A stretch of DNA of 64,000 nucleotides. It comes from Maricaulis sp. (lineage in GTDB: Bacteria > Pseudomonadota > Alphaproteobacteria > Caulobacterales > Maricaulaceae). The position numbers and the translations under genes were made by a program. Positions 1 to 64,000 of this stretch are shown in pieces. Each line of letters opens with the position of its first letter. Within the stretch, counting starts at the first letter, position 1. The stretch spans positions 1 to 64,000 of the forward strand of contig NZ_JADFAJ010000018.1 in assembly GCF_015665295.1 (NCBI RefSeq). Reading direction: 5' to 3'. A model generated the notes under the pieces. It was not told the origin of the DNA. It did not search any database and saw nothing but the letters and a program-made list of their open reading frames with translations.

Positions 1-126
1 CGCGAATAGGGCGTAGTTCTGGCATTCCTGTGGGCGTTCATCCGGGCTCTCCTCGATGGCTGATCGTTTCGCAACAACCAGTCTCAAGGCTTCAGCCCGG
101 GTGAACAACCTTATGAGAACTCACAA

Positions 127-1038
127 CTAGGCACTGTCGAGCAGGGAGTTCGCTGCGCTGCCGAGGACGCTGGCCAATTGCCGGAAACCATCGGTGAGTG
201 GCGAGCCCTGCCGCCAGACCAGAGCGATATTGCGTTCGGCTGACGGCGTATCGATACGGCGATAGACCAGCACGTCATCGCGCCGGGCCTCACAGGTGAC
301 ATAGAGCTGGGGCAGGACCGCCACGCCGGCGCCCAGCGCGGCCATGTGGCGGATGGCGTCAAGGCTGGTCCCTTCATAGTCGGTCGATATGAAGGCGCCC
401 GCTGCATGGGCCAGTTCGGAGACCAGTGAGGTCAGACGGTGCCCCATGCCCAGCGTCAGGACCGGCCGCCCGGCCAGCTGGTCGAGACCGATCGGTCCTG
501 TGTCGGCGGCCAGAGGGTCATCGCCCGGAACGGCAATCCAAAGGCTCTCCTTGAACAGGTGGGCGGACTCGGTCGGGCTGTGGTCTTCCGGTGTCGAGAT
601 CAGCACGTCCATCTGACCATCGGTGAGTTTTTCCTGCAGTTCGACCGTGGATTCCTCGCGGATCGAGAGGCGCAGGTCGGGGAAGTCGCGGTGCAGTGCG
701 GCTGTCGCGCGCGGCAGGAGATAGGGACCGATGGTCGGTAGTGCGCCCAGTCGCACGCGGCCATAAAGCCCCATGCCACCGCTCTTGGCGATCGATTGCA
801 TGTCTTCCATCTGGCGCAACACATAGCGGGCCCGGCGCACGATTTCCGCCCCGAGCGGCGTCAGCCTCGCCCCGTAACGGCCGCGCTCGAAGACGATAAC
901 CCCCAGATGCGCCTCGGCTTCGGCGATCTGCGCGGACAGGCTTGGCTGGCTGACATGAAGCTGTTCGGCGGCGTCCGAGAAACGCCCGGTTTCCGCTGTG
1001 GCGACAAGATATTGCAGCTGCCGGAGGGTCGGTCTCAT
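127..1038 (-). CDS. LysR-family transcriptional regulator, OxyR-like but lacking the peroxidatic Cys
   Basis: N-terminal LysR wHTH (LRQLQYLVATAETGRFSDAAEQLHVSQPSLSAQI) and OxyR-like LGALPTIGPYLLPR; the only Cys is in YVTCEARRD. Divergent from an SbtA-like gene. Confidence 0.88.
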   Translation of the reverse strand: MRPTLRQLQYLVATAETGRFSDAAEQLHVSQPSLSAQIAEAEAHLGVIVFERGRYGARLTPLGAEIVRRARYVLRQMEDMQSIAKSGGMGLYGRVRLGALPTIGPYLLPRATAALHRDFPDLRLSIREESTVELQEKLTDGQMDVLISTPEDHSPTESAHLFKESLWIAVPGDDPLAADTGPIGLDQLAGRPVLTLGMGHRLTSLVSELAHAAGAFISTDYEGTSLDAIRHMAALGAGVAVLPQLYVTCEARRDDVLVYRRIDTPSAERNIALVWRQGSPLTDGFRQLASVLGSAANSLLDSA

Positions 1039-1040
1039 TT

Positions 1041-1077
1041 ATAGTCTCACCCTATTCATAAGATAGATATCTTATCT
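1041..1077. promoter_or_regulatory. OxyR/LysR-type operator: ATAG-N7-CTAT-N7-ATAG (three of four canonical half-sites) overlapping the palindrome ATAAGATA-GA-TATCTTAT
   Basis: ATAG 1041-1044, CTAT 1052-1055, ATAG 1063-1066; perfect 8-bp inverted repeat at 1058-1075. Confidence 0.6.
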
Positions 1078-1290
1078 TTTAGCTATTCATTCGGGGGCGT
1101 TAGTCAAGCCCTGCCTGATCGTTCCCCTGTCCTGATCAAGTGGTTCAACGCCGGTATGCGGCTATATAAGGGTGTCCCTCGCACGCGCCCGCCCCACACC
1201 GGTAGGCCCGGCCAGTCCTGCGTGTCCCCGCAAGTCCCTGGTCGGGCCGCTCCTTTTTGAAGGCCCGATTCACAACGCGAGGAAGATGAC

Positions 1291-2277
1291 ATGGATTGGC
1301 TAAGCTTGGCCGGAACGACCCTGTTCTCACCGGCCGTTCTCTTCTTTATGCTCGGATTGCTGGCGGCAATGGTGCGATCCGATCTCGCCATCCCCGAGGC
1401 CGTGGCCAAGGGCCTGTCGCTCTATCTGGTCATGGCGATCGGCTTCAAGGGCGGCGCTGAAATGGCGTTGGCAGACCCGGCCTCACTCATTCTTCTGCTG
1501 GGCGCGGGCATCGTCCTGTCCGCCGGTCTGCCCCTGATCGGATTCGGACTGTTGCGGAGCACCACTGGTGTCGACCGGGTCGACGCAGCGGCGATCGCCG
1601 CCCATTACGGCTCGATCTCCATTGTGACATTCATCGCGGCCAAGGATGCCGGAGAGGCGCTCGGCCAGCCCGGAGGCGGCTATATGGTCGCCGTGGCTGC
1701 CGCGATGGAGGCGCCGGCCATCCTGACCGGTCTCATCCTCGCCGGGCGAGCCCTGGCAAGTCCGGGGCAGGCTGCACCGGGGCTTTCCACCTCGGTCATT
1801 CGTGAAGCCTTCACCAATGGGTCGATCCTGCTGCTGCTGGGCGCTTTCGCCATCGGCTGGATCAGCGGGCCGGCCGGGATGGCCACTGTCGAGCCCTTCT
1901 TTGTCGACATTTTCCGCGGTGTGCTTTGCCTCTTCCTGCTCGATATGGGCCTGATCGCCGGCCGAGGCCTTGTCCAGCACCGCACTCTCCTGCGCTGGCC
2001 GCTGATCGGCTTCGGCCTCTACATGCCGCCCATCGGGGCGGGGATTGCGCTGGTGGCCAGCTGGCTGCTTGGCCTGACACCGGGGGATGGCGCCCTGTTG
2101 ATGACCTTGTCGGCCTCGGCATCCTATATTGCCGTCCCCGCAGCCATGCGTCTCGCCCTGCCGCAAGCCAAGGCCGCGCTCTCACTGACGCTCTCGCTTG
2201 GCGTCACCTTTCCGTTCAATCTGATGGTCGGCATCCCGGTTTACGCCTGGCTGGCCGGTCGCATCCTGGAGGTTTGA
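1291..2277 (+). CDS. sbtA: SbtA-like sodium-dependent bicarbonate transport permease
   Basis: Family-characteristic stretches FFMLGLLAAMVRSDLAIPEAVAKGLSLYLVMAIGFKGG, AAIAAHYGSISIVTFIAAKDAG and AMEAPAI; about 10 hydrophobic segments. Confidence 0.88.
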   Translation: MDWLSLAGTTLFSPAVLFFMLGLLAAMVRSDLAIPEAVAKGLSLYLVMAIGFKGGAEMALADPASLILLLGAGIVLSAGLPLIGFGLLRSTTGVDRVDAAAIAAHYGSISIVTFIAAKDAGEALGQPGGGYMVAVAAAMEAPAILTGLILAGRALASPGQAAPGLSTSVIREAFTNGSILLLLGAFAIGWISGPAGMATVEPFFVDIFRGVLCLFLLDMGLIAGRGLVQHRTLLRWPLIGFGLYMPPIGAGIALVASWLLGLTPGDGALLMTLSASASYIAVPAAMRLALPQAKAALSLTLSLGVTFPFNLMVGIPVYAWLAGRILEV

Positions 2278-2279
2278 TC

Positions 2280-2597
2280 ATGCAAAACTGGCAATCCAAA
2301 TGCCGCGTGGAAATCCTCGCTGACGAAGTCCACATGACGAAATTCGAGACCTGCCTGGCTGCCGCCGAGGTCACCCATTGGACGGTGCGGCCCCTGGCCC
2401 GCGGGCGTCACGGCGATGACCACTGGAACCGGAGCGGCCATATTGTCGATGCTGGGCGCCAGGCGGCGCTGGTCTTCTTTGTTGGGGCACCCGAGCTCGA
2501 TCCGCTCCTGGAGCGGCTGGACCCGCTTCTCCGGGCCTATTCGGCCGACCTCTATTGCCAGAAGGATTGGCTGCGGCGGTCGGTAGAGACGCCATAA
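2280..2597 (+). CDS. PII-like small protein (SbtB-like candidate) following SbtA
   Basis: ATG at 2280, 2 nt after the sbtA stop, with GGAGG upstream; 105 aa with a PII-like size and beta-alpha-beta pattern (CRVEILADE...ALVFFVGA). Lies inside longer ORF 1926..2597. Confidence 0.6.
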   Translation: MQNWQSKCRVEILADEVHMTKFETCLAAAEVTHWTVRPLARGRHGDDHWNRSGHIVDAGRQAALVFFVGAPELDPLLERLDPLLRAYSADLYCQKDWLRRSVETP

Positions 2598-2624
2598 ACC
2601 GCACGCCCGGCCGTGAGGCAAAAG

Positions 2625-2660
2625 AAACGGGGCCCGACCAATCGGTCGGGCCCCGTTTTT
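2625..2660. terminator. Strong hairpin between convergent PII-like and carbonic anhydrase genes, probably bidirectional
   Basis: AAACGGGGCCCGACC-AATC-GGTCGGGCCCCGTTT followed by a T run; T-rich on the minus strand too. Confidence 0.85.
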
Positions 2661-2680
2661 GTTCTCCGACGACTGTCTGA

Positions 2681-3421
2681 TCAGTCTGACAGCAGCACAT
2701 AGCGGCGATGCGCCGGCAGGACCGGGCGGGCATTGTCCTCGACCAGGTCGGTGAAGGCCCGGATCTGTTCTGCCGAGGCTTCGATGGGTGTCGGGAAGAC
2801 CGTCCAGCTGACAATTTCCGAGCAGGGCGGCGTGGTCAGCGAGCCCTCATAACGGAAGACCGGTTCGTCTGCCGGGATGAAGCGCTCGAGCGACAGCATG
2901 GCAGGACCCGCGCCGGACTCACCTTCGCCCGGGATGGCGGCCCAGAGTGTCTCGAGGTCCGGATGTGCTTCACCTTCCTCGAACATGACGCCGACCACGG
3001 CGAGGGCGCCGTCTTCCGAAGCGGTCACGAAGTGCACTTCCATCGGGAAGTCCTGACCATCGATGTGATGCTCGGAGCGGGCGTGGAAGTGGAATTGCAG
3101 CAGGGTGAAGTCGACGCCATTCAGCGTCAGGCCGGCATCAACGCTGTCAGCGCTGTAGGTGACGCCGTGCGCATTGCGGCTGACCTGCACACCCGAGATC
3201 GAGTTCAGCATCAGGGATGGTGCGGCACCGCTGGCGGAAATGGCGCCGGTGAGGTCGATCGGGCTTTGCTGGGTCCCCGCCGAGCAGACACCAAATTCCT
3301 CGCTCAACGAACCCCAGTGATCCGGGCCGGTATCACCGTGATAGCTCCAGTCCTCGGCACTGGCCAGGGCGGAAACAGACAGGGCGACGGCAATGCCGGT
3401 CGCGGTGGACAAGGTCTTCAT
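2681..3421 (-). CDS. Alpha-type carbonic anhydrase with signal peptide
   Basis: Signal peptide MKTLSTATGIAVALSVSALASA; zinc-site motif FHFHARSEHHIDG...MEVHFV; QQSPIDL; SLTTPPCSE. Confidence 0.95.
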   Translation of the reverse strand: MKTLSTATGIAVALSVSALASAEDWSYHGDTGPDHWGSLSEEFGVCSAGTQQSPIDLTGAISASGAAPSLMLNSISGVQVSRNAHGVTYSADSVDAGLTLNGVDFTLLQFHFHARSEHHIDGQDFPMEVHFVTASEDGALAVVGVMFEEGEAHPDLETLWAAIPGEGESGAGPAMLSLERFIPADEPVFRYEGSLTTPPCSEIVSWTVFPTPIEASAEQIRAFTDLVEDNARPVLPAHRRYVLLSD

Positions 3422-3561
3422 GAAGGGTCTCCCAAGAGTTGATGCGGGTGAAATGGGTTGCCGCCCGATCAGTTTCGAATACCAGTTTCAAAGCACTTCC
3501 ATAGGATTTGGCTATGAAAAAGTGGTCCCGGAACCGGCATGTGGTTGACCTGTGTCGAGGC

Positions 3562-3593
3562 AAAAAAACGGCCGCCTCGAGAACGAGGCGGCC
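3562..3593 (-). terminator. Rho-independent terminator after gcrA
   Basis: GGCCGCCTCG-AGAA-CGAGGCGGCC with a 7-nt T run on the minus strand. Confidence 0.85.
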
Positions 3594-3627
3594 ATTGTCT
3601 GTCCCGATACCTGGGTGAGGGGTCGGG

Positions 3628-4158
3628 TCAGAAATTGAAGCGGCGCGTGGCGGCGATTGCGTCGAGGGCGGCCGAGGCATCGGAATTGCGGCGGCGGCGC
3701 TTCTGGCTGGGCTGGTAGGCCATGTCAGAGTGGGCATTGCAGTAGGCATGGCCAGTGTCGGCCTTGCGACCGCAGAAGCGGAATTCGGATTGCGCCGGAT
3801 CGCCGATCGGCCATTTGCACATGCTTTCGCGAAGCGTCAGCACGGTGGCAAATTCGCCAGAGGGAAGAACGGCTGGCTCCACCGGCGCCGGCGCGGCAGT
3901 GGGGGGCGCTGAGGGGGAGGGGCGCGCAACAGTGCGCGCCGGCGCGGTGGTCGCCGTCGGGGTGCGCGGGCGGGAGGGTTTGGCGGTGCGGCGGGCCGGG
4001 CGCGACGGTGTCGCCCGACCTGAAAGGCCAAGACGGTGAACCTTGCCAATCACGGCATTGCGGGTCACACCACCGAGCTGTTTCGCAATCTGACTCGCGC
4101 TCAGGCCTTCCGACCAGAGTTTCTTGAGTTCTTCCACGCGTTCGTCAGTCCAAGCCAT
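3628..4158 (-). CDS. gcrA: GcrA cell cycle regulator
   Basis: MAWTDERVEELKKLWSEGLSASQIAKQLGGVTRNAVIGKVHRLGLSGR is the GcrA DNA-binding domain; C-terminal CKWPIGDP...FCGR...YCNAH. Confidence 0.96.
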   Translation of the reverse strand: MAWTDERVEELKKLWSEGLSASQIAKQLGGVTRNAVIGKVHRLGLSGRATPSRPARRTAKPSRPRTPTATTAPARTVARPSPSAPPTAAPAPVEPAVLPSGEFATVLTLRESMCKWPIGDPAQSEFRFCGRKADTGHAYCNAHSDMAYQPSQKRRRRNSDASAALDAIAATRRFNF

Positions 4159-4335
4159 TGCCCTAGTCTCCCGTCTGGGATGCGTCTGCCTACCTTGGTG
4201 ATGGTAAACCGCGCATTGCTCAATGCATGTTTAATTACACTAGATATTGTACCCACGCAGAGCAGTGCCACAAGATGGGGTTATGGTCATACCTGTGGAA
4301 AGCTCACTTGCATACCCAATCGTTAACGAAGATGG

Positions 4336-4350
4336 TTACCGGGAAATTAA
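4336..4350. promoter_or_regulatory. CtrA-like site TTAC-N7-TTAA in the gcrA/ABC-permease divergent region
   Basis: TTAC CGGGAAA TTAA, one mismatch to TTAA-N7-TTAA. Confidence 0.35.
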
Positions 4351-4362
4351 GGGTAATTCGAT

Positions 4363-5175
4363 ATGAGTAACGTCGCCTTAACTGATTTTCCACGTCCCAA
4401 GAAGTTTGGCCTTTTCAATGTCTTGGGACTTTGGACCTTGTACAAGAAGGAAGTCCGGCGATTCCTCAAGGTCGGCATGCAGACGGTGCTCGCGCCGGTT
4501 GCGACGACGCTGCTTTACATGACCGTATTTGCGGTCGCGATCGGCGCCCGGCGGGGCGATGTCGGCGGAATTCCGTTTGCGGAGTTTCTAGCTCCCGGCC
4601 TCATCCTGATGGGATTGCTGAATAACGCCTTCGCCAATTCCGGGTCGTCGATCCTGGTGTCCAAGGTCCAGGGCAATACGGTCGACTTCCTGATGCCGCC
4701 CCTGTCGGCGCTGGAACTCTTCATCGCCTTCACGGCCGGCGCGATGACGCGCGGCATCCTTGTCGCCGCCGTCACGGCGCTCACCCTGGTGCCCTTCCTC
4801 AACATGATGCCGGCCCATTGGTGGGCGGTCTTCTATTTTGGCATCAGCGCGGCCGCCATGTTGTCGATGATCGGCATTATTGGCGGGCTGTGGGCAGAGA
4901 AATTCGATCACATGGCGGCGGTCACCACCTTCGTTATCACGCCGCTGACCTTCCTGTCGGGTACCTTCTACTCGATCACCAACCTGCCCGGACCGCTGGC
5001 AACGATCAGTCATTTCAACCCGTTCTTCTACATGATTGACGGCTTCCGCTACGGCTTCACCGGGCATGCCGACGGCAATCTCATGATCGGGGTGGTCCTG
5101 CTCGCCGCGATCAACCTTGCACTCGGCGCGCTCAGCTATGCGCTGCTGCATGCAGGCTGGCGCTTGAAGAGCTGA
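4363..5175 (+). CDS. ABC-2 type transporter permease
   Basis: Six hydrophobic segments; ABC-2 signature LTFLSGTFYSITNLPGPLATISHFNPFFYMIDGFRYG. Confidence 0.9.
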   Translation: MSNVALTDFPRPKKFGLFNVLGLWTLYKKEVRRFLKVGMQTVLAPVATTLLYMTVFAVAIGARRGDVGGIPFAEFLAPGLILMGLLNNAFANSGSSILVSKVQGNTVDFLMPPLSALELFIAFTAGAMTRGILVAAVTALTLVPFLNMMPAHWWAVFYFGISAAAMLSMIGIIGGLWAEKFDHMAAVTTFVITPLTFLSGTFYSITNLPGPLATISHFNPFFYMIDGFRYGFTGHADGNLMIGVVLLAAINLALGALSYALLHAGWRLKS

Positions 5176-5255
5176 ACGGGGCGGCCTAGAGGAGAGGCAA
5201 GGCCCGCAGCGAGACCGGGTCAAACCCGCCAGCCGGCACTCCAGGAGGATACGAC

Positions 5256-6443
5256 ATGCCCGCACCGATGATGGATACCTACGCCCCGCCGGATCTGGTC
5301 TTCGACCACGGCAAGGGCCCGCGCCTCTACACTGCCGATGGCGACGGGTATCTCGACTTCATTTCGGGCATCGCGGTGAATTGCCTGGGGCATGCGCATC
5401 CCAAAGCGGTCGCCGCCCTTACCGAGCAGGCCGGCAAGCTCTGGCACCTGTCCAACATGTTCAAGGTTCCGGCCGGCATCGAGCTGGCGGAAAAGCTGAC
5501 CAAGGCAACTTTCGCCGACCGCGTCTTCTTCACCAATTCCGGTGCCGAGGCGATGGAATGTGCGCTCAAGACGGCGCGCCGCTATCACTTCGTGAACGGC
5601 AATCCGCAACGCTACCGCATCATCACCTTCACCGGTGCCTTCCACGGCCGCACCTATGGTGCGATCAATGCTGGCGGCAATCCGAAATATCTCGAGGGTT
5701 TCGGCCCGGCGATGGAAGGGTTCGACCAGGTCGAGTTCGGCGATCACGAGGCACTCAAGGCCGCTATTTCCGAAGAGACCGCGGCGATCTGTATCGAGCC
5801 CGTCCAGGGTGAGGGCGGCGTGCGTGCCGTGCCCGAGCAATGCCTGCGGGGTCTGCGTCAGCTTTGCGACGAGCACGGCCTCCTGCTGATCTATGATGAA
5901 GTCCAGTCCGGCGCGGGCCGGACCGGCAAGCTGTTCGCCCACCAGTGGGTCGACGGTGCCGAGCCGGACATCATGGCCGCAGCCAAGGGTATCGGCGGCG
6001 GTTTCCCGATGGGCGCCTGCCTGGCGACCGAAGCGGCAGCCGAGGGCATGGTCGTCGGTACGCATGGATCGACCTATGGCGGTGGCCCGCTGGCCATGGC
6101 CGTCGGCAATGTCGTGTTCGACGAGCTGACGTCTGACGGTTTCCTCGATCATGTGGTTGATGTCTCCAACTACCTGTCGCAGCAATTGCACGGCCTCATG
6201 GACCGGCATGCCGACAAGGTGGAGGAGGTGCGTGGCAAGGGTCTGCTGATCGGCATGAAGCTCAAGGCCGGCTTCGACCCCAAGAAGCTTGCGGGTCTGG
6301 CGCGTGATCGCCACCTGCTGATCGGGGCCGCGGGTGACAATGTGGCCCGCATGGCGCCGCCGCTGATCATTACCAAGGACGATGCCAGCGAGGCGGTCGC
6401 CGTGCTGGATGAAGCCCTGGCGGCGCTCGAGCCAATGGCCTGA
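5256..6443 (+). CDS. argD: Acetylornithine aminotransferase (class III PLP)
   Basis: FFTNSGAEAMECALKTARRYH, ITFTGAFHGRTYGA, LLIYDEVQSGAGRTGKLFAHQ, KGIGGGFPMGACL. Confidence 0.93.
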   Translation: MPAPMMDTYAPPDLVFDHGKGPRLYTADGDGYLDFISGIAVNCLGHAHPKAVAALTEQAGKLWHLSNMFKVPAGIELAEKLTKATFADRVFFTNSGAEAMECALKTARRYHFVNGNPQRYRIITFTGAFHGRTYGAINAGGNPKYLEGFGPAMEGFDQVEFGDHEALKAAISEETAAICIEPVQGEGGVRAVPEQCLRGLRQLCDEHGLLLIYDEVQSGAGRTGKLFAHQWVDGAEPDIMAAAKGIGGGFPMGACLATEAAAEGMVVGTHGSTYGGGPLAMAVGNVVFDELTSDGFLDHVVDVSNYLSQQLHGLMDRHADKVEEVRGKGLLIGMKLKAGFDPKKLAGLARDRHLLIGAAGDNVARMAPPLIITKDDASEAVAVLDEALAALEPMA

Positions 6444-6479
6444 CGCTGTCGGGCCTGTATCATCGACAAGGATTCCACC

Positions 6480-7400
6480 GTGAGTGACCCGCTCGGAGAA
6501 CACGACAATATCGTTGCCGGCTTTCAGATCGAAGGCCGCACCGTGCGCGGGCGGGTCACGCGGATGGGATCCGTGCTCGACGAGATCCTCTCGGCCCACG
6601 ACTATCCCGAGCCGGTGGCGCGTCTTCTGGGTGAAGCCGTCCTGATCACGACGCTGGTCGGTGACGCGCTGAAGTTTGACGGTCGCCTGATCGTCCAGGC
6701 CCAGGGCGACGGTCCGGTGCGTTTCCTGGTCGCTGAACATGTCAGCGGCGAGGGCGTGCGCGGCTTTGCGTCGCTGGACCGCGTCGCTGTCGAGGCCGCC
6801 CTGGCGCAGGCGCCGGAACCGGATGCGATGATGACGACCCTGCTCGGCCACGGCTCTTTCGCCATGACGATCGATCATGGTCCGGACATGGACCAGTATC
6901 AGGGCGTGGTGGCGCTTGAGGGCACGAGTCTGAGTGAGGTCGCAGAGACCTATTTTCGCCAGTCCGAGCAGACGCCGACCCGTCTTCATTGTGCGATTGG
7001 CGAGATCTGGTCAGGTGATCAGGACCGGCAGTGGCGCGGCGGCGGGGCCCTGCTCCAGTCTGTCGCCGGCGATGAGGCGCGTGGCTCTGCCGACGAGGAC
7101 TGGGATCATGCCCGGGCCCTGTTTGAAACCGTCGAGGATGGCGAGCTGCTCGACCCCGACCTGTCGGCCGGGGCGCTTCTCTATCGGCTGTTCAACGAGG
7201 ATGGCGTGCGCCTCCTCGAGCCGGCCAGTGTCGCGAAACGCTGTTCGTGTGAGCGCGAACGACTGCGCCGCATCATTGCGTCCTTCCCGGCCGATGACCG
7301 GGCCGAGATGGAGACCGACGGGGCCATCGTGATGACCTGCGAATATTGCAATCGCGACTGGAAGTTTGATCCCCTCGAGGTCGATGGCGCGGTGTCCTGA
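6480..7400 (+). CDS. hslO: Hsp33 redox-regulated chaperone (GTG start)
   Basis: C-terminal CSCERERL...CEYCNRDW (CxC...CxxC zinc motif). Confidence 0.92.
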   Translation: MSDPLGEHDNIVAGFQIEGRTVRGRVTRMGSVLDEILSAHDYPEPVARLLGEAVLITTLVGDALKFDGRLIVQAQGDGPVRFLVAEHVSGEGVRGFASLDRVAVEAALAQAPEPDAMMTTLLGHGSFAMTIDHGPDMDQYQGVVALEGTSLSEVAETYFRQSEQTPTRLHCAIGEIWSGDQDRQWRGGGALLQSVAGDEARGSADEDWDHARALFETVEDGELLDPDLSAGALLYRLFNEDGVRLLEPASVAKRCSCERERLRRIIASFPADDRAEMETDGAIVMTCEYCNRDWKFDPLEVDGAVS

Positions 7401-7522
7401 CCATTGGCCTTGATTGCCGGATCGCATTGCGGCGCAGCATAACTAGTTTGCCGACAGCAACGCTCCGGTAACGCCTCGGGCGGAGAGTGCCGACCGATCG
7501 GGGAAGGCAAGCGTCGCGCGAT

Positions 7523-8677
7523 ATGGACTCCAAGACACTCATCCTGGCGCTTGTGCCGGTCATTCTGGCTGGCGTGTTTATCCATGCAGTGAATGCGGCT
7601 ATCCAGCAAAACAGTGACGGGCCGCGCTGGTGGCTGGCCGGGACGGCCACCCATGGCATCGGTCTCGGCCTGATCTCGCTGCGCGGTGTTGTCCCGGACG
7701 CCCTCGGTGTCGTGCTGGGCGACATGCTCGCGGCGGGCGGCTTCATCATCATGCTCGAGGGCGTTGCCCGGTTTGCCGGGGGGCGGGTCCCGCGCTGGCA
7801 GTCGGGTGGTCTGGCCGCGCTCATGGTGATCGGCTTTCCGGCCTTCACCTGGGGTTTGGACAGTGCCGCCCTGCGCTTCGCCGTTTTCGGCCTCGGGGTA
7901 ATCATTCCCAACCTGCTCATGCTGCCCTACCTGTCGGTAATCGGACGGCGCGACGGGCAGCCCGGCGTGCGTCTGCTGCGCTATACGATCTATTATTTCG
8001 TAGCCTCGCTGGCCGTGATCTGCGCCGGGGTGCTGCTGTTCGATCCCGAACTTCCCAGCGTGCTGGCGCCAAACCAGATGGTCGCAATCGGTATTCTCTC
8101 GCTGACCGTGGTCGAGACCAATCTGGTCTTCGGCTTCGTGCTCTTGTCGGCCGGACATTCAGCCTCGGTCCTGAGGCGCGCGGCGCTGACAGATCACCTG
8201 ACCGGCCTCCCCAATCGCCGCGCTTTCGAAGCGCTGGTTCACCGTGTTTTCTGCGAGGCCGCGACAGCCGGCCGGCAGTCCGCGCTGGCGGTCTTCGATG
8301 TCGATCATTTCAAGCGGGTCAACGACACGCACGGGCATGATGTCGGGGATGCAGTGCTGCAGCATGTGGCGCAGGTCCTCAACGGCGAGATCCGCGACAC
8401 CGACCATGTCGCGCGCCTCGGCGGCGAGGAATTCGTGGCGCTCATTCATGCCGGAGCGCAGGCCAGTGTCGGCGAAATTGCCGACCGTGTTCGGCAGGCC
8501 GTCGAGGACGCGCCGTTTGTGCGGGACGGGCAGGTGATCGCGATCACCATCTCGGCGGGCCTCGTCGCGGTCAACGGCGATGAGCCCTCGCTGACGCGCC
8601 TGTTCAAGCGCGCTGATGAAGCGCTCTACGAGGCCAAGGGGGCCGGGCGCAACCGGGTCATTCTCGCGGCTGCCTAG
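7523..8677 (+). CDS. Membrane-anchored diguanylate cyclase (GGEEF, with I-site)
   Basis: N-terminal hydrophobic segments; ARLGGEEFVALIH; RxxD (RDTD) five residues upstream of GGEEF. ORF may start at 7487. Confidence 0.9.
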   Translation: MDSKTLILALVPVILAGVFIHAVNAAIQQNSDGPRWWLAGTATHGIGLGLISLRGVVPDALGVVLGDMLAAGGFIIMLEGVARFAGGRVPRWQSGGLAALMVIGFPAFTWGLDSAALRFAVFGLGVIIPNLLMLPYLSVIGRRDGQPGVRLLRYTIYYFVASLAVICAGVLLFDPELPSVLAPNQMVAIGILSLTVVETNLVFGFVLLSAGHSASVLRRAALTDHLTGLPNRRAFEALVHRVFCEAATAGRQSALAVFDVDHFKRVNDTHGHDVGDAVLQHVAQVLNGEIRDTDHVARLGGEEFVALIHAGAQASVGEIADRVRQAVEDAPFVRDGQVIAITISAGLVAVNGDEPSLTRLFKRADEALYEAKGAGRNRVILAAA

Positions 8678-10131
8678 GCGCGCCAGAAGCGCGGGCTGAG
8701 CAGGATGAGGACGGCGAGGACCTCCAGCCGACCGATGAACATGTTGGCCGTCAGCACCCATTTTGCCGGATCGGGCAGGCTTTCGAACGTGCCGGCCGGG
8801 CCGATGACCGGTCCAAGGCCCGGGCCGACATTGCCGAGTGTCGCTGCGGCACCGGACAGGGCCGTGACGAGGTCGAGCCCCATCGCCGAGAGCACCGCCG
8901 CGGAGACGGCGTAGACAGCGAAAAACACAAAGAAGAAGCCCAGCACAGAGTGCAGGATGCTCTCCGAGACCGGTCGACCGTTATACCGCATCGGGATGAT
9001 CGCATTCGGGCGCAGCAGGCGCGCGAGGTAGCGACGTATCGCGGTGCCGGCGATCTGGTAGCGGAATATCTTGATCGAGCAGGTCGTTGATCCGGCGCAG
9101 CCGCCGATGAACATGAAGACGAAGAAGCAGGCTTGCGCGAACGAGCCCCACTGTCCGTAGTCCGTGGTGGCAAAACCGGTCCCCGTGATGATGGAGACAG
9201 CATTGAAACTGGCATGGCGCCAGGCTGCGACATCGCCAGTCGGGGTGTCTTGCAGAACCAGCACGGCTGTGAGGCCGACAGACGCGACCACGACCACCAG
9301 CATGAAACCGCGTACCTGGGCATCGCGGAGCAGTCCACCGAAGCGTCCGCGCGCCGCCAGCAGGAACAGGGCGAAGGGCAGGGAGGCGAGCACCATGAAA
9401 ACGGTGGTGATCACGTCGGCGCCAAGATGGACGTAATTGCCCATGGAATTGTCCGAGGCCGAAAAACCGCCGGTCGAGACTGTCGACATGGCGTGGCAGA
9501 CCGCGTGCAGCCAGTCCATGCCGACGGCGATATAGGCGAGAAAACAGATCACGGTCAGCAGCAGGTAGATGATGGCGATCCCGGCCGCGATCTGGGTCGC
9601 GCGCGGCAGCACCTTGTCCGACTTGTCGCCGGTTTCCAGCTGGAAAAGCTGCATGCCGCCAATGCCCAGCATCGGCCAGAAGGCCATCGCCGTGACGATG
9701 ATGCCGATCCCGCCAATCCATTGCAGGATCGCGCGCCAGAGCAGCATGCCTGGTGGTCTGAAATCGAGGCCGGTAATGACCGTGGCGCCGGTCGTTGTCA
9801 GGCCGGAGATCGACTCGAAGATCGCATCGGTCCAGCTCAGCCCCTCGCCGGACAGTCGCAGCGGCAGGGCCGCACACAAGGACAGGGCCAGCCAGGCGCC
9901 GACAATCAGCACGAAGGCGCCGCGCGGCGGCATGTCGCCAACCGGGCCGCGCGTACCGAGGGTGACGGCGCCACCGATGAAGACGCCGATCACGGCCGAC
10001 AGGATAAAGGCCGTCGCACTCTCCCGGTCACCTTCGGCAAAATCGACCAGGGCCGGCGCCAGCATGGTGGTGGCCAGCACGGTGACCATCATGCCGATCA
10101 TGAAGAGGACTTGCCGCAGGGCCTGGGTCAC
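8674..10131 (-). CDS. trkH: TrkH-family potassium uptake protein
   Basis: SISGLTTTGATVI, MSTVSTGGFS, ITGTGFATTDYGQWG, IGGCAGSTTCSIKIFR selectivity-filter repeats. Confidence 0.92.
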   Translation of the reverse strand: MTQALRQVLFMIGMMVTVLATTMLAPALVDFAEGDRESATAFILSAVIGVFIGGAVTLGTRGPVGDMPPRGAFVLIVGAWLALSLCAALPLRLSGEGLSWTDAIFESISGLTTTGATVITGLDFRPPGMLLWRAILQWIGGIGIIVTAMAFWPMLGIGGMQLFQLETGDKSDKVLPRATQIAAGIAIIYLLLTVICFLAYIAVGMDWLHAVCHAMSTVSTGGFSASDNSMGNYVHLGADVITTVFMVLASLPFALFLLAARGRFGGLLRDAQVRGFMLVVVVASVGLTAVLVLQDTPTGDVAAWRHASFNAVSIITGTGFATTDYGQWGSFAQACFFVFMFIGGCAGSTTCSIKIFRYQIAGTAIRRYLARLLRPNAIIPMRYNGRPVSESILHSVLGFFFVFFAVYAVSAAVLSAMGLDLVTALSGAAATLGNVGPGLGPVIGPAGTFESLPDPAKWVLTANMFIGRLEVLAVLILLSPRFWRA

Positions 10132-10197
10132 GGTTGCAAGATATCCTGGGCCAATGACAAGGGGGCAAGGGCGCTCATCGGGTTGGCGCTCATCGGG

Positions 10198-10590
10198 TCA
10201 ATGCAGCCAGAGCCGGTCGGACGGGCGGTCCAGCGAGAAATCGGGGATGGTGGCCGCGAAACTTTCGCCGTCGCCGCGGCGCATCTCGTAACTGCCGCGC
10301 ATGAATCCGGACGGAGTCGCCAAAGGGGCGCCGGAGGTGTAGCGAAAGCGTTCCCCCGGCTCGATCACCGGCTGCTCGCCGATCACGCCCATGCCCTGGA
10401 CGTGCTCGGTATGGCCGTTGGCGTCGGTGATCACCCATTTGCGGGCGATCAGCTGGACCGGTTGTTCGCCGGTATTCTCGATTTCGATCGTATAGGCCCA
10501 GACATAGCGGCCCTCATCGGGCGTGCTCTCGTCTTCGAGATAGTCAGGACTGACACTGATCCGCACGCCGCGGCTTTCGTGCTGGTACAT
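10198..10590 (-). CDS. apaG: ApaG domain protein
   Basis: YVWAYTIEIENTGEQPVQLIARKWVITDANGHTEHVQGMGVIGEQPVIEPGERFRYTSG. Confidence 0.95.
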   Translation of the reverse strand: MYQHESRGVRISVSPDYLEDESTPDEGRYVWAYTIEIENTGEQPVQLIARKWVITDANGHTEHVQGMGVIGEQPVIEPGERFRYTSGAPLATPSGFMRGSYEMRRGDGESFAATIPDFSLDRPSDRLWLH

Positions 10591-10754
10591 GGAGCGCCCC
10601 TGCGACCGGGCGTGCCTGGTGCCGCCGGTCCGTGAAATTCGCCGCCATCATCAACCTGAGCGCGGACGGGCTCAACCCCCACGGTCAGCATCGCTGGACA
10701 GGGCGGGCCGGATGTTGGACATCTGCACGGCACCCGACATGCTGATCGTGACCC

Positions 10755-11771
10755 ATGACTGACACCGGAATTCTGCCTGACCATCATCTCGCTGCCCTGT
10801 CCGGGCGGGGTATCCTGACGTCGACGAATCCCCTGGCCGACGGCCAGGTCCAGCCTGCGAGCATTGATCTGCGTCTGGGCAGCAAGGCCTGGCGGCTGCG
10901 GGCGAGCTTCCTGCCCGGTCCCGGGCGGACGGTGACCGAGCGCCTCGACGATGATCTGGTCATGCACACCGTCGACCTCGCGGCCGGCGCCGTGCTGGAG
11001 ACCGGCTGCGTCTATCTGGCGCCGCTGCAGGAAGGCCTGAAGCTTCCCGAGGGCCTGACGGCCGCGATGAACCCGAAAAGCTCGACCGGCCGCATCGATG
11101 TGTTCACCCGCGTCATCACCGATCACGGCATCGCCTTCGACCAGGCACCGGTCGGCTATGAAGGCCCGCTCTATGCCGAGATATCCCCGTGCACCTTCTC
11201 GATCCTGGCCCGCGAGGGCGACCGGCTGAGCCAGATCCGTTTCCGCCAGGGCGCTCACCGGGCGCTGCGTGAAGTCACCGTTAGCGTGGATCTGGCCGGT
11301 TTCGAGGACGGCATTGTCGGCTATCGCGCCCGTCGTCATTCCGGTCTGGTTGATCTGGCCCGGATCGGCGGCCATGACGCCAGTCGCTTCTGGGAACCGC
11401 TGCGCGCGCCGGATCATCGCCTGATCCTGGATCCGGGCGAGTTCTACATCCTCGCCTCGCGCGAGGCGGTCGAGATCGGCCGCGGAGAAGCCGCCGAGAT
11501 GGCGCCGATCGCTACCGAGATCGGCGAATTCCGGGCCCATTATGCCGGCTTCTTTGATCCGGGATTCGGCACGGCCGAGGCCGGCGGTATCGGTGCCCGG
11601 GCTGTGCTGGAAGTGCGCGGACGGGATGTGCCCTTTATCCTCGAACACGGACAGCCGATCGCGCGCCTCGTTTACGAGCCCATGCTGGCGCCGCCGCAGA
11701 CAGCCTATGGCCAGCTCGCCTCGAACTACCAGGCCCAGGGTCTCAAACTGTCGAAATTCTTCGTGTCCTGA
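10755..11771 (+). CDS. dcd: 2'-deoxycytidine 5'-triphosphate deaminase, long form
   Basis: QPASIDLRLG, MNPKSSTGRIDVFTRVITD, tandem dCTP deaminase-like domains, 338 aa. Confidence 0.85.
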   Translation: MTDTGILPDHHLAALSGRGILTSTNPLADGQVQPASIDLRLGSKAWRLRASFLPGPGRTVTERLDDDLVMHTVDLAAGAVLETGCVYLAPLQEGLKLPEGLTAAMNPKSSTGRIDVFTRVITDHGIAFDQAPVGYEGPLYAEISPCTFSILAREGDRLSQIRFRQGAHRALREVTVSVDLAGFEDGIVGYRARRHSGLVDLARIGGHDASRFWEPLRAPDHRLILDPGEFYILASREAVEIGRGEAAEMAPIATEIGEFRAHYAGFFDPGFGTAEAGGIGARAVLEVRGRDVPFILEHGQPIARLVYEPMLAPPQTAYGQLASNYQAQGLKLSKFFVS

Positions 11772-11840
11772 CGGCGTCGCAGCCCGGCGTGCAAATCCGG
11801 CTTCCGCTGCGGTGATCTGTGCGTATATGCTTGGGCTCAG

Positions 11841-11914
11841 GCGGGTGTAGCTCAATGGTAGAGCAGAAGCTTCCCAAGCTTACGACGAGGGTTCGATTCC
11901 CTTCACCCGCTCCA
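11841..11914 (+). tRNA. tRNA-Gly (anticodon CCC), CCA encoded
   Basis: GCGGGTG acceptor pairs with CACCCGC; D-arm GCTC/GAGC; anticodon loop TTCCCAA; T-arm GAGGGTTCGATTCCCTT; ends TCCA. Confidence 0.95.
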
Positions 11915-12006
11915 GCACCTAGCGCCAGTCCTCGACCCGGCGGGTAGATCCGTCACACAACGCGTATAGCGTTTCGTGAACGTGTCGGTTCACGGGGGAG
12001 CATGCA

Positions 12007-12930
12007 ATGTCGGGGGCGGGTGCGGCACGTGTTGCCGGGCAAGGAATTGCGCGGCTGATCTCGGCCGTGCTTGGCGTGTTTCGCACGACGGTGGGCTATC
12101 TTGCTTTCACCGCGACGCTGCTGACAGCATTGACCCTTGTGGTCCGGCGCGACTTTTCCAACGCGGTTCTCTCGGTGATCGAGGACTGGCTCGGCCAGCT
12201 CGGCCAGTTCGCCGAGATGATCGACCGCATCGTGGTCGCGTGGCATGAAATTGCCGTCGCCCCGCTTGCTGCGTATCTCGATGCGTGGCTGGGCTGGAAC
12301 CTGCCGCTCCTTGTCGTGGAAATTGCCACGCTCGTGCTGTTCGCCATCGGGCCGTCTTTGCGTGCGGTGTGGACCGCGCAGACCATCAGGTCTTCAATCC
12401 GCAAACGCATGCGCTGGGTCGTCGAACTCCAGTCGGCAAAGGCGAGCCAGGCGGACGCGATCAGTGAACTCCGGAGTTTGAGGAATGAGCTGCAAACCTC
12501 CTATGACGATCGCAACTGGACGCGGGCCAAGAAGGTCGGCAAGGCGGTGGGAGGTTTGGCGCTTGCTGGCCTGAGCCTGCTGGCCGGAGCCGCGAATGTT
12601 CGTTTTGTCCAGCCGCTGGCCAAATCGGCCTGGGACAGTCTGTCCAGTTGGGACGAGGTCAAGGCCCGCATCGCCGAGCTCGGCAAGGATGTGGAAGTGC
12701 TCGAGAAGGCGCAAGCCCGGATCGAGCGCCAGATCGAGGTCATGAGCGCGCGTGACAACGATCTCATCGGCCGTCTCGTCACGGTGTCCCCGCAGGAGGC
12801 TGCGGCGCGTATCCGGGACCATGTCGCGCACCGGATGCGGCTGGCGGTCGCGCTGTCCCGCCTTGCGCTCGGTGTGGTGATGGCGGTCGTCCTCGCCTAT
12901 GTTGTCGAGTGGACCTGGCCCGGGCTATGA
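12007..12930 (+). CDS. Hypothetical membrane protein with central coiled coil
   Basis: Several hydrophobic segments and a heptad-rich charged region (IAELGKDVEVLEKAQARIERQIEVM). Confidence 0.7.
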   Translation: MSGAGAARVAGQGIARLISAVLGVFRTTVGYLAFTATLLTALTLVVRRDFSNAVLSVIEDWLGQLGQFAEMIDRIVVAWHEIAVAPLAAYLDAWLGWNLPLLVVEIATLVLFAIGPSLRAVWTAQTIRSSIRKRMRWVVELQSAKASQADAISELRSLRNELQTSYDDRNWTRAKKVGKAVGGLALAGLSLLAGAANVRFVQPLAKSAWDSLSSWDEVKARIAELGKDVEVLEKAQARIERQIEVMSARDNDLIGRLVTVSPQEAAARIRDHVAHRMRLAVALSRLALGVVMAVVLAYVVEWTWPGL

Positions 12931-12952
12931 GTGCTCCAGATGTTGTTCCTGC

Positions 12953-13177
12953 CTAGCGGCGGGGCCGGAATGCTGCCGGGTCCATGCCACCCAGCTCGAC
13001 CAGGTGCGCCACCATCACGATGCCGACCGCGGCGGCGAGCAGGGCAATCAGGGTCCAGGGGATGAGGCGGGGGCCTCGCTCCGGGCGGACCGGCTGGCTG
13101 GCGCGCCAGCGGGCGAGGAAAAACAGCCCGATGCAGGCGGCAAGGCCAAGGAGGGTGGGGATGAGTGAAAGGTACAT
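12953..13177 (-). CDS. Small two-TM hypothetical protein
   Basis: 74 aa; MYLSLIPTLLGLAACIGLFFLARW...PWTLIALLAAAVGIVMVAHL. Confidence 0.5.
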   Translation of the reverse strand: MYLSLIPTLLGLAACIGLFFLARWRASQPVRPERGPRLIPWTLIALLAAAVGIVMVAHLVELGGMDPAAFRPRR

Positions 13178-14685
13178 GGCCGCCCCGTCATGGCGCTGAG
13201 GCCGTGTTCGGTTTTCTCCCAGTGATGTGGGTCGATCAGGAGTTGGCGCAAGGCCCGCGCGGCTGCAAGTGTCTGCAACAGCCAGCAGGCCGGCATGGCG
13301 GCAAGGTCGCGGAGGCGGCAGGCCAGTCCGGCGCGTCGCATGGCGACCGCGGCACAGCCGATCGCGCTGGCATAGCCGACCAGCATGAAGGCGAGGGCTG
13401 CCAGCCCGGACGATGAGGCGGCCGGTGACAGCACCAGAATGGCAAGGCAGGCCAGGCTGAGCGGGCCGTGGATCAGGGCCGACAGCGCGGCGCCGCCCAG
13501 GACGAGGGCGCCCGGCCAGAGCCGCTTCCAGGGTGTATCCGGTCGGGTCGCCAGCACGGCCAGGGTCTGGGCATAGCCCTTGATCCAGCGCGTGCGCTGC
13601 TTGATCCAGGGGGCAAGCCGCAGCGGCGCTTCCTCCAGGGTGGTGGGCGCAATCAGGCCGCAGCGATAGCCCGCCGCATGCAGGCGCAGACCCAGATCGG
13701 CATCCTCGGTCACATTCCAGGCATCCCAGCCGCCGACCCGCAGCAGGGCGTCGCGCCGGAAATGATTGCTGGTGCCGCCGAGCGGCAGCGGCCAGCCGAG
13801 ACGCTGGTAGAGCGGCAGGAGGGCGTTGAAATGGGCTGCGTATTCGAGTGCGAACTGGCGGGTCAGCCAGGTCTCTTCGCGATTGAACCAGTTCAGCGGA
13901 GCCTGGATGCAGGCGAGGCGGGCATCGCCGGCCCGGAAGGCCTCGGCGGCGCGTCGCAGCTGGGCCGGGTCCGGCCGGTCCTCGGCATCATGCACCGTGA
14001 CCAGCTCGCTGCGGCACAGGCGCAGGGCATAATTGAGGGCGCGCGGCTTGGTGCGGGGCTCGCCTGGCGGCACGAGGATGATCTCGAACCGCGCATCAAG
14101 GCCGAGCGCGCGGACCGCCTGGATCGTCTCATGATCGTCGGCCTCGAGGACGCATTTGAACTGCACCCGGTCGGCCGGATAGTCGATGGCGGCCAGGCTT
14201 GCCGCCAGCTGGCCGACCACGCGGGCCTCATCATACATCGCGACCATGATGCAGGCGGTCGGCAGATCCGCGTCTGGCACAGACGGTGCAGCCTGCCAGT
14301 GCGGCGCCAGCAGCGTCGCGGCCAGGCGAAGCCCGATCAGGGCGGCAAACAGGAGGCAGACCAGACCTCCCGCCAGCGCGGCAGCCAGGCCGGGCGCAAA
14401 CAGGAGCAGGGCGAAACCAGCCAGCAGGCCGAGCAGAACCGTGATGGCCAGTCCCCGCGATGCCTGGCCATGGGCGCTGAGCTGCGGTGCCCGGCGCGGC
14501 AGTCCGTAAGCCGCCTGGTCGCACCACATGTGCGCCAGCGGCCGGGGCAGCTGGGCGATGCGGGTTGGCCGGAACGCCTGTCCGCCGTCCGGCAGCCAGG
14601 GTCGGTCCTGGCGGGCTCGGGGACCGTCCCGTGCTTCGGTCCCGGGCAGAGTCCGGGACGCATCGTCGCCATCGAGTGGGGTCAT
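13048..14685 (-). CDS. Family 2 glycosyltransferase (BcsA-like membrane GT)
   Basis: VHDAEDRPDP, GGTSNHFRRDALLRVGGWDAWNVTEDADLGLRL, QRTRWIKGYAQT (Q-R-W motif). C-terminal ~45 residues overlap the next ORF. Confidence 0.85.
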   Translation of the reverse strand: MTPLDGDDASRTLPGTEARDGPRARQDRPWLPDGGQAFRPTRIAQLPRPLAHMWCDQAAYGLPRRAPQLSAHGQASRGLAITVLLGLLAGFALLLFAPGLAAALAGGLVCLLFAALIGLRLAATLLAPHWQAAPSVPDADLPTACIMVAMYDEARVVGQLAASLAAIDYPADRVQFKCVLEADDHETIQAVRALGLDARFEIILVPPGEPRTKPRALNYALRLCRSELVTVHDAEDRPDPAQLRRAAEAFRAGDARLACIQAPLNWFNREETWLTRQFALEYAAHFNALLPLYQRLGWPLPLGGTSNHFRRDALLRVGGWDAWNVTEDADLGLRLHAAGYRCGLIAPTTLEEAPLRLAPWIKQRTRWIKGYAQTLAVLATRPDTPWKRLWPGALVLGGAALSALIHGPLSLACLAILVLSPAASSSGLAALAFMLVGYASAIGCAAVAMRRAGLACRLRDLAAMPACWLLQTLAAARALRQLLIDPHHWEKTEHGLSAMTGRPCTFHSSPPSLALPPASGCFSSPAGAPASRSARSEAPASSPGP

Positions 14686-14755
14686 GACACAGCCTCCCGC
14701 CACCTCTCATGGTGCAGGAAAGCATGATTGCACGCAAAAGGCGAGTGGGTGCGGG

Positions 14756-15244
14756 CTACGACTTCGGATCGATACAGGTCACAAAGCTGGGCTGGCGAAG
14801 ATCGCAATCGGCAAGCTCGAACACGGCGGCCGTCGCGGTCGGGTAGCCTGGCGGCAGGCTGCGGCTGGCGCCACAAATCTGGCCGAGCTTGTGGGCGAAG
14901 CCGCCAATGCCGGGGTTGTGGCCGACCAGAAGGATGGTCCGCCCCGGTACCAGCACATCGCGCGTGGCGCGTTCCAGCATGTCGGTCGAGGCGTGATAGA
15001 GCGCCATCGGATCCTCCATCTTCGGCGCGCCCAGTTGCGGCACCAGCTGGTCGAAGGTCTGGCGGGTCCGCCAGGCGGGCGAGACAAGGGCGATATCGGC
15101 GGCAAGGCCGAGCTCGGCAAGGGCCTCGCCGACATCGCCGGCATCGCGGCGACCGCGCGGGGTCAGGCCGCGCTGGAAATCATCTTCCGCTTCGAGCCGG
15201 TCGACGGCCTTGGCATGTCGCATCAGGATCAATGTGGCAGTCAT
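14756..15244 (-). CDS. SixA-like histidine phosphatase
   Basis: MTATLILMRHAKA...(RHG/RHA motif), LTPRGRRDA, SPAWRTRQT, LVGHNPGI. Start trimmed from 15328. Confidence 0.88.
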   Translation of the reverse strand: MTATLILMRHAKAVDRLEAEDDFQRGLTPRGRRDAGDVGEALAELGLAADIALVSPAWRTRQTFDQLVPQLGAPKMEDPMALYHASTDMLERATRDVLVPGRTILLVGHNPGIGGFAHKLGQICGASRSLPPGYPTATAAVFELADCDLRQPSFVTCIDPKS

Positions 15245-15381
15245 GGCGTCCGCAAGTCTGGTGGTCGGGTCGGCAGGTTCACATTCTGTCGCACCAGCCG
15301 GTTCGGGACTTGAACTCCCGGCGGACAAGGCGCACCTACTCCTAGGCCAGTTTCATCGCGTTTTGAACCGAGGAGAAAGCC

Positions 15382-16035
15382 ATGGGCCTGTTGTTGGGCG
15401 ATATCGCCCCGAATTTCCAAGCCGAGACGAGCGAAGGACCGATCAGTTTCCACGACTGGATCGGCGATGATTGGGTGATCTTCTTCTCCCATCCGGCCGA
15501 TTACACGCCGGTCTGCACCACCGAGCTCGGATTCACGGCAAAGCTGAAAGACGAGTTCGCCAAGCGCGGCGCCAAGGCGATTGCGCTGTCGGTCGACAGC
15601 GTCGAGGACCACAAGGGCTGGATCAGGGACATTGAGGAAACCCAGAATGTCCGCATGAATTTCCCGATCATCGCCGACACCGACCGCAAGGTGTCCGAGC
15701 TCTATTCGATGATCCACCCGAATGCCGATCCCAAGCTCACGGTGCGGTCGGTCTATATCATCGACCCGAACAAGAAGATCCGCGCCACCTTCACCTATCC
15801 GCCGAGTGCGGGCCGGAACTTCAACGAGGTGCTGCGCCTGATCGACAGCCTGCAGCTGACCGACGGCTACAAGGTCGCCACGCCGGTCAACTGGGAAGAC
15901 GGCCAGGATGTCATCGTCGTCCCGTCGATTACGGATGCCGAAGCCGACAAGCTCTTCCCCGCCGGCTACAAGAAAATCAAGCCCTACCTGCGGGTGACGA
16001 AACAACCGAACAAGGTCGACGAGCCGGCCGAATAG
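15382..16035 (+). CDS. 1-Cys type peroxiredoxin (Prx6-like)
   Basis: FFSHPADYTPVCTTELGFTAKL; RSVYIIDPNKKIRATFTYPPSAGRNFNEVLRLIDSLQL. Confidence 0.93.
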   Translation: MGLLLGDIAPNFQAETSEGPISFHDWIGDDWVIFFSHPADYTPVCTTELGFTAKLKDEFAKRGAKAIALSVDSVEDHKGWIRDIEETQNVRMNFPIIADTDRKVSELYSMIHPNADPKLTVRSVYIIDPNKKIRATFTYPPSAGRNFNEVLRLIDSLQLTDGYKVATPVNWEDGQDVIVVPSITDAEADKLFPAGYKKIKPYLRVTKQPNKVDEPAE

Positions 16036-16059
16036 GCCTGCCTGACACGGGTTGAAAGG

Positions 16060-16088
16060 AGGCGCTCGGGTAACCGGGCGCCTTTTTC
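16060..16088 (+). terminator. Rho-independent terminator after peroxiredoxin gene
   Basis: AGGCGCtCGGgtaaCCGgGCGCCTTTTT. Confidence 0.8.
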
Positions 16089-16099
16089 GTGGCCATGAT

Positions 16100-16157
16100 T
16101 GTAAAGCTCCCTTGACGACAAGTTTCCTTTACACCATATAGTCAAGGTCACTTTACA
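16100..16157. promoter_or_regulatory. Promoter/operator candidate: TGTAAAG...CTTTACA inverted repeat plus a third CTTTACA
   Basis: TGTAAAG 16100-16106, CTTTACA 16127-16133, CTTTACA 16151-16157; TTGACG at 16112 and TATAGT at 16137. Confidence 0.5.
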
Positions 16158-16176
16158 AACACCACAGGAGGTATTC

Positions 16177-16443
16177 ATGACAATGCGTGAATGGATGAAG
16201 GATTTCGGTGATGCGGGCGCGGCGCCCAGCCTGGTGTCGCTGGCCCTGTTCGCCTTGGTCTTCCTGCCGACCATTTTCCTGGCCGGCATGGCCGGACCGT
16301 CGCTCGACATTGTCCGGGATGTGATGGGTGGCCTGTCCGCTGAAATGAAAATGGCTGGCCTGACGGTCTTCATTCTCGGTGTGATGGCTCTCGCGCGGAT
16401 CTTTTCGCTCCTGTTCGGCGGCCGCGACAGGGATGTGTCATGA
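16177..16443 (+). CDS. Small membrane protein in XRE-regulator operon
   Basis: 88 aa, two hydrophobic helices, AGGAGG upstream. Confidence 0.7.
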   Translation: MTMREWMKDFGDAGAAPSLVSLALFALVFLPTIFLAGMAGPSLDIVRDVMGGLSAEMKMAGLTVFILGVMALARIFSLLFGGRDRDVS

Positions 16444-16850
16444 GCGCGAGCGAAAGACAGGCGTCGGTGACCCGGCGCTATTTCTGGCGCACCTTCGTGG
16501 CGATGATCGCCTTCACGGCAATCCTCGTGGTGATCGACAAAACGCTCGACCCGTCGCGCAATGGCTGGGACGCAGCCTCGGCCTGGCCGCTGGTCGGCCT
16601 GACCTGCCTGCCGCTCCTCATCTACGGCTATGAGGTGGTCCGCTATGTCCGTTCGATCGACGAGATGCTGGCGCGCATGCAGGTGCGCGCTGCGGCAGTC
16701 GCCACGCTTGCCATGCTGTTGGCCAGCGCGATCTTCGGCGTCGCAGAGATCTATGGCGTCATGGAGCCGCTCAACATGACCATGCTGCTGCCGATCGCGG
16801 CTGTGGCGCACAGCATCGCCTCCATGGTTCAGCAGGTGCAGGTGCGATGA
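16440..16850 (+). CDS. Membrane protein in XRE-regulator operon
   Basis: 136 aa, four hydrophobic helices; ATGA overlap with both neighbours. Confidence 0.75.
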   Translation: MSASERQASVTRRYFWRTFVAMIAFTAILVVIDKTLDPSRNGWDAASAWPLVGLTCLPLLIYGYEVVRYVRSIDEMLARMQVRAAAVATLAMLLASAIFGVAEIYGVMEPLNMTMLLPIAAVAHSIASMVQQVQVR

Positions 16851-17047
16851 GGAACCGGCTGAAGGAACTTCGCGGCGAGCGGGGATGGAGCCAGCAGGCA
16901 CTGGCCGACCGGCTCGATGTCTCGCGCCAGACCGTCAACGCACTGGAGACCGGCAAGTATGACCCGTCCCTGCCGCTGGCCTTCAAGCTGGCCCGGCTGT
17001 TCGGCGAACCCATTGAAAGCATTTTCGATGATGAGTGGGCGGGTTAG
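16847..17047 (+). CDS. Mini XRE-family HTH regulator
   Basis: RNRLKELRGERGWSQQALADRLDVSRQTVNALETGKYDPSLPLAFKLARLFGEPIESIF. Confidence 0.93.
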   Translation: MRNRLKELRGERGWSQQALADRLDVSRQTVNALETGKYDPSLPLAFKLARLFGEPIESIFDDEWAG

Positions 17048-17058
17048 CGCCTGCGCAC

Positions 17059-18165
17059 TCAATCAAGCGTCCGGCGATAGCGCAGTATCGCCACCGTCGC
17101 GATGACCGCGAAGATGATCATCAGCGGCCAGATCTGCGGCCAGACATGATCCAGACCGGCGCCCTTCAACATGATTTCCCGGACCGCCCGGATGAAATGG
17201 GTGGCCGGGATGACCTGGCCGATGGCCTGGGCCCAGTGCGGCATGGCGGCGAAGGGGAACATGAAGCCGGACAGCAGGATGGAGGGCAGAAAGGCGAAGA
17301 AGGTCAGCTGCATCGCCTGCATCTGGCTGCGCGCCAGGGTCGAGAACAAAAATCCCAGCGCCAGATTGACCAGGATGAAGAGTGAGACAGCGACCAGGAA
17401 GGCGGGCGGTGATCCAAGGAAGGGCACTCCAAAAAGGTACCGCGCGCCGGCCAGCATGATCGCCACCTGGATGAAGCCGACCACGACATAGGGCGTGATC
17501 TTGCCGATCATCACCTCATGCGGCCTTGTGGGTGTCGACAGCAGGGCTTCCAGCGTGCCGCGCTCGGCCTCGCGGGTCAGCGCCATCGAGGTCATCATGG
17601 CCATGGTCATGGTCAGGATGATGCCGAGCAGGCCCGGCACGATGTTGAGCGCGGTCCGGCCGGCCGGATTATAGCGCCGGTGGATCACGGCTTCGACGGG
17701 CGGTGTGATCTCACCGAGCAGGGGTTCCAGTGCCTGCTGCACGATGGTCGCGAAAGCGCCGCTGCCGGCCCCGGCGGCGACCGGGTCGGTGGCATCGACA
17801 TCCAGCAGGATTTGCGGCCGTTCACCGCGCGCGAGGGCTCGTTCAAAGCCAGGCGGGATGGTGACGATGAAGGCGGCCTCACCGTCGCGCATGGCGTTTT
17901 CCACCGAGCTGCCGGGCCCGACCGTGCCGACCAGGTCGAAATAGTCCGAGGTTTCCATGGCCTGCAGGATGGCGCGGCTGGCCGGGCCGCTATCACCCAT
18001 CTCGACCAGGGTCGGCAGATTGCGCGGGTCGGTATTGATGGCATAGCCGAACAGCAAAAGCTGCATGACCGGAATGCCGACCATCATGCCGAAGGTCAGG
18101 CGGTCACGCAGCATCTGGATGAATTCCTTGCCGAGAATGGCGAGAATGCGGGACAGGCTTTTCAT
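17059..18165 (-). CDS. ABC-2 type permease (YhhJ/YbhR-like)
   Basis: MKSLSRILAILGKEFIQMLRDRLTFGMM; C-terminal ABC-2 signature; operon with ATPase and HlyD. Confidence 0.92.
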   Translation of the reverse strand: MKSLSRILAILGKEFIQMLRDRLTFGMMVGIPVMQLLLFGYAINTDPRNLPTLVEMGDSGPASRAILQAMETSDYFDLVGTVGPGSSVENAMRDGEAAFIVTIPPGFERALARGERPQILLDVDATDPVAAGAGSGAFATIVQQALEPLLGEITPPVEAVIHRRYNPAGRTALNIVPGLLGIILTMTMAMMTSMALTREAERGTLEALLSTPTRPHEVMIGKITPYVVVGFIQVAIMLAGARYLFGVPFLGSPPAFLVAVSLFILVNLALGFLFSTLARSQMQAMQLTFFAFLPSILLSGFMFPFAAMPHWAQAIGQVIPATHFIRAVREIMLKGAGLDHVWPQIWPLMIIFAVIATVAILRYRRTLD

Positions 18166-18178
18166 GACGTGAGGCTGT

Positions 18179-19105
18179 TCACTTGAAATTGTCCTCAGCG
18201 CCGCTCATCAGCCAGATGAAGGCTTCTTCCAGCCCGGTCTTGGCCTCGCTCACGCTGAACCCGTCCCGCCCGTCATAGGGGCGGGCAGCAGCGGCCAGAG
18301 CTTCGGCATTGCGACCGGATATGTGCAGGGCTGCGCCAAAGCGCGCGATCTGTTCGACACCCGGAACCTGCTCCAGCGCGTCGTAGACGGGTTGCAGGCC
18401 CGGGCCCTCGATGCGGATTGTATGCAGGCCGATGCGCGCGGGGATCTCGCCCGCAGGGGCGTCGATCAGCTTTCGGCCATAGGCGATGAAGGCGATATTG
18501 TCGCATTGCACCGCCTCATCCATGTAATGGGTCGAGACCAGCACGGTGACGCCCTGTTTGGCGAGCCGCCGGATGCGGTCCCAGAAATCACGCCGCGCCT
18601 TGGGGTCGACCCCGGCTGTCGGTTCGTCGAGGAGCAGGAGGCCGGGCTGGTGCAGCGACGCCGCGGCGAGCGCAAGGCGCTGCTTCCAGCCTCCGGACAG
18701 ATTGCCGGCCAGCTGTTTCGCGCGCGGCGCCAGATCGTACTCGTCCAGCGCCTGGTCGACAACATTGCGCACCTCGGGCAGGGCATGCAGGCGCGCCATG
18801 AAGGTCAGGTTCTCACGCACGGTCAGGTCGCCATAGAGCGAGAAGCGCTGGGTCATATAGCCGACCCGGGCCTTGATCTCGCGGCTCTCGCGGATGATGT
18901 CGAGGCCCAGTGCCCTGCCGCCGCCACCATCGGGCTTCAACAGGCCGCACATCATGCGGATCGTGGTCGTCTTGCCGGATCCGTTCGGACCCAAAAAGCC
19001 ATAAATCTTGCCGGACGGGACAGCCATGTCGAAGCCGTCGACAACGCGGGTGCCGCCAAAGGATTTGCTCAGGCCGTGCACGTCGATGGCGAGAGCGTCA
19101 ATCAT
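18179..19105 (-). CDS. ABC transporter ATP-binding protein
   Basis: Walker A GPNGSGKTTTIRMM, signature LSGGWKQRLALAAASLHQPGLLLLDEPTAGVDP. Confidence 0.96.
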   Translation of the reverse strand: MIDALAIDVHGLSKSFGGTRVVDGFDMAVPSGKIYGFLGPNGSGKTTTIRMMCGLLKPDGGGGRALGLDIIRESREIKARVGYMTQRFSLYGDLTVRENLTFMARLHALPEVRNVVDQALDEYDLAPRAKQLAGNLSGGWKQRLALAAASLHQPGLLLLDEPTAGVDPKARRDFWDRIRRLAKQGVTVLVSTHYMDEAVQCDNIAFIAYGRKLIDAPAGEIPARIGLHTIRIEGPGLQPVYDALEQVPGVEQIARFGAALHISGRNAEALAAAARPYDGRDGFSVSEAKTGLEEAFIWLMSGAEDNFK

Positions 19106-20052
19106 TGCGCCGGCTCGAGGAAGAGCGGTGTGCCCGGTGGCGGCGTGTCGCCGCTGAAACGGGCTTCGGCGCGATAGACCAGACGCGCCCGTTCAGCGTC
19201 GGAATAAAGGATGGGCGGGGTGAACTCGGCCTCGTCATCAATCGTTGTGATTGCCGCGCGGAGACCGGACGGGCAGGCGTCGCAGCTCACATCGAGCCGG
19301 GTTCCGACCGGCAGGCCGGCGAGCAAGGGTTCCGGGATGAACAGCACGGCATGCACCGCGCCATCGGGCAGGAGCTCGTAGACCGGCGTGCCCGGTCCCG
19401 CCTGTTCGCCGACGAAGCGCAGCTGGCGATGGATGCGGGCATCGACAGGGGCGCGGACGGTGCGCAGGTCCAACCGGTAGGTGGCGGCATCGCGCTCGGC
19501 TTCGGCAGCGGCGATCTCGGCCTGTAGCGCGCGCAGCTGGTCAGCCCGGGCCGGCAGCCGGACAATGTTGAGACGCTGGCGCATTTCATCGACGCGGGCA
19601 TCCGCTGCCGTTGCGGCCGCGCGGACCGCGTCGAGCCGGGCTTGCGAAACATGACCGTCGGCAAAAAGGGCCTGGCTGCGCTCGAGCGATTGGGTCGCGT
19701 CATTCCGGGCGGCGAGCGCCTGGCGCAACAGATCCCGAGCCGCCTCGATTTCCGGATCGCGGGCCCCGGCCAGCGCATCATCATAGCGCGCGGTGGCAGC
19801 GTCGATACGGGCGGTGGCGGCGGCCAGGGCGGCGATCTCGGCGGTGGCGTCCTGGCGCAGCAGTTCATCGCCACGGGCGATCCGCCCGCCTTCACGCGCA
19901 GCGGTGTCGATCACGAGGCCGGGCTGTTGCGGCGCGATGCGGATGAAATCGCCCTCGGCATAGCCGTGCAGTCGGGTATCCGGCTCGGCGCCACAGGCAC
20001 TGACAAGGAGTGGCAGGGTCAGAAGGAGGGCGGGGAGGCGAAAGCGGATCAT
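19102..20052 (-). CDS. HlyD/MFP-family periplasmic adaptor
   Basis: Lipoprotein-like signal (LLVSACGAE), coiled-coil domain, DLRTVRAPVDARIHRQLRFVGEQAGPGTPVYELL. Confidence 0.9.
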   Translation of the reverse strand: MIRFRLPALLLTLPLLVSACGAEPDTRLHGYAEGDFIRIAPQQPGLVIDTAAREGGRIARGDELLRQDATAEIAALAAATARIDAATARYDDALAGARDPEIEAARDLLRQALAARNDATQSLERSQALFADGHVSQARLDAVRAAATAADARVDEMRQRLNIVRLPARADQLRALQAEIAAAEAERDAATYRLDLRTVRAPVDARIHRQLRFVGEQAGPGTPVYELLPDGAVHAVLFIPEPLLAGLPVGTRLDVSCDACPSGLRAAITTIDDEAEFTPPILYSDAERARLVYRAEARFSGDTPPPGTPLFLEPAQ

Positions 20053-20687
20053 GGGGCGGCAACTCGCGGTTTGAGACCGTCAAGGAGAATGTCGGCGAGG
20101 GCGTCGGCCATCGCGGCGGGATCGGTGAGCCGGTCGGGCGGAAAGCCGAAAATTGAGGTCAGCGCCATGTGGGCGATGCCGGGACCGGCAGTGGCGCGCA
20201 TGAAGGCATCGGCATCGACATCGCGGAACGCCCCGCTCCGGACACCGGCCGCCAGGAGGGCGCGCAGGGCGCGCCGGGCGACGTCCAGGACCTGGCTGCG
20301 ATAATGGGCAGCGATCTCCGGAAAGCGGGCGGCTTCGGCGAACACCAGGCGCGGTGCCGCATTGATGTCGGGATCACCCATGGCTGTGAACAACATGCGC
20401 AGAAGGCCGCGAAAGGCGGCCTCCGGGTCCTGCGGCGCGCCCAGTGCGACGAGCTGTTCGGCAGCCTTGGCCAGCTGGCCGGCTGATTGCTCGACCAGCC
20501 CGTTCAGCATCGCTTCCTTGGAGGGGAAATAGAGATAGACCGCGCCTTTCGACAGCCCGGCTTCGCGGGCAATATCCTCGACACGTGCGGCGGCGAAGCC
20601 TTTCGCCGAGAACACAGAGAGGGCGGCATCAAGGATTTCATCCGGGCGGGCGTCCGGGCGGCGGCGGCGTTTCGGGAGCGCTGTCAT
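20049..20687 (-). CDS. TetR-family regulator of the ABC exporter operon
   Basis: ARPDEILDAALSVFSAKGFAAARVEDIAREAGLSKGAVYLYFPSKEAML. Confidence 0.93.
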   Translation of the reverse strand: MTALPKRRRRPDARPDEILDAALSVFSAKGFAAARVEDIAREAGLSKGAVYLYFPSKEAMLNGLVEQSAGQLAKAAEQLVALGAPQDPEAAFRGLLRMLFTAMGDPDINAAPRLVFAEAARFPEIAAHYRSQVLDVARRALRALLAAGVRSGAFRDVDADAFMRATAGPGIAHMALTSIFGFPPDRLTDPAAMADALADILLDGLKPRVAAP

Positions 20688-20699
20688 GACCGTGTTATA

Positions 20700-20717
20700 A
20701 CTGACTGGTCAGTCAGT
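20700..20717. promoter_or_regulatory. TetR-type operator palindrome
   Basis: ACTGACTG-GT-CAGTCAGT, perfect 8-bp inverted repeat between tetR and the divergent gene. Confidence 0.75.
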
Positions 20718-20793
20718 AACAAGGCAGGTTGCAGATCACGAACCCGGATGATGTAGGCTGGTGCGTCCTGATCCGTCGCGGAAGGAGCTCGTG

Positions 20794-21249
20794 ATGAGCT
20801 ATGACATGCTTTACTCCGTCCTCAACCTGTCAGTCGTGCCGGCCTGGGCGCTCCTGATCCTGGCGCCTGGCTGGGCGTGGACGCAGCGCCTCGTGCACGG
20901 CGCGCTGATCCCGCTGGTCCTGGCGGCGATCTATCTGGCCTTCCTGACGCTGGGGATCGGCTTCGGCCAGTCCGACCCAGAGGCCGGGATGTCCAGTCTT
21001 GGCGCGGTGCACGCCCTGTTCTCGCACCCGGTCGGCCTGCTCACCGGCTGGGTCCATTTCCTGGTCTTCGACCTCTTCGTCGGCGCCTGGATCGTGCGCG
21101 ATGCCCGCCGTATCGGCCTGAGCCGCTGGATCGTGACGCCGGCGCTGCTCTTCACCTTCATGTTCGGCCCGGCCGGATTGTTCATCCATCTCCTCGCCCG
21201 CAAGCTCAGCGGCAAGGCCGGTTGGTCGCTGGACGAGGCCGCGCCCTAA
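20794..21249 (+). CDS. ABA4-like (DUF4281) membrane protein
   Basis: Four-TM protein with PAWALLILAPGW...HPVGLLTGWVHFLVFDLFVGAWIVRDARR...GPAGLFIHLL. Confidence 0.75.
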   Translation: MSYDMLYSVLNLSVVPAWALLILAPGWAWTQRLVHGALIPLVLAAIYLAFLTLGIGFGQSDPEAGMSSLGAVHALFSHPVGLLTGWVHFLVFDLFVGAWIVRDARRIGLSRWIVTPALLFTFMFGPAGLFIHLLARKLSGKAGWSLDEAAP

Positions 21250-21333
21250 CGGGAGGGAGCGCGTCGGGGGTCGCACTCCCTCCCTGGGTCCTGCATTCCG
21301 GCCGCGATCGGGGGGGCAGCGGCGCGGAACACA

Positions 21334-21366
21334 AAAAACCCTCCTCGAGCGAGCGCTCGGGAGGGC
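21334..21366 (-). terminator. Strong rho-independent terminator on minus strand with no obvious large gene upstream
   Basis: Plus strand AAAAAACCCTCC-T-CGAGCG-AG-CGCTCG-GGAGGG; six T on minus strand. Confidence 0.75.
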
Positions 21367-21391
21367 CAACAACCGGGACTGGGGGGTCAGT

Positions 21392-21484
21392 CTACCGGGT
21401 GGAAGCGTCATCCTCCGCGCGCACAACCGCTGTCGGCCAACAGGCCGGGCGGGCGAGGCGATATCGGGTCTGAACTGGGTTCAT
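21392..21484 (-). CDS. Candidate 30-aa small ORF upstream of the terminator
   Basis: MNPVQTRYRLARPACWPTAVVRAEDDASTR*, with GAAGAG upstream of ATG. Confidence 0.3.
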   Translation of the reverse strand: MNPVQTRYRLARPACWPTAVVRAEDDASTR

Positions 21485-21851
21485 GATCGACTCTTCGTGT
21501 GCGCAGGACCGATGGGCTTGGTCCCGAACGGGGCTGACGGGATGCGGCTTATGCCGCCGCAAGTGTTCCCGTTCAAGGCGAATTTGACACGTTTGGGTTG
21601 GATCGGTGCGAAGTGTGTCTTTTGGGTGACGGTGTGTGGTGACAGGGCACCGCTCCTTGCCCTTCTCGCCCGGCAGAAAGTCTCCGGAGGGTGATGAGGG
21701 ATGCTTGCTGCCGTCGGCACTTCCGCTTCAACCTGACCCACTCCCGCGGGAGCGGGAATGGGGGGGCACCAAGCCCCGCCCGCTTGACCATCCCGTGCAT
21801 CCCCTCTACCTCGCGAGCCTTCTGTTCACCTGTTTGAGAAAGTTACCCGGG

Positions 21852-23441
21852 ATGTCTGTCTCCGATCTTGCCCAAAACGCAAAAGCCTGGCCGTTTGAAC
21901 AAGCGCGCCTGCTCAAGAAGCGTCTGGACAAGCTGGGGCGAAAATCCGGGCCGGTCGTGTTCGAGACCGGCTATGGCCCGTCGGGGCTTCCGCACATGGG
22001 CACGTTCGGCGAAGTTGTGCGCACCACCATGGTGCTGCGCGCCTTCGATGCGCTGACCGGCGGCGCCTATGAGCCGCAGCTGATCTGCGTCTCCGACGAT
22101 ATGGACGGCATGCGCAAGGTTCCCGACAACCTGCCGCAGCAGGACATGCTGAACCAGCACCTGCAGGAGCCGCTGACCGTGGTGCCCGATCCGTTCGGCA
22201 CGCATGAGAGTTTCGGCGCCCACATGAATGCCCGCCTGCGCGGCTTTCTCGACGGGTTCGGCTTCACCTACACCTTCCAGTCGGCGACCGAGCTCTACAA
22301 GTCCGGCGCCTATGACGCCATGCTCCGCCGTGCCGCCGCGCGCTATGATGACATCATGGCGGTCATGCTGCCGACGCTGGGGGCGGAACGCCAGGCGACC
22401 TATTCGCCCTTCCTGCCGATCTCGCCGAAGACCGGCCGGGTCCTCTATGTGCCGATGAAGGCGGTCGATGCCGAAGCCGGCACGATCACCTTTGACGATG
22501 AGGACGGCATCGAGACCACGCTGCCGGTCACCGGCGGTCATGTGAAGCTGCAGTGGAAGCCCGATTTCGGCATGCGCTGGGCGGCCCTGGGCGTTGATTT
22601 CGAGATGTTCGGCAAGGATCACCAGACCAATGCGCCGATCTATTCGCGCATCTGCAGGATCCTCGGCGCCGAACCGCCGACGCAATTCGTCTACGAACTC
22701 TTCCTCGACCAGAAGGGCGAGAAGATCTCCAAGTCCAAGGGCAATGGCCTGTCGGTCGAGGACTGGCTGAAATATGCACCGGCGGAGAGCCTGTCCTATT
22801 ACAACTTCGTCAAGCCGAAGACGGCCAAGCGCCTGTATTTTGACGTCATACCCAAGGCGGTAGACGAGTATATGCAGCATCTGGCGGCCTATGCCGGCCA
22901 GACGCCGGCGCAGCAGCTGGAAAACCCGGCCTGGCATATCCATGACGGGAATCCGCCGACCGATACCTCGCCGATCTCCTTTGCCCTGATGCTCAACCTG
23001 GCCTCGGCCGCCTCGGCCCATAATGCCGAGGTGATGTGGGGTTTTATCGGCCGCTATGTGGAGGGCGCCACGCCGGCCAGCCACCCGCTGATCGATCAGC
23101 TGGCCGGTTTTGCCGTGCAGTATTTCCAGGACTTCGTCGAACCGACCAAATCCTTCCGTGCCCCGAATGACATGGAGCGCGCGGCCATGGAGGACTTGTT
23201 GTCCCGGCTTCGTGCGATGGATGCCGGCGAGCGCGATGCGGCAAAGATCCAGGACGAGGTCTTTGCGGCCGGCAAGACCCAGGAATTCGACAATCTGCGC
23301 GACTGGTTCCAGGCTCTCTATGAAGTCCTGCTCGGCCAGTCCCAGGGACCGCGCTTTGGCTCCTTTGTCGCCATTTACGGCGTCGGCGAAACCATCAAGC
23401 TGATCGAATCCGGCCTCGCCGGCGAGCTCGCAAACCCCTGA
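21852..23441 (+). CDS. lysS: Class I lysyl-tRNA synthetase
   Basis: [21 protein letters not shown] (HIGH region), [20 protein letters not shown] (KMSKS region), [12 protein letters not shown]. Confidence 0.93.
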
Positions 23442-23449
23442 TTTCATGG

Positions 23450-23474
23450 AAAGGCTCGCCTCGGCGGGCCTTTC
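23450..23474 (+). terminator. Terminator-like hairpin after lysS
   Basis: AAAGGCtCGCC-TCG-GCGgGCCTTT. Confidence 0.6.
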
Positions 23475-23490
23475 TTGTGTAGAAAAATGT

Positions 23491-23573
23491 TCAAAATGTT
23501 TGACACTAAGTCTGGTCCTGCTTACATAGCGTCATGTCAAAAATATCAGACACAGAGAATGGAGCGTTTGACA
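23491..23573. promoter_or_regulatory. Promoter/operator candidate: TCAAA-ATG-TTTGA palindrome over the -35 box plus TGTCAAA and TTTGACA repeats
   Basis: TTGACA (23500)-N17-TACATA (23523); TTTGACA 23499, TGTCAAA 23535, TTTGACA 23567 overlapping the start codon. Confidence 0.55.
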
Positions 23574-24007
23574 TGAGTTTTCACGAGAAAAGCAATATCG
23601 CCATGCTGGTTGTGACCGGCGGCGCCTATGCCTGGTATTTCGCCACTTCGGCCGGCGTCCTGTTCGGCGGGGCGACAAGCCCGGAGGACGCGCTTGATCT
23701 GACCAATACGAAAATGCTGGTCACGGTCGGCATCATCATCATCGCCTCCATCGTGGCCAATATCGCCATCGCCATGGCCGCCCCATCGGAAGCCAATGAG
23801 AATGCCGACGAGCGTGACAGGCTGGTCGAGATGCGCGGCGACCAGCGTGGCGGCTTTGTGCTGGCCCTGTTCGCCCTGGCGGCAATGGCGTCGGCAATGA
23901 CCGCCCAGCCCTACGTCCTGATCGCCAACCTCGTCCTGGCCGGACTGGTCGCGAGCGAGTTGGTCAAGGGCGTGTCCAAAATGGTCGATTACCGTCGGGG
24001 GGTGTGA
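23573..24007 (+). CDS. Membrane protein paired with mini XRE regulator
   Basis: Four hydrophobic helices; preferred ATG at 23573 (GGAG upstream). Confidence 0.75.
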
Positions 24008-24225
24008 TGGCCAAATCCACCCCCATCACAAACGAGATCCGCACCCTGCGCTTTCATGCGGGCGAGATGACCCAGGCCGAGCTGGCCAGACAGGTCGGCG
24101 TGACGCGGCAGACCATCATCGCCATCGAACAGGGCAAGTATTCGCCCTCGCTGGAGGTTGCGTTCAAGATTGCCCGCGTGTTCCGCGTCGGTCTTGATGC
24201 GGTCTTCCAGTATCCGGAAGGCTAG
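24007..24225 (+). CDS. Mini XRE-family HTH regulator
   Basis: [57 protein letters not shown] overlap with upstream ORF. Confidence 0.93.
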
Positions 24226-24359
24226 GTCAGGCACCCGGTTGCGCGAGGAAAGGAGGCGCTGCATTTATCTGCGCGAAAGGCTGGATTTTCAGCCATTTCA
24301 TCGCAATTCCCTAACCAGATGCGCCGATCTTGGCGCGCGCATCCGGGAAGGGTTTTGCA

Positions 24360-26537
24360 TTGACCAGGACACACGGCTGTTTACTGGCCCTGGCGGGAGG
24401 GCTCTGCCTCGCCGGCCTGGCACCGGCCGCGTCGCTGGCGGATGATGCCGGCCTGGTTGCGCCGGAATCGGGTGTCGCTGTCTACACGCCCGCCGCCTTC
24501 GCCGAGTTCCTGCCCCGCACGGCGCTCGACCTGGTCTGGCAATTGCCCGGCTTCGGTCTTGATGGCGGCGACAATGTCCGGGGTCTGTCCGGGGCGCAGG
24601 GCAATGTCCTCATCAATGGTCGCCGGCCGCCGCGCGGGAGCGGCTCGCTGGAAGGGCGCATCCGCGCCATCCGCGTCGAGGATGTAATCCGCCTCGAGCT
24701 GATCGAACCCGGCGCCCGCGAAGTCGACATGCAGGGTTATGCGCGTGTCCTCAACATTGTCACCCGTTCGACCGCGGCGACGCGCGTTGACGGTCGCATC
24801 GAGCTTGAACCCCGCGAGGACGGTGGCGAGGAATACCAGGGCGAGCTGACCACCGCCTTCACATCCGGCCGGGTCGAGCTGGAGGCGCGAATAGATCTGT
24901 ATGACGAGAGCCTGACGGACTATTCGGAAATCCGCAGTTCGACCGCCGATGAGCCCTTTGCGCGCGCCTCGGTCGACGAGATCGAAAGCCGGACGCGGCG
25001 CGACTGGCAGACCCTGGCGCGTGTCCTGGTCGACCCTGACAACGAGCTGGAATTCAGCCTGTCCAGCGAGCGGCGCGACGATGCCAGCCGGCCGGCGCCG
25101 GACGCCCTGCCGGAAAATGGTGCGTTGGAGAGCGGGCGCTGGAATTTCCTCTCGCATTTCGGGTCTGCCCGCTGGCGTCATGACTGGAACGACGCCATCC
25201 AGCTGACTGCCCTGGTGACCCGGCGCCGGGGCGAGGCGGTCAATACCGATGATCTGCTTTCCGGTGGGGTCTCCAGCCGCTCCGATTCGCGACGTGAGAC
25301 CGGCGAGACCGCTGCCCGGGCAGATCTGCGCTGGCGCCCGGGCGACCGGCTGGTGATCGAGACCGGTGCGGCCTGGGCCAGCAACACGCTCACCGGCACG
25401 TCCTCGGCTTTTATTGATGGTGTCGAACAGGAGGTTGATGGTGATGATGCCGAGGTCGAGGAAACCCGCACGGCGCTGCTCGCATCAGGAACCTGGACGC
25501 CGGCTTCCGACGTGTCGGTCACGCTCGGGGGCCGGGTCGAGCAATTCGCGCTCGACAGTTCCAATGAAGGCGGCGCGGCACTCAGCCTGACCGATATCGC
25601 GCCGCGTGCCGATCTCAACTGGGCGCTGTCCGAGACCTGGACGCTTCGGCTCAGCACCGAGCGGCGAGTGGGCCAGCTGGATCTGGGGCTCTTTCTCGCC
25701 TCAACCGATCTGGACAACGCCCTCAGCACGGCCGGCGCCGCCACGCTTGAACCACCGCGTGACTGGCTTCATCAGGTGACTCTGGACCGGCGTTCGGGCG
25801 AGCGCGACCTGGTGCGCCTGGAAGCTGTCGCGCGCCGGTCGGACAATCCGGTTTCCAGTATTCTCGACAGCGACGGCAATGTCCGTCCGGCCAATATATC
25901 GCAAGAGCGCGTGGCACGCCTCACAGCCGAATTCGAGTTGGACCTCGCGCGGTTCGGGTTCGACGGCCTGCGGATGGATGGCCAGGCGACGCGTCGCTGG
26001 TCAGACCGGCTCGACCCACTGCAGGGCTTTTCCCGCACCACGTCCGGTCACCGTGATTACGAGCTGAGATTTGGTCTGCGCCAGGAATGGGCGGATGGGC
26101 GCTATGTCGCCGCCGTCAGGTTCAGGAAACGGGGGCCCGCCACGCACTATTGGCTGACCGAGATCCGAAAGGAAAACAACGGGCTGGAAGTTGATCTGGA
26201 CGGCGAATGGCGACATTCCGGGCGCTGGCGTACCGGGGTCGCGACACGCTGGAATGGCGATCGGCGCGACAGCATCTACGTCTTTGACGGGGTGCGCACG
26301 TCTGCCACCGGCCCGGTTCTGGTCAACACGCTCGACCGGTCCGAGGGCGTCTACGTGAATCTCTGGTCGGAATGGGAGGTGCGGCGCGCGGCCTTTTTGC
26401 GGCTTTCCTTCCGGTCCGACCGTGACCGCGCCGGAACCAGCCGGGTCGAGACTTCCGAGGGTCAGTTCCGCGACCGGCTATCGCGGCAATCCGATGCGGT
26501 TCCGTCCCTGAACATCCGGCTGCGCTTTCAGCGCTAG
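24360..26537 (+). CDS. TonB-dependent receptor-like outer-membrane protein
   Basis: Signal peptide, plug-like domain (VRGLSGAQGNVLINGRRP...), beta-rich C-terminal ending in LRFQR. Start probably TTG 24360. Confidence 0.75.
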   Translation: MTRTHGCLLALAGGLCLAGLAPAASLADDAGLVAPESGVAVYTPAAFAEFLPRTALDLVWQLPGFGLDGGDNVRGLSGAQGNVLINGRRPPRGSGSLEGRIRAIRVEDVIRLELIEPGAREVDMQGYARVLNIVTRSTAATRVDGRIELEPREDGGEEYQGELTTAFTSGRVELEARIDLYDESLTDYSEIRSSTADEPFARASVDEIESRTRRDWQTLARVLVDPDNELEFSLSSERRDDASRPAPDALPENGALESGRWNFLSHFGSARWRHDWNDAIQLTALVTRRRGEAVNTDDLLSGGVSSRSDSRRETGETAARADLRWRPGDRLVIETGAAWASNTLTGTSSAFIDGVEQEVDGDDAEVEETRTALLASGTWTPASDVSVTLGGRVEQFALDSSNEGGAALSLTDIAPRADLNWALSETWTLRLSTERRVGQLDLGLFLASTDLDNALSTAGAATLEPPRDWLHQVTLDRRSGERDLVRLEAVARRSDNPVSSILDSDGNVRPANISQERVARLTAEFELDLARFGFDGLRMDGQATRRWSDRLDPLQGFSRTTSGHRDYELRFGLRQEWADGRYVAAVRFRKRGPATHYWLTEIRKENNGLEVDLDGEWRHSGRWRTGVATRWNGDRRDSIYVFDGVRTSATGPVLVNTLDRSEGVYVNLWSEWEVRRAAFLRLSFRSDRDRAGTSRVETSEGQFRDRLSRQSDAVPSLNIRLRFQR

Positions 26538-27907
26538 CGCGCGCTGAGTCGCATCGGCATGGGTGTGTCTGGCTGCAGGGTGATACGCATCACCGGCACC
26601 GGATCGCGTTCTCCGGCGAAATCGAAGCGCAGGTGCCGGAGAAGGCAGGCCATCACAATCACCATCTCCATCATCGCAAAACGGGCACCGATGCACACGC
26701 GCGGCCCCAGTCCGAAGGGCAGGTAGGCGTCGCGCGGGATGGCGGCAGCCGCGTCGCCGAGAAAGCGGTCGGGGCGGAACTCGTCGGGATGTTGCCAGAT
26801 GTCGCGCTGGCGGTGCAGCAGCCAGGTCGAGACCAGGACATCGGTTCCCGCAGGCACCGGCAGGCCAACCACCAGATCCCATTCCTGCGACGTCCGGGCC
26901 AGCATGGGCGCTGACGGGTAGAGGCGCAAACTCTCCTTCAAAACGGCTTCGGTGAAGGGCAATTGACTGGTCCAGCCGGCCGCCTCGCGGCCATCAAGGT
27001 CCGCCGCATCAATCTCCGCCTCGACCCTTTCGCGCGATTGCGTGTCACGCGACAGGAGATAGAGGGTCCATGCCAGTGATCGGGCCGTGGTTTCGTGGCC
27101 AGCCGCGAGGAAGGTCAGCAGATTGTCAATGACGGCCGTATCGTCCAGCCCGGCGCCGAGCAGGAGGTCGAGAAAGTCGGGTGTCCGGCCGGCCTGCTCG
27201 GGCGAGGGCGCAGCCCGGCGGGCTGACGCGACTGCGCCGACCTGGTCGCGCAGGTCGGCGATGACCTGGCGCGACTTGCCCTGGCCAACACGTGGAATCC
27301 AGCCCGGCAAGTGCATCAGGTCGAACGGGTGCGGAATGCCGGAGATTTCCAGGAGGTCACATATGCCCCGCGTGAAGCGCGCCTTGTCGAGCGCTTCGTC
27401 GCCGGAAAACAGCGTCTCCATCAACACGTCCAGGGTCAGATCAACCATCAGGTCGGACACGCTGATCGTCGCCCCCGCCTGGCCGGCCAGGCGCTCTGCC
27501 GCACTGTCACACACGGCACGGATCTGCGGCGCAAATCCGTTGACCTTGCGCGGCGTGAAGACGGGGGACACGGCCTTGCGCGCGGTTTTCCAGATATCGC
27601 CTTCGGCAGTGAGCAGCCCGTCGCGCAGGAAGGGGCGGAGTACCGCCTGGCGCAGCGGGTTCATGGTGAAGTTGGCGGCGTTCGCGACGAAACAGTGATG
27701 GATCGCAGCCGGATCATTGAGGATCAGGCTGGACCGGCCGAGAAAGCGGAAGGGCGCCAGCCGGATCGAGAAATGGTGCTCGCCCCAGATTTCCAGCGGA
27801 TTGCGCTGCATGGCCCTGAAATACGTCCAGTAGTCCGACGGCATCAGCTTGCCGACGCCGCTATAGCTGGCATAGGGCGGTTTCGGGGGCGAGAAGGCGA
27901 GGGTCAT
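26534..27907 (-). CDS. Cytochrome P450
   Basis: Heme loop FGLGPRVCIGARFAMMEM, I-helix AGHETTARSL, ExxR ESLR. Confidence 0.95.
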   Translation of the reverse strand: MTLAFSPPKPPYASYSGVGKLMPSDYWTYFRAMQRNPLEIWGEHHFSIRLAPFRFLGRSSLILNDPAAIHHCFVANAANFTMNPLRQAVLRPFLRDGLLTAEGDIWKTARKAVSPVFTPRKVNGFAPQIRAVCDSAAERLAGQAGATISVSDLMVDLTLDVLMETLFSGDEALDKARFTRGICDLLEISGIPHPFDLMHLPGWIPRVGQGKSRQVIADLRDQVGAVASARRAAPSPEQAGRTPDFLDLLLGAGLDDTAVIDNLLTFLAAGHETTARSLAWTLYLLSRDTQSRERVEAEIDAADLDGREAAGWTSQLPFTEAVLKESLRLYPSAPMLARTSQEWDLVVGLPVPAGTDVLVSTWLLHRQRDIWQHPDEFRPDRFLGDAAAAIPRDAYLPFGLGPRVCIGARFAMMEMVIVMACLLRHLRFDFAGERDPVPVMRITLQPDTPMPMRLSAR

Positions 27908-28018
27908 GCAGGTTTCCTTGTACGGGATCGAACCTAGCCCGTTCGGCACATCACACCAGCGCGCGAAAAGTCGCGCCTGCCGCTTGCGCCCGCGCACCGC
28001 TGATCTAGTGTTTCCCCC

Positions 28019-28780
28019 ATGATCCGTTTCATCGTGCTCCTTGCCCTGTTTGTCCTGTCCGCGCCGGTCCAGGCCGATCGTGCCGCCGCCGAGGCGGCCT
28101 ACCGCGAAGGTGCCTGGGAGCGCGCCGCGAATGAAGCGCAACGCCTTGAGACCGCAGACGGTTATGCCTTCGCGGCCGGAGCCTTGCTGGCCAGGTTGAT
28201 GGTCGAGGATGCCGGCGTCGATCGCGAAGCGCTTGCCGAGCGTGCCATCGACCTTGCCGAATACGCCCTGCACCTGGACGAGGATCATCTTGAAGCGCGC
28301 CTCCGGCTCGCTGCTGCCCTCGGTTTCCGCGGCCGCTACATGAGCGGCTGGCGCGCCTATCTGACCCGGCTGCCGCAGCGCGGCCGCGACCTGCTCGAAG
28401 AAGTCGTCGCCCGCCAGCCCGACAATGCCTGGGCGCTCGGCATGCTGGGCGCATGGCATCTCGAGGTCGCGCGTCGCGGCGGCTCGCGCGGTCTGCGCGC
28501 CCTCGATGCTTCGGTGGAAGCCGGAATGGGCTATTACTCGCAGGCGATCGCCCTTGATCCGGGCAGTCCCGCTCCGCGCTATTTCGAAGCGCTCGGACTG
28601 GCCGCGCTCGATGAGCCGGCCTATGACATGCGCATCCGTGAACTGGTTGAAACCGGGCGCCAATTGCCGCCGCGCGATGCATTCGAGACCGCTATCCTGG
28701 GCGAGCTGGACGAGTTTGCGTCCCGCCTTCACGACCGGCGGGCGGCGGCAGCCTGGGCCGACTCGCGCCTCCAGCGGTGA
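28019..28780 (+). CDS. Secreted TPR-like hypothetical protein
   Basis: Signal peptide MIRFIVLLALFVLSAPVQA; repeated TPR-like helices. Confidence 0.7.
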   Translation: MIRFIVLLALFVLSAPVQADRAAAEAAYREGAWERAANEAQRLETADGYAFAAGALLARLMVEDAGVDREALAERAIDLAEYALHLDEDHLEARLRLAAALGFRGRYMSGWRAYLTRLPQRGRDLLEEVVARQPDNAWALGMLGAWHLEVARRGGSRGLRALDASVEAGMGYYSQAIALDPGSPAPRYFEALGLAALDEPAYDMRIRELVETGRQLPPRDAFETAILGELDEFASRLHDRRAAAAWADSRLQR

Positions 28781-28787
28781 TCTGCGC

Positions 28788-29414
28788 TTACTGGCTGACC
28801 CAGACGATACGGGCGATCCAGGCAATATGGGTCAGCGGCAGGGTGATGCATGGGCGCAGCGGGTCGAGTGGCGTCAGGCGGACCCCCTGCACGGTCTTCT
28901 CGGCCAGCGTCCAGGCGGCCCGGCTTCCGTCGCGCCGCTGGATGATGACACGGTCGCCGACCCGCGTCGGCGCCTCATGTGACACCACGAGCCGGTCGCC
29001 GGGTCGATAGACTGGCAGCATCGTCTCGTCCTGGACCGTCAGGGCATAGGCTTCCCCCGGGGCAAGGCCGGGAAAGGGAATGGCCTCCCAGTCGGCGCCG
29101 ACCGGAAGGCCCGCCGCGTCGAAGGGGTCGCTGGTCCCGCCATCCGCCAGCCCGCGCGAGGGCAGGGCGGACGTTCGTGGCTGGCCGCTGATCAGGCCGG
29201 CAAAATCATCGAAACCCAGATTGGCAGCGGCCAGGGCCTTGGCGATGCTTTCGGTCGATGGCCAGCGCGCCTTCTTGCCGTCGGCGGAAACTCTTTTGGA
29301 CGGGTTGAAGGTGGTTGAATCAAGGCCCGCGCGACGGGCCAATCCGGACGGGCTGGTCTGCGCGTGCCGGGCAAGGCGGTCGATCCCGCGCCAGATGTCC
29401 TCATGGGTCAGCAT
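28788..29414 (-). CDS. S24/LexA-like HTH regulator, catalytic Ser position substituted
   Basis: N-terminal HTH; C-terminal LTVQDETMLPVYRPGDRLVVSHEAPTRVGDRVIIQRRDG resembling the S24 fold. Confidence 0.75.
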   Translation of the reverse strand: MLTHEDIWRGIDRLARHAQTSPSGLARRAGLDSTTFNPSKRVSADGKKARWPSTESIAKALAAANLGFDDFAGLISGQPRTSALPSRGLADGGTSDPFDAAGLPVGADWEAIPFPGLAPGEAYALTVQDETMLPVYRPGDRLVVSHEAPTRVGDRVIIQRRDGSRAAWTLAEKTVQGVRLTPLDPLRPCITLPLTHIAWIARIVWVSQ

Positions 29415-29496
29415 GGGCGAGAAACGCTATAGGAAAATTGTCCCATGCGCGAGTCGCGTGCTTGCCCGAATCCGCCCCCGGGGCTAGTGGGTGCCC

Positions 29497-29856
29497 ATGA
29501 CCACACGAACCGCATATCGACTGGCCACCATTGATCGCTGGTCGCAGGTGATGGCCGAGGGCCGCTTCACCGGTGATCCGCATGATGTCGCCGACGGTTT
29601 CATCCACCTGTCGGCTGCCGACCAGGTCGAGGGAACCTTGATCAAGCATTATGACAGCCATGAGCGCCTGCTTCTCGTCGAGATCGACCTTGAGGCGCTG
29701 GGTGGCAGCGTGAAATGGGAGAAATCCCGGGGCGGCGCGCTCTTTCCGCATGTCTATGGCGCGATACCGGCCAGCGTCGTGCGGGGCATCCGGCATGTCC
29801 GTCGCAATGAGGAGGGTGACTGGATCCTCCCGTCCGATCTGGAGAGCCGCTCATGA
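29497..29856 (+). CDS. DUF952 family protein
   Basis: AYRLATIDRWSQVMAEGRFTGDPHDVADGFIHLSAADQVEGTLIKHY. Confidence 0.88.
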   Translation: MTTRTAYRLATIDRWSQVMAEGRFTGDPHDVADGFIHLSAADQVEGTLIKHYDSHERLLLVEIDLEALGGSVKWEKSRGGALFPHVYGAIPASVVRGIRHVRRNEEGDWILPSDLESRS

Positions 29857-30884
29857 TCCATGATCTCGCCACCCGGCTTCTGCACGCCTTCGAGCCGGAG
29901 ACTGCCCACCGGCTGGGTCTCCTCGGACTCAAGGCCGGTCTCGGACCCCGTCAGCTGCGCCGCGATCCGGCGATACTCAAGACGTCGCTGGCGGGCCTCG
30001 ATCTGCCGAATCCGGTGGGACTCGCTGCCGGCTTCGACAAGAATGCCGAAGCGCCGGATGCGCTGCTTGCAGCCGGTTTCGGCTTTGTTGAATGCGGCGC
30101 GGTGACACCGCGCAGCCAGGACGGCAAGCCACGTCCGCGCATTTTCCGGCTGGCCGAGGATCGCGCCGTCATCAACCGCATGGGATTCCCCAATCAGGGG
30201 CTCGACGTCTTCCGGGCGCGGCTGGAGAAACGCGCTGGGCGACCGGGTATCGTCGGCGTCAATCTCGGGGCCAATCTGGACAGTGAGGACCGCGTCAGCG
30301 ATTACGTCACCTGTCTGGCCGCGCTGCAGGACCTGGCGCAATTCTTCACGGTCAATGTCTCCTCGCCCAACACGCCCGGCCTGCGCACGCTGCAATCCTC
30401 CAGTGCACTCGATGACTTGCTGACGGCTGTCGCGGCGGTTGGAGCCAAGGCTCCGGTCTTCCTGAAGATTGCGCCGGATATCGATGACGCCGAAGCCGAT
30501 GTGATGGTGTCGGCGATCACCCGCCACAAGCTGGATGGCATCATTATCTCCAACACCACCCTGACCCGGCCGGAAAGTCTTGTCAGCGGCCATATGGGCG
30601 AGGGGGGCGGCTTGTCCGGCCCGCCGATCTTCGCGCGCTCGACCGAGCTGGTCCGTGTCTTCCGCAAGGCGGCCGGACCGGAGATGGCGATCATTGGCGT
30701 CGGTGGCATCGCCTGTGCCGATACTGCCTACGCCAAGATCCGCGCCGGCGCCAATGCGATCCAGCTTTATACCGGCCTGATCTATGAGGGGCCCGGTCTG
30801 GTCCAGCGGATCAAGCGCGGACTCGCCGAGCGGCTTCAGGTGGACGGGTTCGCGTCGGTCGGCGAGGCTGTCGGCGTCGAGTGA
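29853..30884 (+). CDS. pyrD: Dihydroorotate dehydrogenase (quinone)
   Basis: NPVGLAAGFDKNAEAPDALLAAGFGFVECGAVTPRSQDGKPRPRIFRL; SSPNTPGLR; IGVGGI. Confidence 0.96.
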   Translation: MIHDLATRLLHAFEPETAHRLGLLGLKAGLGPRQLRRDPAILKTSLAGLDLPNPVGLAAGFDKNAEAPDALLAAGFGFVECGAVTPRSQDGKPRPRIFRLAEDRAVINRMGFPNQGLDVFRARLEKRAGRPGIVGVNLGANLDSEDRVSDYVTCLAALQDLAQFFTVNVSSPNTPGLRTLQSSSALDDLLTAVAAVGAKAPVFLKIAPDIDDAEADVMVSAITRHKLDGIIISNTTLTRPESLVSGHMGEGGGLSGPPIFARSTELVRVFRKAAGPEMAIIGVGGIACADTAYAKIRAGANAIQLYTGLIYEGPGLVQRIKRGLAERLQVDGFASVGEAVGVE

Positions 30885-32203
30885 AGCCGGTGCTCGAGCG
30901 CCGGATAGGCGCTCATCAGGGTCGCGGCGCGAGCCAGGTAGAAGATCAGGAAAGCCGCCCAGACGCCGTGATTGGCGTAGAGGGGTGACAGGATCGCGTC
31001 GGCGGCAAGATAGACCGCGACGGCGACCAGTCCGGCATTGCGCAGTATCTTGCCACTTGTCGTGCCGATGAAGATGCCATCCATCAACCAGGCTGGCGCG
31101 CCCAGCAGCGGCACCACGGCGCACCAGGGCAGGTAGGCGATCGCCGCGGCGCGGGCTTCGGGGTCTTCGATGAGCGCGGTCAGGGCGGTCGGGCCGAACA
31201 GCCAGGTCGCGATTGCAAAGGCGCCGCCGGCCAGCAGCATGGGTTCGCCCGTCAACAGGACCGAGCGCCGCAGATCGGTCACCGAGCGTCGACCGAAGGC
31301 GCGTCCCGCCTCGGTCTCGGCCACGAAGGCGAAGGCATCAAGGACGAAGGCCCAGACCGAGATGACCTGCAGCAGGACGTGATTGCCGGCCAGCGCTGCC
31401 GTGCCCTGCCGGGCGCCGGCATTGGCGAACCAGGTAAAGCCGATCACCAGGCACCAGGTCCGGATCATCAGGTTCACATTGACCTGGAACAATTCGCGGA
31501 TGGCGGCGGGATCTAGCAGGCGGGCACGGTCAAGAACGCCGTCGGCCCAGCCCTCCTGGCGGCGCAGCGTATCAGCCATGAAGGCCAGTCCGACCAGGAG
31601 TGCGACCCATTCGGCGATTGCGGTCGCGGCGCCAACCCCGCCCGGTCCAAGACCCAGCCCGAGCACGAACCACAGATCAAGGGCGATATTGACCAGGCTG
31701 AAGACGACATAGATGGCGAGCGTCGCGGCATTGCGTCCCAGTCCGATCAGCCAGCCCGAGAGCGCAAAGCAGGCCAGGGCGGCCGGTGCCCCCCAGGCGC
31801 GGGCGAGGAGGTAGTCGGCGCCCTTGTCCTCGACGCGGGCCTCGCCCTGCAGGAGGGCAAAGCCGCCCAGTGCGATCAGGTCGCGAAGCAGGAAGATGGC
31901 CAGCCCGAAGGCGGCGGCTATCGCGAGGGCTCTCAGCAGGATGCGCTGGGTCTCGGCGCGCTCTCCGGCCCCGTCCGCCTGGGCAGTCAGGCCGGTTGTG
32001 CCCATGCGCAGGAAGTAGAAGCTCCAGTAGAAGACCGAGAACAGCGCGCCGCCCAGCGCCACGCCGCCGAGGTCAGCCTTGTCGCCGGACAGGCCGAGCA
32101 CGAAGGTGTCGGCGACTCCGGCGAGCGGGACGGCAGCATTGGCAAAGACGAGGGGCCAGGCACGCTTGATGACGTCGAGCCGGGTCAGGGACGGAACAGA
32201 CAT
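30836..32203 (-). CDS. MATE-family efflux transporter
   Basis: 12 hydrophobic segments; WPLVFANAAVPLAGVADTFVLG; overlaps pyrD 3' end by 49 nt. Confidence 0.9.
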   Translation of the reverse strand: MSVPSLTRLDVIKRAWPLVFANAAVPLAGVADTFVLGLSGDKADLGGVALGGALFSVFYWSFYFLRMGTTGLTAQADGAGERAETQRILLRALAIAAAFGLAIFLLRDLIALGGFALLQGEARVEDKGADYLLARAWGAPAALACFALSGWLIGLGRNAATLAIYVVFSLVNIALDLWFVLGLGLGPGGVGAATAIAEWVALLVGLAFMADTLRRQEGWADGVLDRARLLDPAAIRELFQVNVNLMIRTWCLVIGFTWFANAGARQGTAALAGNHVLLQVISVWAFVLDAFAFVAETEAGRAFGRRSVTDLRRSVLLTGEPMLLAGGAFAIATWLFGPTALTALIEDPEARAAAIAYLPWCAVVPLLGAPAWLMDGIFIGTTSGKILRNAGLVAVAVYLAADAILSPLYANHGVWAAFLIFYLARAATLMSAYPALEHRLHSTPTASPTDANPST

Positions 32204-32250
32204 GTCCCGCACCTAGCCCGGCCCGCCGAGGCAGGCAATAGACGAACAGG

Positions 32251-32595
32251 TCAGCCCTGATCCGTCGTCGAGGCTTCGGCCAGGGTCAGCGCGCGCGAGC
32301 GATGCAGCTCGAGCTGGTCGAGGGCGCGAGCGGTGGAATCGCGGATGCAGGCGGTGAGCGCCACAGGACGCAACAGGTCGCCCAGCAATTGCGCCCGGCA
32401 GACATTGCGGGCCGCGGTCTCAATCCGCCCGCGCAGGCTCTGATAGCGCGCCGGATCGGTCAGGTCCGCAGCTTCAAAGGGGATCTCGGCCAGGGTGTGC
32501 GCCGGCGGTTCGGCAGCGCTGTTGCCTGCCGGTCCGGCCAGGGCTGTTGCCAGGGCGAACAGGCCGACGGTGGGGACGAAAATGGGGTGTCTCAT
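32251..32595 (-). CDS. UrcA-family secreted protein
   Basis: Signal peptide; DLTDPARYQSLRGRIETAARNVCRAQ...ACIRDSTARALDQL. Confidence 0.8.
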   Translation of the reverse strand: MRHPIFVPTVGLFALATALAGPAGNSAAEPPAHTLAEIPFEAADLTDPARYQSLRGRIETAARNVCRAQLLGDLLRPVALTACIRDSTARALDQLELHRSRALTLAEASTTDQG

Positions 32596-32743
32596 GGTGT
32601 TCTCCAGGATGGGCTCCTGCATCATGCAAACATGCATGGCGCGGCGGGTCTTATTTGGTAAGGCCTGATCGGGAGTCCATAGGGAGAGTGCCAAGTTAGA
32701 TCTTGGGCATCAATACAAAAATGTATAGTGACGGGATCGACTG

Positions 32744-33112
32744 TCAGTCCGAGCGGGCGCAGACATCGTCACGGCAGGTCTGCCGGGGCCGGTAAGGCGC
32801 GATCAGGCGATAGACGCGGTCAAGCGGGATGCGGATCCAGGCCGGTCGCGTCAGCCATGCCAGCCAACCCCATCCCGGTGTCCGCTCCCAGATCGCCAGG
32901 AAGGCCGCCCAGCCATCGACCACAAGCCCGTCGGGCAATCGGACATGCAGGCTGGCGAGTGCCGCGTCACGATCAACATCGCCCGGCATGTCGCCATTGC
33001 AATCGTGGAGCTGGATGAGATCCGGGGCGCGCCGCACATAGCCGGCCATCTCGTGTCGGCAGATCGGGCAGAGCCCGTCATAATAGGCGGTAACGGCATT
33101 GGTGTGTGTCAT
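32744..33112 (-). CDS. DCC-family (DUF393) thiol-disulfide oxidoreductase-like protein
   Basis: AYYDGLCPICRHEMAGYVRR...VDGWAAFLAIWERTPGWGWL. Confidence 0.85.
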   Translation of the reverse strand: MTHTNAVTAYYDGLCPICRHEMAGYVRRAPDLIQLHDCNGDMPGDVDRDAALASLHVRLPDGLVVDGWAAFLAIWERTPGWGWLAWLTRPAWIRIPLDRVYRLIAPYRPRQTCRDDVCARSD

Positions 33113-33210
33113 GCGGCCAGATTGCACCCTGTGCGCCCGTTGCGCGAGAGGGCACAGCGTCGCAGGCGACCGCGCCAGCCCCCGGGGCGGCCGCCTGGAA
33201 GCCTGGTCGT

Positions 33211-33531
33211 TTACTGCGCGCTGATCACGACCGCTACGTCGCGGCTGTTGACTTCGGCGTGCTGGCGATTGAGCTGGGACATCGCGTCCGAGAAAGTCGC
33301 ATCGAAACACGCTTCGCGGACACGGATGGCAACGATGCCGTGCAGGCCGTGCGGCCGGCAAACCCGTTCGGTGGCTTCGCGGATACGGTTCTCGACCGAA
33401 GTCCATCCTGCTTCACTTTCAAGGTCTGCGGTATGAAAGTGAATGACCTGGCTGGGCGCATTGTCGGCACTGACAGCAATCGGTGTCAGGCTCAGGCTCG
33501 CAGCGATTGCGGCCATGGATGTGATAAGCAT
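33211..33531 (-). CDS. UrcA-family secreted protein
   Basis: Signal peptide; SEAGWTSVENRIREATERVCRPHG...ACFDATFSDAMSQLNRQHA. Confidence 0.8.
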   Translation of the reverse strand: MLITSMAAIAASLSLTPIAVSADNAPSQVIHFHTADLESEAGWTSVENRIREATERVCRPHGLHGIVAIRVREACFDATFSDAMSQLNRQHAEVNSRDVAVVISAQ

Positions 33532-33745
33532 GGGGCTGTCTCCTCAGGCGTGGCCGGTCACCCCTCTGTGACCTGTCACCACGACATCAAGACTGCCCGT
33601 CGCCGACTCTCTGCGCCCTGACCGGCTCAGTAAACCTTTGAGAGAATTCGGTTAGAAAATGTCGCGCTTGTAAGGGCGAGGTAAGCCTGATTCAGGTTTG
33701 CGCGACGAATGGGAGCGTTTCGGATCCCAACGACACCCGTCCGGC

Positions 33746-34171
33746 TCACAGTGCCTCGGAACTGCCCTGCGCCGGCGTAATCAGGAAATGCCCGTGCAGG
33801 GTCGCAACCGGGGCATCAATCCGGTTTTGCCAGGCTTCGACGCGGACATTGGCGACGCGGCGACCGGAGCGCGCGACGACGGCCCGCGCATAGACATCCT
33901 GGGCCCGCGCCGGACGCAGATAGTCAATGGCCACATCGATCGGCTTGGGCAGGCGTTCGAGCGGCTGGCTGGCGAGCAATGAGGCCGAGGCCACGATTTC
34001 AAGGAAGGCGCCGACGGCACCGCCATGCAGGGCCGGGATCAGCGGATTGCCAACAAGGTGGTCGGCAAAGGGCAGGACGCCGGTCAACTCATTGCCCCGG
34101 CGGTCAAGCCGGACGCCGAAGCGGGCCACATAGGGCGCCGCCATGAGGGTTTCGAGCAGAACCGGATTCAT
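33746..34171 (-). CDS. PaaI-like hotdog thioesterase
   Basis: LVGNPLIPALHGGAVGAFLEIVASASL...IDYLRPARAQDVYARA. Confidence 0.88.
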   Translation of the reverse strand: MNPVLLETLMAAPYVARFGVRLDRRGNELTGVLPFADHLVGNPLIPALHGGAVGAFLEIVASASLLASQPLERLPKPIDVAIDYLRPARAQDVYARAVVARSGRRVANVRVEAWQNRIDAPVATLHGHFLITPAQGSSEAL

Positions 34172-34656
34172 TCCATCCGCCCTTCGGTATAGGCGCGACG
34201 GGCACGTTCCTGTGCCGCCTTGGAGGCCTTGGTGATCATGAAGGCGGCCTGGGCGATGGCGACCGGGTCGTCCGGATCGCCATCATGGGCCGTGGCCCGG
34301 ACAAAAGCGACGAGGCCGTGTGATTTGAGGCAGCTGGCCTCGGCGGTGACATCCAGGCCCGGCCTGGCCGGTCGCAGATAGTCGATCCGCAGATCGAGCG
34401 TCGCGGGTGTGTCCTTGGCACCGAAACCGGCAAAGGCCGCCATGCCGCAGGCATGGTCGAGCAGGGCGGTTATCACGCCGCCATGCAGTGTTCCGGCATC
34501 CGGGTCACCGACCAGGCTTTCATCATAGCGCGCGCCCATCACCGCCCGTCCGGGTGTCAGGGCCTTGAGCGACAGGCCCAGCGCGACGGCATGCGGCGAA
34601 CCGTCCACGATCAGCGGAGCGATGGAATCGAGGCGGGACTGTATGTCGTCGGTCAT
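34168..34656 (-). CDS. PaaI-like hotdog thioesterase
   Basis: GTLHGGVITALLDHACGMAAF...LDLRIDYLRPARPGLDVTAEA; ATGA overlap with next gene. Confidence 0.88.
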   Translation of the reverse strand: MTDDIQSRLDSIAPLIVDGSPHAVALGLSLKALTPGRAVMGARYDESLVGDPDAGTLHGGVITALLDHACGMAAFAGFGAKDTPATLDLRIDYLRPARPGLDVTAEASCLKSHGLVAFVRATAHDGDPDDPVAIAQAAFMITKASKAAQERARRAYTEGRME

Positions 34657-34716
34657 GGCGATCCTGCGGGTCTGGACAGACTTGATAAGCCAGCCCGGCC
34701 CGTCCCGGAAGCCGCC

Positions 34717-35550
34717 TTAGCGGCGCCCCATGCGCTTGGCGACGACCTGTTCGAGGCCGGACACGACCGGTTCACGCAACGGATTGCCGTCCTCAGCCAT
34801 GCGGGCGAGCTGAGCGAGGGCGGCGCGGTGCATCTCGACGACCTCGGCTTCGACTGCCGTATATTCGTGCACTGCCGTGATAAAGCGCTGCAGGGAGCGG
34901 CCGACGCGAATGGCCAGCCGGTCCCCGGTGAGTTGCGTTTCGTGGGACAGTGCAATCGCGGCGGCGCGGGCGGCGGCCAGGGGCGTCGTCAGGTCGTCGG
35001 CAACGTCGGCCATGCGCTTGTAGGCCGGACCATGTGCCTTGCGCGGACGTCTTCGGCGGTCGGGTCCGGTGAACCGCGATGCGCTGATGAAGGCACGTGG
35101 CTGGGCGTGGAGTGACCGCAGCCGGTCCTGCAGCGTCACAGGGGCGATCGGTGTGATCAGGAACTCGGAAACCCCGGCATCACGCGCCCGCTCGATTTCC
35201 CGCCGCGAGCGCGGTTGGGAAATCAGGACAATCGGTGTGTCGCGGTAGGGGGCATTTTCGGTCTCGCGGATCGACCGCACGAGTTTCAGGCGGTCTTCCG
35301 CCGGATCGTCATGCTCGTGCCAGTCCGCAATGATGACACTCGGCGTCCGTTCGCCAATCTGGGCCATCGCGGCGTCGCCACGTTTGGCGATCATGACGTT
35401 TTCGGCGCCACCATCCCGCAGGAGGCCGATCAGCATATTGCGCAGGAAGCCGTTCGACTCAAGCAGCAGCGGGGCTCCGCTGCAGGCCTGGAAGTCGGTG
35501 GCGGGCATGGTCGTGGCCGCACTTGACGGGTTTCGCACAAGGGATGTCAT
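34717..35550 (-). CDS. Receiver-domain response regulator with C-terminal extension
   Basis: LLLESNGFLRNMLIGLLRDGGAENV...VIIADWHE...IVLISQPRSRREIERARDAGVSEFLITPI. Confidence 0.8.
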   Translation of the reverse strand: MTSLVRNPSSAATTMPATDFQACSGAPLLLESNGFLRNMLIGLLRDGGAENVMIAKRGDAAMAQIGERTPSVIIADWHEHDDPAEDRLKLVRSIRETENAPYRDTPIVLISQPRSRREIERARDAGVSEFLITPIAPVTLQDRLRSLHAQPRAFISASRFTGPDRRRRPRKAHGPAYKRMADVADDLTTPLAAARAAAIALSHETQLTGDRLAIRVGRSLQRFITAVHEYTAVEAEVVEMHRAALAQLARMAEDGNPLREPVVSGLEQVVAKRMGRR

Positions 35551-35624
35551 GCCAATCCCGTAACCCATCTTCCTTGCCAACCGGCAAAGGAGGATAGTTA
35601 ACGAAAGCGGAATGTCGGCCGGAC

Positions 35625-35945
35625 TCAGTTGCGCCGCAGGGCACCGAGGACCCGGAACACGATCCAGATCGGAATGACCAGGATGGCGCCGAGCAGGAAG
35701 TATTCGATCGCCCAGCCCACCGAATGGGTCAGGAAATCGATGAACCGTCCCCAGGATTCCGCAATGGTCCCGAAAAAGTCGACCCAGAGCCGGCGTGGAT
35801 TGACGTGGAAGGCGGCCAGGACAAAGCCGGCCAGGACACACAGGACCACGACGCGGATGATGTCGGTCGAGCCGACCCGGATCAGGCGCTGGACGAATGT
35901 GGTGCGGCCGGTGGGGCGGCTGCTCGATGTATCGCGATCTGTCAT
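35625..35945 (-). CDS. Small two-TM conserved hypothetical (DUF6460-like)
   Basis: 106 aa, two TM segments, WVDFFGTIAESWGRFIDFLTHSVGWAIEYFLLGAILVIPIW. Confidence 0.7.
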   Translation of the reverse strand: MTDRDTSSSRPTGRTTFVQRLIRVGSTDIIRVVVLCVLAGFVLAAFHVNPRRLWVDFFGTIAESWGRFIDFLTHSVGWAIEYFLLGAILVIPIWIVFRVLGALRRN

Positions 35946-36005
35946 GCGGTCAGCTTACCCCCAAATGCGGCGCAATCGGGGCCGCAGCCCCGATGCCCGT
36001 GCGGA

Positions 36006-36836
36006 TCAGCCCTTGCGGGCGATATTGACGCGATGCGGGTAGGGAATGGAGATGCCGTTCTTGTCAAAGGCCTCTTTGACATTCTTCATCGCATCGAAAT
36101 GCACGCCCCAGTAATCACCGGTATTGCACCAGGCGCGGGTCACGATATCGACCGAGCTTTCGCCGTGGGCCTTGACCGCGGTGAAGACCGCCGGGTCGGA
36201 ATGGACCCGCTCGTCGGCGCCGATCGTGTCGCTGATCACCTGCATCGCCTTGGAAATGTCATCGCCATAATCGATCGAAAAGACAAGATCGACGCGGCGG
36301 GTCGGATTGGCGGAATAATTGGTGATCGTGTCACCCCAGGACTTGCCGTTGGGGATGATGATTTTCTTGTTGTCACCGGTCGCCAGCACCGTCGTGAAAA
36401 GTGTGATTTCCTGGACTGCGCCGGACGTGCCCGCCAGTTCCACCCAGTCGCCGAGACGATAGGGGCGGAACAGGATCAGCATGACGCCGGCGGCGAGGTT
36501 GGACAGCGTGCCCTGCAGGGCCAGACCGATCGCCAGCGAAGCCGCGCCGAGTGTTGCGACGAAGCTGGTCGTGGGAATGCCGAATGTGCCGAGCATGGCG
36601 ATGACGACCATCGCCATGATGCCGTAATAGGCCAGTGATCCGAAAAAGCTGCCCAGCGTGTCGTCCATGCGCTCGCTCTTGAGCACGGCATTGCGGATCG
36701 CCTTGCGAACCGAGCCGGCAATCGCCAGGCCGACGATGAGAATGATGGCGGCGAGCACGACATTGGTGCTGGCTGCAATACCGGTCTCGACCAGGGTCGC
36801 GAGCGTTTCCGGATTCATGAGGTCTTCGGGATTCAT
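36006..36836 (-). CDS. MscS-family mechanosensitive channel
   Basis: TM3-like ASLAIGLALQGTLSNLAAGVMLILFRPYRLGDWVEL; beta domain IIIPNGKSWGDTITNYSANPTRRVDLVFSI. Confidence 0.95.
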   Translation of the reverse strand: MNPEDLMNPETLATLVETGIAASTNVVLAAIILIVGLAIAGSVRKAIRNAVLKSERMDDTLGSFFGSLAYYGIMAMVVIAMLGTFGIPTTSFVATLGAASLAIGLALQGTLSNLAAGVMLILFRPYRLGDWVELAGTSGAVQEITLFTTVLATGDNKKIIIPNGKSWGDTITNYSANPTRRVDLVFSIDYGDDISKAMQVISDTIGADERVHSDPAVFTAVKAHGESSVDIVTRAWCNTGDYWGVHFDAMKNVKEAFDKNGISIPYPHRVNIARKG

Positions 36837-36911
36837 GGCTTGCCCCCCTTGGCATTCAGTCCTGAAAATCTCCCTAGCACCCTTCTCCCGGCAAGGGAAA
36901 GCGCGTTTTGA

Positions 36912-37643
36912 TCAGCCGTCGCCACGCTCTGCGGTGCTGGGCTGCGTACCGCGCACGATGTCGATTTTCTGCCAGATCTTGGCCGACATGTTGGAGGTCA
37001 GGCTCTCAATGTCATTGACCGCGGCGATCACGACGGGATCGCGCGAGCTTTGGGCGTAAAGCGCGGCAATCTTGCCCGCCAGGCTGAGCGCCTCCGCGCA
37101 ATAATCGAGATAGCGGCCCAACTCGAACTCGGTCATGGCCCGCTCGGGCGAGGCGGCAGTGCGCGGCCCCAGACGCAGCAGCGCTGTCGGATCCTTGGTC
37201 AGCTGGTGCATGTCGATGACATGGGCGATCGAGCGCAATTCGTGCAGGTCATCCAGCGCTAGCGAGCGCTTCAGGCGTTCCTCGACCCGGGTCAGGGTAA
37301 AGATCGCGACGGCTGCCAGAATGACGATGTTCAACCCGGCTTCGACGCCTTCGAATACGGTGAAGACGTCAGCCTGCCCGCTGTTGACCTGGGCCCAGGC
37401 GAATACCTGGGTGCCGACGTAGACCAGGCCCGCAAGCGCGAGCAGGACCGCGAGCAGCGTACCGCTGCGCAGGAGAAAATAGGGACGGGACAGTCGCTGG
37501 CTGCGCCGACGGTCACGCTTGGCGAGGCCGATCAGCTCGTCGATGACATTATTGAGGCTGGCGCTGGCGAAACGGTCACGGCATCGCGCCGCGAGGCGTT
37601 CCAGCGTGGCCACAATATGATCCGAACTGAGTTGCCTGAACAC
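36912..37643 (-). CDS. Hypothetical membrane protein
   Basis: Two TM segments; no family recognised. Confidence 0.65.
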   Translation of the reverse strand: MFRQLSSDHIVATLERLAARCRDRFASASLNNVIDELIGLAKRDRRRSQRLSRPYFLLRSGTLLAVLLALAGLVYVGTQVFAWAQVNSGQADVFTVFEGVEAGLNIVILAAVAIFTLTRVEERLKRSLALDDLHELRSIAHVIDMHQLTKDPTALLRLGPRTAASPERAMTEFELGRYLDYCAEALSLAGKIAALYAQSSRDPVVIAAVNDIESLTSNMSAKIWQKIDIVRGTQPSTAERGDG

Positions 37644-37724
37644 GACGCCCCCCCTGCGCGCGGCCTCTCATCGGCAGGCAGCAACCCAGTCCTAGCCCGG
37701 ACAGGCCGGACCTGTCACGCCGGT

Positions 37725-38714
37725 TCAGCTCGCTGCGGCCACGGCTGCCGTGGTTCCTGCAACGGCAGCGATCACCGCCGCCTGGGCAGCCAGGATGGCG
37801 GCGAGGTCGCGGGCCGCGGCGTGCGGCTGGCTGGTGCCGGTCTGGGCCTGGGCAAGGCGCATGGCGAGGCGCGCCGCAACCTGGCCCGACGGACGCGGCC
37901 GCAGGGCCCTGACGGTTTCGAAGCTGGAGACCAGACGGTCGGCTGTCTCGGCGCCACGTCCGCGGGCGGCCAGAACCGCCAGGCCGGTCTTGCCGACGCC
38001 ATTGCGCAGCACGGGCCGGCCGCGCACCGCCGTGTTGAGGCTGGTCCAGGCTGCGGCGATCTCGCCGTGATCGATCGGTCCGAGGCAGATTTCCTGGGCC
38101 GCGCCTTCGACATGATGACCCGGTACGCCGGCGGCGCGCAGGGCATTGCGGGCGCGGTCGAGCTTCTTGCGGGCACAGTCCGGTGTTTCGCCCATGGCGG
38201 CAAAGGTCGCCGCGAGGACATCCTCGCGAGCCGGAACGCGGCGCCACCAGGGCAGGGCGATCTCGTCGAGAATGTCAAAAAACGTGTCGACCTGCCCCGT
38301 CTCTCCGCCGGCGACGGCGAGCGCCAGCGCGGCGCAGGAGCCACCATGGCTGAGCATGCGGCTGCCGCGCTCGCGGCGGCGCTCGTTCAGCGCTTCGCGG
38401 ATGGCAAAGAACTGGTCTGCCGTGCGATTGGAGGACGCCAGGGCGGCGGAGAAGACGAGGCGCATGGCCCGGCCCGGCGAGCGCCAGCTTCCCAGGCCTT
38501 CATTCATCCGGTCGCGGATGGTCAGGGTGCGGTCGGTGAGCACGTCGGGCGTTTCGGTCGCGGAGATGCAGGCCAGGGCAGAGAAGCGGCCATACAGGCA
38601 CTCACCCTTGCTGGCGCGTTCACTGAACGCAGCATCAAGCCGTTGAAACCGTTCAATGACGGCGTTGACCATGACCCAATTTCCCTCGCTAATGGCAAAC
38701 TCGCCTGTCACCAT
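37725..38714 (-). CDS. Hypothetical protein, Ala-rich (DUF4003-like?)
   Basis: Long helical ORF; family assignment uncertain. Confidence 0.65.
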   Translation of the reverse strand: MVTGEFAISEGNWVMVNAVIERFQRLDAAFSERASKGECLYGRFSALACISATETPDVLTDRTLTIRDRMNEGLGSWRSPGRAMRLVFSAALASSNRTADQFFAIREALNERRRERGSRMLSHGGSCAALALAVAGGETGQVDTFFDILDEIALPWWRRVPAREDVLAATFAAMGETPDCARKKLDRARNALRAAGVPGHHVEGAAQEICLGPIDHGEIAAAWTSLNTAVRGRPVLRNGVGKTGLAVLAARGRGAETADRLVSSFETVRALRPRPSGQVAARLAMRLAQAQTGTSQPHAAARDLAAILAAQAAVIAAVAGTTAAVAAAS

Positions 38715-38809
38715 GGCGAAAACGGGGCAAAACGGGCAGGGGGATGCTCAGGGCAGTCATCCCCCCCTTGGGAAAGGGCGCGGACCGCAAGGCGCGCCAG
38801 GACAGCGTC

Positions 38810-41296
38810 ATGCCGACTGCACCAGCCCCGGATCTCGCACCTTCCGTGTTGCCGGAACGCTTTGCGGACTGGTTCGCCGCGCGTGGCTGGCAGGCGCGCT
38901 CCCACCAGCTCGAGATGATCGAAACGGCGCAGGCCGGCGAGGACGCCCTGCTGATCGCGCCCACCGGCGGCGGCAAGACGCTGGGCGGCTTCCTGCCCAG
39001 CCTGATCGATCTTGCGGCCCGGACCCATGGTCAGGGCAAGACACGGCCACACCGGCTGCACACGCTGTATGTCTCGCCGCTCAAGGCGCTGTCGGTCGAC
39101 GTCGCCCGCAATCTTGTGATCCCGGTCGAGGAGATGGGGCTGGACCTGCGCATCGAGACGCGGACCGGCGACACGTCGGCAGCCAAGCGCCAGCGCCAGC
39201 GGGCCCATCCGCCGGACATCCTTTTGACCACGCCGGAACAGCTCGCCCTGTTCTGCGCCACAGCCAATGCCGAGGCCCTTTTCCGCGACCTGCGCCGGAT
39301 CATCATCGACGAGATCCACGCCATCGCACCGCAAAAGCGCGGCGACCTGCTCTCGCTCGATCTGGCCACCATCCGTCAGTGGGCGCCGGACGCCAGTCGC
39401 GCCGGCCTGTCCGCAACCATTGCCGATGAGGGCGGTCTGGCGCGCTGGCTCGTCGCCCAGCCCGCCGGCGGTGATCGCTTTGCACGCATCGTCCGCGGGG
39501 AAGCCGGCGCCCGTCCCGAGGTGGAAATCCTCGATCCGGCGGATCGCATTCCCTGGGCCGGGCATTCCGGTCGTCATGCGCTGGGCGATGTCTATGAACG
39601 CATCAGGGCAGCGAAGATGGCGCTCGTCTTCGTCAATACGCGCTCCCAGGCCGAGCTGACCTTCCAGGAACTCTGGGCGCGCAATGACGCCAACCTGCCC
39701 ATCGCCCTGCATCATGGATCGCTGTCGCCGGAACAGCGCCGCAAGGTGGAAAAGGCAATGGCTGAGGGGCGGTTGAAGGCTGTCGTGTGTACCTCGACCC
39801 TCGATCTCGGCATCGACTGGGGCGATGTCGACCTGGTGATCCAGATGGGGGCGCCGAAGGGCTCTTCCCGCCTGATCCAGCGGCTTGGCCGTTCCAACCA
39901 CAGGCTTGATGCTCCGTCGCGTGCCTTGCTGGCGCCGACCAATCGTTTCGAGCATCTGGAATGCCAGGCGGCCCGCCAGGCGGTCGCCGAGAATGCGCTT
40001 GATGGCGAGCCGCTGGCGGCCGGATCACTGGACGTCCTGGCCCAGCACATCATGGGGCGCGGCTGCGGCGACGGGTTCGAGGCGGATGCCCTGTTCGACG
40101 AGGTCCGCAGCGCAGCGCCCTATGCCGAGATCGACCGCGAGACTTTCGACCGGGTGCTCGATTTCACGGCCACCGGTGGCTATGCCCTCAATACCTACGA
40201 GCGTTTCCGGCGTCTGGTTAAGCGCAAGGACGGCCGCTGGCTGGCCCGCACGCCGCAGATCGCCCAGCGCTACAGGATGAATGTCGGCACGATCGTCGAG
40301 GCGCCGATGCTGGATGTGGTGGTGTCCGGTCGCGGCCGCGGCGGGCACCGGCTCGGGCAGGTCGAGGAATGGTTCGTCGAACAGCTCAGCCCCGGCGACA
40401 CGTTCATTTTCGCCGGCCAGGTGCTGCGCTTTGTCGCGATCGAGGAGATGTCGGCCAGGGTTACCCGTGCCGCCGATGCCGATCCCAAGATCCCGTTCTA
40501 CCAGGGCGGCAAGTTTCCCCTTTCCACCTATCTCGCCGAGCGCGTCCGCGACATGGTCCAGCATCCCGACCAGTGGGGCGAGCTGCCCGAGCAGGTCCGC
40601 GACTGGCTGAGCCTCCAGGCGAGCCGTTCGCGATTGCCCGACGCGCACGGCCTGCTGGTGGAAACCTTCCCGCGATCGGCCCGCTACTACATGGTCTGCT
40701 ACCCGTTCGAGGGACGGCTGGCGCACCAGACCCTCGGCATGCTCTTGACCCGCCGCCTCGAACGCCTCGGCATGCGACCGATGGGTTTTGTCGCCAATGA
40801 ATATGCCGTCTCGGTCTGGGGGCTGCGTGACCTGTCCGGCCTCGACTTCAATGCGCTGTTCGACGAGGACATGATGGGGGATGATCTCGATGCCTGGCTG
40901 GCCGAGAGCCAGCTCATGAAGCGCACCTTCCGCAATTGTGCCGTCATCGCCGGCCTGATCGAGCGCCGCTTTCCCGGTCAGGAGAAGTCGGGCCGCCAGA
41001 TCACCTTCTCGACCGACCTGATCTATGACGTGCTGCGCGAACACGAGCCGGATCATGTCCTGCTGCGGGCCGCCTGGCAGGATGCCGCCGCCGGCCTGCT
41101 CGACATTCGCCGCCTCGGCGAGGCGCTGACCCGGGTGAAGGGGCGGATCAGCCATGTCGGTCTCGACCGGATCTCGCCTTTGGCCGTGCCGGTCATGCTG
41201 GAGATCGGCAAGGAACCTGTTTATGGCGAGGGTCATGACAGCATCCTCGAGGATGCCGCAGACGAGTTGATCGCGGAGGCCCTCCGGCTTGACTGA
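38810..41296 (+). CDS. Ligase-associated DEXH-box DNA helicase (Lhr-like)
   Basis: APTGGGKTLGGFLPSLIDL, IIIDEIHAIAPQKRG, LGIDWGDVDLVIQMGAPKGSSRLIQRLGRSNHR. Confidence 0.93.
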   Translation: MPTAPAPDLAPSVLPERFADWFAARGWQARSHQLEMIETAQAGEDALLIAPTGGGKTLGGFLPSLIDLAARTHGQGKTRPHRLHTLYVSPLKALSVDVARNLVIPVEEMGLDLRIETRTGDTSAAKRQRQRAHPPDILLTTPEQLALFCATANAEALFRDLRRIIIDEIHAIAPQKRGDLLSLDLATIRQWAPDASRAGLSATIADEGGLARWLVAQPAGGDRFARIVRGEAGARPEVEILDPADRIPWAGHSGRHALGDVYERIRAAKMALVFVNTRSQAELTFQELWARNDANLPIALHHGSLSPEQRRKVEKAMAEGRLKAVVCTSTLDLGIDWGDVDLVIQMGAPKGSSRLIQRLGRSNHRLDAPSRALLAPTNRFEHLECQAARQAVAENALDGEPLAAGSLDVLAQHIMGRGCGDGFEADALFDEVRSAAPYAEIDRETFDRVLDFTATGGYALNTYERFRRLVKRKDGRWLARTPQIAQRYRMNVGTIVEAPMLDVVVSGRGRGGHRLGQVEEWFVEQLSPGDTFIFAGQVLRFVAIEEMSARVTRAADADPKIPFYQGGKFPLSTYLAERVRDMVQHPDQWGELPEQVRDWLSLQASRSRLPDAHGLLVETFPRSARYYMVCYPFEGRLAHQTLGMLLTRRLERLGMRPMGFVANEYAVSVWGLRDLSGLDFNALFDEDMMGDDLDAWLAESQLMKRTFRNCAVIAGLIERRFPGQEKSGRQITFSTDLIYDVLREHEPDHVLLRAAWQDAAAGLLDIRRLGEALTRVKGRISHVGLDRISPLAVPVMLEIGKEPVYGEGHDSILEDAADELIAEALRLD

Positions 41297-41990
41297 CACA
41301 ATTGCGGATCATGCCTTCAGCCTCGCCGGAGAAGCGGCGATTGCCGATGCCGAGGGTGTACTGGTTCTGCCCGATCGCGGCGTGCTGGTGGTCTCCGACC
41401 TGCATTTCGAGAAGGGCTCGTCCTATGGCATGGGCGGCCAGATGCTGCCGCCCTATGATACGCGCACCACGCTGCGCCGGCTTGGCGCTGCCATCGCCCG
41501 GCACCGGCCCCGGACCGTGATCGCGCTGGGCGACAGTTTCCATGACCGCCTCGCCGACCGCCGCATGGACGGGGCCGATGTCGAACGGCTCGCAGATCTC
41601 GTCGCCAGTGTGTCGCGCTGGGTCTGGATCGAGGGCAATCATGATCCGGCGCCGCCGCCGCAGTTTGGCGGCGAGGTACGCCACACGCTTGAACTGGGCG
41701 GTCTGGTCCTGCGCCACGAGCCGACCGAGGGGGCAGCGCCGGGCGAGGTCGCCGGACACCTGCATCCCTGCGCGAAGGTGCGCGGCAAGGGGCGGGCGGT
41801 GCGGGCGCGCTGCTTTGCGACCGATGGCGAGCGGTTGATCATGCCGGCTTTCGGCGCCTTTACCGGCGGGTTGAATGTCTGTGACCCGGCCTTTGTCCGC
41901 TGTTTCGGTGGGGTGCCGGGCGCCCTCGTCATGGGGCGGGCACGGATCTATGCGGTTGCCGCGAAATCATGTGTGCCGGACCGGCGCTAG
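41289..41990 (+). CDS. pdeM: Ligase-associated DNA damage response endonuclease PdeM-like phosphoesterase (TTG start)
   Basis: LLVVSDLHFEKGSSYG...LPPYDTRTTL...VIALGDSFHD...WIEGNHDP...GHLHPCAKV. Confidence 0.88.
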   Translation: MTDTIADHAFSLAGEAAIADAEGVLVLPDRGVLVVSDLHFEKGSSYGMGGQMLPPYDTRTTLRRLGAAIARHRPRTVIALGDSFHDRLADRRMDGADVERLADLVASVSRWVWIEGNHDPAPPPQFGGEVRHTLELGGLVLRHEPTEGAAPGEVAGHLHPCAKVRGKGRAVRARCFATDGERLIMPAFGAFTGGLNVCDPAFVRCFGGVPGALVMGRARIYAVAAKSCVPDRR

Positions 41991-42256
41991 GCGCTTCCAG
42001 GCGGATTCCGTCGCGCCAGACCCCACATGTCAGGATTCCTTGCCTGCGGCCGGGCATCCAGCGCCATCAGGTCCTTGATCACGGTATCCCGGTCGGACCC
42101 GCAGGCCGTCACAAGCTGGTCGAGGCTGCGCCAGGTTCAGCGCTCGTCTTCCAGCATCTCCAGCAAGCGCTTGCGGCGCGCGCGCGTTAGCGACCCGGAT
42201 TGCCAGTAGCGAACCCAGCTCAGCAGACTGTCGGACAGGTCGCTGATCCATCCCAT
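41987..42256 (-). pseudogene. Small HTH-like gene interrupted by a single in-frame TGA
   Basis: MGWISDLSDSLLSWVRYWQSGSLTRARRKRLLEMLEDER-[TGA 42139..42137]-TWRSLDQLVTACGSDRDTVIKDLMALDARPQARNPDMWGLARRNPPGSA*; same frame on both sides. Confidence 0.5.
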
Positions 42257-42304
42257 GGCACCATGATGCCATGTTTTATGTCAGGGTTGAACGCCCGGCC
42301 CGTG

Positions 42305-42775
42305 TCAGACGCTCGCCGCGTAGAGGCCGAGCATGCCGAGCGCTGCCAGCGCCGCGCCGAGCGTCAGCAGGCTTCGAAGCCGGCCATACCAATGCGGCAG
42401 TGAGCCGGATCGTGTTGCGTGGCGGTCCCAGCGCCAGTGCAGGACGAGACCGATCAGGACAAGCGAGATGCCGGGCAGGACAGCTCCGGCCCAATAGGCG
42501 ATCACGGCGGCAAGCCCGGCAAGGCTGGGCAGGACGGAGAGTCCGTAGGTCAGCGCGCTTGCTGGCACGGCACGGGCCATTGCGTGGCCCCACCGCACAC
42601 CGCCCAGAAAACCGAGAATGATCGCGCCATAGACGATGAAGAGCGCGGTCTCGGCGGCAGCGCTGCGGCCGGAGAGCACGGCCTGCGTCGCGAGCCCGAC
42701 CGGCAGCCAGAACGGAATCCAGCCGGCAAGACCGAGCCAGAGGGTGATGGTGAGGCGGGAGGCAGGTGTGCTCAT
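42305..42775 (-). CDS. DUF3429 membrane protein
   Basis: LGLAGWIPFWLP...YGAIILGFLGGVRWGHAM...GLVLHWRWDR. Confidence 0.85.
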   Translation of the reverse strand: MSTPASRLTITLWLGLAGWIPFWLPVGLATQAVLSGRSAAAETALFIVYGAIILGFLGGVRWGHAMARAVPASALTYGLSVLPSLAGLAAVIAYWAGAVLPGISLVLIGLVLHWRWDRHATRSGSLPHWYGRLRSLLTLGAALAALGMLGLYAASV

Positions 42776-42813
42776 GATGCAGAAATAGGCAGACGCCGCG
42801 GATTGGAAAGGGG

Positions 42814-43662
42814 TCAGCGCCGGTTGAAGGCGAGATTGGCGAGATAGCCGGCCAGCATGGCCATCAACACGCAAAACAGGCCGTAAATCGTCGGCAGATC
42901 ATGCGCGAACTCGTAGAAGAAGCGCTCGATACCGGCCTTTTCCACGCGCAGGCTGGCCGAACGGCTGGCAATCGGACGACCGTCGCGGAAGAGATAGACC
43001 TCGGCCACGTAATTGCCGACCGGGGTCAGAGGCGGCAGGGCGATTGTCGCCCGGAACAGGCCGCCATCCAGGATTTCCACGCCGCGCTGGGCCTCGGCAA
43101 AGACGTTGTCGCGACGCCCGGCACGGGCGATGGCCGCCAGATAGTCGGCGACCGCGTCACGCCGGATCAGGGGCGGGACGTCAGCGCCGTCGGGGGCTGC
43201 GGCCGGTTGCTCGATCACGGGGGTCTCGGCAGTGAGAGTTGAGGCGCTCAACAGCCAGCTGGGCTCCATCGCGGTTGCATTGGCCTCCAGCATCGCCTGC
43301 AGGCCGATGCCGCTGCGCTCCAGTTCCGCCGGGCCCGCGATTGTCTCCAGCGGCAGCGATGTCGCGATCGCGTAATAGCTCGGCACATCGTCAAACTCGA
43401 GTGGCGACGCATTGACCCAGATGCCGAAACTCCGTCGCTTCTGCATAACCCGCAGATCGCGGCCCGGTCCGCGCAGCACGACAACGATCTCGTCCTGGAT
43501 CGTCAGGCCCCGCGTCGCGCCGTAAAGGACCAGCTCTGCGCCATCGAAATCCTCGCGGATCTCGACGGTTTCCTGGGTCAGGGCGGCGACAATGCCCGGG
43601 GCTTCGGTCGCGATCTGCGGCTGGCCCTGAAGGGTCAGGGCGAGAGCGAGGCTGGCGATCAT
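42814..43662 (-). CDS. TIGR02186-like membrane protein
   Basis: VAALTQETVEIREDFDGAELVLYGA...C-terminal TM; adjacent to TauE/SafE gene, as typical. Confidence 0.8.
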   Translation of the reverse strand: MIASLALALTLQGQPQIATEAPGIVAALTQETVEIREDFDGAELVLYGATRGLTIQDEIVVVLRGPGRDLRVMQKRRSFGIWVNASPLEFDDVPSYYAIATSLPLETIAGPAELERSGIGLQAMLEANATAMEPSWLLSASTLTAETPVIEQPAAAPDGADVPPLIRRDAVADYLAAIARAGRRDNVFAEAQRGVEILDGGLFRATIALPPLTPVGNYVAEVYLFRDGRPIASRSASLRVEKAGIERFFYEFAHDLPTIYGLFCVLMAMLAGYLANLAFNRR

Positions 43663-43663
43663 C

Positions 43664-44599
43664 TCAGAACCCCTCCCCGGCACCGCGCGGCAGGATCACG
43701 AAGAGATCGGACGGCGTGACCACCAGGTCCCAGCCCATTTTGAGGCAGACGGCGAGCACGAGCGCGGCGAGCAGGGCCCGCAATTCCTCGGCCTTCACAT
43801 TGCGGCCGGCCCGGGCGCCGAACTGGGCCCCGATCACGCCGCCAACGGTCAGCAGGAGGGCGAGCAGAATGTCGACGGTCTGGTTCTGGGCCGCCTGCAG
43901 GAAGGTGGTCAGGGCGGTCACGAACAGGATCTGGAAGAGCGAGGTGCCGACCACGACATTGGTCGGCATGCGCAGCATGTAGATCATGGCCGGCACCATG
44001 ATGAAGCCCCCGGCCACGCCCATGATGGCGACCAGCGTGCCGACGAACAGTCCGATGGCGAGCGGCGGCAGGACGGAAATGTAGAGGCCGGACGCGGGAA
44101 AGCGCATTTTCAGCGGCAGGCGGTCAATCCAGCCGCGCTTGCGCAAGGGCCGCCTCGCGGCAGATTTGTCCGGATTGGCGTTGCGCAAGATGGAGCGCAC
44201 GCTTTCGACCATCATCAAACCGCCAACGACGCCGAGAAAGCCGACATAACTCAGGGAGATGATGAGGTCGATCTGGCCGAGCCCGCGCAGCAGGGCAAAC
44301 AATTGCACGCCGGCTATCGAGCCGACGGAGCCGCCGATGAGCAGCAGCACGCCCATCTTTATATCCAGCGTCTTGCGGCGCCAGTGCGGGAACACGCCGG
44401 AGACCGAGGATGCGACGATCTGGTTGGCCCCGGTCGAGACGGCGACGGCCGGCGGAACGCCGATGAAGATCAGTAGCGGTGTCATCAGGAAACCGCCGCC
44501 GACCCCGAACATGCCGGACAGGAAGCCGACGCCGAGGCCCAATCCGAGCAAAACAAAGATATTGACTGAGATTTCCGCGATCGGGAGGTAGATCTGCAC
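43664..44599 (-). CDS. TauE/SafE-family permease
   Basis: GFLSGMFGVGGGFLMTPLLIFIGVPPAVAVSTGANQIVASSVSG. Confidence 0.93.
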   Translation of the reverse strand: MQIYLPIAEISVNIFVLLGLGLGVGFLSGMFGVGGGFLMTPLLIFIGVPPAVAVSTGANQIVASSVSGVFPHWRRKTLDIKMGVLLLIGGSVGSIAGVQLFALLRGLGQIDLIISLSYVGFLGVVGGLMMVESVRSILRNANPDKSAARRPLRKRGWIDRLPLKMRFPASGLYISVLPPLAIGLFVGTLVAIMGVAGGFIMVPAMIYMLRMPTNVVVGTSLFQILFVTALTTFLQAAQNQTVDILLALLLTVGGVIGAQFGARAGRNVKAEELRALLAALVLAVCLKMGWDLVVTPSDLFVILPRGAGEGF

Positions 44600-44605
44600 C
44601 GCCGA

Positions 44606-47600
44606 TCAGCCCGCCGCCGCACGCTCGAGCCGTTCAACGAGAACGGTATCGACGCGTCCGGTGCGGGGCAGGCCCTGGTCAGCCTCGAAATCCATGATGG
44701 CGTCGCGGGTCCGGTCGCCGATCTGGCCGTCGATCGGTCCCGGTCCGTAACCGAGCACCGACAGGAAACCCTGGGCGCGGCGCACAAGGGCCATGTCGGT
44801 TGTGGCGACACGCTCCCAGGGGAGGTTGCCGTAAATGCCGTTGGCCTCGCCATCAATCGGGCGCGGCGTGAAGCCGGCTGCGGTGGTCCGCGCGGCCTCC
44901 AGAGCTTCAGGCGTGATCATTTCCGCCAGGGTGGCGGCGCGCTCGGATGCTGTCGGGTCGGTCTCGCTGGCGGCAATGGTGAACCAGGCATAGGCGTCCG
45001 GCAGGCTCAGCGGCACACCGTCACCGGTCTCGTAGAGCAAGGCCAGATTGAACTGGGAATCGCGCAGACCGAGCAGGGCCGCCTCCTGGAACCAGCGTGC
45101 AGCCATCTCCATGTTCTGGGCGGCACCGGTACCATAGTAGTACATCACGCCGAGATTGTGCATGGCCCGGCGATGGCCGGCATTGGCGGCGCGCTCGGTC
45201 CAGCGGCGCGCGTCCTCGAGATTGATCTCGACGCCCTCGCCGGTTTCCAGCAGCTTGCCATAGCGGTATTGCGCGGCGGGCACGCCCTGTTCGGCGGCGC
45301 GGCGCAGCAGGATGGCGGCTGTCGCGGCATCGCCGTTTTCCAGCGAGCGTACGCCGAGCTGATAGCGCGCGACCGGATTGCCTTCGGCGGCCGCGCTTTC
45401 AAGCGTGGTGCGCCCGGGCTGATTGGTGGTGTCGGGTCCGGCAGCCCTGTTTGGCGCCGGTGTCGGCGCGGCCGTGCTTTCCATGCTCGCGGGCAGGCTC
45501 ATGCCGCTTGAGTCAGCGACCTGGTTGGCCGGAGCGCGTGTCTGGGCAGTCGGCACATCAGTTGCTTGTGCGTCGGGCGCCCTTGTCTCGGCGCCTCGGG
45601 CTTGTGGCGCGGGTGTTTCCTCGACAGCCGCCGGTTCCGGCCGAGCCGCGGCCGGCGCCGCGTCAGCGCTGGCGCCGCGCTCATTGCCCGACAGGTCGGC
45701 CTCGACCTGGGCTATGAAGCTGCGTTCGGCGGCGGCTTCGGCGGCGACACGCTGGCCATCACCTTGCCAGGCTTCCCAGATCAGAAGCGCACCGGCACCG
45801 GACAGCATGATGAGCGCGATTACCGGCAGGGTATAAAGCAAAGTGCGACCGAAGCCGGATTGTGGCCCGCTGCGCTGCTCGCCGTGTTCGGCGATGTAGC
45901 CGGGCATGCCGGCCCGGGTGCGCTCGCGCGCCGCGGCCAGGAAATCTGCGTCCGCGGTGGCTCCCATCCGCTGGGGGCGGGCGGGTTGTGCCGGCGGTTG
46001 TACCGGGCCGCGCGCCTGGCTCGGAGCGGCCGGGGCCTGATTGACCGGCATCGGGGCCTGCGTCAGGGCCGCCTGGCTCGGAGCGGGTCGGGCTGGCTGC
46101 TCGCGCAGGATCGGGGTCGCAGCAGGCTTGCCGGCGAGCGGCGCTGCGTGGGCGGCCTCGGCGAGGAAAGGGTCGTCGCCATCCATGTCGAAACCACCAT
46201 TCGGGGTTTCAGCCTGTGGTGGCGGTGCCAGCGGCGTGTCGAAATCAATCTCGTCAGCCGCTGCCGTTTCTGGGTCGGGCGCAGGATCGGAGCTTGTCGC
46301 GGGTTCTGCGGGCCTGCCGCGGCCCTCGATGGCCTCGAGGCGGTCGGCAAGGGCAGACATGGCGCGCTGGACTGGCGAGAGGGCCTGTTCGGTCTCGGCC
46401 CGAACCGCGCTCATGCGATCCTTGACGCCGGACAGGGCGTCCTCGATGCGCTGGGCCGTGCGTTCCTCGGACTGGCGCAGCCGGTCATCCAGATTGTCCT
46501 CGCGACCGGACTGTTCCAGCCGGTCCATCATCTGGGCCATGCGGTCGGTTGCGGTCTCGACAATGGCAGCCGAGCGTTCCTCCGATTTGACGATGCGATC
46601 ACCGAGGGCCCGGCCGAGGCGGGTGACCTCCTCGCCCATGCGCTTCATGGAGTCCTTTTGTTCCTGGCGGACTTCATCGAGACGGCGGTCGAGCTTCTGT
46701 TCGGACTGGCTTTCGCGCAGGGCGTCGGTCGAGCGGCGCTCGCTTTCGGTGAGGCGTCGGTCAATGGCGCCGGCCAGCTTGGTGATCTCTTCACCGAGGC
46801 GGGCCATGTTGTCGCCCTGGCGACGTTCAGCGGTATCGATCCGGTCGAGCGCCTTGGCCAGCGCGTCTTCCAGCCGGTCGACGCGCGGTTCGGCGGCGGC
46901 CTTGTTGAGAGCCTGGCTGACCTGGTTGCGGGTCTCGGCGATGGTCCGGGCGACATCATCGGTGAGGCGCTCGAAGCGGCGCTCCAGCTCGACTGTATCG
47001 GACGAATTGCGGGTTTCCAGCTGGCGCAGACGGTCATCGAGGCGTGTAAAGGACGTCTCGAGCAGGCGAGCTGCGTCATTCGTGACGCGCTCGGAGCCTT
47101 CAATGCGTGCCTTGAGCATTTCGGTGGACGTGTGCAGTCCGTTCAGTGTCTCGGAGGTCCGGTCCTCGCGCGTCTTGGCAAGACCGGCGAAGTCCTCGGC
47201 ACGGTTTTCCAGACGGGCGAGGCGCTCTTCCAGGCTTTCAGCCAGGCGTTTGGTGTCGTCACCCACTTCGTGGACGCGGGCCGCGGTGTCGTTCTCGTGT
47301 TCATAGAGCCGGCGGGCCAGCTTCATGATCGTGGTCTCGACCGCTTTCACCGTGTCCGGCGAAGCGCCCGTGCCGCCACCGGTTTCCAGCGAGCGCACGC
47401 GGTCGCCGAGTGCGTCCTGGCTCTTCTTGACGCGGTCGAGGCTGTCGCGGGCCGTCGCCAGTTCGGACTGGGTGCGGTCGGCGGTCTTGGTGATTTTTTC
47501 GGCAAGCTGGGTGATCGCCTTGTCGATGCCGCCTAGGGTGCGGGCCGACATCTGTTCGCTGCTGTCGACGCGCTCGGACAGGCGATTGACCATGGCGCGC

Positions 47601-47824
47601 AGCAACTTGTCCTCGTCTTCGCTCAGCGATTGCTGGCCACCAAAGCCGGGGAAGGCTTCCAGCGCATCATCCCAGTGCGGGGAGGATGGGTCATTGTCTT
47701 CCAGGATGACGCGATTGAGCCATTCGCCGAGGGTCATGCCCTCCTTGCGCGCGGCCGTCTTGGCTCTCGCCCGGGCGCGGGGATCAATCCCTTTCACGCT
47801 CCAAGGGTTACCCATAGACGACAT
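44606..47824 (-). CDS. podJ: PodJ-like polar organelle development protein
   Basis: N-terminal NPWSVKGIDPRARARAKTAARKEGMTLGEWLNRVI; long coiled coil; one TM; SEL1 repeats; C-terminal peptidoglycan-binding domain (LGYGPGPIDGQIGDRTRDAIMDFEADQGLPRTG). Confidence 0.88.
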   Translation of the reverse strand: MSSMGNPWSVKGIDPRARARAKTAARKEGMTLGEWLNRVILEDNDPSSPHWDDALEAFPGFGGQQSLSEDEDKLLRAMVNRLSERVDSSEQMSARTLGGIDKAITQLAEKITKTADRTQSELATARDSLDRVKKSQDALGDRVRSLETGGGTGASPDTVKAVETTIMKLARRLYEHENDTAARVHEVGDDTKRLAESLEERLARLENRAEDFAGLAKTREDRTSETLNGLHTSTEMLKARIEGSERVTNDAARLLETSFTRLDDRLRQLETRNSSDTVELERRFERLTDDVARTIAETRNQVSQALNKAAAEPRVDRLEDALAKALDRIDTAERRQGDNMARLGEEITKLAGAIDRRLTESERRSTDALRESQSEQKLDRRLDEVRQEQKDSMKRMGEEVTRLGRALGDRIVKSEERSAAIVETATDRMAQMMDRLEQSGREDNLDDRLRQSEERTAQRIEDALSGVKDRMSAVRAETEQALSPVQRAMSALADRLEAIEGRGRPAEPATSSDPAPDPETAAADEIDFDTPLAPPPQAETPNGGFDMDGDDPFLAEAAHAAPLAGKPAATPILREQPARPAPSQAALTQAPMPVNQAPAAPSQARGPVQPPAQPARPQRMGATADADFLAAARERTRAGMPGYIAEHGEQRSGPQSGFGRTLLYTLPVIALIMLSGAGALLIWEAWQGDGQRVAAEAAAERSFIAQVEADLSGNERGASADAAPAAARPEPAAVEETPAPQARGAETRAPDAQATDVPTAQTRAPANQVADSSGMSLPASMESTAAPTPAPNRAAGPDTTNQPGRTTLESAAAEGNPVARYQLGVRSLENGDAATAAILLRRAAEQGVPAAQYRYGKLLETGEGVEINLEDARRWTERAANAGHRRAMHNLGVMYYYGTGAAQNMEMAARWFQEAALLGLRDSQFNLALLYETGDGVPLSLPDAYAWFTIAASETDPTASERAATLAEMITPEALEAARTTAAGFTPRPIDGEANGIYGNLPWERVATTDMALVRRAQGFLSVLGYGPGPIDGQIGDRTRDAIMDFEADQGLPRTGRVDTVLVERLERAAAG

Positions 47825-47955
47825 TTGATTCGCTCACTCAGCCAAACCTGCGGAAGGCTATTCCGTGGTTAATATTGTGTAAACCAAGGGTGGAGGCCCA
47901 ATATGTAGTGTTTCCACACCTAATCTCAGGCCGGCACGCAAAGGCGCGAAAACCT

Positions 47956-48023
47956 GAGTCTGAACAAGGCTCTGACTCGGTTAATGCGGGGTAAAATGTG
48001 TGGATAAGTCGGCGTTCCGACTC
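47956..48023. promoter_or_regulatory. podJ upstream region with three GANTC sites and a perfect DnaA box
   Basis: GAGTC 47956, GACTC 47974, GACTC 48019; TGTGGATAA 47999-48007 (complement of TTATCCACA). Confidence 0.6.
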
Positions 48024-49662
48024 AGTTTTCGAGCGGCCGGGGTGACGGGTCCCGATCCGCTTCCGCGTCAGGGTCTGGCCGGGTCTCCGGCGGCTCCGAC
48101 AGGAAGAATCCCGGTGCAAGCGTCTGCAACTGCTCGCTCATTGCCACCGCCTCACGGGCCGGTGGCAGGCTTTGCGAGGCCGGCAGGGCGCGGGCAATGT
48201 CAAACAGCAACCAGGCTGTCTCGACATCGCCCTGGCTCGCGACGAAGCGACCGCCATGCCAGAACGCCATCGGTGCATAGGGATCGTCGATCGCGGCGGC
48301 GGCAAACAGGGCCGGCAGGTTGAGGTCCGCCATGGCATCGGGCTGGGTGGTTCGAAGCGCTGCCAGGGCCTGGGCAGCAAGCAGGTTGGCAGCGCCACCC
48401 TCCAGCCCGTCGCGGTGGAAATGGTCGCGCAAAGCCGAGATGGCCGCGGCCCGATCGCCCTGCATCTGGCTGATGCCGCTCATCAGCGATTCGAAGGTGG
48501 TATTGCCGATGCCCGAAGCCGTGACCTGGCTCATCCGGCTGCAGACCGGCGAGGGCGTGTCGGCGCGGCACGGGCCCTGATGGTGCGAAATCTGGTAGAG
48601 GGCGAGATAGGCGCCGGACGGGTCGGCGCGGCGCTGCGCCGCGTCGGCTGCGGCGAGGAAGTCGGCCTCGACAGGCGCCGCGGACGGGCGGGCGGCGGCA
48701 TCAAGGCCGGCCTGGAGCAGGCGGCGCACGGCGGGATCGTCGATCTGGTAGCTGTCGGCGCGGGCCGGCGGCAGGCCTTCGGGCCAGGGAAAGGCGGCTT
48801 CGTCCGCATGCTCGCTGAGCCGGGTCCAGGTCTCGCGACGTCCGTCAGGGCTGGACGGGCTGAAGACCAGGAAGCTGAATTCGGCCGGAATGCCGCCCTC
48901 ATCAACCAGGGTGGCCAGCGCGTCGGTATGGACCGGGACGGAATGCTGCAGCCAGGCCCGGAACAGCGCGGCCGGACGACCCGCCCCGAACCCGTCATCG
49001 GTGTGGCTGAAGACCGGCGAGCCTTCGGCGTCGCGGCGGACTTCGGTGACGCCGTCCTCGCTGACTGTCGAGACCAGTTCGGCGGCGGCGAGGCGGACGC
49101 CCATGGCGGCCTCGATCCAGAACCGGTCAAAGGCCGTACCGCCCGGACCGGTGATCTGTTCCAGTGTGCCGCCCTCGGTGTAGTAGGCAAAAGTATTCAT
49201 CTGGCGATGGATGTGGGCGACGAAGGGCTCGTTGCGCATGACCGGGCCGTCAAGCGCCGGGACCCGGGTCAGGGTGCGCCGGGTCAGGAAATCCTGGATG
49301 ACCCGCTCGCTCTCGCCGGTCTCGGTGACATAGCCGTCGCCGATCACGATCTCGCGCTGCTCCCTGCCCAGCTCGCTGCCGTCAAGCGCGGTCCGTGTGA
49401 TCTGCCAGCGCGTCCGCAAGACCTGCTCATCCGTGCCGGTGCGCAGGGCGAGATAGGCGTCGCGATCAAGGTGCGGGCCAATGACCATATAGGCCTCTGC
49501 CGAGCGATCGAGTGGCGGCTGGTCCGGCGTCGGATCGGGCGTTCCGGCCGGCTGGGCGAGAATGGAGAAGCCGGGATCAGGTTCTCCCGCCTGCGTCATC
49601 GCGTGAGCAGGCAGGCCGAATAGGGCCAGGGCGAGGGCGGGCAAAACAAGGAAACGCAACAT
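48022..49662 (-). CDS. Secreted hypothetical protein
   Basis: Signal peptide MLRFLVLPALALALFGLPAHA; 546 aa; no domain recognised. Confidence 0.75.
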   Translation of the reverse strand: MLRFLVLPALALALFGLPAHAMTQAGEPDPGFSILAQPAGTPDPTPDQPPLDRSAEAYMVIGPHLDRDAYLALRTGTDEQVLRTRWQITRTALDGSELGREQREIVIGDGYVTETGESERVIQDFLTRRTLTRVPALDGPVMRNEPFVAHIHRQMNTFAYYTEGGTLEQITGPGGTAFDRFWIEAAMGVRLAAAELVSTVSEDGVTEVRRDAEGSPVFSHTDDGFGAGRPAALFRAWLQHSVPVHTDALATLVDEGGIPAEFSFLVFSPSSPDGRRETWTRLSEHADEAAFPWPEGLPPARADSYQIDDPAVRRLLQAGLDAAARPSAAPVEADFLAAADAAQRRADPSGAYLALYQISHHQGPCRADTPSPVCSRMSQVTASGIGNTTFESLMSGISQMQGDRAAAISALRDHFHRDGLEGGAANLLAAQALAALRTTQPDAMADLNLPALFAAAAIDDPYAPMAFWHGGRFVASQGDVETAWLLFDIARALPASQSLPPAREAVAMSEQLQTLAPGFFLSEPPETRPDPDAEADRDPSPRPLEN

Positions 49663-49730
49663 GAGCCGGACTGTGCCGTGTCGGCCGGGACAAGGAAAGG
49701 GGGCAAAGGCGGTGTGGGGGCTGGGCGGAG

Positions 49731-49881
49731 ACTTTCCTCCCCACGTCGTGGGGAGGTGGATCGCCCGGCAGGGCGAGACGGAGGGGTCGGCCTAGCCGAT
49801 GGCGGCCCCTCGGCGCTGACGCGCCGCCCCATCGACCCGATGCTGCGCATCGGCCCACATCCCCATGGGATGGGGAAGAAA
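49731..49881. repeat. Gene-less inverted pair of two-hairpin elements (MITE-like), ends ACTTTC...GAAAGT
   Basis: CCTCCCCAC-GTC-GTGGGGAGG, TCGCCC-GGCA-GGGCGA, CGATGC-tgc-GCATCG, CCCCAT-ggg-ATGGGG; opposite orientations. Confidence 0.6.
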
Positions 49882-49933
49882 GTGATCGCGTGCCCGGCCG
49901 GCGTGAGGGGCAATCGTCCGATTGTCACATATT

Positions 49934-49953
49934 TGACGTTGACGTTCGCGTCA
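49934..49953. promoter_or_regulatory. MerR-type operator candidate
   Basis: TGACG-N10-CGTCA upstream of the MerR gene. Confidence 0.4.
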
Positions 49954-49975
49954 CTTCGTGAACACCATTCACCCC

Positions 49976-50458
49976 ATGATCAAGCCTGTCGCTCCCGATA
50001 GTGAATTCACCATTCGCGAACTCGCCCGTGAGTTCGACATCACGCCGCGCACCCTGCGCTTTTACGAGCAGAAGGGGATGATCCATCCCCTGCGTCGCGG
50101 CGCCGCCCGGGTCTATTCCGCCGAGGACCGGGCCCGGATCGAGCTGATCCTGCGTGGCAAGCGGGTCGGTTTCGCGCTCGACGAGATCAAGGAAATTCTC
50201 GACCTGCAGGCGATTGACCGGGGCGGCCGTGAACGGCTCGAGCCGGCGATCAAGCGGTTCGAGCACCGCATCACCGTGCTGCAGCAGCAGCGCGAGGATG
50301 TGGCGCGCGCCCTGGCCGAGCTCGAGGCCGGGCTCGACTGGATGCGCGAGCGTCTGGAAGACCGCACCCCGCCGGACGATGTCCGCCGCCGCGCCCGCGC
50401 CTTCGAGGCCCTGGCCAATGCCCATCTGGAAGACTGGAGCGGCCTGTCACCGGGCTGA
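49976..50458 (+). CDS. MerR-family regulator of beta-oxidation operon
   Basis: FTIRELAREFDITPRTLRFYEQKGMIHPLRRGAARVYSAEDRARIELILRGKRVGFALDEIKEIL. GTG at 49958 also possible. Confidence 0.9.
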   Translation: MIKPVAPDSEFTIRELAREFDITPRTLRFYEQKGMIHPLRRGAARVYSAEDRARIELILRGKRVGFALDEIKEILDLQAIDRGGRERLEPAIKRFEHRITVLQQQREDVARALAELEAGLDWMRERLEDRTPPDDVRRRARAFEALANAHLEDWSGLSPG

Positions 50459-50528
50459 CCCGGTGACGCCGCCCTGACCGCAACACCCGCAATTACAACA
50501 ATTCACACCCGCTCCCCGGAGACCCATC

Positions 50529-52319
50529 ATGACCACACCGTATCGCGCCCCGGTTCGTGACCAGCGTTTTGTCCTGCATGACGTGCTCAACATTGCCCAG
50601 TATGGCGATCTGCCCGGTTTCGCCGATGCCGATGCCGACACGGTAGATGCCATCCTCGAGGAAGGCGCGAAATTCTGTGAGGGCGTGCTGGCCCCGATCT
50701 CCAAGATCGGTGATGAGGAAGGCTGTACGCGGGACGCGGACGGCAATGTCAAGACGCCGACCGGCTGGAAGGACGCGTTCAAGCAGATGGCCGAAGGTGG
50801 CTGGACGGCGCTGTCGTCCGATCCGGAATATGGCGGCCAGGGCCTGCCGCATGTTCTCAACCTCGCCTTCAACGAGATGGTCTCCTCGGCCAATATGGCG
50901 TTTGGCATGTATCCGGGCCTGACCCTGGGCGCCGCCGCCGCGCTGGCGACCGGCGGCTCGGACGAGCAGAAGGCGCTCTACCTGCCCAAGATGATTTCCT
51001 GCCAGTGGGGCGGGACGATGAATCTGACCGAGCCGCATTGCGGCACCGATCTGGGTCTTCTGCGCACCAAGGCCGTGCCGCAGGCGGACGGCTCCTACAA
51101 GATCACCGGCCAGAAGATCTGGATCTCCTCCGGCGAACACGACATGGCCGAGAATATCATCCACCTCGTCCTGGCGCGCATCGAAGGCGCGCCGGACGGC
51201 GTGAAGGGCATCTCGCTCTTCGTCGTGCCCAAGCACATTCCCGATGCCGATGGCAATCCGGGGGAGCGCAATTCGCTCAAATGCGGCGGCCTGGAACACA
51301 AGATGGGCATTCACGGCAATGCCACCTGCGTCATGGATTATGACGAGGCGACCGGCTGGCTGGTCGGCGAAGAGAACAAGGGCCTCAAGATCATGTTCAT
51401 CATGATGAATGAGGCCCGCCTGGGCGTTGGCCTGCAGGGCTATGCCCTGGCCGAGGCCGCCTATCAGCAATCGCTCGGCTTTGCCAAAGACCGTCTCCAG
51501 GGCCGCTCCCTGACCGGACCAAAGAACCAGGACGGCCCGGCCGATCCGATCATCGTGCACCCGGATGTGCGCCGCATGCTGATGGACCAGAAGTCCTTCG
51601 TCGAAGCGGCCCGCTGCTTTGCCCTGTGGACCGCCCTTCAGGGTGATCTCGAGGAGAAGGCCTCCGATCCGACCATGCGCGAGAAGGCCGGCGACTACAT
51701 GGCGCTGCTGACCCCGATCGTGAAGGGTTATCTGACCGGAAAGGGCTATGACATGGTCTCCTCCGGCCTGCAGATCCATGGCGGGTCCGGCTTCACCGAG
51801 GAGTGGGGCGCATCCCAGCTCCTGCGCGATGCCCGCATCACCCTGATCTATGAAGGCACCAACGGCATCCAGGCGCTCGACCTCGTGGGCCGCAAGCTGG
51901 CGATGAACGGCATGCGCCCGATCACCAGCTTCTTTGCCGAGCTCGATGCGTTCGTGGCCGAGGGCGGCAATGACCAGACCCAGCCCTTCGTGAACGCGGT
52001 GGCCGAGACCAAGGCCAGGCTCAAGCAGGCCACCGACTGGCTGATGAATAACGCGCTGAAGAATTTCGACCATGCCGGCGCCGGCAGCCACGACTATCTC
52101 AGCCTCTTCGGCCTGGCCTGCCTCACTTATATGTGGGCCAAGATGGCCAAGGTCGCCTCGGCCAAGATCGCCGCTGGCGAGACCGATCCGATCTATGCCA
52201 ACAAGCTGAAGACCGGCCAGTATTTCCTCGACCGCTGGGTCCCGGAAGCGGCCATGCACCTGGCCAAGGTCGAGGCCGGTGCCGACTCGATGATGGCGCT
52301 GGAAGCCGACGCCTTCTAG
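50529..52319 (+). CDS. Acyl-CoA dehydrogenase with C-terminal extension (~596 aa class)
   Basis: MNLTEPHCGTDLGLLRTKAV, ITGQKIWISSGEHD, GGSGFTEEWGASQLLRDARITLIYEGTNGIQALDLVGRKL. Confidence 0.95.
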   Translation: MTTPYRAPVRDQRFVLHDVLNIAQYGDLPGFADADADTVDAILEEGAKFCEGVLAPISKIGDEEGCTRDADGNVKTPTGWKDAFKQMAEGGWTALSSDPEYGGQGLPHVLNLAFNEMVSSANMAFGMYPGLTLGAAAALATGGSDEQKALYLPKMISCQWGGTMNLTEPHCGTDLGLLRTKAVPQADGSYKITGQKIWISSGEHDMAENIIHLVLARIEGAPDGVKGISLFVVPKHIPDADGNPGERNSLKCGGLEHKMGIHGNATCVMDYDEATGWLVGEENKGLKIMFIMMNEARLGVGLQGYALAEAAYQQSLGFAKDRLQGRSLTGPKNQDGPADPIIVHPDVRRMLMDQKSFVEAARCFALWTALQGDLEEKASDPTMREKAGDYMALLTPIVKGYLTGKGYDMVSSGLQIHGGSGFTEEWGASQLLRDARITLIYEGTNGIQALDLVGRKLAMNGMRPITSFFAELDAFVAEGGNDQTQPFVNAVAETKARLKQATDWLMNNALKNFDHAGAGSHDYLSLFGLACLTYMWAKMAKVASAKIAAGETDPIYANKLKTGQYFLDRWVPEAAMHLAKVEAGADSMMALEADAF

Positions 52320-52454
52320 GCGCAGACTGACGAGAAATCGGCGGGACCGGTCCGGCAAGAGAGACCGGCCCGCCACACCATTCCGGTTGATAAGGGGCGA
52401 GGATCGACACGTGGTCCGGCCCGTCACACAAGAACCGTCTGGGGAGGACGTTTC

Positions 52455-53621
52455 ATGTTTCAGGATCCACTCAATATACCCCGTCCGGCCTTTCTCGAAC
52501 GCGAGGATGTCCGGATGTTCGAGGACACCGTCCGCGCCTTCATGGCCAAGGAATGCGTGCCCAATGCCGAACGCTGGGAAGCGCAGGGCATGGTCGATCG
52601 CGAGATCTGGACCAAGGCCGGCGAGGCGGGGATATTGTGCCCGTCCGTGCCCGAGGAATATGGCGGAGCCGGCGGTGATTGGGGCCATGAATACGTCTTC
52701 CACACCGCAGGCGCCGAAATCGGCGCCGCCGGCTGGGGTGTCGGCCTGCACAATTCCATCATCGCGCCCTATGTCACCCATTACGGCTCGGAAGAGCAGA
52801 AGAAGTCCGTCCTGCCGCGGATGATTTCCGGCGAGCTGATCGGCGCCATCGCCATGTCCGAACCGGGCACGGGCTCGGACCTGCAGAGCGTCAAGACGAC
52901 GGCGATCAAGGACGGCAATGGCTATCGCATCAATGGCCAGAAAACCTTCATCACCAATGGCGGCTCGGCCAATTTCATCATCGTCGTCGCCAAGACGGAT
53001 CCGTCCAAGGGCTTTGACGGCGTCTCCCTCTTGATGGTCGAGACCGACAAGGTCGAGGGCTTCCGTCGCGGGCGCCTGCTCGACAAGGTCGGCATGAAGG
53101 CCCAGGACACGGCCGAGCTCTTCTTCGAGGATGTCTGGGTGCCGGCCGATGCGCTCTTGGGTCAGGAAGAGGGCCAGGGCTTCATCCAGCTGATGCAGCA
53201 ATTGCCCCAGGAACGCCTGCAGATCGCCGTCCAGGGCGTCGGCGCCATGAAACGCGCCCTCTTCGAGACGATCAACTACACCAAGGAGCGCGAGGCGTTT
53301 GGCCGTCCGATCCTGAAATTCCAGAACACCCAGTTCAAGCTCGCCGAGTGCAAGACCAAGGCGACCCTGGCCGAGGTCTTCACCCATCACTGCTCGGAAC
53401 GCCTGATGAAGGGCGAACTCGACGCCGCCACCGCCTCGATGGCCAAATACTGGGTCTCCGAAGCCCAGAATGAAGTCATGGACGAATGCGTCCAGCTGCA
53501 TGGCGGCTATGGCTATATGCGCGAATACCCCATTGCGAAAATGTGGACCGACAGCCGCGTCCAGCGCATCTATGGCGGGACGAACGAGATCATGAAGCTG
53601 CTGATCGCGAGGACGCTGTAG
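52455..53621 (+). CDS. Acyl-CoA dehydrogenase
   Basis: IAMSEPGTGSDLQSVKTTA, INGQKTFITNG, LHGGYGYMREYPIAKMWTDSRVQRIYGGTNEIMKLLIAR. Confidence 0.96.
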   Translation: MFQDPLNIPRPAFLEREDVRMFEDTVRAFMAKECVPNAERWEAQGMVDREIWTKAGEAGILCPSVPEEYGGAGGDWGHEYVFHTAGAEIGAAGWGVGLHNSIIAPYVTHYGSEEQKKSVLPRMISGELIGAIAMSEPGTGSDLQSVKTTAIKDGNGYRINGQKTFITNGGSANFIIVVAKTDPSKGFDGVSLLMVETDKVEGFRRGRLLDKVGMKAQDTAELFFEDVWVPADALLGQEEGQGFIQLMQQLPQERLQIAVQGVGAMKRALFETINYTKEREAFGRPILKFQNTQFKLAECKTKATLAEVFTHHCSERLMKGELDAATASMAKYWVSEAQNEVMDECVQLHGGYGYMREYPIAKMWTDSRVQRIYGGTNEIMKLLIARTL

Positions 53622-53624
53622 GGA

Positions 53625-54110
53625 ATGACCGCCGCGCGCGACAACTCCACCCGTTCCCTCCTCATCGCCGCGATCGCTGGCGGTGCGGGCGCCTATGCGG
53701 CCGGCGTTTCCGCGTCGATGATTTGGTTGAGTGTGGAGTTGGCGTCGGGGTTTTTCCCCTTTCACCCGCTCAGCGGGGGATTGGTGATCGGGCTTGTCGC
53801 GGCGACCTGTTTTGCCATTTGGCTTGGCTGGTTCTTGCGCGAATGGCGGCTCGCTCTCTGGGCGGCGGCTGGCCATGTCGCCATGCAGTTCGGCCCCTGG
53901 CTCCTGTCGTCGCTGGTTTATGCCGTGCTGGGCGGTGCCGATCCGCTCGCCCATGCCAGTTTGGGCGATGGATTGCCGTGGCCGCTGATCGGGTTCACCG
54001 TGGTGGTTTGTGCGGGCTTTCCGCTGGGCGTCTGGATCAGGTCCGGCGGGCCAAGCGTGGCCTTTGATGCTGTGCGTGCGTCACGCAAATGGCCGGGAGG
54101 TCGCTCATGA
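53625..54110 (+). CDS. Hypothetical membrane protein
   Basis: 161 aa, about four TM segments. Confidence 0.6.
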   Translation: MTAARDNSTRSLLIAAIAGGAGAYAAGVSASMIWLSVELASGFFPFHPLSGGLVIGLVAATCFAIWLGWFLREWRLALWAAAGHVAMQFGPWLLSSLVYAVLGGADPLAHASLGDGLPWPLIGFTVVVCAGFPLGVWIRSGGPSVAFDAVRASRKWPGGRS

Positions 54111-54147
54111 CTGACATCCGCCGCTTCGTTTCCGGGGTGCCCGCCTG

Positions 54148-54753
54148 ATGTACACGCCCACACATTTCCGGATGGAAGACGAGAGCGAGATGCGGGCGGT
54201 GATGCGTTCGTATGATTTCGGTCTGCTGCTGATTCCGGGCGAGCCTGATCTGGCGGCCACGCATATCCCTTTCAAGCTGGCCGATGAGCGCCTGGTCCTG
54301 ATCGGTCATGTCGCCATGGCCAATCCGGCCGCCGGGGCGATCAAGGCGGGCAGGGAGGCGATGGTCGTCTTCACCGGTCCGCACGCCTATATCTCGCCGA
54401 CCTGGTATTCGCGGCCGCACGAGAATGTGCCGACCTGGAATTATGTCGCCGTGCACGCCTTTGGTACGCTGGTGCCGCTCGAGGGTGTCGAGGCCGAGCG
54501 GGCGCTTTCGTCGCAGATTGCGGACTTTGAAAGCGAGTGGCGCATTACCCAATTGGAAGAAAAGCGCCGCGCCATGCTGGAGCTGGCCATCCAGCCCTTC
54601 GAGTTCGAGATTGACCGCCTGGAGGGCAAGGCCAAGCTCTCCCAGAACAAGCCATTGGAGGAGCGTCTGCGCATCGCCCACGCCCTCAATGAACGCGGCG
54701 AACACGCCGTCGCCTACCACATGATCGAGGACGAGGCGGAAGAGGATGATTGA
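54148..54753 (+). CDS. PaiB-like FMN-binding protein
   Basis: MYTPTHFRMED...VVFTGPHAYISPTWYSRPHENVPTWNYVAVHAFG. Confidence 0.92.
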   Translation: MYTPTHFRMEDESEMRAVMRSYDFGLLLIPGEPDLAATHIPFKLADERLVLIGHVAMANPAAGAIKAGREAMVVFTGPHAYISPTWYSRPHENVPTWNYVAVHAFGTLVPLEGVEAERALSSQIADFESEWRITQLEEKRRAMLELAIQPFEFEIDRLEGKAKLSQNKPLEERLRIAHALNERGEHAVAYHMIEDEAEEDD

Positions 54754-54777
54754 TCTGGTCTATCCCCAGGCCCGGCC

Positions 54778-54805
54778 TTTCTGCCCCCGCTTGCGGGGGA
54801 AGTGG
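54778..54805 (+). repeat. Left arm of 28-bp perfect inverted repeat flanking DUF559 gene
   Basis: TTTCTGCCCCCGCTTGCGGGGGAAGTGG. Confidence 0.95.
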
Positions 54806-54874
54806 TTGAGCGTCAGCGAAACCGAAGGGGGCCGGCGGCGGGCACGCCGACGGTCGGTGCAGCTGCGCCAATCC

Positions 54875-55321
54875 ATGACCGATGCCGAGCTCATCCTCTT
54901 GTCACGTCTGCGCAAGCGTCAAATCGAGGGGCAGCATTTCCGTCGTCAGCATCCGGTCGGCCCCTACATCACGGATTTCGCCTGCGTGGCTCTCAAACTC
55001 ATCGTCGAGGTTGATGGAGACACGCATGGCAGCGACCGAGAAATCGCCCACGACACACGCCGGACCGCCTATCTCGAGCGCCAGGGCTGGACGGTGCTGC
55101 GGTGCTATAATGTCGACGTCTATCGCAATCTCGATGGCGTCATCACGCAAATCGGGGAGGCCGTGCATGAATTGGGTCAGCGCTCAATGACTGACACGCC
55201 GCTGCGCGGCGCCCCCTTCGACCCTCCGTCGCCAAGGCGCCGAAGGGCCACTTCCCCCGCAAGCGGGGGCAGAAATACCCAGTCGATAAAGGGAACCACC
55301 CCGCCAAGGGAAAGGAAGTGA
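54875..55321 (+). CDS. DUF559 endonuclease-like protein (ORF open from 54746, reading through both repeat arms)
   Basis: [92 protein letters not shown]-(D/E)xK-like ITDF...IVEVDG. Confidence 0.88.
55248..55275 (-). repeat. Right arm of 28-bp perfect inverted repeat
   Basis: CCACTTCCCCCGCAAGCGGGGGCAGAAA, exact reverse complement of 54778-54805. Confidence 0.95.
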
Positions 55322-55323
55322 CC

Positions 55324-56529
55324 ATGACAGAAGCTTATATCTTCGACGCCACGCGCACGCCGCGCGGCAAGAAAAAGAACGGGGCGCTCAACGAGATCAC
55401 CGCGCTGCAGCTGGCCACCCAGCAGCTCGCCGCGATCCGTGACCGCAATAATCTCGACACTTCGCTCGTCGATGACGTGATCATGGGGGTCGTCTCGCCG
55501 GTCGGTGAGCAGGGCGCCAATATCGCGCGCTCGGCCGTGATCAATGCCAATTATGCCGAGACCACGGGCGGCTACCAGCTCAACCGTTTCTGCGCCTCGG
55601 GCCTGGAAGCGGTGAATGTCGCGGCCGCCAAGGTGATGTCCGGCGAGGCCGATTTTGCCATTGGCGGCGGCGTGGAAGCCATGTCGCGCGTGCCGATGGG
55701 CTCGGATGGCGGCGCCATGGGCGTCGACCCGGAGATTTCCTTCGACCATTACATCGTGCCGCAGGGCGTCTCGGCCGACCTCATTGCCACCAAGTACGGC
55801 TTCAGCCGCGACGATGTCGACGCCTATGCCGTGGAAAGCCAGAAGCGCGCCGCCCAGGCCTGGGCCGAGGGGCGTTTCGCCAAGTCGGTTGTCGCCGTGA
55901 AGGACCAGCTGGGCACCACCATTCTCGACCATGACGAGCATATGCGTCCGGGCACCGACATGCAGGGCCTCGGCTCGCTGAAATCGGCCTTCAAGGACAT
56001 GTCCGACTTCGTCGGCTTCGAGGCCGTCGCCACCCAGCGCTACCCCGAGATCGAATATCTCAACTGGGTCCACACGGGCGGTAATTCCTCGGGCATCGTC
56101 GACGGTTCGGCCATGGTCCTGGTCGGCTCGAAAGAGGCGGGCGAGCGCGCCGGTCTCAAGCCGCGGGCGCGGATCCGTTCGATGGCCTCGATCGGGTCGG
56201 AGCCGACCATCATGCTGACCGGCCCGGTTCCGGTGACCGCCAAGGCGCTCAAAAAGGCCGGCATGGAAGCGGGCGATATCGACCTGTGGGAGCTCAACGA
56301 GGCCTTTGCTGCCGTCGTACTGCGCCTGATGCAGGCCTATGACATCGACCATTCCAAGATGAATGTGAATGGCGGCGCCATCGCCATGGGTCACCCGCTG
56401 GGCGCCACCGGCGCGATGATCCTGGGCACCGTCCTCGACGAGCTGGAGCGCACGGGCAAGCAAACCGCCCTGACCACGCTCTGCGTCGGCGGCGGCATGG
56501 GCACGGCCACCATCATCGAGCGGGTCTAG
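55324..56529 (+). CDS. Acetyl-CoA C-acyltransferase (thiolase)
   Basis: [76 protein letters not shown]. Confidence 0.96.
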
Positions 56530-56533
56530 GTCC

Positions 56534-56779
56534 ATGTACTGGCGCCGAATTCAGGAAATCAGCTTTGGCAAACTGGCCGTCATGCCCGTCATCGCCGGGC
56601 TGGTTGGTTATACGATGGGCTTCATCCTGTCGCGTGATGCGGGAGAGGCTCTCATCTGGAGCCTGCCCGTATTCCTGGGTTTTGCGCTGGGCTGCGCCCT
56701 GATCTCACTCATCAAAGTCTTTCGAACCAGAAACGGAGCCGGAACCCGAGTTTCGGCCGACCTGGAGAAATCACAATGA
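56534..56779 (+). CDS. Small membrane protein within beta-oxidation operon
   Basis: 81 aa, two TM segments; ATGA overlap with next gene. Confidence 0.6.
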   Translation: MYWRRIQEISFGKLAVMPVIAGLVGYTMGFILSRDAGEALIWSLPVFLGFALGCALISLIKVFRTRNGAGTRVSADLEKSQ

Positions 56780-58992
56780 CCCTGAAAAACTTCACACTCG
56801 AAATCGATGCCGACGGCATTGCCCTCGTTACCTTCGACAGCCCGGGCAAGTCGATGAATGTCATCTCGGCCGAGGTCATGGATGACTTCGACGCGCTGAC
56901 CGACACGATCATCTCCGACGACGCCATCAAGGGCGTGGTCATCACCTCCGGCAAGAAAGCCTTCTGTGCCGGCGCCGACCTGTCGGAACTGGGCAGCTCC
57001 TCGAGCGAACTGGCCAAGCTGCCGGAAGAGGAGATGAAGACGAAGCTGTTCGAGCAATGCTTCCGTCTCAACAAGACCTTCCGCGCCCTGGAAACCTGCG
57101 GCAAGCCGATCGCTGCGGCGGTCAATGGCCTCGCCCTGGGCGGTGGCTTCGAGATTGCCCTGGCCTGCCATTACCGCGTCATGCCGTCGGACAATCCCTC
57201 CGCCAAGCTCGGCCTGCCGGAAGCCATGGTCGGCGTCCTGCCGGGCGGTGGCGGCACCCAGCGCCTGCCACGCCTGGTCGGCATCATGAATGCCGCCCCG
57301 GTCCTCTTGCAGGGCCAGCAGCTCGACGCAGCCACGGCCCACGCCCAGGGCATTGTCGATGCCGTGGTGCCGGGGGCCGATCTGGTCGCGACCGCCAAAC
57401 AGCTGGTCAAGGATGATCCGAAAGGCTCGAAACAGCCCTGGGATGGTGACAAGTTCAAATTCCCGGGCGGGGGTCCCTACCATCCCGCCGGCGCCCAGAT
57501 GTTCGGCGCCGCCTCGCCGATGCTGCGCAAGACCACCTATGGCAACTACCCGGCCCAGCGTTACATCCTGTCCTGCGTCTATGAAGGCAGCCAGGTGACG
57601 ATGGACGCCGCAATCCGCATCGAGAGCCGCTATTTCACCAAGCTTTTGCTGCGCCCGGAAAGCCGCAACATGATCCGCTCGATCTTCCTGTCCAAACAGG
57701 ACCTAGACAAGGGCGGACGCCGTCCGGCCGGCCAGGAAAAGGGCGAGATCAAGAAGGTGGCCATTATCGGCGCCGGCTTCATGGGCGCGGGCATTGCGAC
57801 GGTTTCGGCCCAGGTCGGGATCGAGATCGTGCTGATCGACGCCACCCAGGAAGGCGCCGACAAGGGCAAGAAGCATTGCACCGACCACTTCGCCAAGGGC
57901 GTCGCCCGCGGCAAGCTGAGCCAGGACAAGGCCGACAAGCTGGGCGCCCTGATCACGCCGACGACCGATTACACGCTGATCAAGGATGTCGACCTCGTGG
58001 TCGAGGCCGTGTTCGAGAATTCCGAACTCAAGGCCAAGATCACCAAGATGGCGGAAGATGAGATCGGCGAGACGGCCGTCTTCGGCTCCAACACCTCCTC
58101 CATCCCGATCACCTCGCTGGCCGAGGCCTCGACCCGTCCGGAGAATTTCATCGGCATCCACTTCTTCTCGCCGGTCGAGAAGATGAACCTGGTCGAGATC
58201 ATCATGGGCGAGAAGACGGGCGATTATGCCCTCTCGCGCGCGATCGATTTCGTGACCAAGATCAAGAAGACGCCGATCGTGGTCTCCGACACGCGCGGCT
58301 TCTACGCCAATCGCTGCGTCATGCGCTATATCGGCGAGGGCATGAATCTCCTCGCCGAAGGCGTGAAGCCGGCCCTGATCGAGAATGCGGCGAAGATGGC
58401 CGGCATGCCGGTCGGACCCTTGTCGCTGCAGGACGAGGTGGCGCTGGATCTTGGCGTGAAGCTGATCAAGCAGACCAAGGCCGATCTGGGCGAGAATTAC
58501 CAGCCGTCCAAGACCGAGCCGATCCTGTTCAAGATGGTCGAGGAGTATGAGCGTTTCGGTCGCAAGAACGCCAAGGGCTTCTACGATTACCCGGCCGAAA
58601 AGGGTCAGCCCAAGCGTCTCTGGCCGGAACTGGAGCAGTTCGCTCCGGGCGGCCAATATGCCGAAGACCAGCCGACGGCGGACGAGATCAAGGACCGCAT
58701 CCTCTATGCCCAGGCGCTGGAAGCGGCGCGCTGCATGGAAGAGGAGATCGTCCATGATCCGCGCGAGGCCGATGTCGGCTCCATCCTCGGCTGGGGCTTT
58801 GCGCCCTATACCGGCGGTACGCTGTCCTACATCGACACCATCGGCGCCAAGGCCTTCGTGACCCGCGCCAAAGAGCTGGAAGCCGCCTATGGCGACCAGT
58901 TCAAGGTGCCGGCGCTTCTCGTCGAGATGGCCGAAAAGGGCGAGACCTTCTACGGCCGCTTCGGCGCTCCGGCGGCGGTTGCGGCGGAATAG
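56776..58992 (+). CDS. fadJ: Bifunctional enoyl-CoA hydratase / 3-hydroxyacyl-CoA dehydrogenase
   Basis: Crotonase domain KPIAAAVNGLALGGGFEIALACHYRVM; Rossmann VAIIGAGFMGAGIATVSAQVG; HFFSPVEKMNLVEII. Confidence 0.94.
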   Translation: MTLKNFTLEIDADGIALVTFDSPGKSMNVISAEVMDDFDALTDTIISDDAIKGVVITSGKKAFCAGADLSELGSSSSELAKLPEEEMKTKLFEQCFRLNKTFRALETCGKPIAAAVNGLALGGGFEIALACHYRVMPSDNPSAKLGLPEAMVGVLPGGGGTQRLPRLVGIMNAAPVLLQGQQLDAATAHAQGIVDAVVPGADLVATAKQLVKDDPKGSKQPWDGDKFKFPGGGPYHPAGAQMFGAASPMLRKTTYGNYPAQRYILSCVYEGSQVTMDAAIRIESRYFTKLLLRPESRNMIRSIFLSKQDLDKGGRRPAGQEKGEIKKVAIIGAGFMGAGIATVSAQVGIEIVLIDATQEGADKGKKHCTDHFAKGVARGKLSQDKADKLGALITPTTDYTLIKDVDLVVEAVFENSELKAKITKMAEDEIGETAVFGSNTSSIPITSLAEASTRPENFIGIHFFSPVEKMNLVEIIMGEKTGDYALSRAIDFVTKIKKTPIVVSDTRGFYANRCVMRYIGEGMNLLAEGVKPALIENAAKMAGMPVGPLSLQDEVALDLGVKLIKQTKADLGENYQPSKTEPILFKMVEEYERFGRKNAKGFYDYPAEKGQPKRLWPELEQFAPGGQYAEDQPTADEIKDRILYAQALEAARCMEEEIVHDPREADVGSILGWGFAPYTGGTLSYIDTIGAKAFVTRAKELEAAYGDQFKVPALLVEMAEKGETFYGRFGAPAAVAAE

Positions 58993-59021
58993 TCCGCCTC
59001 ACGCCTCACGGAGACTGCAAG

Positions 59022-59056
59022 AAACCGGCGCGGCACTGCCCGCGCCGGTTTTTTCT
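59022..59056 (+). terminator. Rho-independent terminator after fadJ
   Basis: AACCGGCGCGG-cactgc-CCGCGCCGGTTTTTT. Confidence 0.9.
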
Positions 59057-59113
59057 TGTCTGCGCCTGCGCTAATCAGGGCATGAAATCAGGCTGTTGAA
59101 AGTTTTCACCAGC

Positions 59114-59164
59114 TTATCCACGGAAAGTGGAAAGTTTTCCACCAAGTCCGGCGACTTGTCCACG
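59114..59164 (+). promoter_or_regulatory. Three DnaA-box-like nonamers at exact 21-bp spacing
   Basis: TTATCCACG 59114, TTTTCCACC 59135, TTGTCCACG 59156. Confidence 0.5.
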
Positions 59165-59235
59165 AAATCGCATTTTCCGTGCGTTGCCGGCCCGGGGCCG
59201 GCCTGCTTTACTTCAATCATCGACAGCGACCGAAG

Positions 59236-59430
59236 TGGTCCGAAAGGACCAGGGATCGCCGGAGAGGTGGCTCCAAGGAGCAGGTTCGCAAGAACCGGTT
59301 CCACAAGGGCAGGCCGGAAGGAAAGGCCCGCAAGGGTTCCCGAATTCAGGTCAGGTTCCAAGGCAAGGGTCCGCAAGGACCGGCGCGGAGGGCTCACCGA
59401 ACCGGAGGGACTGAACCGACCGCAAGGCCG
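59236..59430 (+). ncRNA. Candidate structured RNA: quasi-periodic GNRA-tetraloop hairpins
   Basis: TGGTCC-GAAA-GGACCA, GGTTC-GCAA-GAACC, CCC-GCAA-GGG, GGTCC-GCAA-GGACC, CC-GCAA-GG; loops at 59242, 59288, 59330, 59373, 59421. Confidence 0.4.
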
Positions 59431-59929
59431 GGGACCAGGGCGCCAAGATGCCAGCGCTGCCTCACCGCGGTGCTGCCCCGATCGAAAGAGAGGGGACGCG
59501 GATGGGAAAGGGGTCAAACCCGGAACCGGACGCAACACGGCCGCCCGCCTCCTTACCTCTTGCCAGGTCAGGGACGGGCGGTTGGTGCGTCTGGGTTAAG
59601 GTGCGCCGGCGAATTTCTAGGCGCATTGGCGCGTGGATTTCCTGCCTCGACCCCCGCACGCCGCTCCGGTGTTTTGTCCGATCAGTCTTTCGACGCGACC
59701 CGTCAGCCCCTATTTTTCCTCGGAAATCAGCGATTATTCCCGTTTCAGGCGAATATCCTATTCGTGCGATATTGCTACCATTCGCGTAAGGCGTTGAGAC
59801 GCCGTCTGAAACACGCCTGGCGCGAAAGCTGAACAGGAAATTAATCAAATATGAGCTGCGTTCACCGGATCTGGCGCCAGAATGTGCGGCGTCGGGCAGG
59901 CCATGCCCGCAACTCTAGGCTGGACTGAC

Positions 59930-60154
59930 ATGAATATCCCCGGACTTGATCGCTGGCGAGTGAACGAATGGGCGGGCTATGCCCGGGCCATCGCGCTTGT
60001 CTGCTGGTCCGTGGCAGTCCTGATGACCGGAGCGATGGGCTGGTCGGCCTGGCGGGCCTTCGACAATGCGGCCGAAAGCGTCGATCGCGTGGTTGCCCGG
60101 CACGAGGCGGGCGTCGTTGCCAAGAGCCGGGACATCTTCATCGCTCGCCGCTAG
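59930..60154 (+). CDS. Small hypothetical protein with one TM segment
   Basis: MNIPGLDRWRVNEWAGYARAIALVCWSVAVLMTGAMGW... Confidence 0.5.
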   Translation: MNIPGLDRWRVNEWAGYARAIALVCWSVAVLMTGAMGWSAWRAFDNAAESVDRVVARHEAGVVAKSRDIFIARR

Positions 60155-60234
60155 ATTTCTGACATCCAGAACAGGTTTCGGGTGGCTGCCCGGTCCGGCG
60201 CTGCGCTAGAGTGACGGCTTTCCGGGAGGACACC

Positions 60235-61065
60235 GTGTCGACAGCCGCGCTTGAACCTGAAGACTATATCATCGGTACCAATGATGCCGAGGTTCGCCGG
60301 CTCGGTGAACAGCACGCGATCTGGCGCGAGAGTGCCTTGTCCTGCTGGCGACGCGCCGGGTTGAAGCCCGGCATGACCGTGCTCGATCTCGGCTGCGGTC
60401 CCGGCTATGCGAGTTTCGACCTCGCGCGTCTCGTCGGGCCGCAGGGGCAGGTGATTGCCGTCGACCAGTCGACCCATTTCCTTGCCGCGCTCGAGGCCGG
60501 CGCAGGTCAGCGCGGGCTTTCAAATATCCGCACGCTGCAGGCTGACGTCACGTCGATGGACTGGACACAGCTCGGTTGCGATGCCGTCTGGACACGCTGG
60601 TGCCTGTCTTTCGTACCCGGCGCGGATGGCGTGCTCGCCGGGCTTGACCAGGCGCTCCAGCCGGGCGGCGTCGTGATGATGCAGGAATATGTCGACTATC
60701 GCAGTTTCCGCATCGAGCCTGCCGAGCCGGTATTCGAGCGTTTCATCGCGGCGGTCCGGGACAGCTGGGTCCATTTCGGCGGCGATCCTGAAATCGGACG
60801 GCGCCTTCCGGCCATGGGCGAGGCGCTGGGCTGGTCCGTGCAGGCCCTGACCCCGATCATCCATGCCGCCCGTCCGGGCGATGTGCTCTGGACCTGGCCC
60901 AAGGCCTGGCTGCAGGAGGCGCCCGACCGGCTGGTCGCGCTGGGTTTTCTGACCGCTGATGAGGCCACCGATTTCCGGCAATTCCTGGCCCGACGCGACG
61001 CCGATCCGGCGAGCCTGCTGATGACCCCGATGGTGATGGAAATGATTGCCCGCAAACCGCAGTGA
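60235..61065 (+). CDS. SAM-dependent methyltransferase (GTG start)
   Basis: GMTVLDLGCGPGYASFDLARLVGPQGQVIAVDQS; GGGAGG upstream of GTG 60235. Confidence 0.88.
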   Translation: MSTAALEPEDYIIGTNDAEVRRLGEQHAIWRESALSCWRRAGLKPGMTVLDLGCGPGYASFDLARLVGPQGQVIAVDQSTHFLAALEAGAGQRGLSNIRTLQADVTSMDWTQLGCDAVWTRWCLSFVPGADGVLAGLDQALQPGGVVMMQEYVDYRSFRIEPAEPVFERFIAAVRDSWVHFGGDPEIGRRLPAMGEALGWSVQALTPIIHAARPGDVLWTWPKAWLQEAPDRLVALGFLTADEATDFRQFLARRDADPASLLMTPMVMEMIARKPQ

Positions 61066-61148
61066 AGGGCGGTCATGCAGGCGCGAGGGCTGGCGCGCGC
61101 AGAGAAGCAGGCTAGCCTTGCCATGATTCAAGCAGTCAGGATTTCCGC

Positions 61149-62276
61149 ATGCATTACACCCTGATCGGAACACCGGTATCGCTCTACACGGGCAAGGTGC
61201 GCGGTTACTTGCGCTGGAAGAATGTCCCCTTCACCGAGCGCCTGTCGACGCGCGAGGTCTACAAGGCGGATATCCTGCCGCGGGTTGGCTGGCCGGTCAT
61301 TCCGGTTGTGATCCACGAGGACGGCTCGCCGCATGGCAAGACGCTGCAGGATACCAGCGATATTATCGACTATGTCGAAGCCCGCGAGCCCGGCCCGTCC
61401 ATCTATCCCGACACGCCGCGCCAGCGCTTCGCGGCGCTGGTGCTGGAACTGTTCGGGGACGAGTGGCTGGTCATCCCGGCCATGCACTATCGCTGGGCCT
61501 ATAATCGCGCATTCGCGCAGCAGGAGTTCGGCGCGACCAGCCATCCCCATCTCGCGCCGGAGGAACAGTTTGCTGCGGCCGAGAAGGCCGTCGGCTTCTT
61601 CTCCGGCTCCATTACCGGCCTTGGGGTGAATCCCGACAGCATTGCCGCGATCGAGACGGCCTATGAGGATTTCCTCACGGTCTTCGAGGCCCATCTTGGC
61701 GCGCATGACTGCCTGTTCGGATCGCGGCCCTCGATCGGGGATTACGGCCTGCTCGGCCCGCTCTACGCGCATTTGTTGCGCGACCCGAAATCCGGTGAGC
61801 TGATGCGCCGGCTGGCGCCGCGTGTCGCGGCCTGGGCCGAACGCTGTCACGCGCCGCAGCATTCGCTGACCGGGAATTTCCTTGCGAAGGACGATATTCC
61901 GCCTGGCGTGATGGAATTGCTGCACCGGTTTGCTGCGCAGCATTGGCCTGTGCTGCGCGATACCGCCGCGGCTTTGGCAGCGTGGGCTGCGGACAAGCAG
62001 GCGGGGACCGAAGTGCCGCGCATACTGGGCTTTCACAAGGCGCGGATCGGACATGGTGACAGTGCTGTCGAGACCGACCGCGCGATCATTCCCTTCCCGC
62101 TCTGGATGCTGCAGGGCGTGACCGATTATCGGGACAGCCTGACCGGCGCGGCGCGGCTCGCCGTCAGTGAATTGCTGCGCAGCATGGGTGCAGCAGATCT
62201 CGACGCATTCACGCTGCCGGTGCGTCTGGAACGCCGCCATTTCAAGCTCGCCCTGGCGGCTGAAACGGCGGCCTGA
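61149..62276 (+). CDS. Glutathione S-transferase family protein
   Basis: N-terminal thioredoxin-like VSLYTGKVRGYLRWKNVPFTER...VPVI-type region; LQDTSDIIDYVEAREPG. Confidence 0.85.
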   Translation: MHYTLIGTPVSLYTGKVRGYLRWKNVPFTERLSTREVYKADILPRVGWPVIPVVIHEDGSPHGKTLQDTSDIIDYVEAREPGPSIYPDTPRQRFAALVLELFGDEWLVIPAMHYRWAYNRAFAQQEFGATSHPHLAPEEQFAAAEKAVGFFSGSITGLGVNPDSIAAIETAYEDFLTVFEAHLGAHDCLFGSRPSIGDYGLLGPLYAHLLRDPKSGELMRRLAPRVAAWAERCHAPQHSLTGNFLAKDDIPPGVMELLHRFAAQHWPVLRDTAAALAAWAADKQAGTEVPRILGFHKARIGHGDSAVETDRAIIPFPLWMLQGVTDYRDSLTGAARLAVSELLRSMGAADLDAFTLPVRLERRHFKLALAAETAA

Positions 62277-62490
62277 TCAGGCGGCGGGACGCCGGACATC
62301 CATCGCCCGGGCGCTGCGGGTCCAGGATTGATGCCGCCGGTCGATCACGGCAATTGCCGGTGCCGGTGCGGCATGGGAGCCAAACAGGCGGAGCGATCAA
62401 TATCTCGTCCCCGTCGCCAGCCCATATGAATATATCGAGAAATACGATAAATACCCGGAAGCGAGACTTTCTGTTTCTTGTGGGGAATAA

Positions 62491-63381
62491 ATGGACCGGA
62501 TTGATGCACTCCGCCTGTTCTGCTCGGTGGCCGAGCTTGGCAGTTTCACCAAGGCCGCCGATCGCGAGGGCATGACGCCCGGTGCCGCGTCCAAGCAGAT
62601 TACGGCGCTTGAAGAGCGTTTGCAGGCGCGCCTGTTCGAACGCACGACGCGCTCGGTCCGGCTCACCGATGCGGGCGAGGCCCTGCTCGATCGCGTCCGG
62701 CCCTGGCTCGACGAGTATGACGGGCTGGAGCAGGGCGTGGCGGATGCGCGCTCGGCACCGGCCGGCCTGCTGCGCGTCTCGGCGCCGGTCGATTTTGGCG
62801 CCCGTCGCCTGATGCCGATCATCACGCAATTCATGACCGACTGGCCCGGCGTCGAGGTTCGGCTGTCGCTGGCTGATCGCATGGTCGATCTGGTCAATGA
62901 GGGCTTTGATGTCGGCGTGCGGATCGGCAATCTCACTGACAGCGCCCTGATCGCCAAACGCCTGGCGCCCGCCTGTATGGCGGTGGTGGCCTCGCCGGAC
63001 TATCTGGCCCGGGCCGGAACGCCGCAGCATCCGTCAGAGCTGGCGCAGCACGAGATGGTCATCGACCGCAACAAGCCGGCGCCGCAATTGCTGAAATTCC
63101 TGCGTGATGGCGAGGAGGTCGAAGTCCGCATCCATGGCCGGCTGTCGCTGAATGGCGCCGTCGCAGCGGTAACCGCGGCACAGGCCGGTGTCGGTATCGC
63201 CTGCTCACCGCGCTGGGCCGCCGAGCCGGCGATTGAGGCGGGGCGCGTTGTCGAGATCCTGACCGACTGGGAGTCAGAGCAGCGTTTCCTGTGGGCGGTC
63301 TTCCCGTCGAACCGCTATCTGGCGCACCGCGTCCGCCTGTTTGTCGACTTTCTCGCCACGCAGTTTACCGACCGGATCTGA
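62491..63381 (+). CDS. LysR-family transcriptional regulator
   Basis: MDRIDALRLFCSVAELGSFTKAADREGMTPGAASKQITALEERLQARLFERTTRSVRLTDAGEALLDR. Confidence 0.94.
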   Translation: MDRIDALRLFCSVAELGSFTKAADREGMTPGAASKQITALEERLQARLFERTTRSVRLTDAGEALLDRVRPWLDEYDGLEQGVADARSAPAGLLRVSAPVDFGARRLMPIITQFMTDWPGVEVRLSLADRMVDLVNEGFDVGVRIGNLTDSALIAKRLAPACMAVVASPDYLARAGTPQHPSELAQHEMVIDRNKPAPQLLKFLRDGEEVEVRIHGRLSLNGAVAAVTAAQAGVGIACSPRWAAEPAIEAGRVVEILTDWESEQRFLWAVFPSNRYLAHRVRLFVDFLATQFTDRI

Positions 63382-63560
63382 CGGCCGGACGGATTGCGCC
63401 GCTCAGCTTGTGTTCATGTGTTAGGCTATTTAAGGGCAGTCGCGAGGAGATCCGCTGCCGGGCAGGGCAGCGTTGCTTGGCCGGGGTCTCGATCGCGCGG
63501 CGATTGGTGAATGCCTGTTCCGGGGCACCGGAGCCGGCGCAACAGGGGGTATCGGGACCG

Positions 63561-64000
63561 ATGAAGATGCGCGCACTCATTCTGGCAGGTCTGGGCTTGA
63601 GCCTGGGCGCTTGCGCCACAACCTACACACACAGTGCAGATGGGGGCGGCCTGGCCAGCGCGGCCTTCAACTATGCCCCGTCCTCGCGCGCGCCCGTGTC
63701 CGGCGCGGGCTATGAGCTGCTCGGCCATTCCGGCTGGGCGGGCCGGCTGTCCTATTATGACGATGAGGGCGATGCCCGGGCCCAGCTCGTGATGCGTTAC
63801 GCCGACGGACGCGAGGTCAACGCCCGGCTCGATATCGTGATGCCCTATCTTGATGGCGGGCTGCGCCAGTTCCGCGGCGCGGACCAGGACGGGCGCCCGG
63901 TTTCGGTCGAACTGCAGGCGGGCCCCTGTTCGTCACGCGAGGGCGGCACGCTGATTTACTTTGCCGACATGTCGATCGGCAACCAGACGGTCAGCGGGTG
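63561..64000 (+). CDS. Lipoprotein-like hypothetical protein, truncated by window end
   Basis: Lipobox LGLSLGACATTYTH; frame open to end of window. Confidence 0.65.
   Translation, partial: MKMRALILAGLGLSLGACATTYTHSADGGGLASAAFNYAPSSRAPVSGAGYELLGHSGWAGRLSYYDDEGDARAQLVMRYADGREVNARLDIVMPYLDGGLRQFRGADQDGRPVSVELQAGPCSSREGGTLIYFADMSIGNQTVSG

Follow-up and report, generated by a model that had tools for sequence, protein, structure and literature searches.

A DUF559 gene of Maricaulis sp. lies between two inward-facing REPs of one family, in the 64,000-nucleotide stretch of contig NZ_JADFAJ010000018.1 that was analyzed here (the window). DUF559 genes from other genomes are likewise associated with C-rich hairpin REPs. 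These REPs face inward, each gene clade has its own REP family, and the gene has been copied as a unit that ends at the ends of REPINs (inward-facing REP dimers). On balance, we consider it probable that DUF559 is a REP-associated, REP-specific nuclease and that its gene, framed by REPINs, spreads into REPINs through homing-like copying. For a REP class that has no assigned spreader, DUF559 is thus a strong candidate for this role.

RESULTS

The DUF559 gene of the window is bracketed by inverted REPs

An earlier note on this DNA had described a perfect 28-bp inverted repeat around a DUF559 gene, and this repeat proved to be exact: its arms (54778-54805 and 55248-55275) are 28 nt each, 100% complementary, and spaced 442 nt apart (Table 1). 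The ORF reads through both arms, as had also been noted, so that the true start codon of the gene is uncertain. The DUF559 domain (PF04480) occupies residues 33-139 of this ORF (E = 2e-31). The sequence GAAGGGGGC stands inward of each arm, at 54824-54832 and, reversed, at 55211-55219, and the tail GAAGGGGG of the left element is the mirror image of GGGGGAAG. Of 920 anchors placed at random in 400 kb of this genome, one (1/920) had an inverted repeat of at least 18 bp over a gene-sized gap, and none (0/920) had elements on both sides. When the two window arms were folded as DNA on their own, the result was not significant (z = -0.8 and -0.4), so that the argument is based on recurrence and comparison and not on the energy of folding. 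A plasmid search with the window's left element returned zero matches. Since a PADLOC search for defence systems gave weak matches only (E of about 4e-4 to 5e-4), there was no sign of a known defence system.

The architecture of the window arms had also been likened to that of a pair at 49731-49881, and we found the same layout, with the gene absent, at 49732-49884: a hairpin, GTGG, a second hairpin, and then a GGAGGGG or GATGGGG tail. The DNA fold z values of the arms of this 49.7-kb pair were -3.1 and -2.3.

Table 1. Positions of the REP elements, the DUF559 gene, and its neighbors in the window
Feature	Coordinates	Strand	Description
Gene-less REPIN (inward-facing REP dimer)	49732..49884	.	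Element A 49732-49786 (+), element B 49827-49884 (-)
paiB-like gene (FMN_bind_2)	54148..54753	+	Left flank of insertion site
DUF559 ORF	54746..55321	+	Domain 54842-55162; PD-(D/E)xK/Vsr/EDxHD-like nuclease
Left REP element	54778..54832	+	TTTC, stem1 (54778-54805), GTGG, variable second segment, G-tail GAAGGGGGC (54824-54832); faces gene
Right REP element, inverted	55211..55275	-	Tail GCCCCCTTC (55211-55219), variable second segment, stem1 arm 55248-55275
Acetyl-CoA acetyltransferase (thiolase) gene	55318..56529	+	Right flank; probe for empty/filled relatives

DUF559 genes are associated with C-rich hairpin REPs

The window's genome (G000, 3.16 Mb) contains four DUF559 genes, and all four (4/4) have hairpins on both sides, with a stem sequence of their own for each gene. 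We sampled further DUF559 loci from relatives, from the class, from the phylum, and from named genomes of many phyla. Hairpin-based detectors were used in place of element regexes, which missed imperfect stems, including the window's own. With the exact-stem detector, at least one C-rich hairpin REP was found within 350 bp of 143/159 sampled DUF559 genes, a pooled count that is not fully independent, as the sets share some of their loci. The loci L030 and L026 of two relatives are 100% identical to records named Maricaulis (L232 and L250, respectively), which is the genus concerned. By set, the counts were 26/31 for the relatives, 25/28 for the class, 25/26 for the phylum, and 67/74 for the named genomes, with hairpins on both sides in 18/31, 12/28, 12/26, and 40/74, respectively. 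Four exceptions read by eye (L200, L203, L216, and L233) do have paired elements, with imperfect stems.

Among control genes from the same genomes, a C-rich hairpin was near only 2/30 GNAT acetyltransferase genes and 1/51 GIY-YIG genes (1/28 plus 0/23), giving Fisher P values of 1e-16 for DUF559 in the named set versus GNAT and 5e-33 for all DUF559 versus GIY-YIG. The density of hairpins fell with distance, from ~5.4/kb within 150 bp of the DUF559 domain to ~0.1/kb beyond 800 bp (80 loci of the named set, from many phyla), and the predicted enrichment of hairpin elements at DUF559 genes was thus confirmed. The innermost G-tails mostly faced inward, upstream (50 versus 12 outward, 50/62) as well as downstream (49 versus 13, 49/62).

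REP and DUF559 counts across 41 genomes were correlated (rho = 0.61; 0.39 with P = 0.012 after gene-adjacent copies were subtracted) and within the genus were not significantly so; this correlation was not used as evidence, because phylogeny is uncontrolled in it and the REP model (R1) is crude. REPs persist in some genomes without DUF559, such as G018 (47 hits) and G010 (21 hits), which, like the nonsignificant correlation within the genus, is a point against our best explanation.

DUF559-linked REPs were found here mainly in alphaproteobacteria and also beyond them. At an AT-richer DUF559 locus of a member of the Dehalococcoidales (L272), AAATCCCCCTTAATCCCCCTTT-type repeats flank positions 3001-3309, which suggests that this common type of repeat belongs to the same class. 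The DUF559 genes of Rouxiella (L212) and Enterobacter (L270) have C-rich hairpin repeats on their downstream side; enterobacteria also possess GTAG REPs with RAYTs. A single in-frame stop interrupts the gene at L197 and at L239, so decay of DUF559 does occur. Two DUF559 genes of different clades (L315 and L316, G017:C7) lie less than 2 kb apart.

GIY-YIG genes are associated with CGTC REPs

CGTC REPs are the main alphaproteobacterial class and have been reported without a dedicated transposase (Di Nocera 2013, PMC3733652). With a strict detector, CGTC-type REPs lay within 350 bp of 22/51 GIY-YIG genes (on both sides of 11), 3/159 DUF559 genes, and 2/30 GNAT genes. A first CGTC detector, which allowed loops of up to 13 nt, had produced false hits at DUF559 loci, and these were removed by the strict version. 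Small GIY-YIG genes between inverted CGTC REPs were observed among loci L054-L083 and L165-L194 (e.g., L081, L169, L170, and L178). A literature search, conducted mostly outside subscription journals, found no report that linked DUF559 or GIY-YIG to REPs.

DUF559 clades correspond to REP families

Where a genome has several DUF559 genes, the left element of each gene matches the right element of that gene and not the elements of the others (mean local score, 38.3 versus 17.0), and 0/20000 within-genome permutations were as good. The DUF559 tree within the genus Maricaulis has three main groups. The group of the window's gene has TTTC-type elements only (10/10 typed loci), a second has CCTTCCCC elements (4/4 typed loci), and the third has TCTCCC elements (14/14 typed loci). 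Three clades thus correspond to three REP families in 28/28 typed loci; these loci include orthologous sites, which are mutually dependent, and no P value is attached to the pairing. Given that all three families share genomes, background composition is ruled out as its cause. Extra elements of a second type were present at L302, L312, and L313.

The G-tail mirrors the stem of its own element

In a DUF559-linked element, a C-rich stem1 is followed by a TG(G/C) linker, then by a second, variable hairpin, and then by a G-tail; GTAG is absent. The G-tail mirrors the 3' arm of stem1 in the same element, as in GGGGAAGG...GGAAGGGG, GGGGAGG...GGAGGGG, and GGGAGAAGG...GGATGAGGG. We collected 444 hairpins and scored the 392 whose arms are not mirror-symmetric; the tail matched perfectly under a G-to-G, A/T-to-A rule in 84% of the 392, compared with 15% for swapped sequences and 21% for direct copies. 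G facing G and A or T facing A are the rules of the antiparallel purine triplex, and the mirror G-tail, as read from its sequence, fits such a structure. A G-quadruplex or recognition by a protein would be alternatives.

The REPIN-framed gene has been copied as a unit

The complete sister genome G015 (3.37 Mb) contains a 669-bp REPIN-DUF559-REPIN unit twice. The two copies have an identical 427-bp core, which includes the ORF, and unrelated flanks; each of the seven differences between them (7/7) falls within a REPIN arm or at its edge (P = 8e-4 for this split). Beyond the REPIN ends, CCCCTCACCC and GATGAGGGGG, the copies are no longer homologous, and inspection by eye showed no target-site duplication at either copy. 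One copy (L308) occupies a site that also holds a DUF559 gene in the window's genome, and the two genes are not sisters. The other, younger copy lies between era-like and recO-like genes. This era-recO site holds a plain REPIN in G006 and G018, with the same right junction as in G015; elsewhere it holds a REPIN (G012), a CGTC REPIN (G001, L350), or, in several species, nothing. The REPIN of the relatives differs from that of G015 in orientation, which is opposite, and in sequence. This is a point against our best explanation, and it makes a conversion tract untraceable at this site. A second within-genome DUF559 pair, in G012, is 88% identical and likewise diverges at the REP elements.

A second DUF559 site also has empty, REPIN-only, and filled states, as at era-recO. 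At this second site (L381, L382, L383, and L389), REPINs of different families occur by species at the same junctions. The earlier note had read the paiB-thiolase junction as an insertion site and had called for a comparison with empty sites in relatives, and the same three states were indeed found there. The paiB-thiolase DUF559 gene forms one clade in 7 genomes (support, 93/92), and the gene tree thus rejects a recent insertion at the window site: the window's copy is an old resident, and the gene has been lost elsewhere. Because the gene at the paiB site has been inherited within one clade, DUF559 movement must be rare, which is another point against our best explanation. Overall, DUF559 genes are intergenic and occur at many sites, neither in an intron or intein nor beside one fixed target gene.

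Taken together, the hairpin density and its controls, the gene-by-gene matching of left and right elements, the clade-family pairing, the duplicated unit with its REPIN ends, and the three site states bear out the idea that DUF559 travels with hairpin elements. The same five lines of evidence support the view, likewise proposed before, that the gene-less pair is a non-autonomous form.

The enzyme resembles homing endonucleases of the EDxHD family

All 71 homologues share the same residues at the D, E-x-D, H, and R positions, which are putative catalytic residues. Judged by dN/dS between DUF559 copies (0.04-0.23), the family is under purifying selection. When an AlphaFold2 model of the DUF559 protein (pLDDT 83) was searched with Foldseek, the order of matches was 3hrl (Neisseria NGO0050, itself a DUF559 protein), the catalytic domain of I-Bth0305I (3r3p; E = 7e-5, TM 0.58/0.69), and then Vsr (1vsr), which matched more weakly (E = 1e-3). 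The predicted fold is thus closest, after another DUF559 structure, to the homing endonuclease I-Bth0305I and then to Vsr. A sequence profile also reaches 3r3p (E = 4e-4). The EDxHD group is accepted as a family of homing endonucleases (PMC3943268), and one DUF559 gene has already been placed in it (PMC9403480). Two Rhizobium phage homologues of the DUF559 core (MN988561 and MN988559) bear a homing endonuclease annotation.

The only in vivo data that we found for a DUF559 protein concern Caulobacter VsrA (CCNA_02930), the one member that has been characterised, which is responsible for the SOS response/DNA damage in scmA mutants and was proposed to be a Vsr (PMC12907096). Its interpretation there as a mismatch-repair nuclease linked to YGCCGGCR methylation is a further point against our best explanation. 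PF01797 genes (Y1/RAYT, HUH) were absent from both G000 and G015; some relatives do have Y1 proteins.

DISCUSSION

We propose that the REP-gene-REP arrangement, with a gene between inward-facing REPs of one family, would be the autonomous form of the REPIN and that the many gene-less REPINs of a genome would be its non-autonomous relatives. The DUF559 enzyme most likely recognises its own REP family and would nick or cut the REP at the hairpin or at the G-tail. Repair from another copy would then move REPINs, and sometimes the gene-bearing unit, to sites that hold, or are able to accept, a REPIN. The data show the association with REPs, its specificity for REP families, the inward orientation, purifying selection, and the copying of the unit together with its REPIN ends. 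We infer that DUF559 itself cuts REPs and that it would spread by homing-like gene conversion rather than by transposition via a single-stranded intermediate.

REPINs might instead be moved by host recombination or by another enzyme, with DUF559 riding as passive cargo by ectopic gene conversion. As dispersed repeats, REPINs are natural substrates for recombination; the differences between the G015 copies are confined to the REPIN arms and their edges, a pattern expected of exchanges between REPINs, and the same intergenic sites accept several REP families, even a CGTC REPIN. Random cargo, however, would not nearly always be one gene family whose clades match REP families, nor would its putative catalytic residues be invariant and its dN/dS as low as 0.04-0.23, and GIY-YIG and GNAT genes are not found between C-rich REPs. 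We regard passive carriage as unlikely. Somewhat less likely still is a role in Vsr-like repair, in which DUF559 would act on T:G mismatches or damaged hairpins, perhaps to keep REP hairpins in check, and would have no part in mobility. The Foldseek match to Vsr and the DNA damage that Caulobacter VsrA, proposed to be a Vsr (PMC12907096), causes in scmA mutants would fit such a role. It leaves unexplained the matched inward REPs on both sides, the single REP family per clade, the patchy presence and several copies per genome, and the duplicated unit with REPIN ends, and in the model a homing endonuclease is a closer structural match than Vsr.

The earlier note had suggested a RAYT-like mobile unit. 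The mobile unit stands, in that it has been copied with its REPIN ends, but the enzyme is not a RAYT: it lacks HUH and is PD-(D/E)xK/Vsr/EDxHD-like. Mobilisation of the REPs by a RAYT or other HUH transposase, with DUF559 incidental, is very improbable. RAYT-REP systems share the layout (PMC3733652) and Y1 proteins occur in some relatives, but the proposal as it stands is refuted for G000 and G015, which lack PF01797 even though G015 holds a recent copy, and the elements lack the GTAG motif. We give the least credence to a hotspot artefact, in which REPs would gather around any small dispensable gene. Filled sites are indeed intergenic and variable in relatives, but GIY-YIG genes have CGTC and not C-rich REPs, DUF559 genes the reverse, and GNAT genes neither; this double dissociation already contradicts the idea of a general hotspot.

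A REP-specific nuclease of the DUF559 type would resemble, and differ from, several known systems. Like the REPtron (RAYT/TnpA_REP with GTAG REPs), the unit is a single gene between inverted REPs of its own family, has dispersed gene-less REP dimers and gene clades tied to REP families, and shows no target duplication at the G015 copies. Unlike in the REPtron, the enzyme is of the PD-(D/E)xK/Vsr/EDxHD type and not an HUH-tyrosine enzyme, and the REPs are C-rich and free of GTAG, with the TG linker, variable hairpin, and mirrored G-tail described above. The unit thus works like a REPtron but is not one, given that its enzyme is unrelated and GTAG is absent; what is new, within the REPtron idea, is a REP partner enzyme unrelated to RAYTs. 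The likeness to EDxHD homing endonucleases lies in I-Bth0305I, the closest solved relative outside DUF559, and in the proposed copying into gene-less sites, whose genomic footprint is the new copy at a REPIN site. In contrast to these endonucleases, the DUF559 gene lies outside introns and inteins, its product of ~110 aa has no additional DNA-binding domain that we recognised, and its presumed target is a dispersed intergenic repeat, not one conserved gene site. Vsr and Caulobacter VsrA have the same fold class as predicted for DUF559; a search within PMC12907096 found no mention of a link between VsrA and REPs, and vsrA is not linked to a methyltransferase gene there. Unlike CGTC REPs, the DUF559-linked elements lack the CGTC tag, the AT-started stem, and the CCA tail (strict detector), and unlike in classical IS/MITE, target-site duplication was not seen at the unit ends (two G015 copies, by eye).

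DUF559/EDxHD and GIY-YIG are two unrelated superfamilies known for homing endonucleases. It is possible, although we hold this only tentatively, that each drives its own REP class by homing into a dispersed repeat and that the third-strand purine tail of the DUF559-linked REPs (antiparallel triplex: G over G, A/T over A) would be part of the recognised structure. Should REP cutting be demonstrated, homing with a dispersed repeat as its target would be a new kind of phenomenon.

Few repeats are as common in bacterial genomes as REPs, and we know of no enzyme for the alphaproteobacterial REP classes. Should the missing partner be DUF559 (and, for CGTC REPs, GIY-YIG), direct tests of where these repeats come from would become feasible, a function would be assigned to a large protein family now annotated as unknown, and nuclease genes that home into dispersed repeats would represent a new route by which bacterial genomes are populated.
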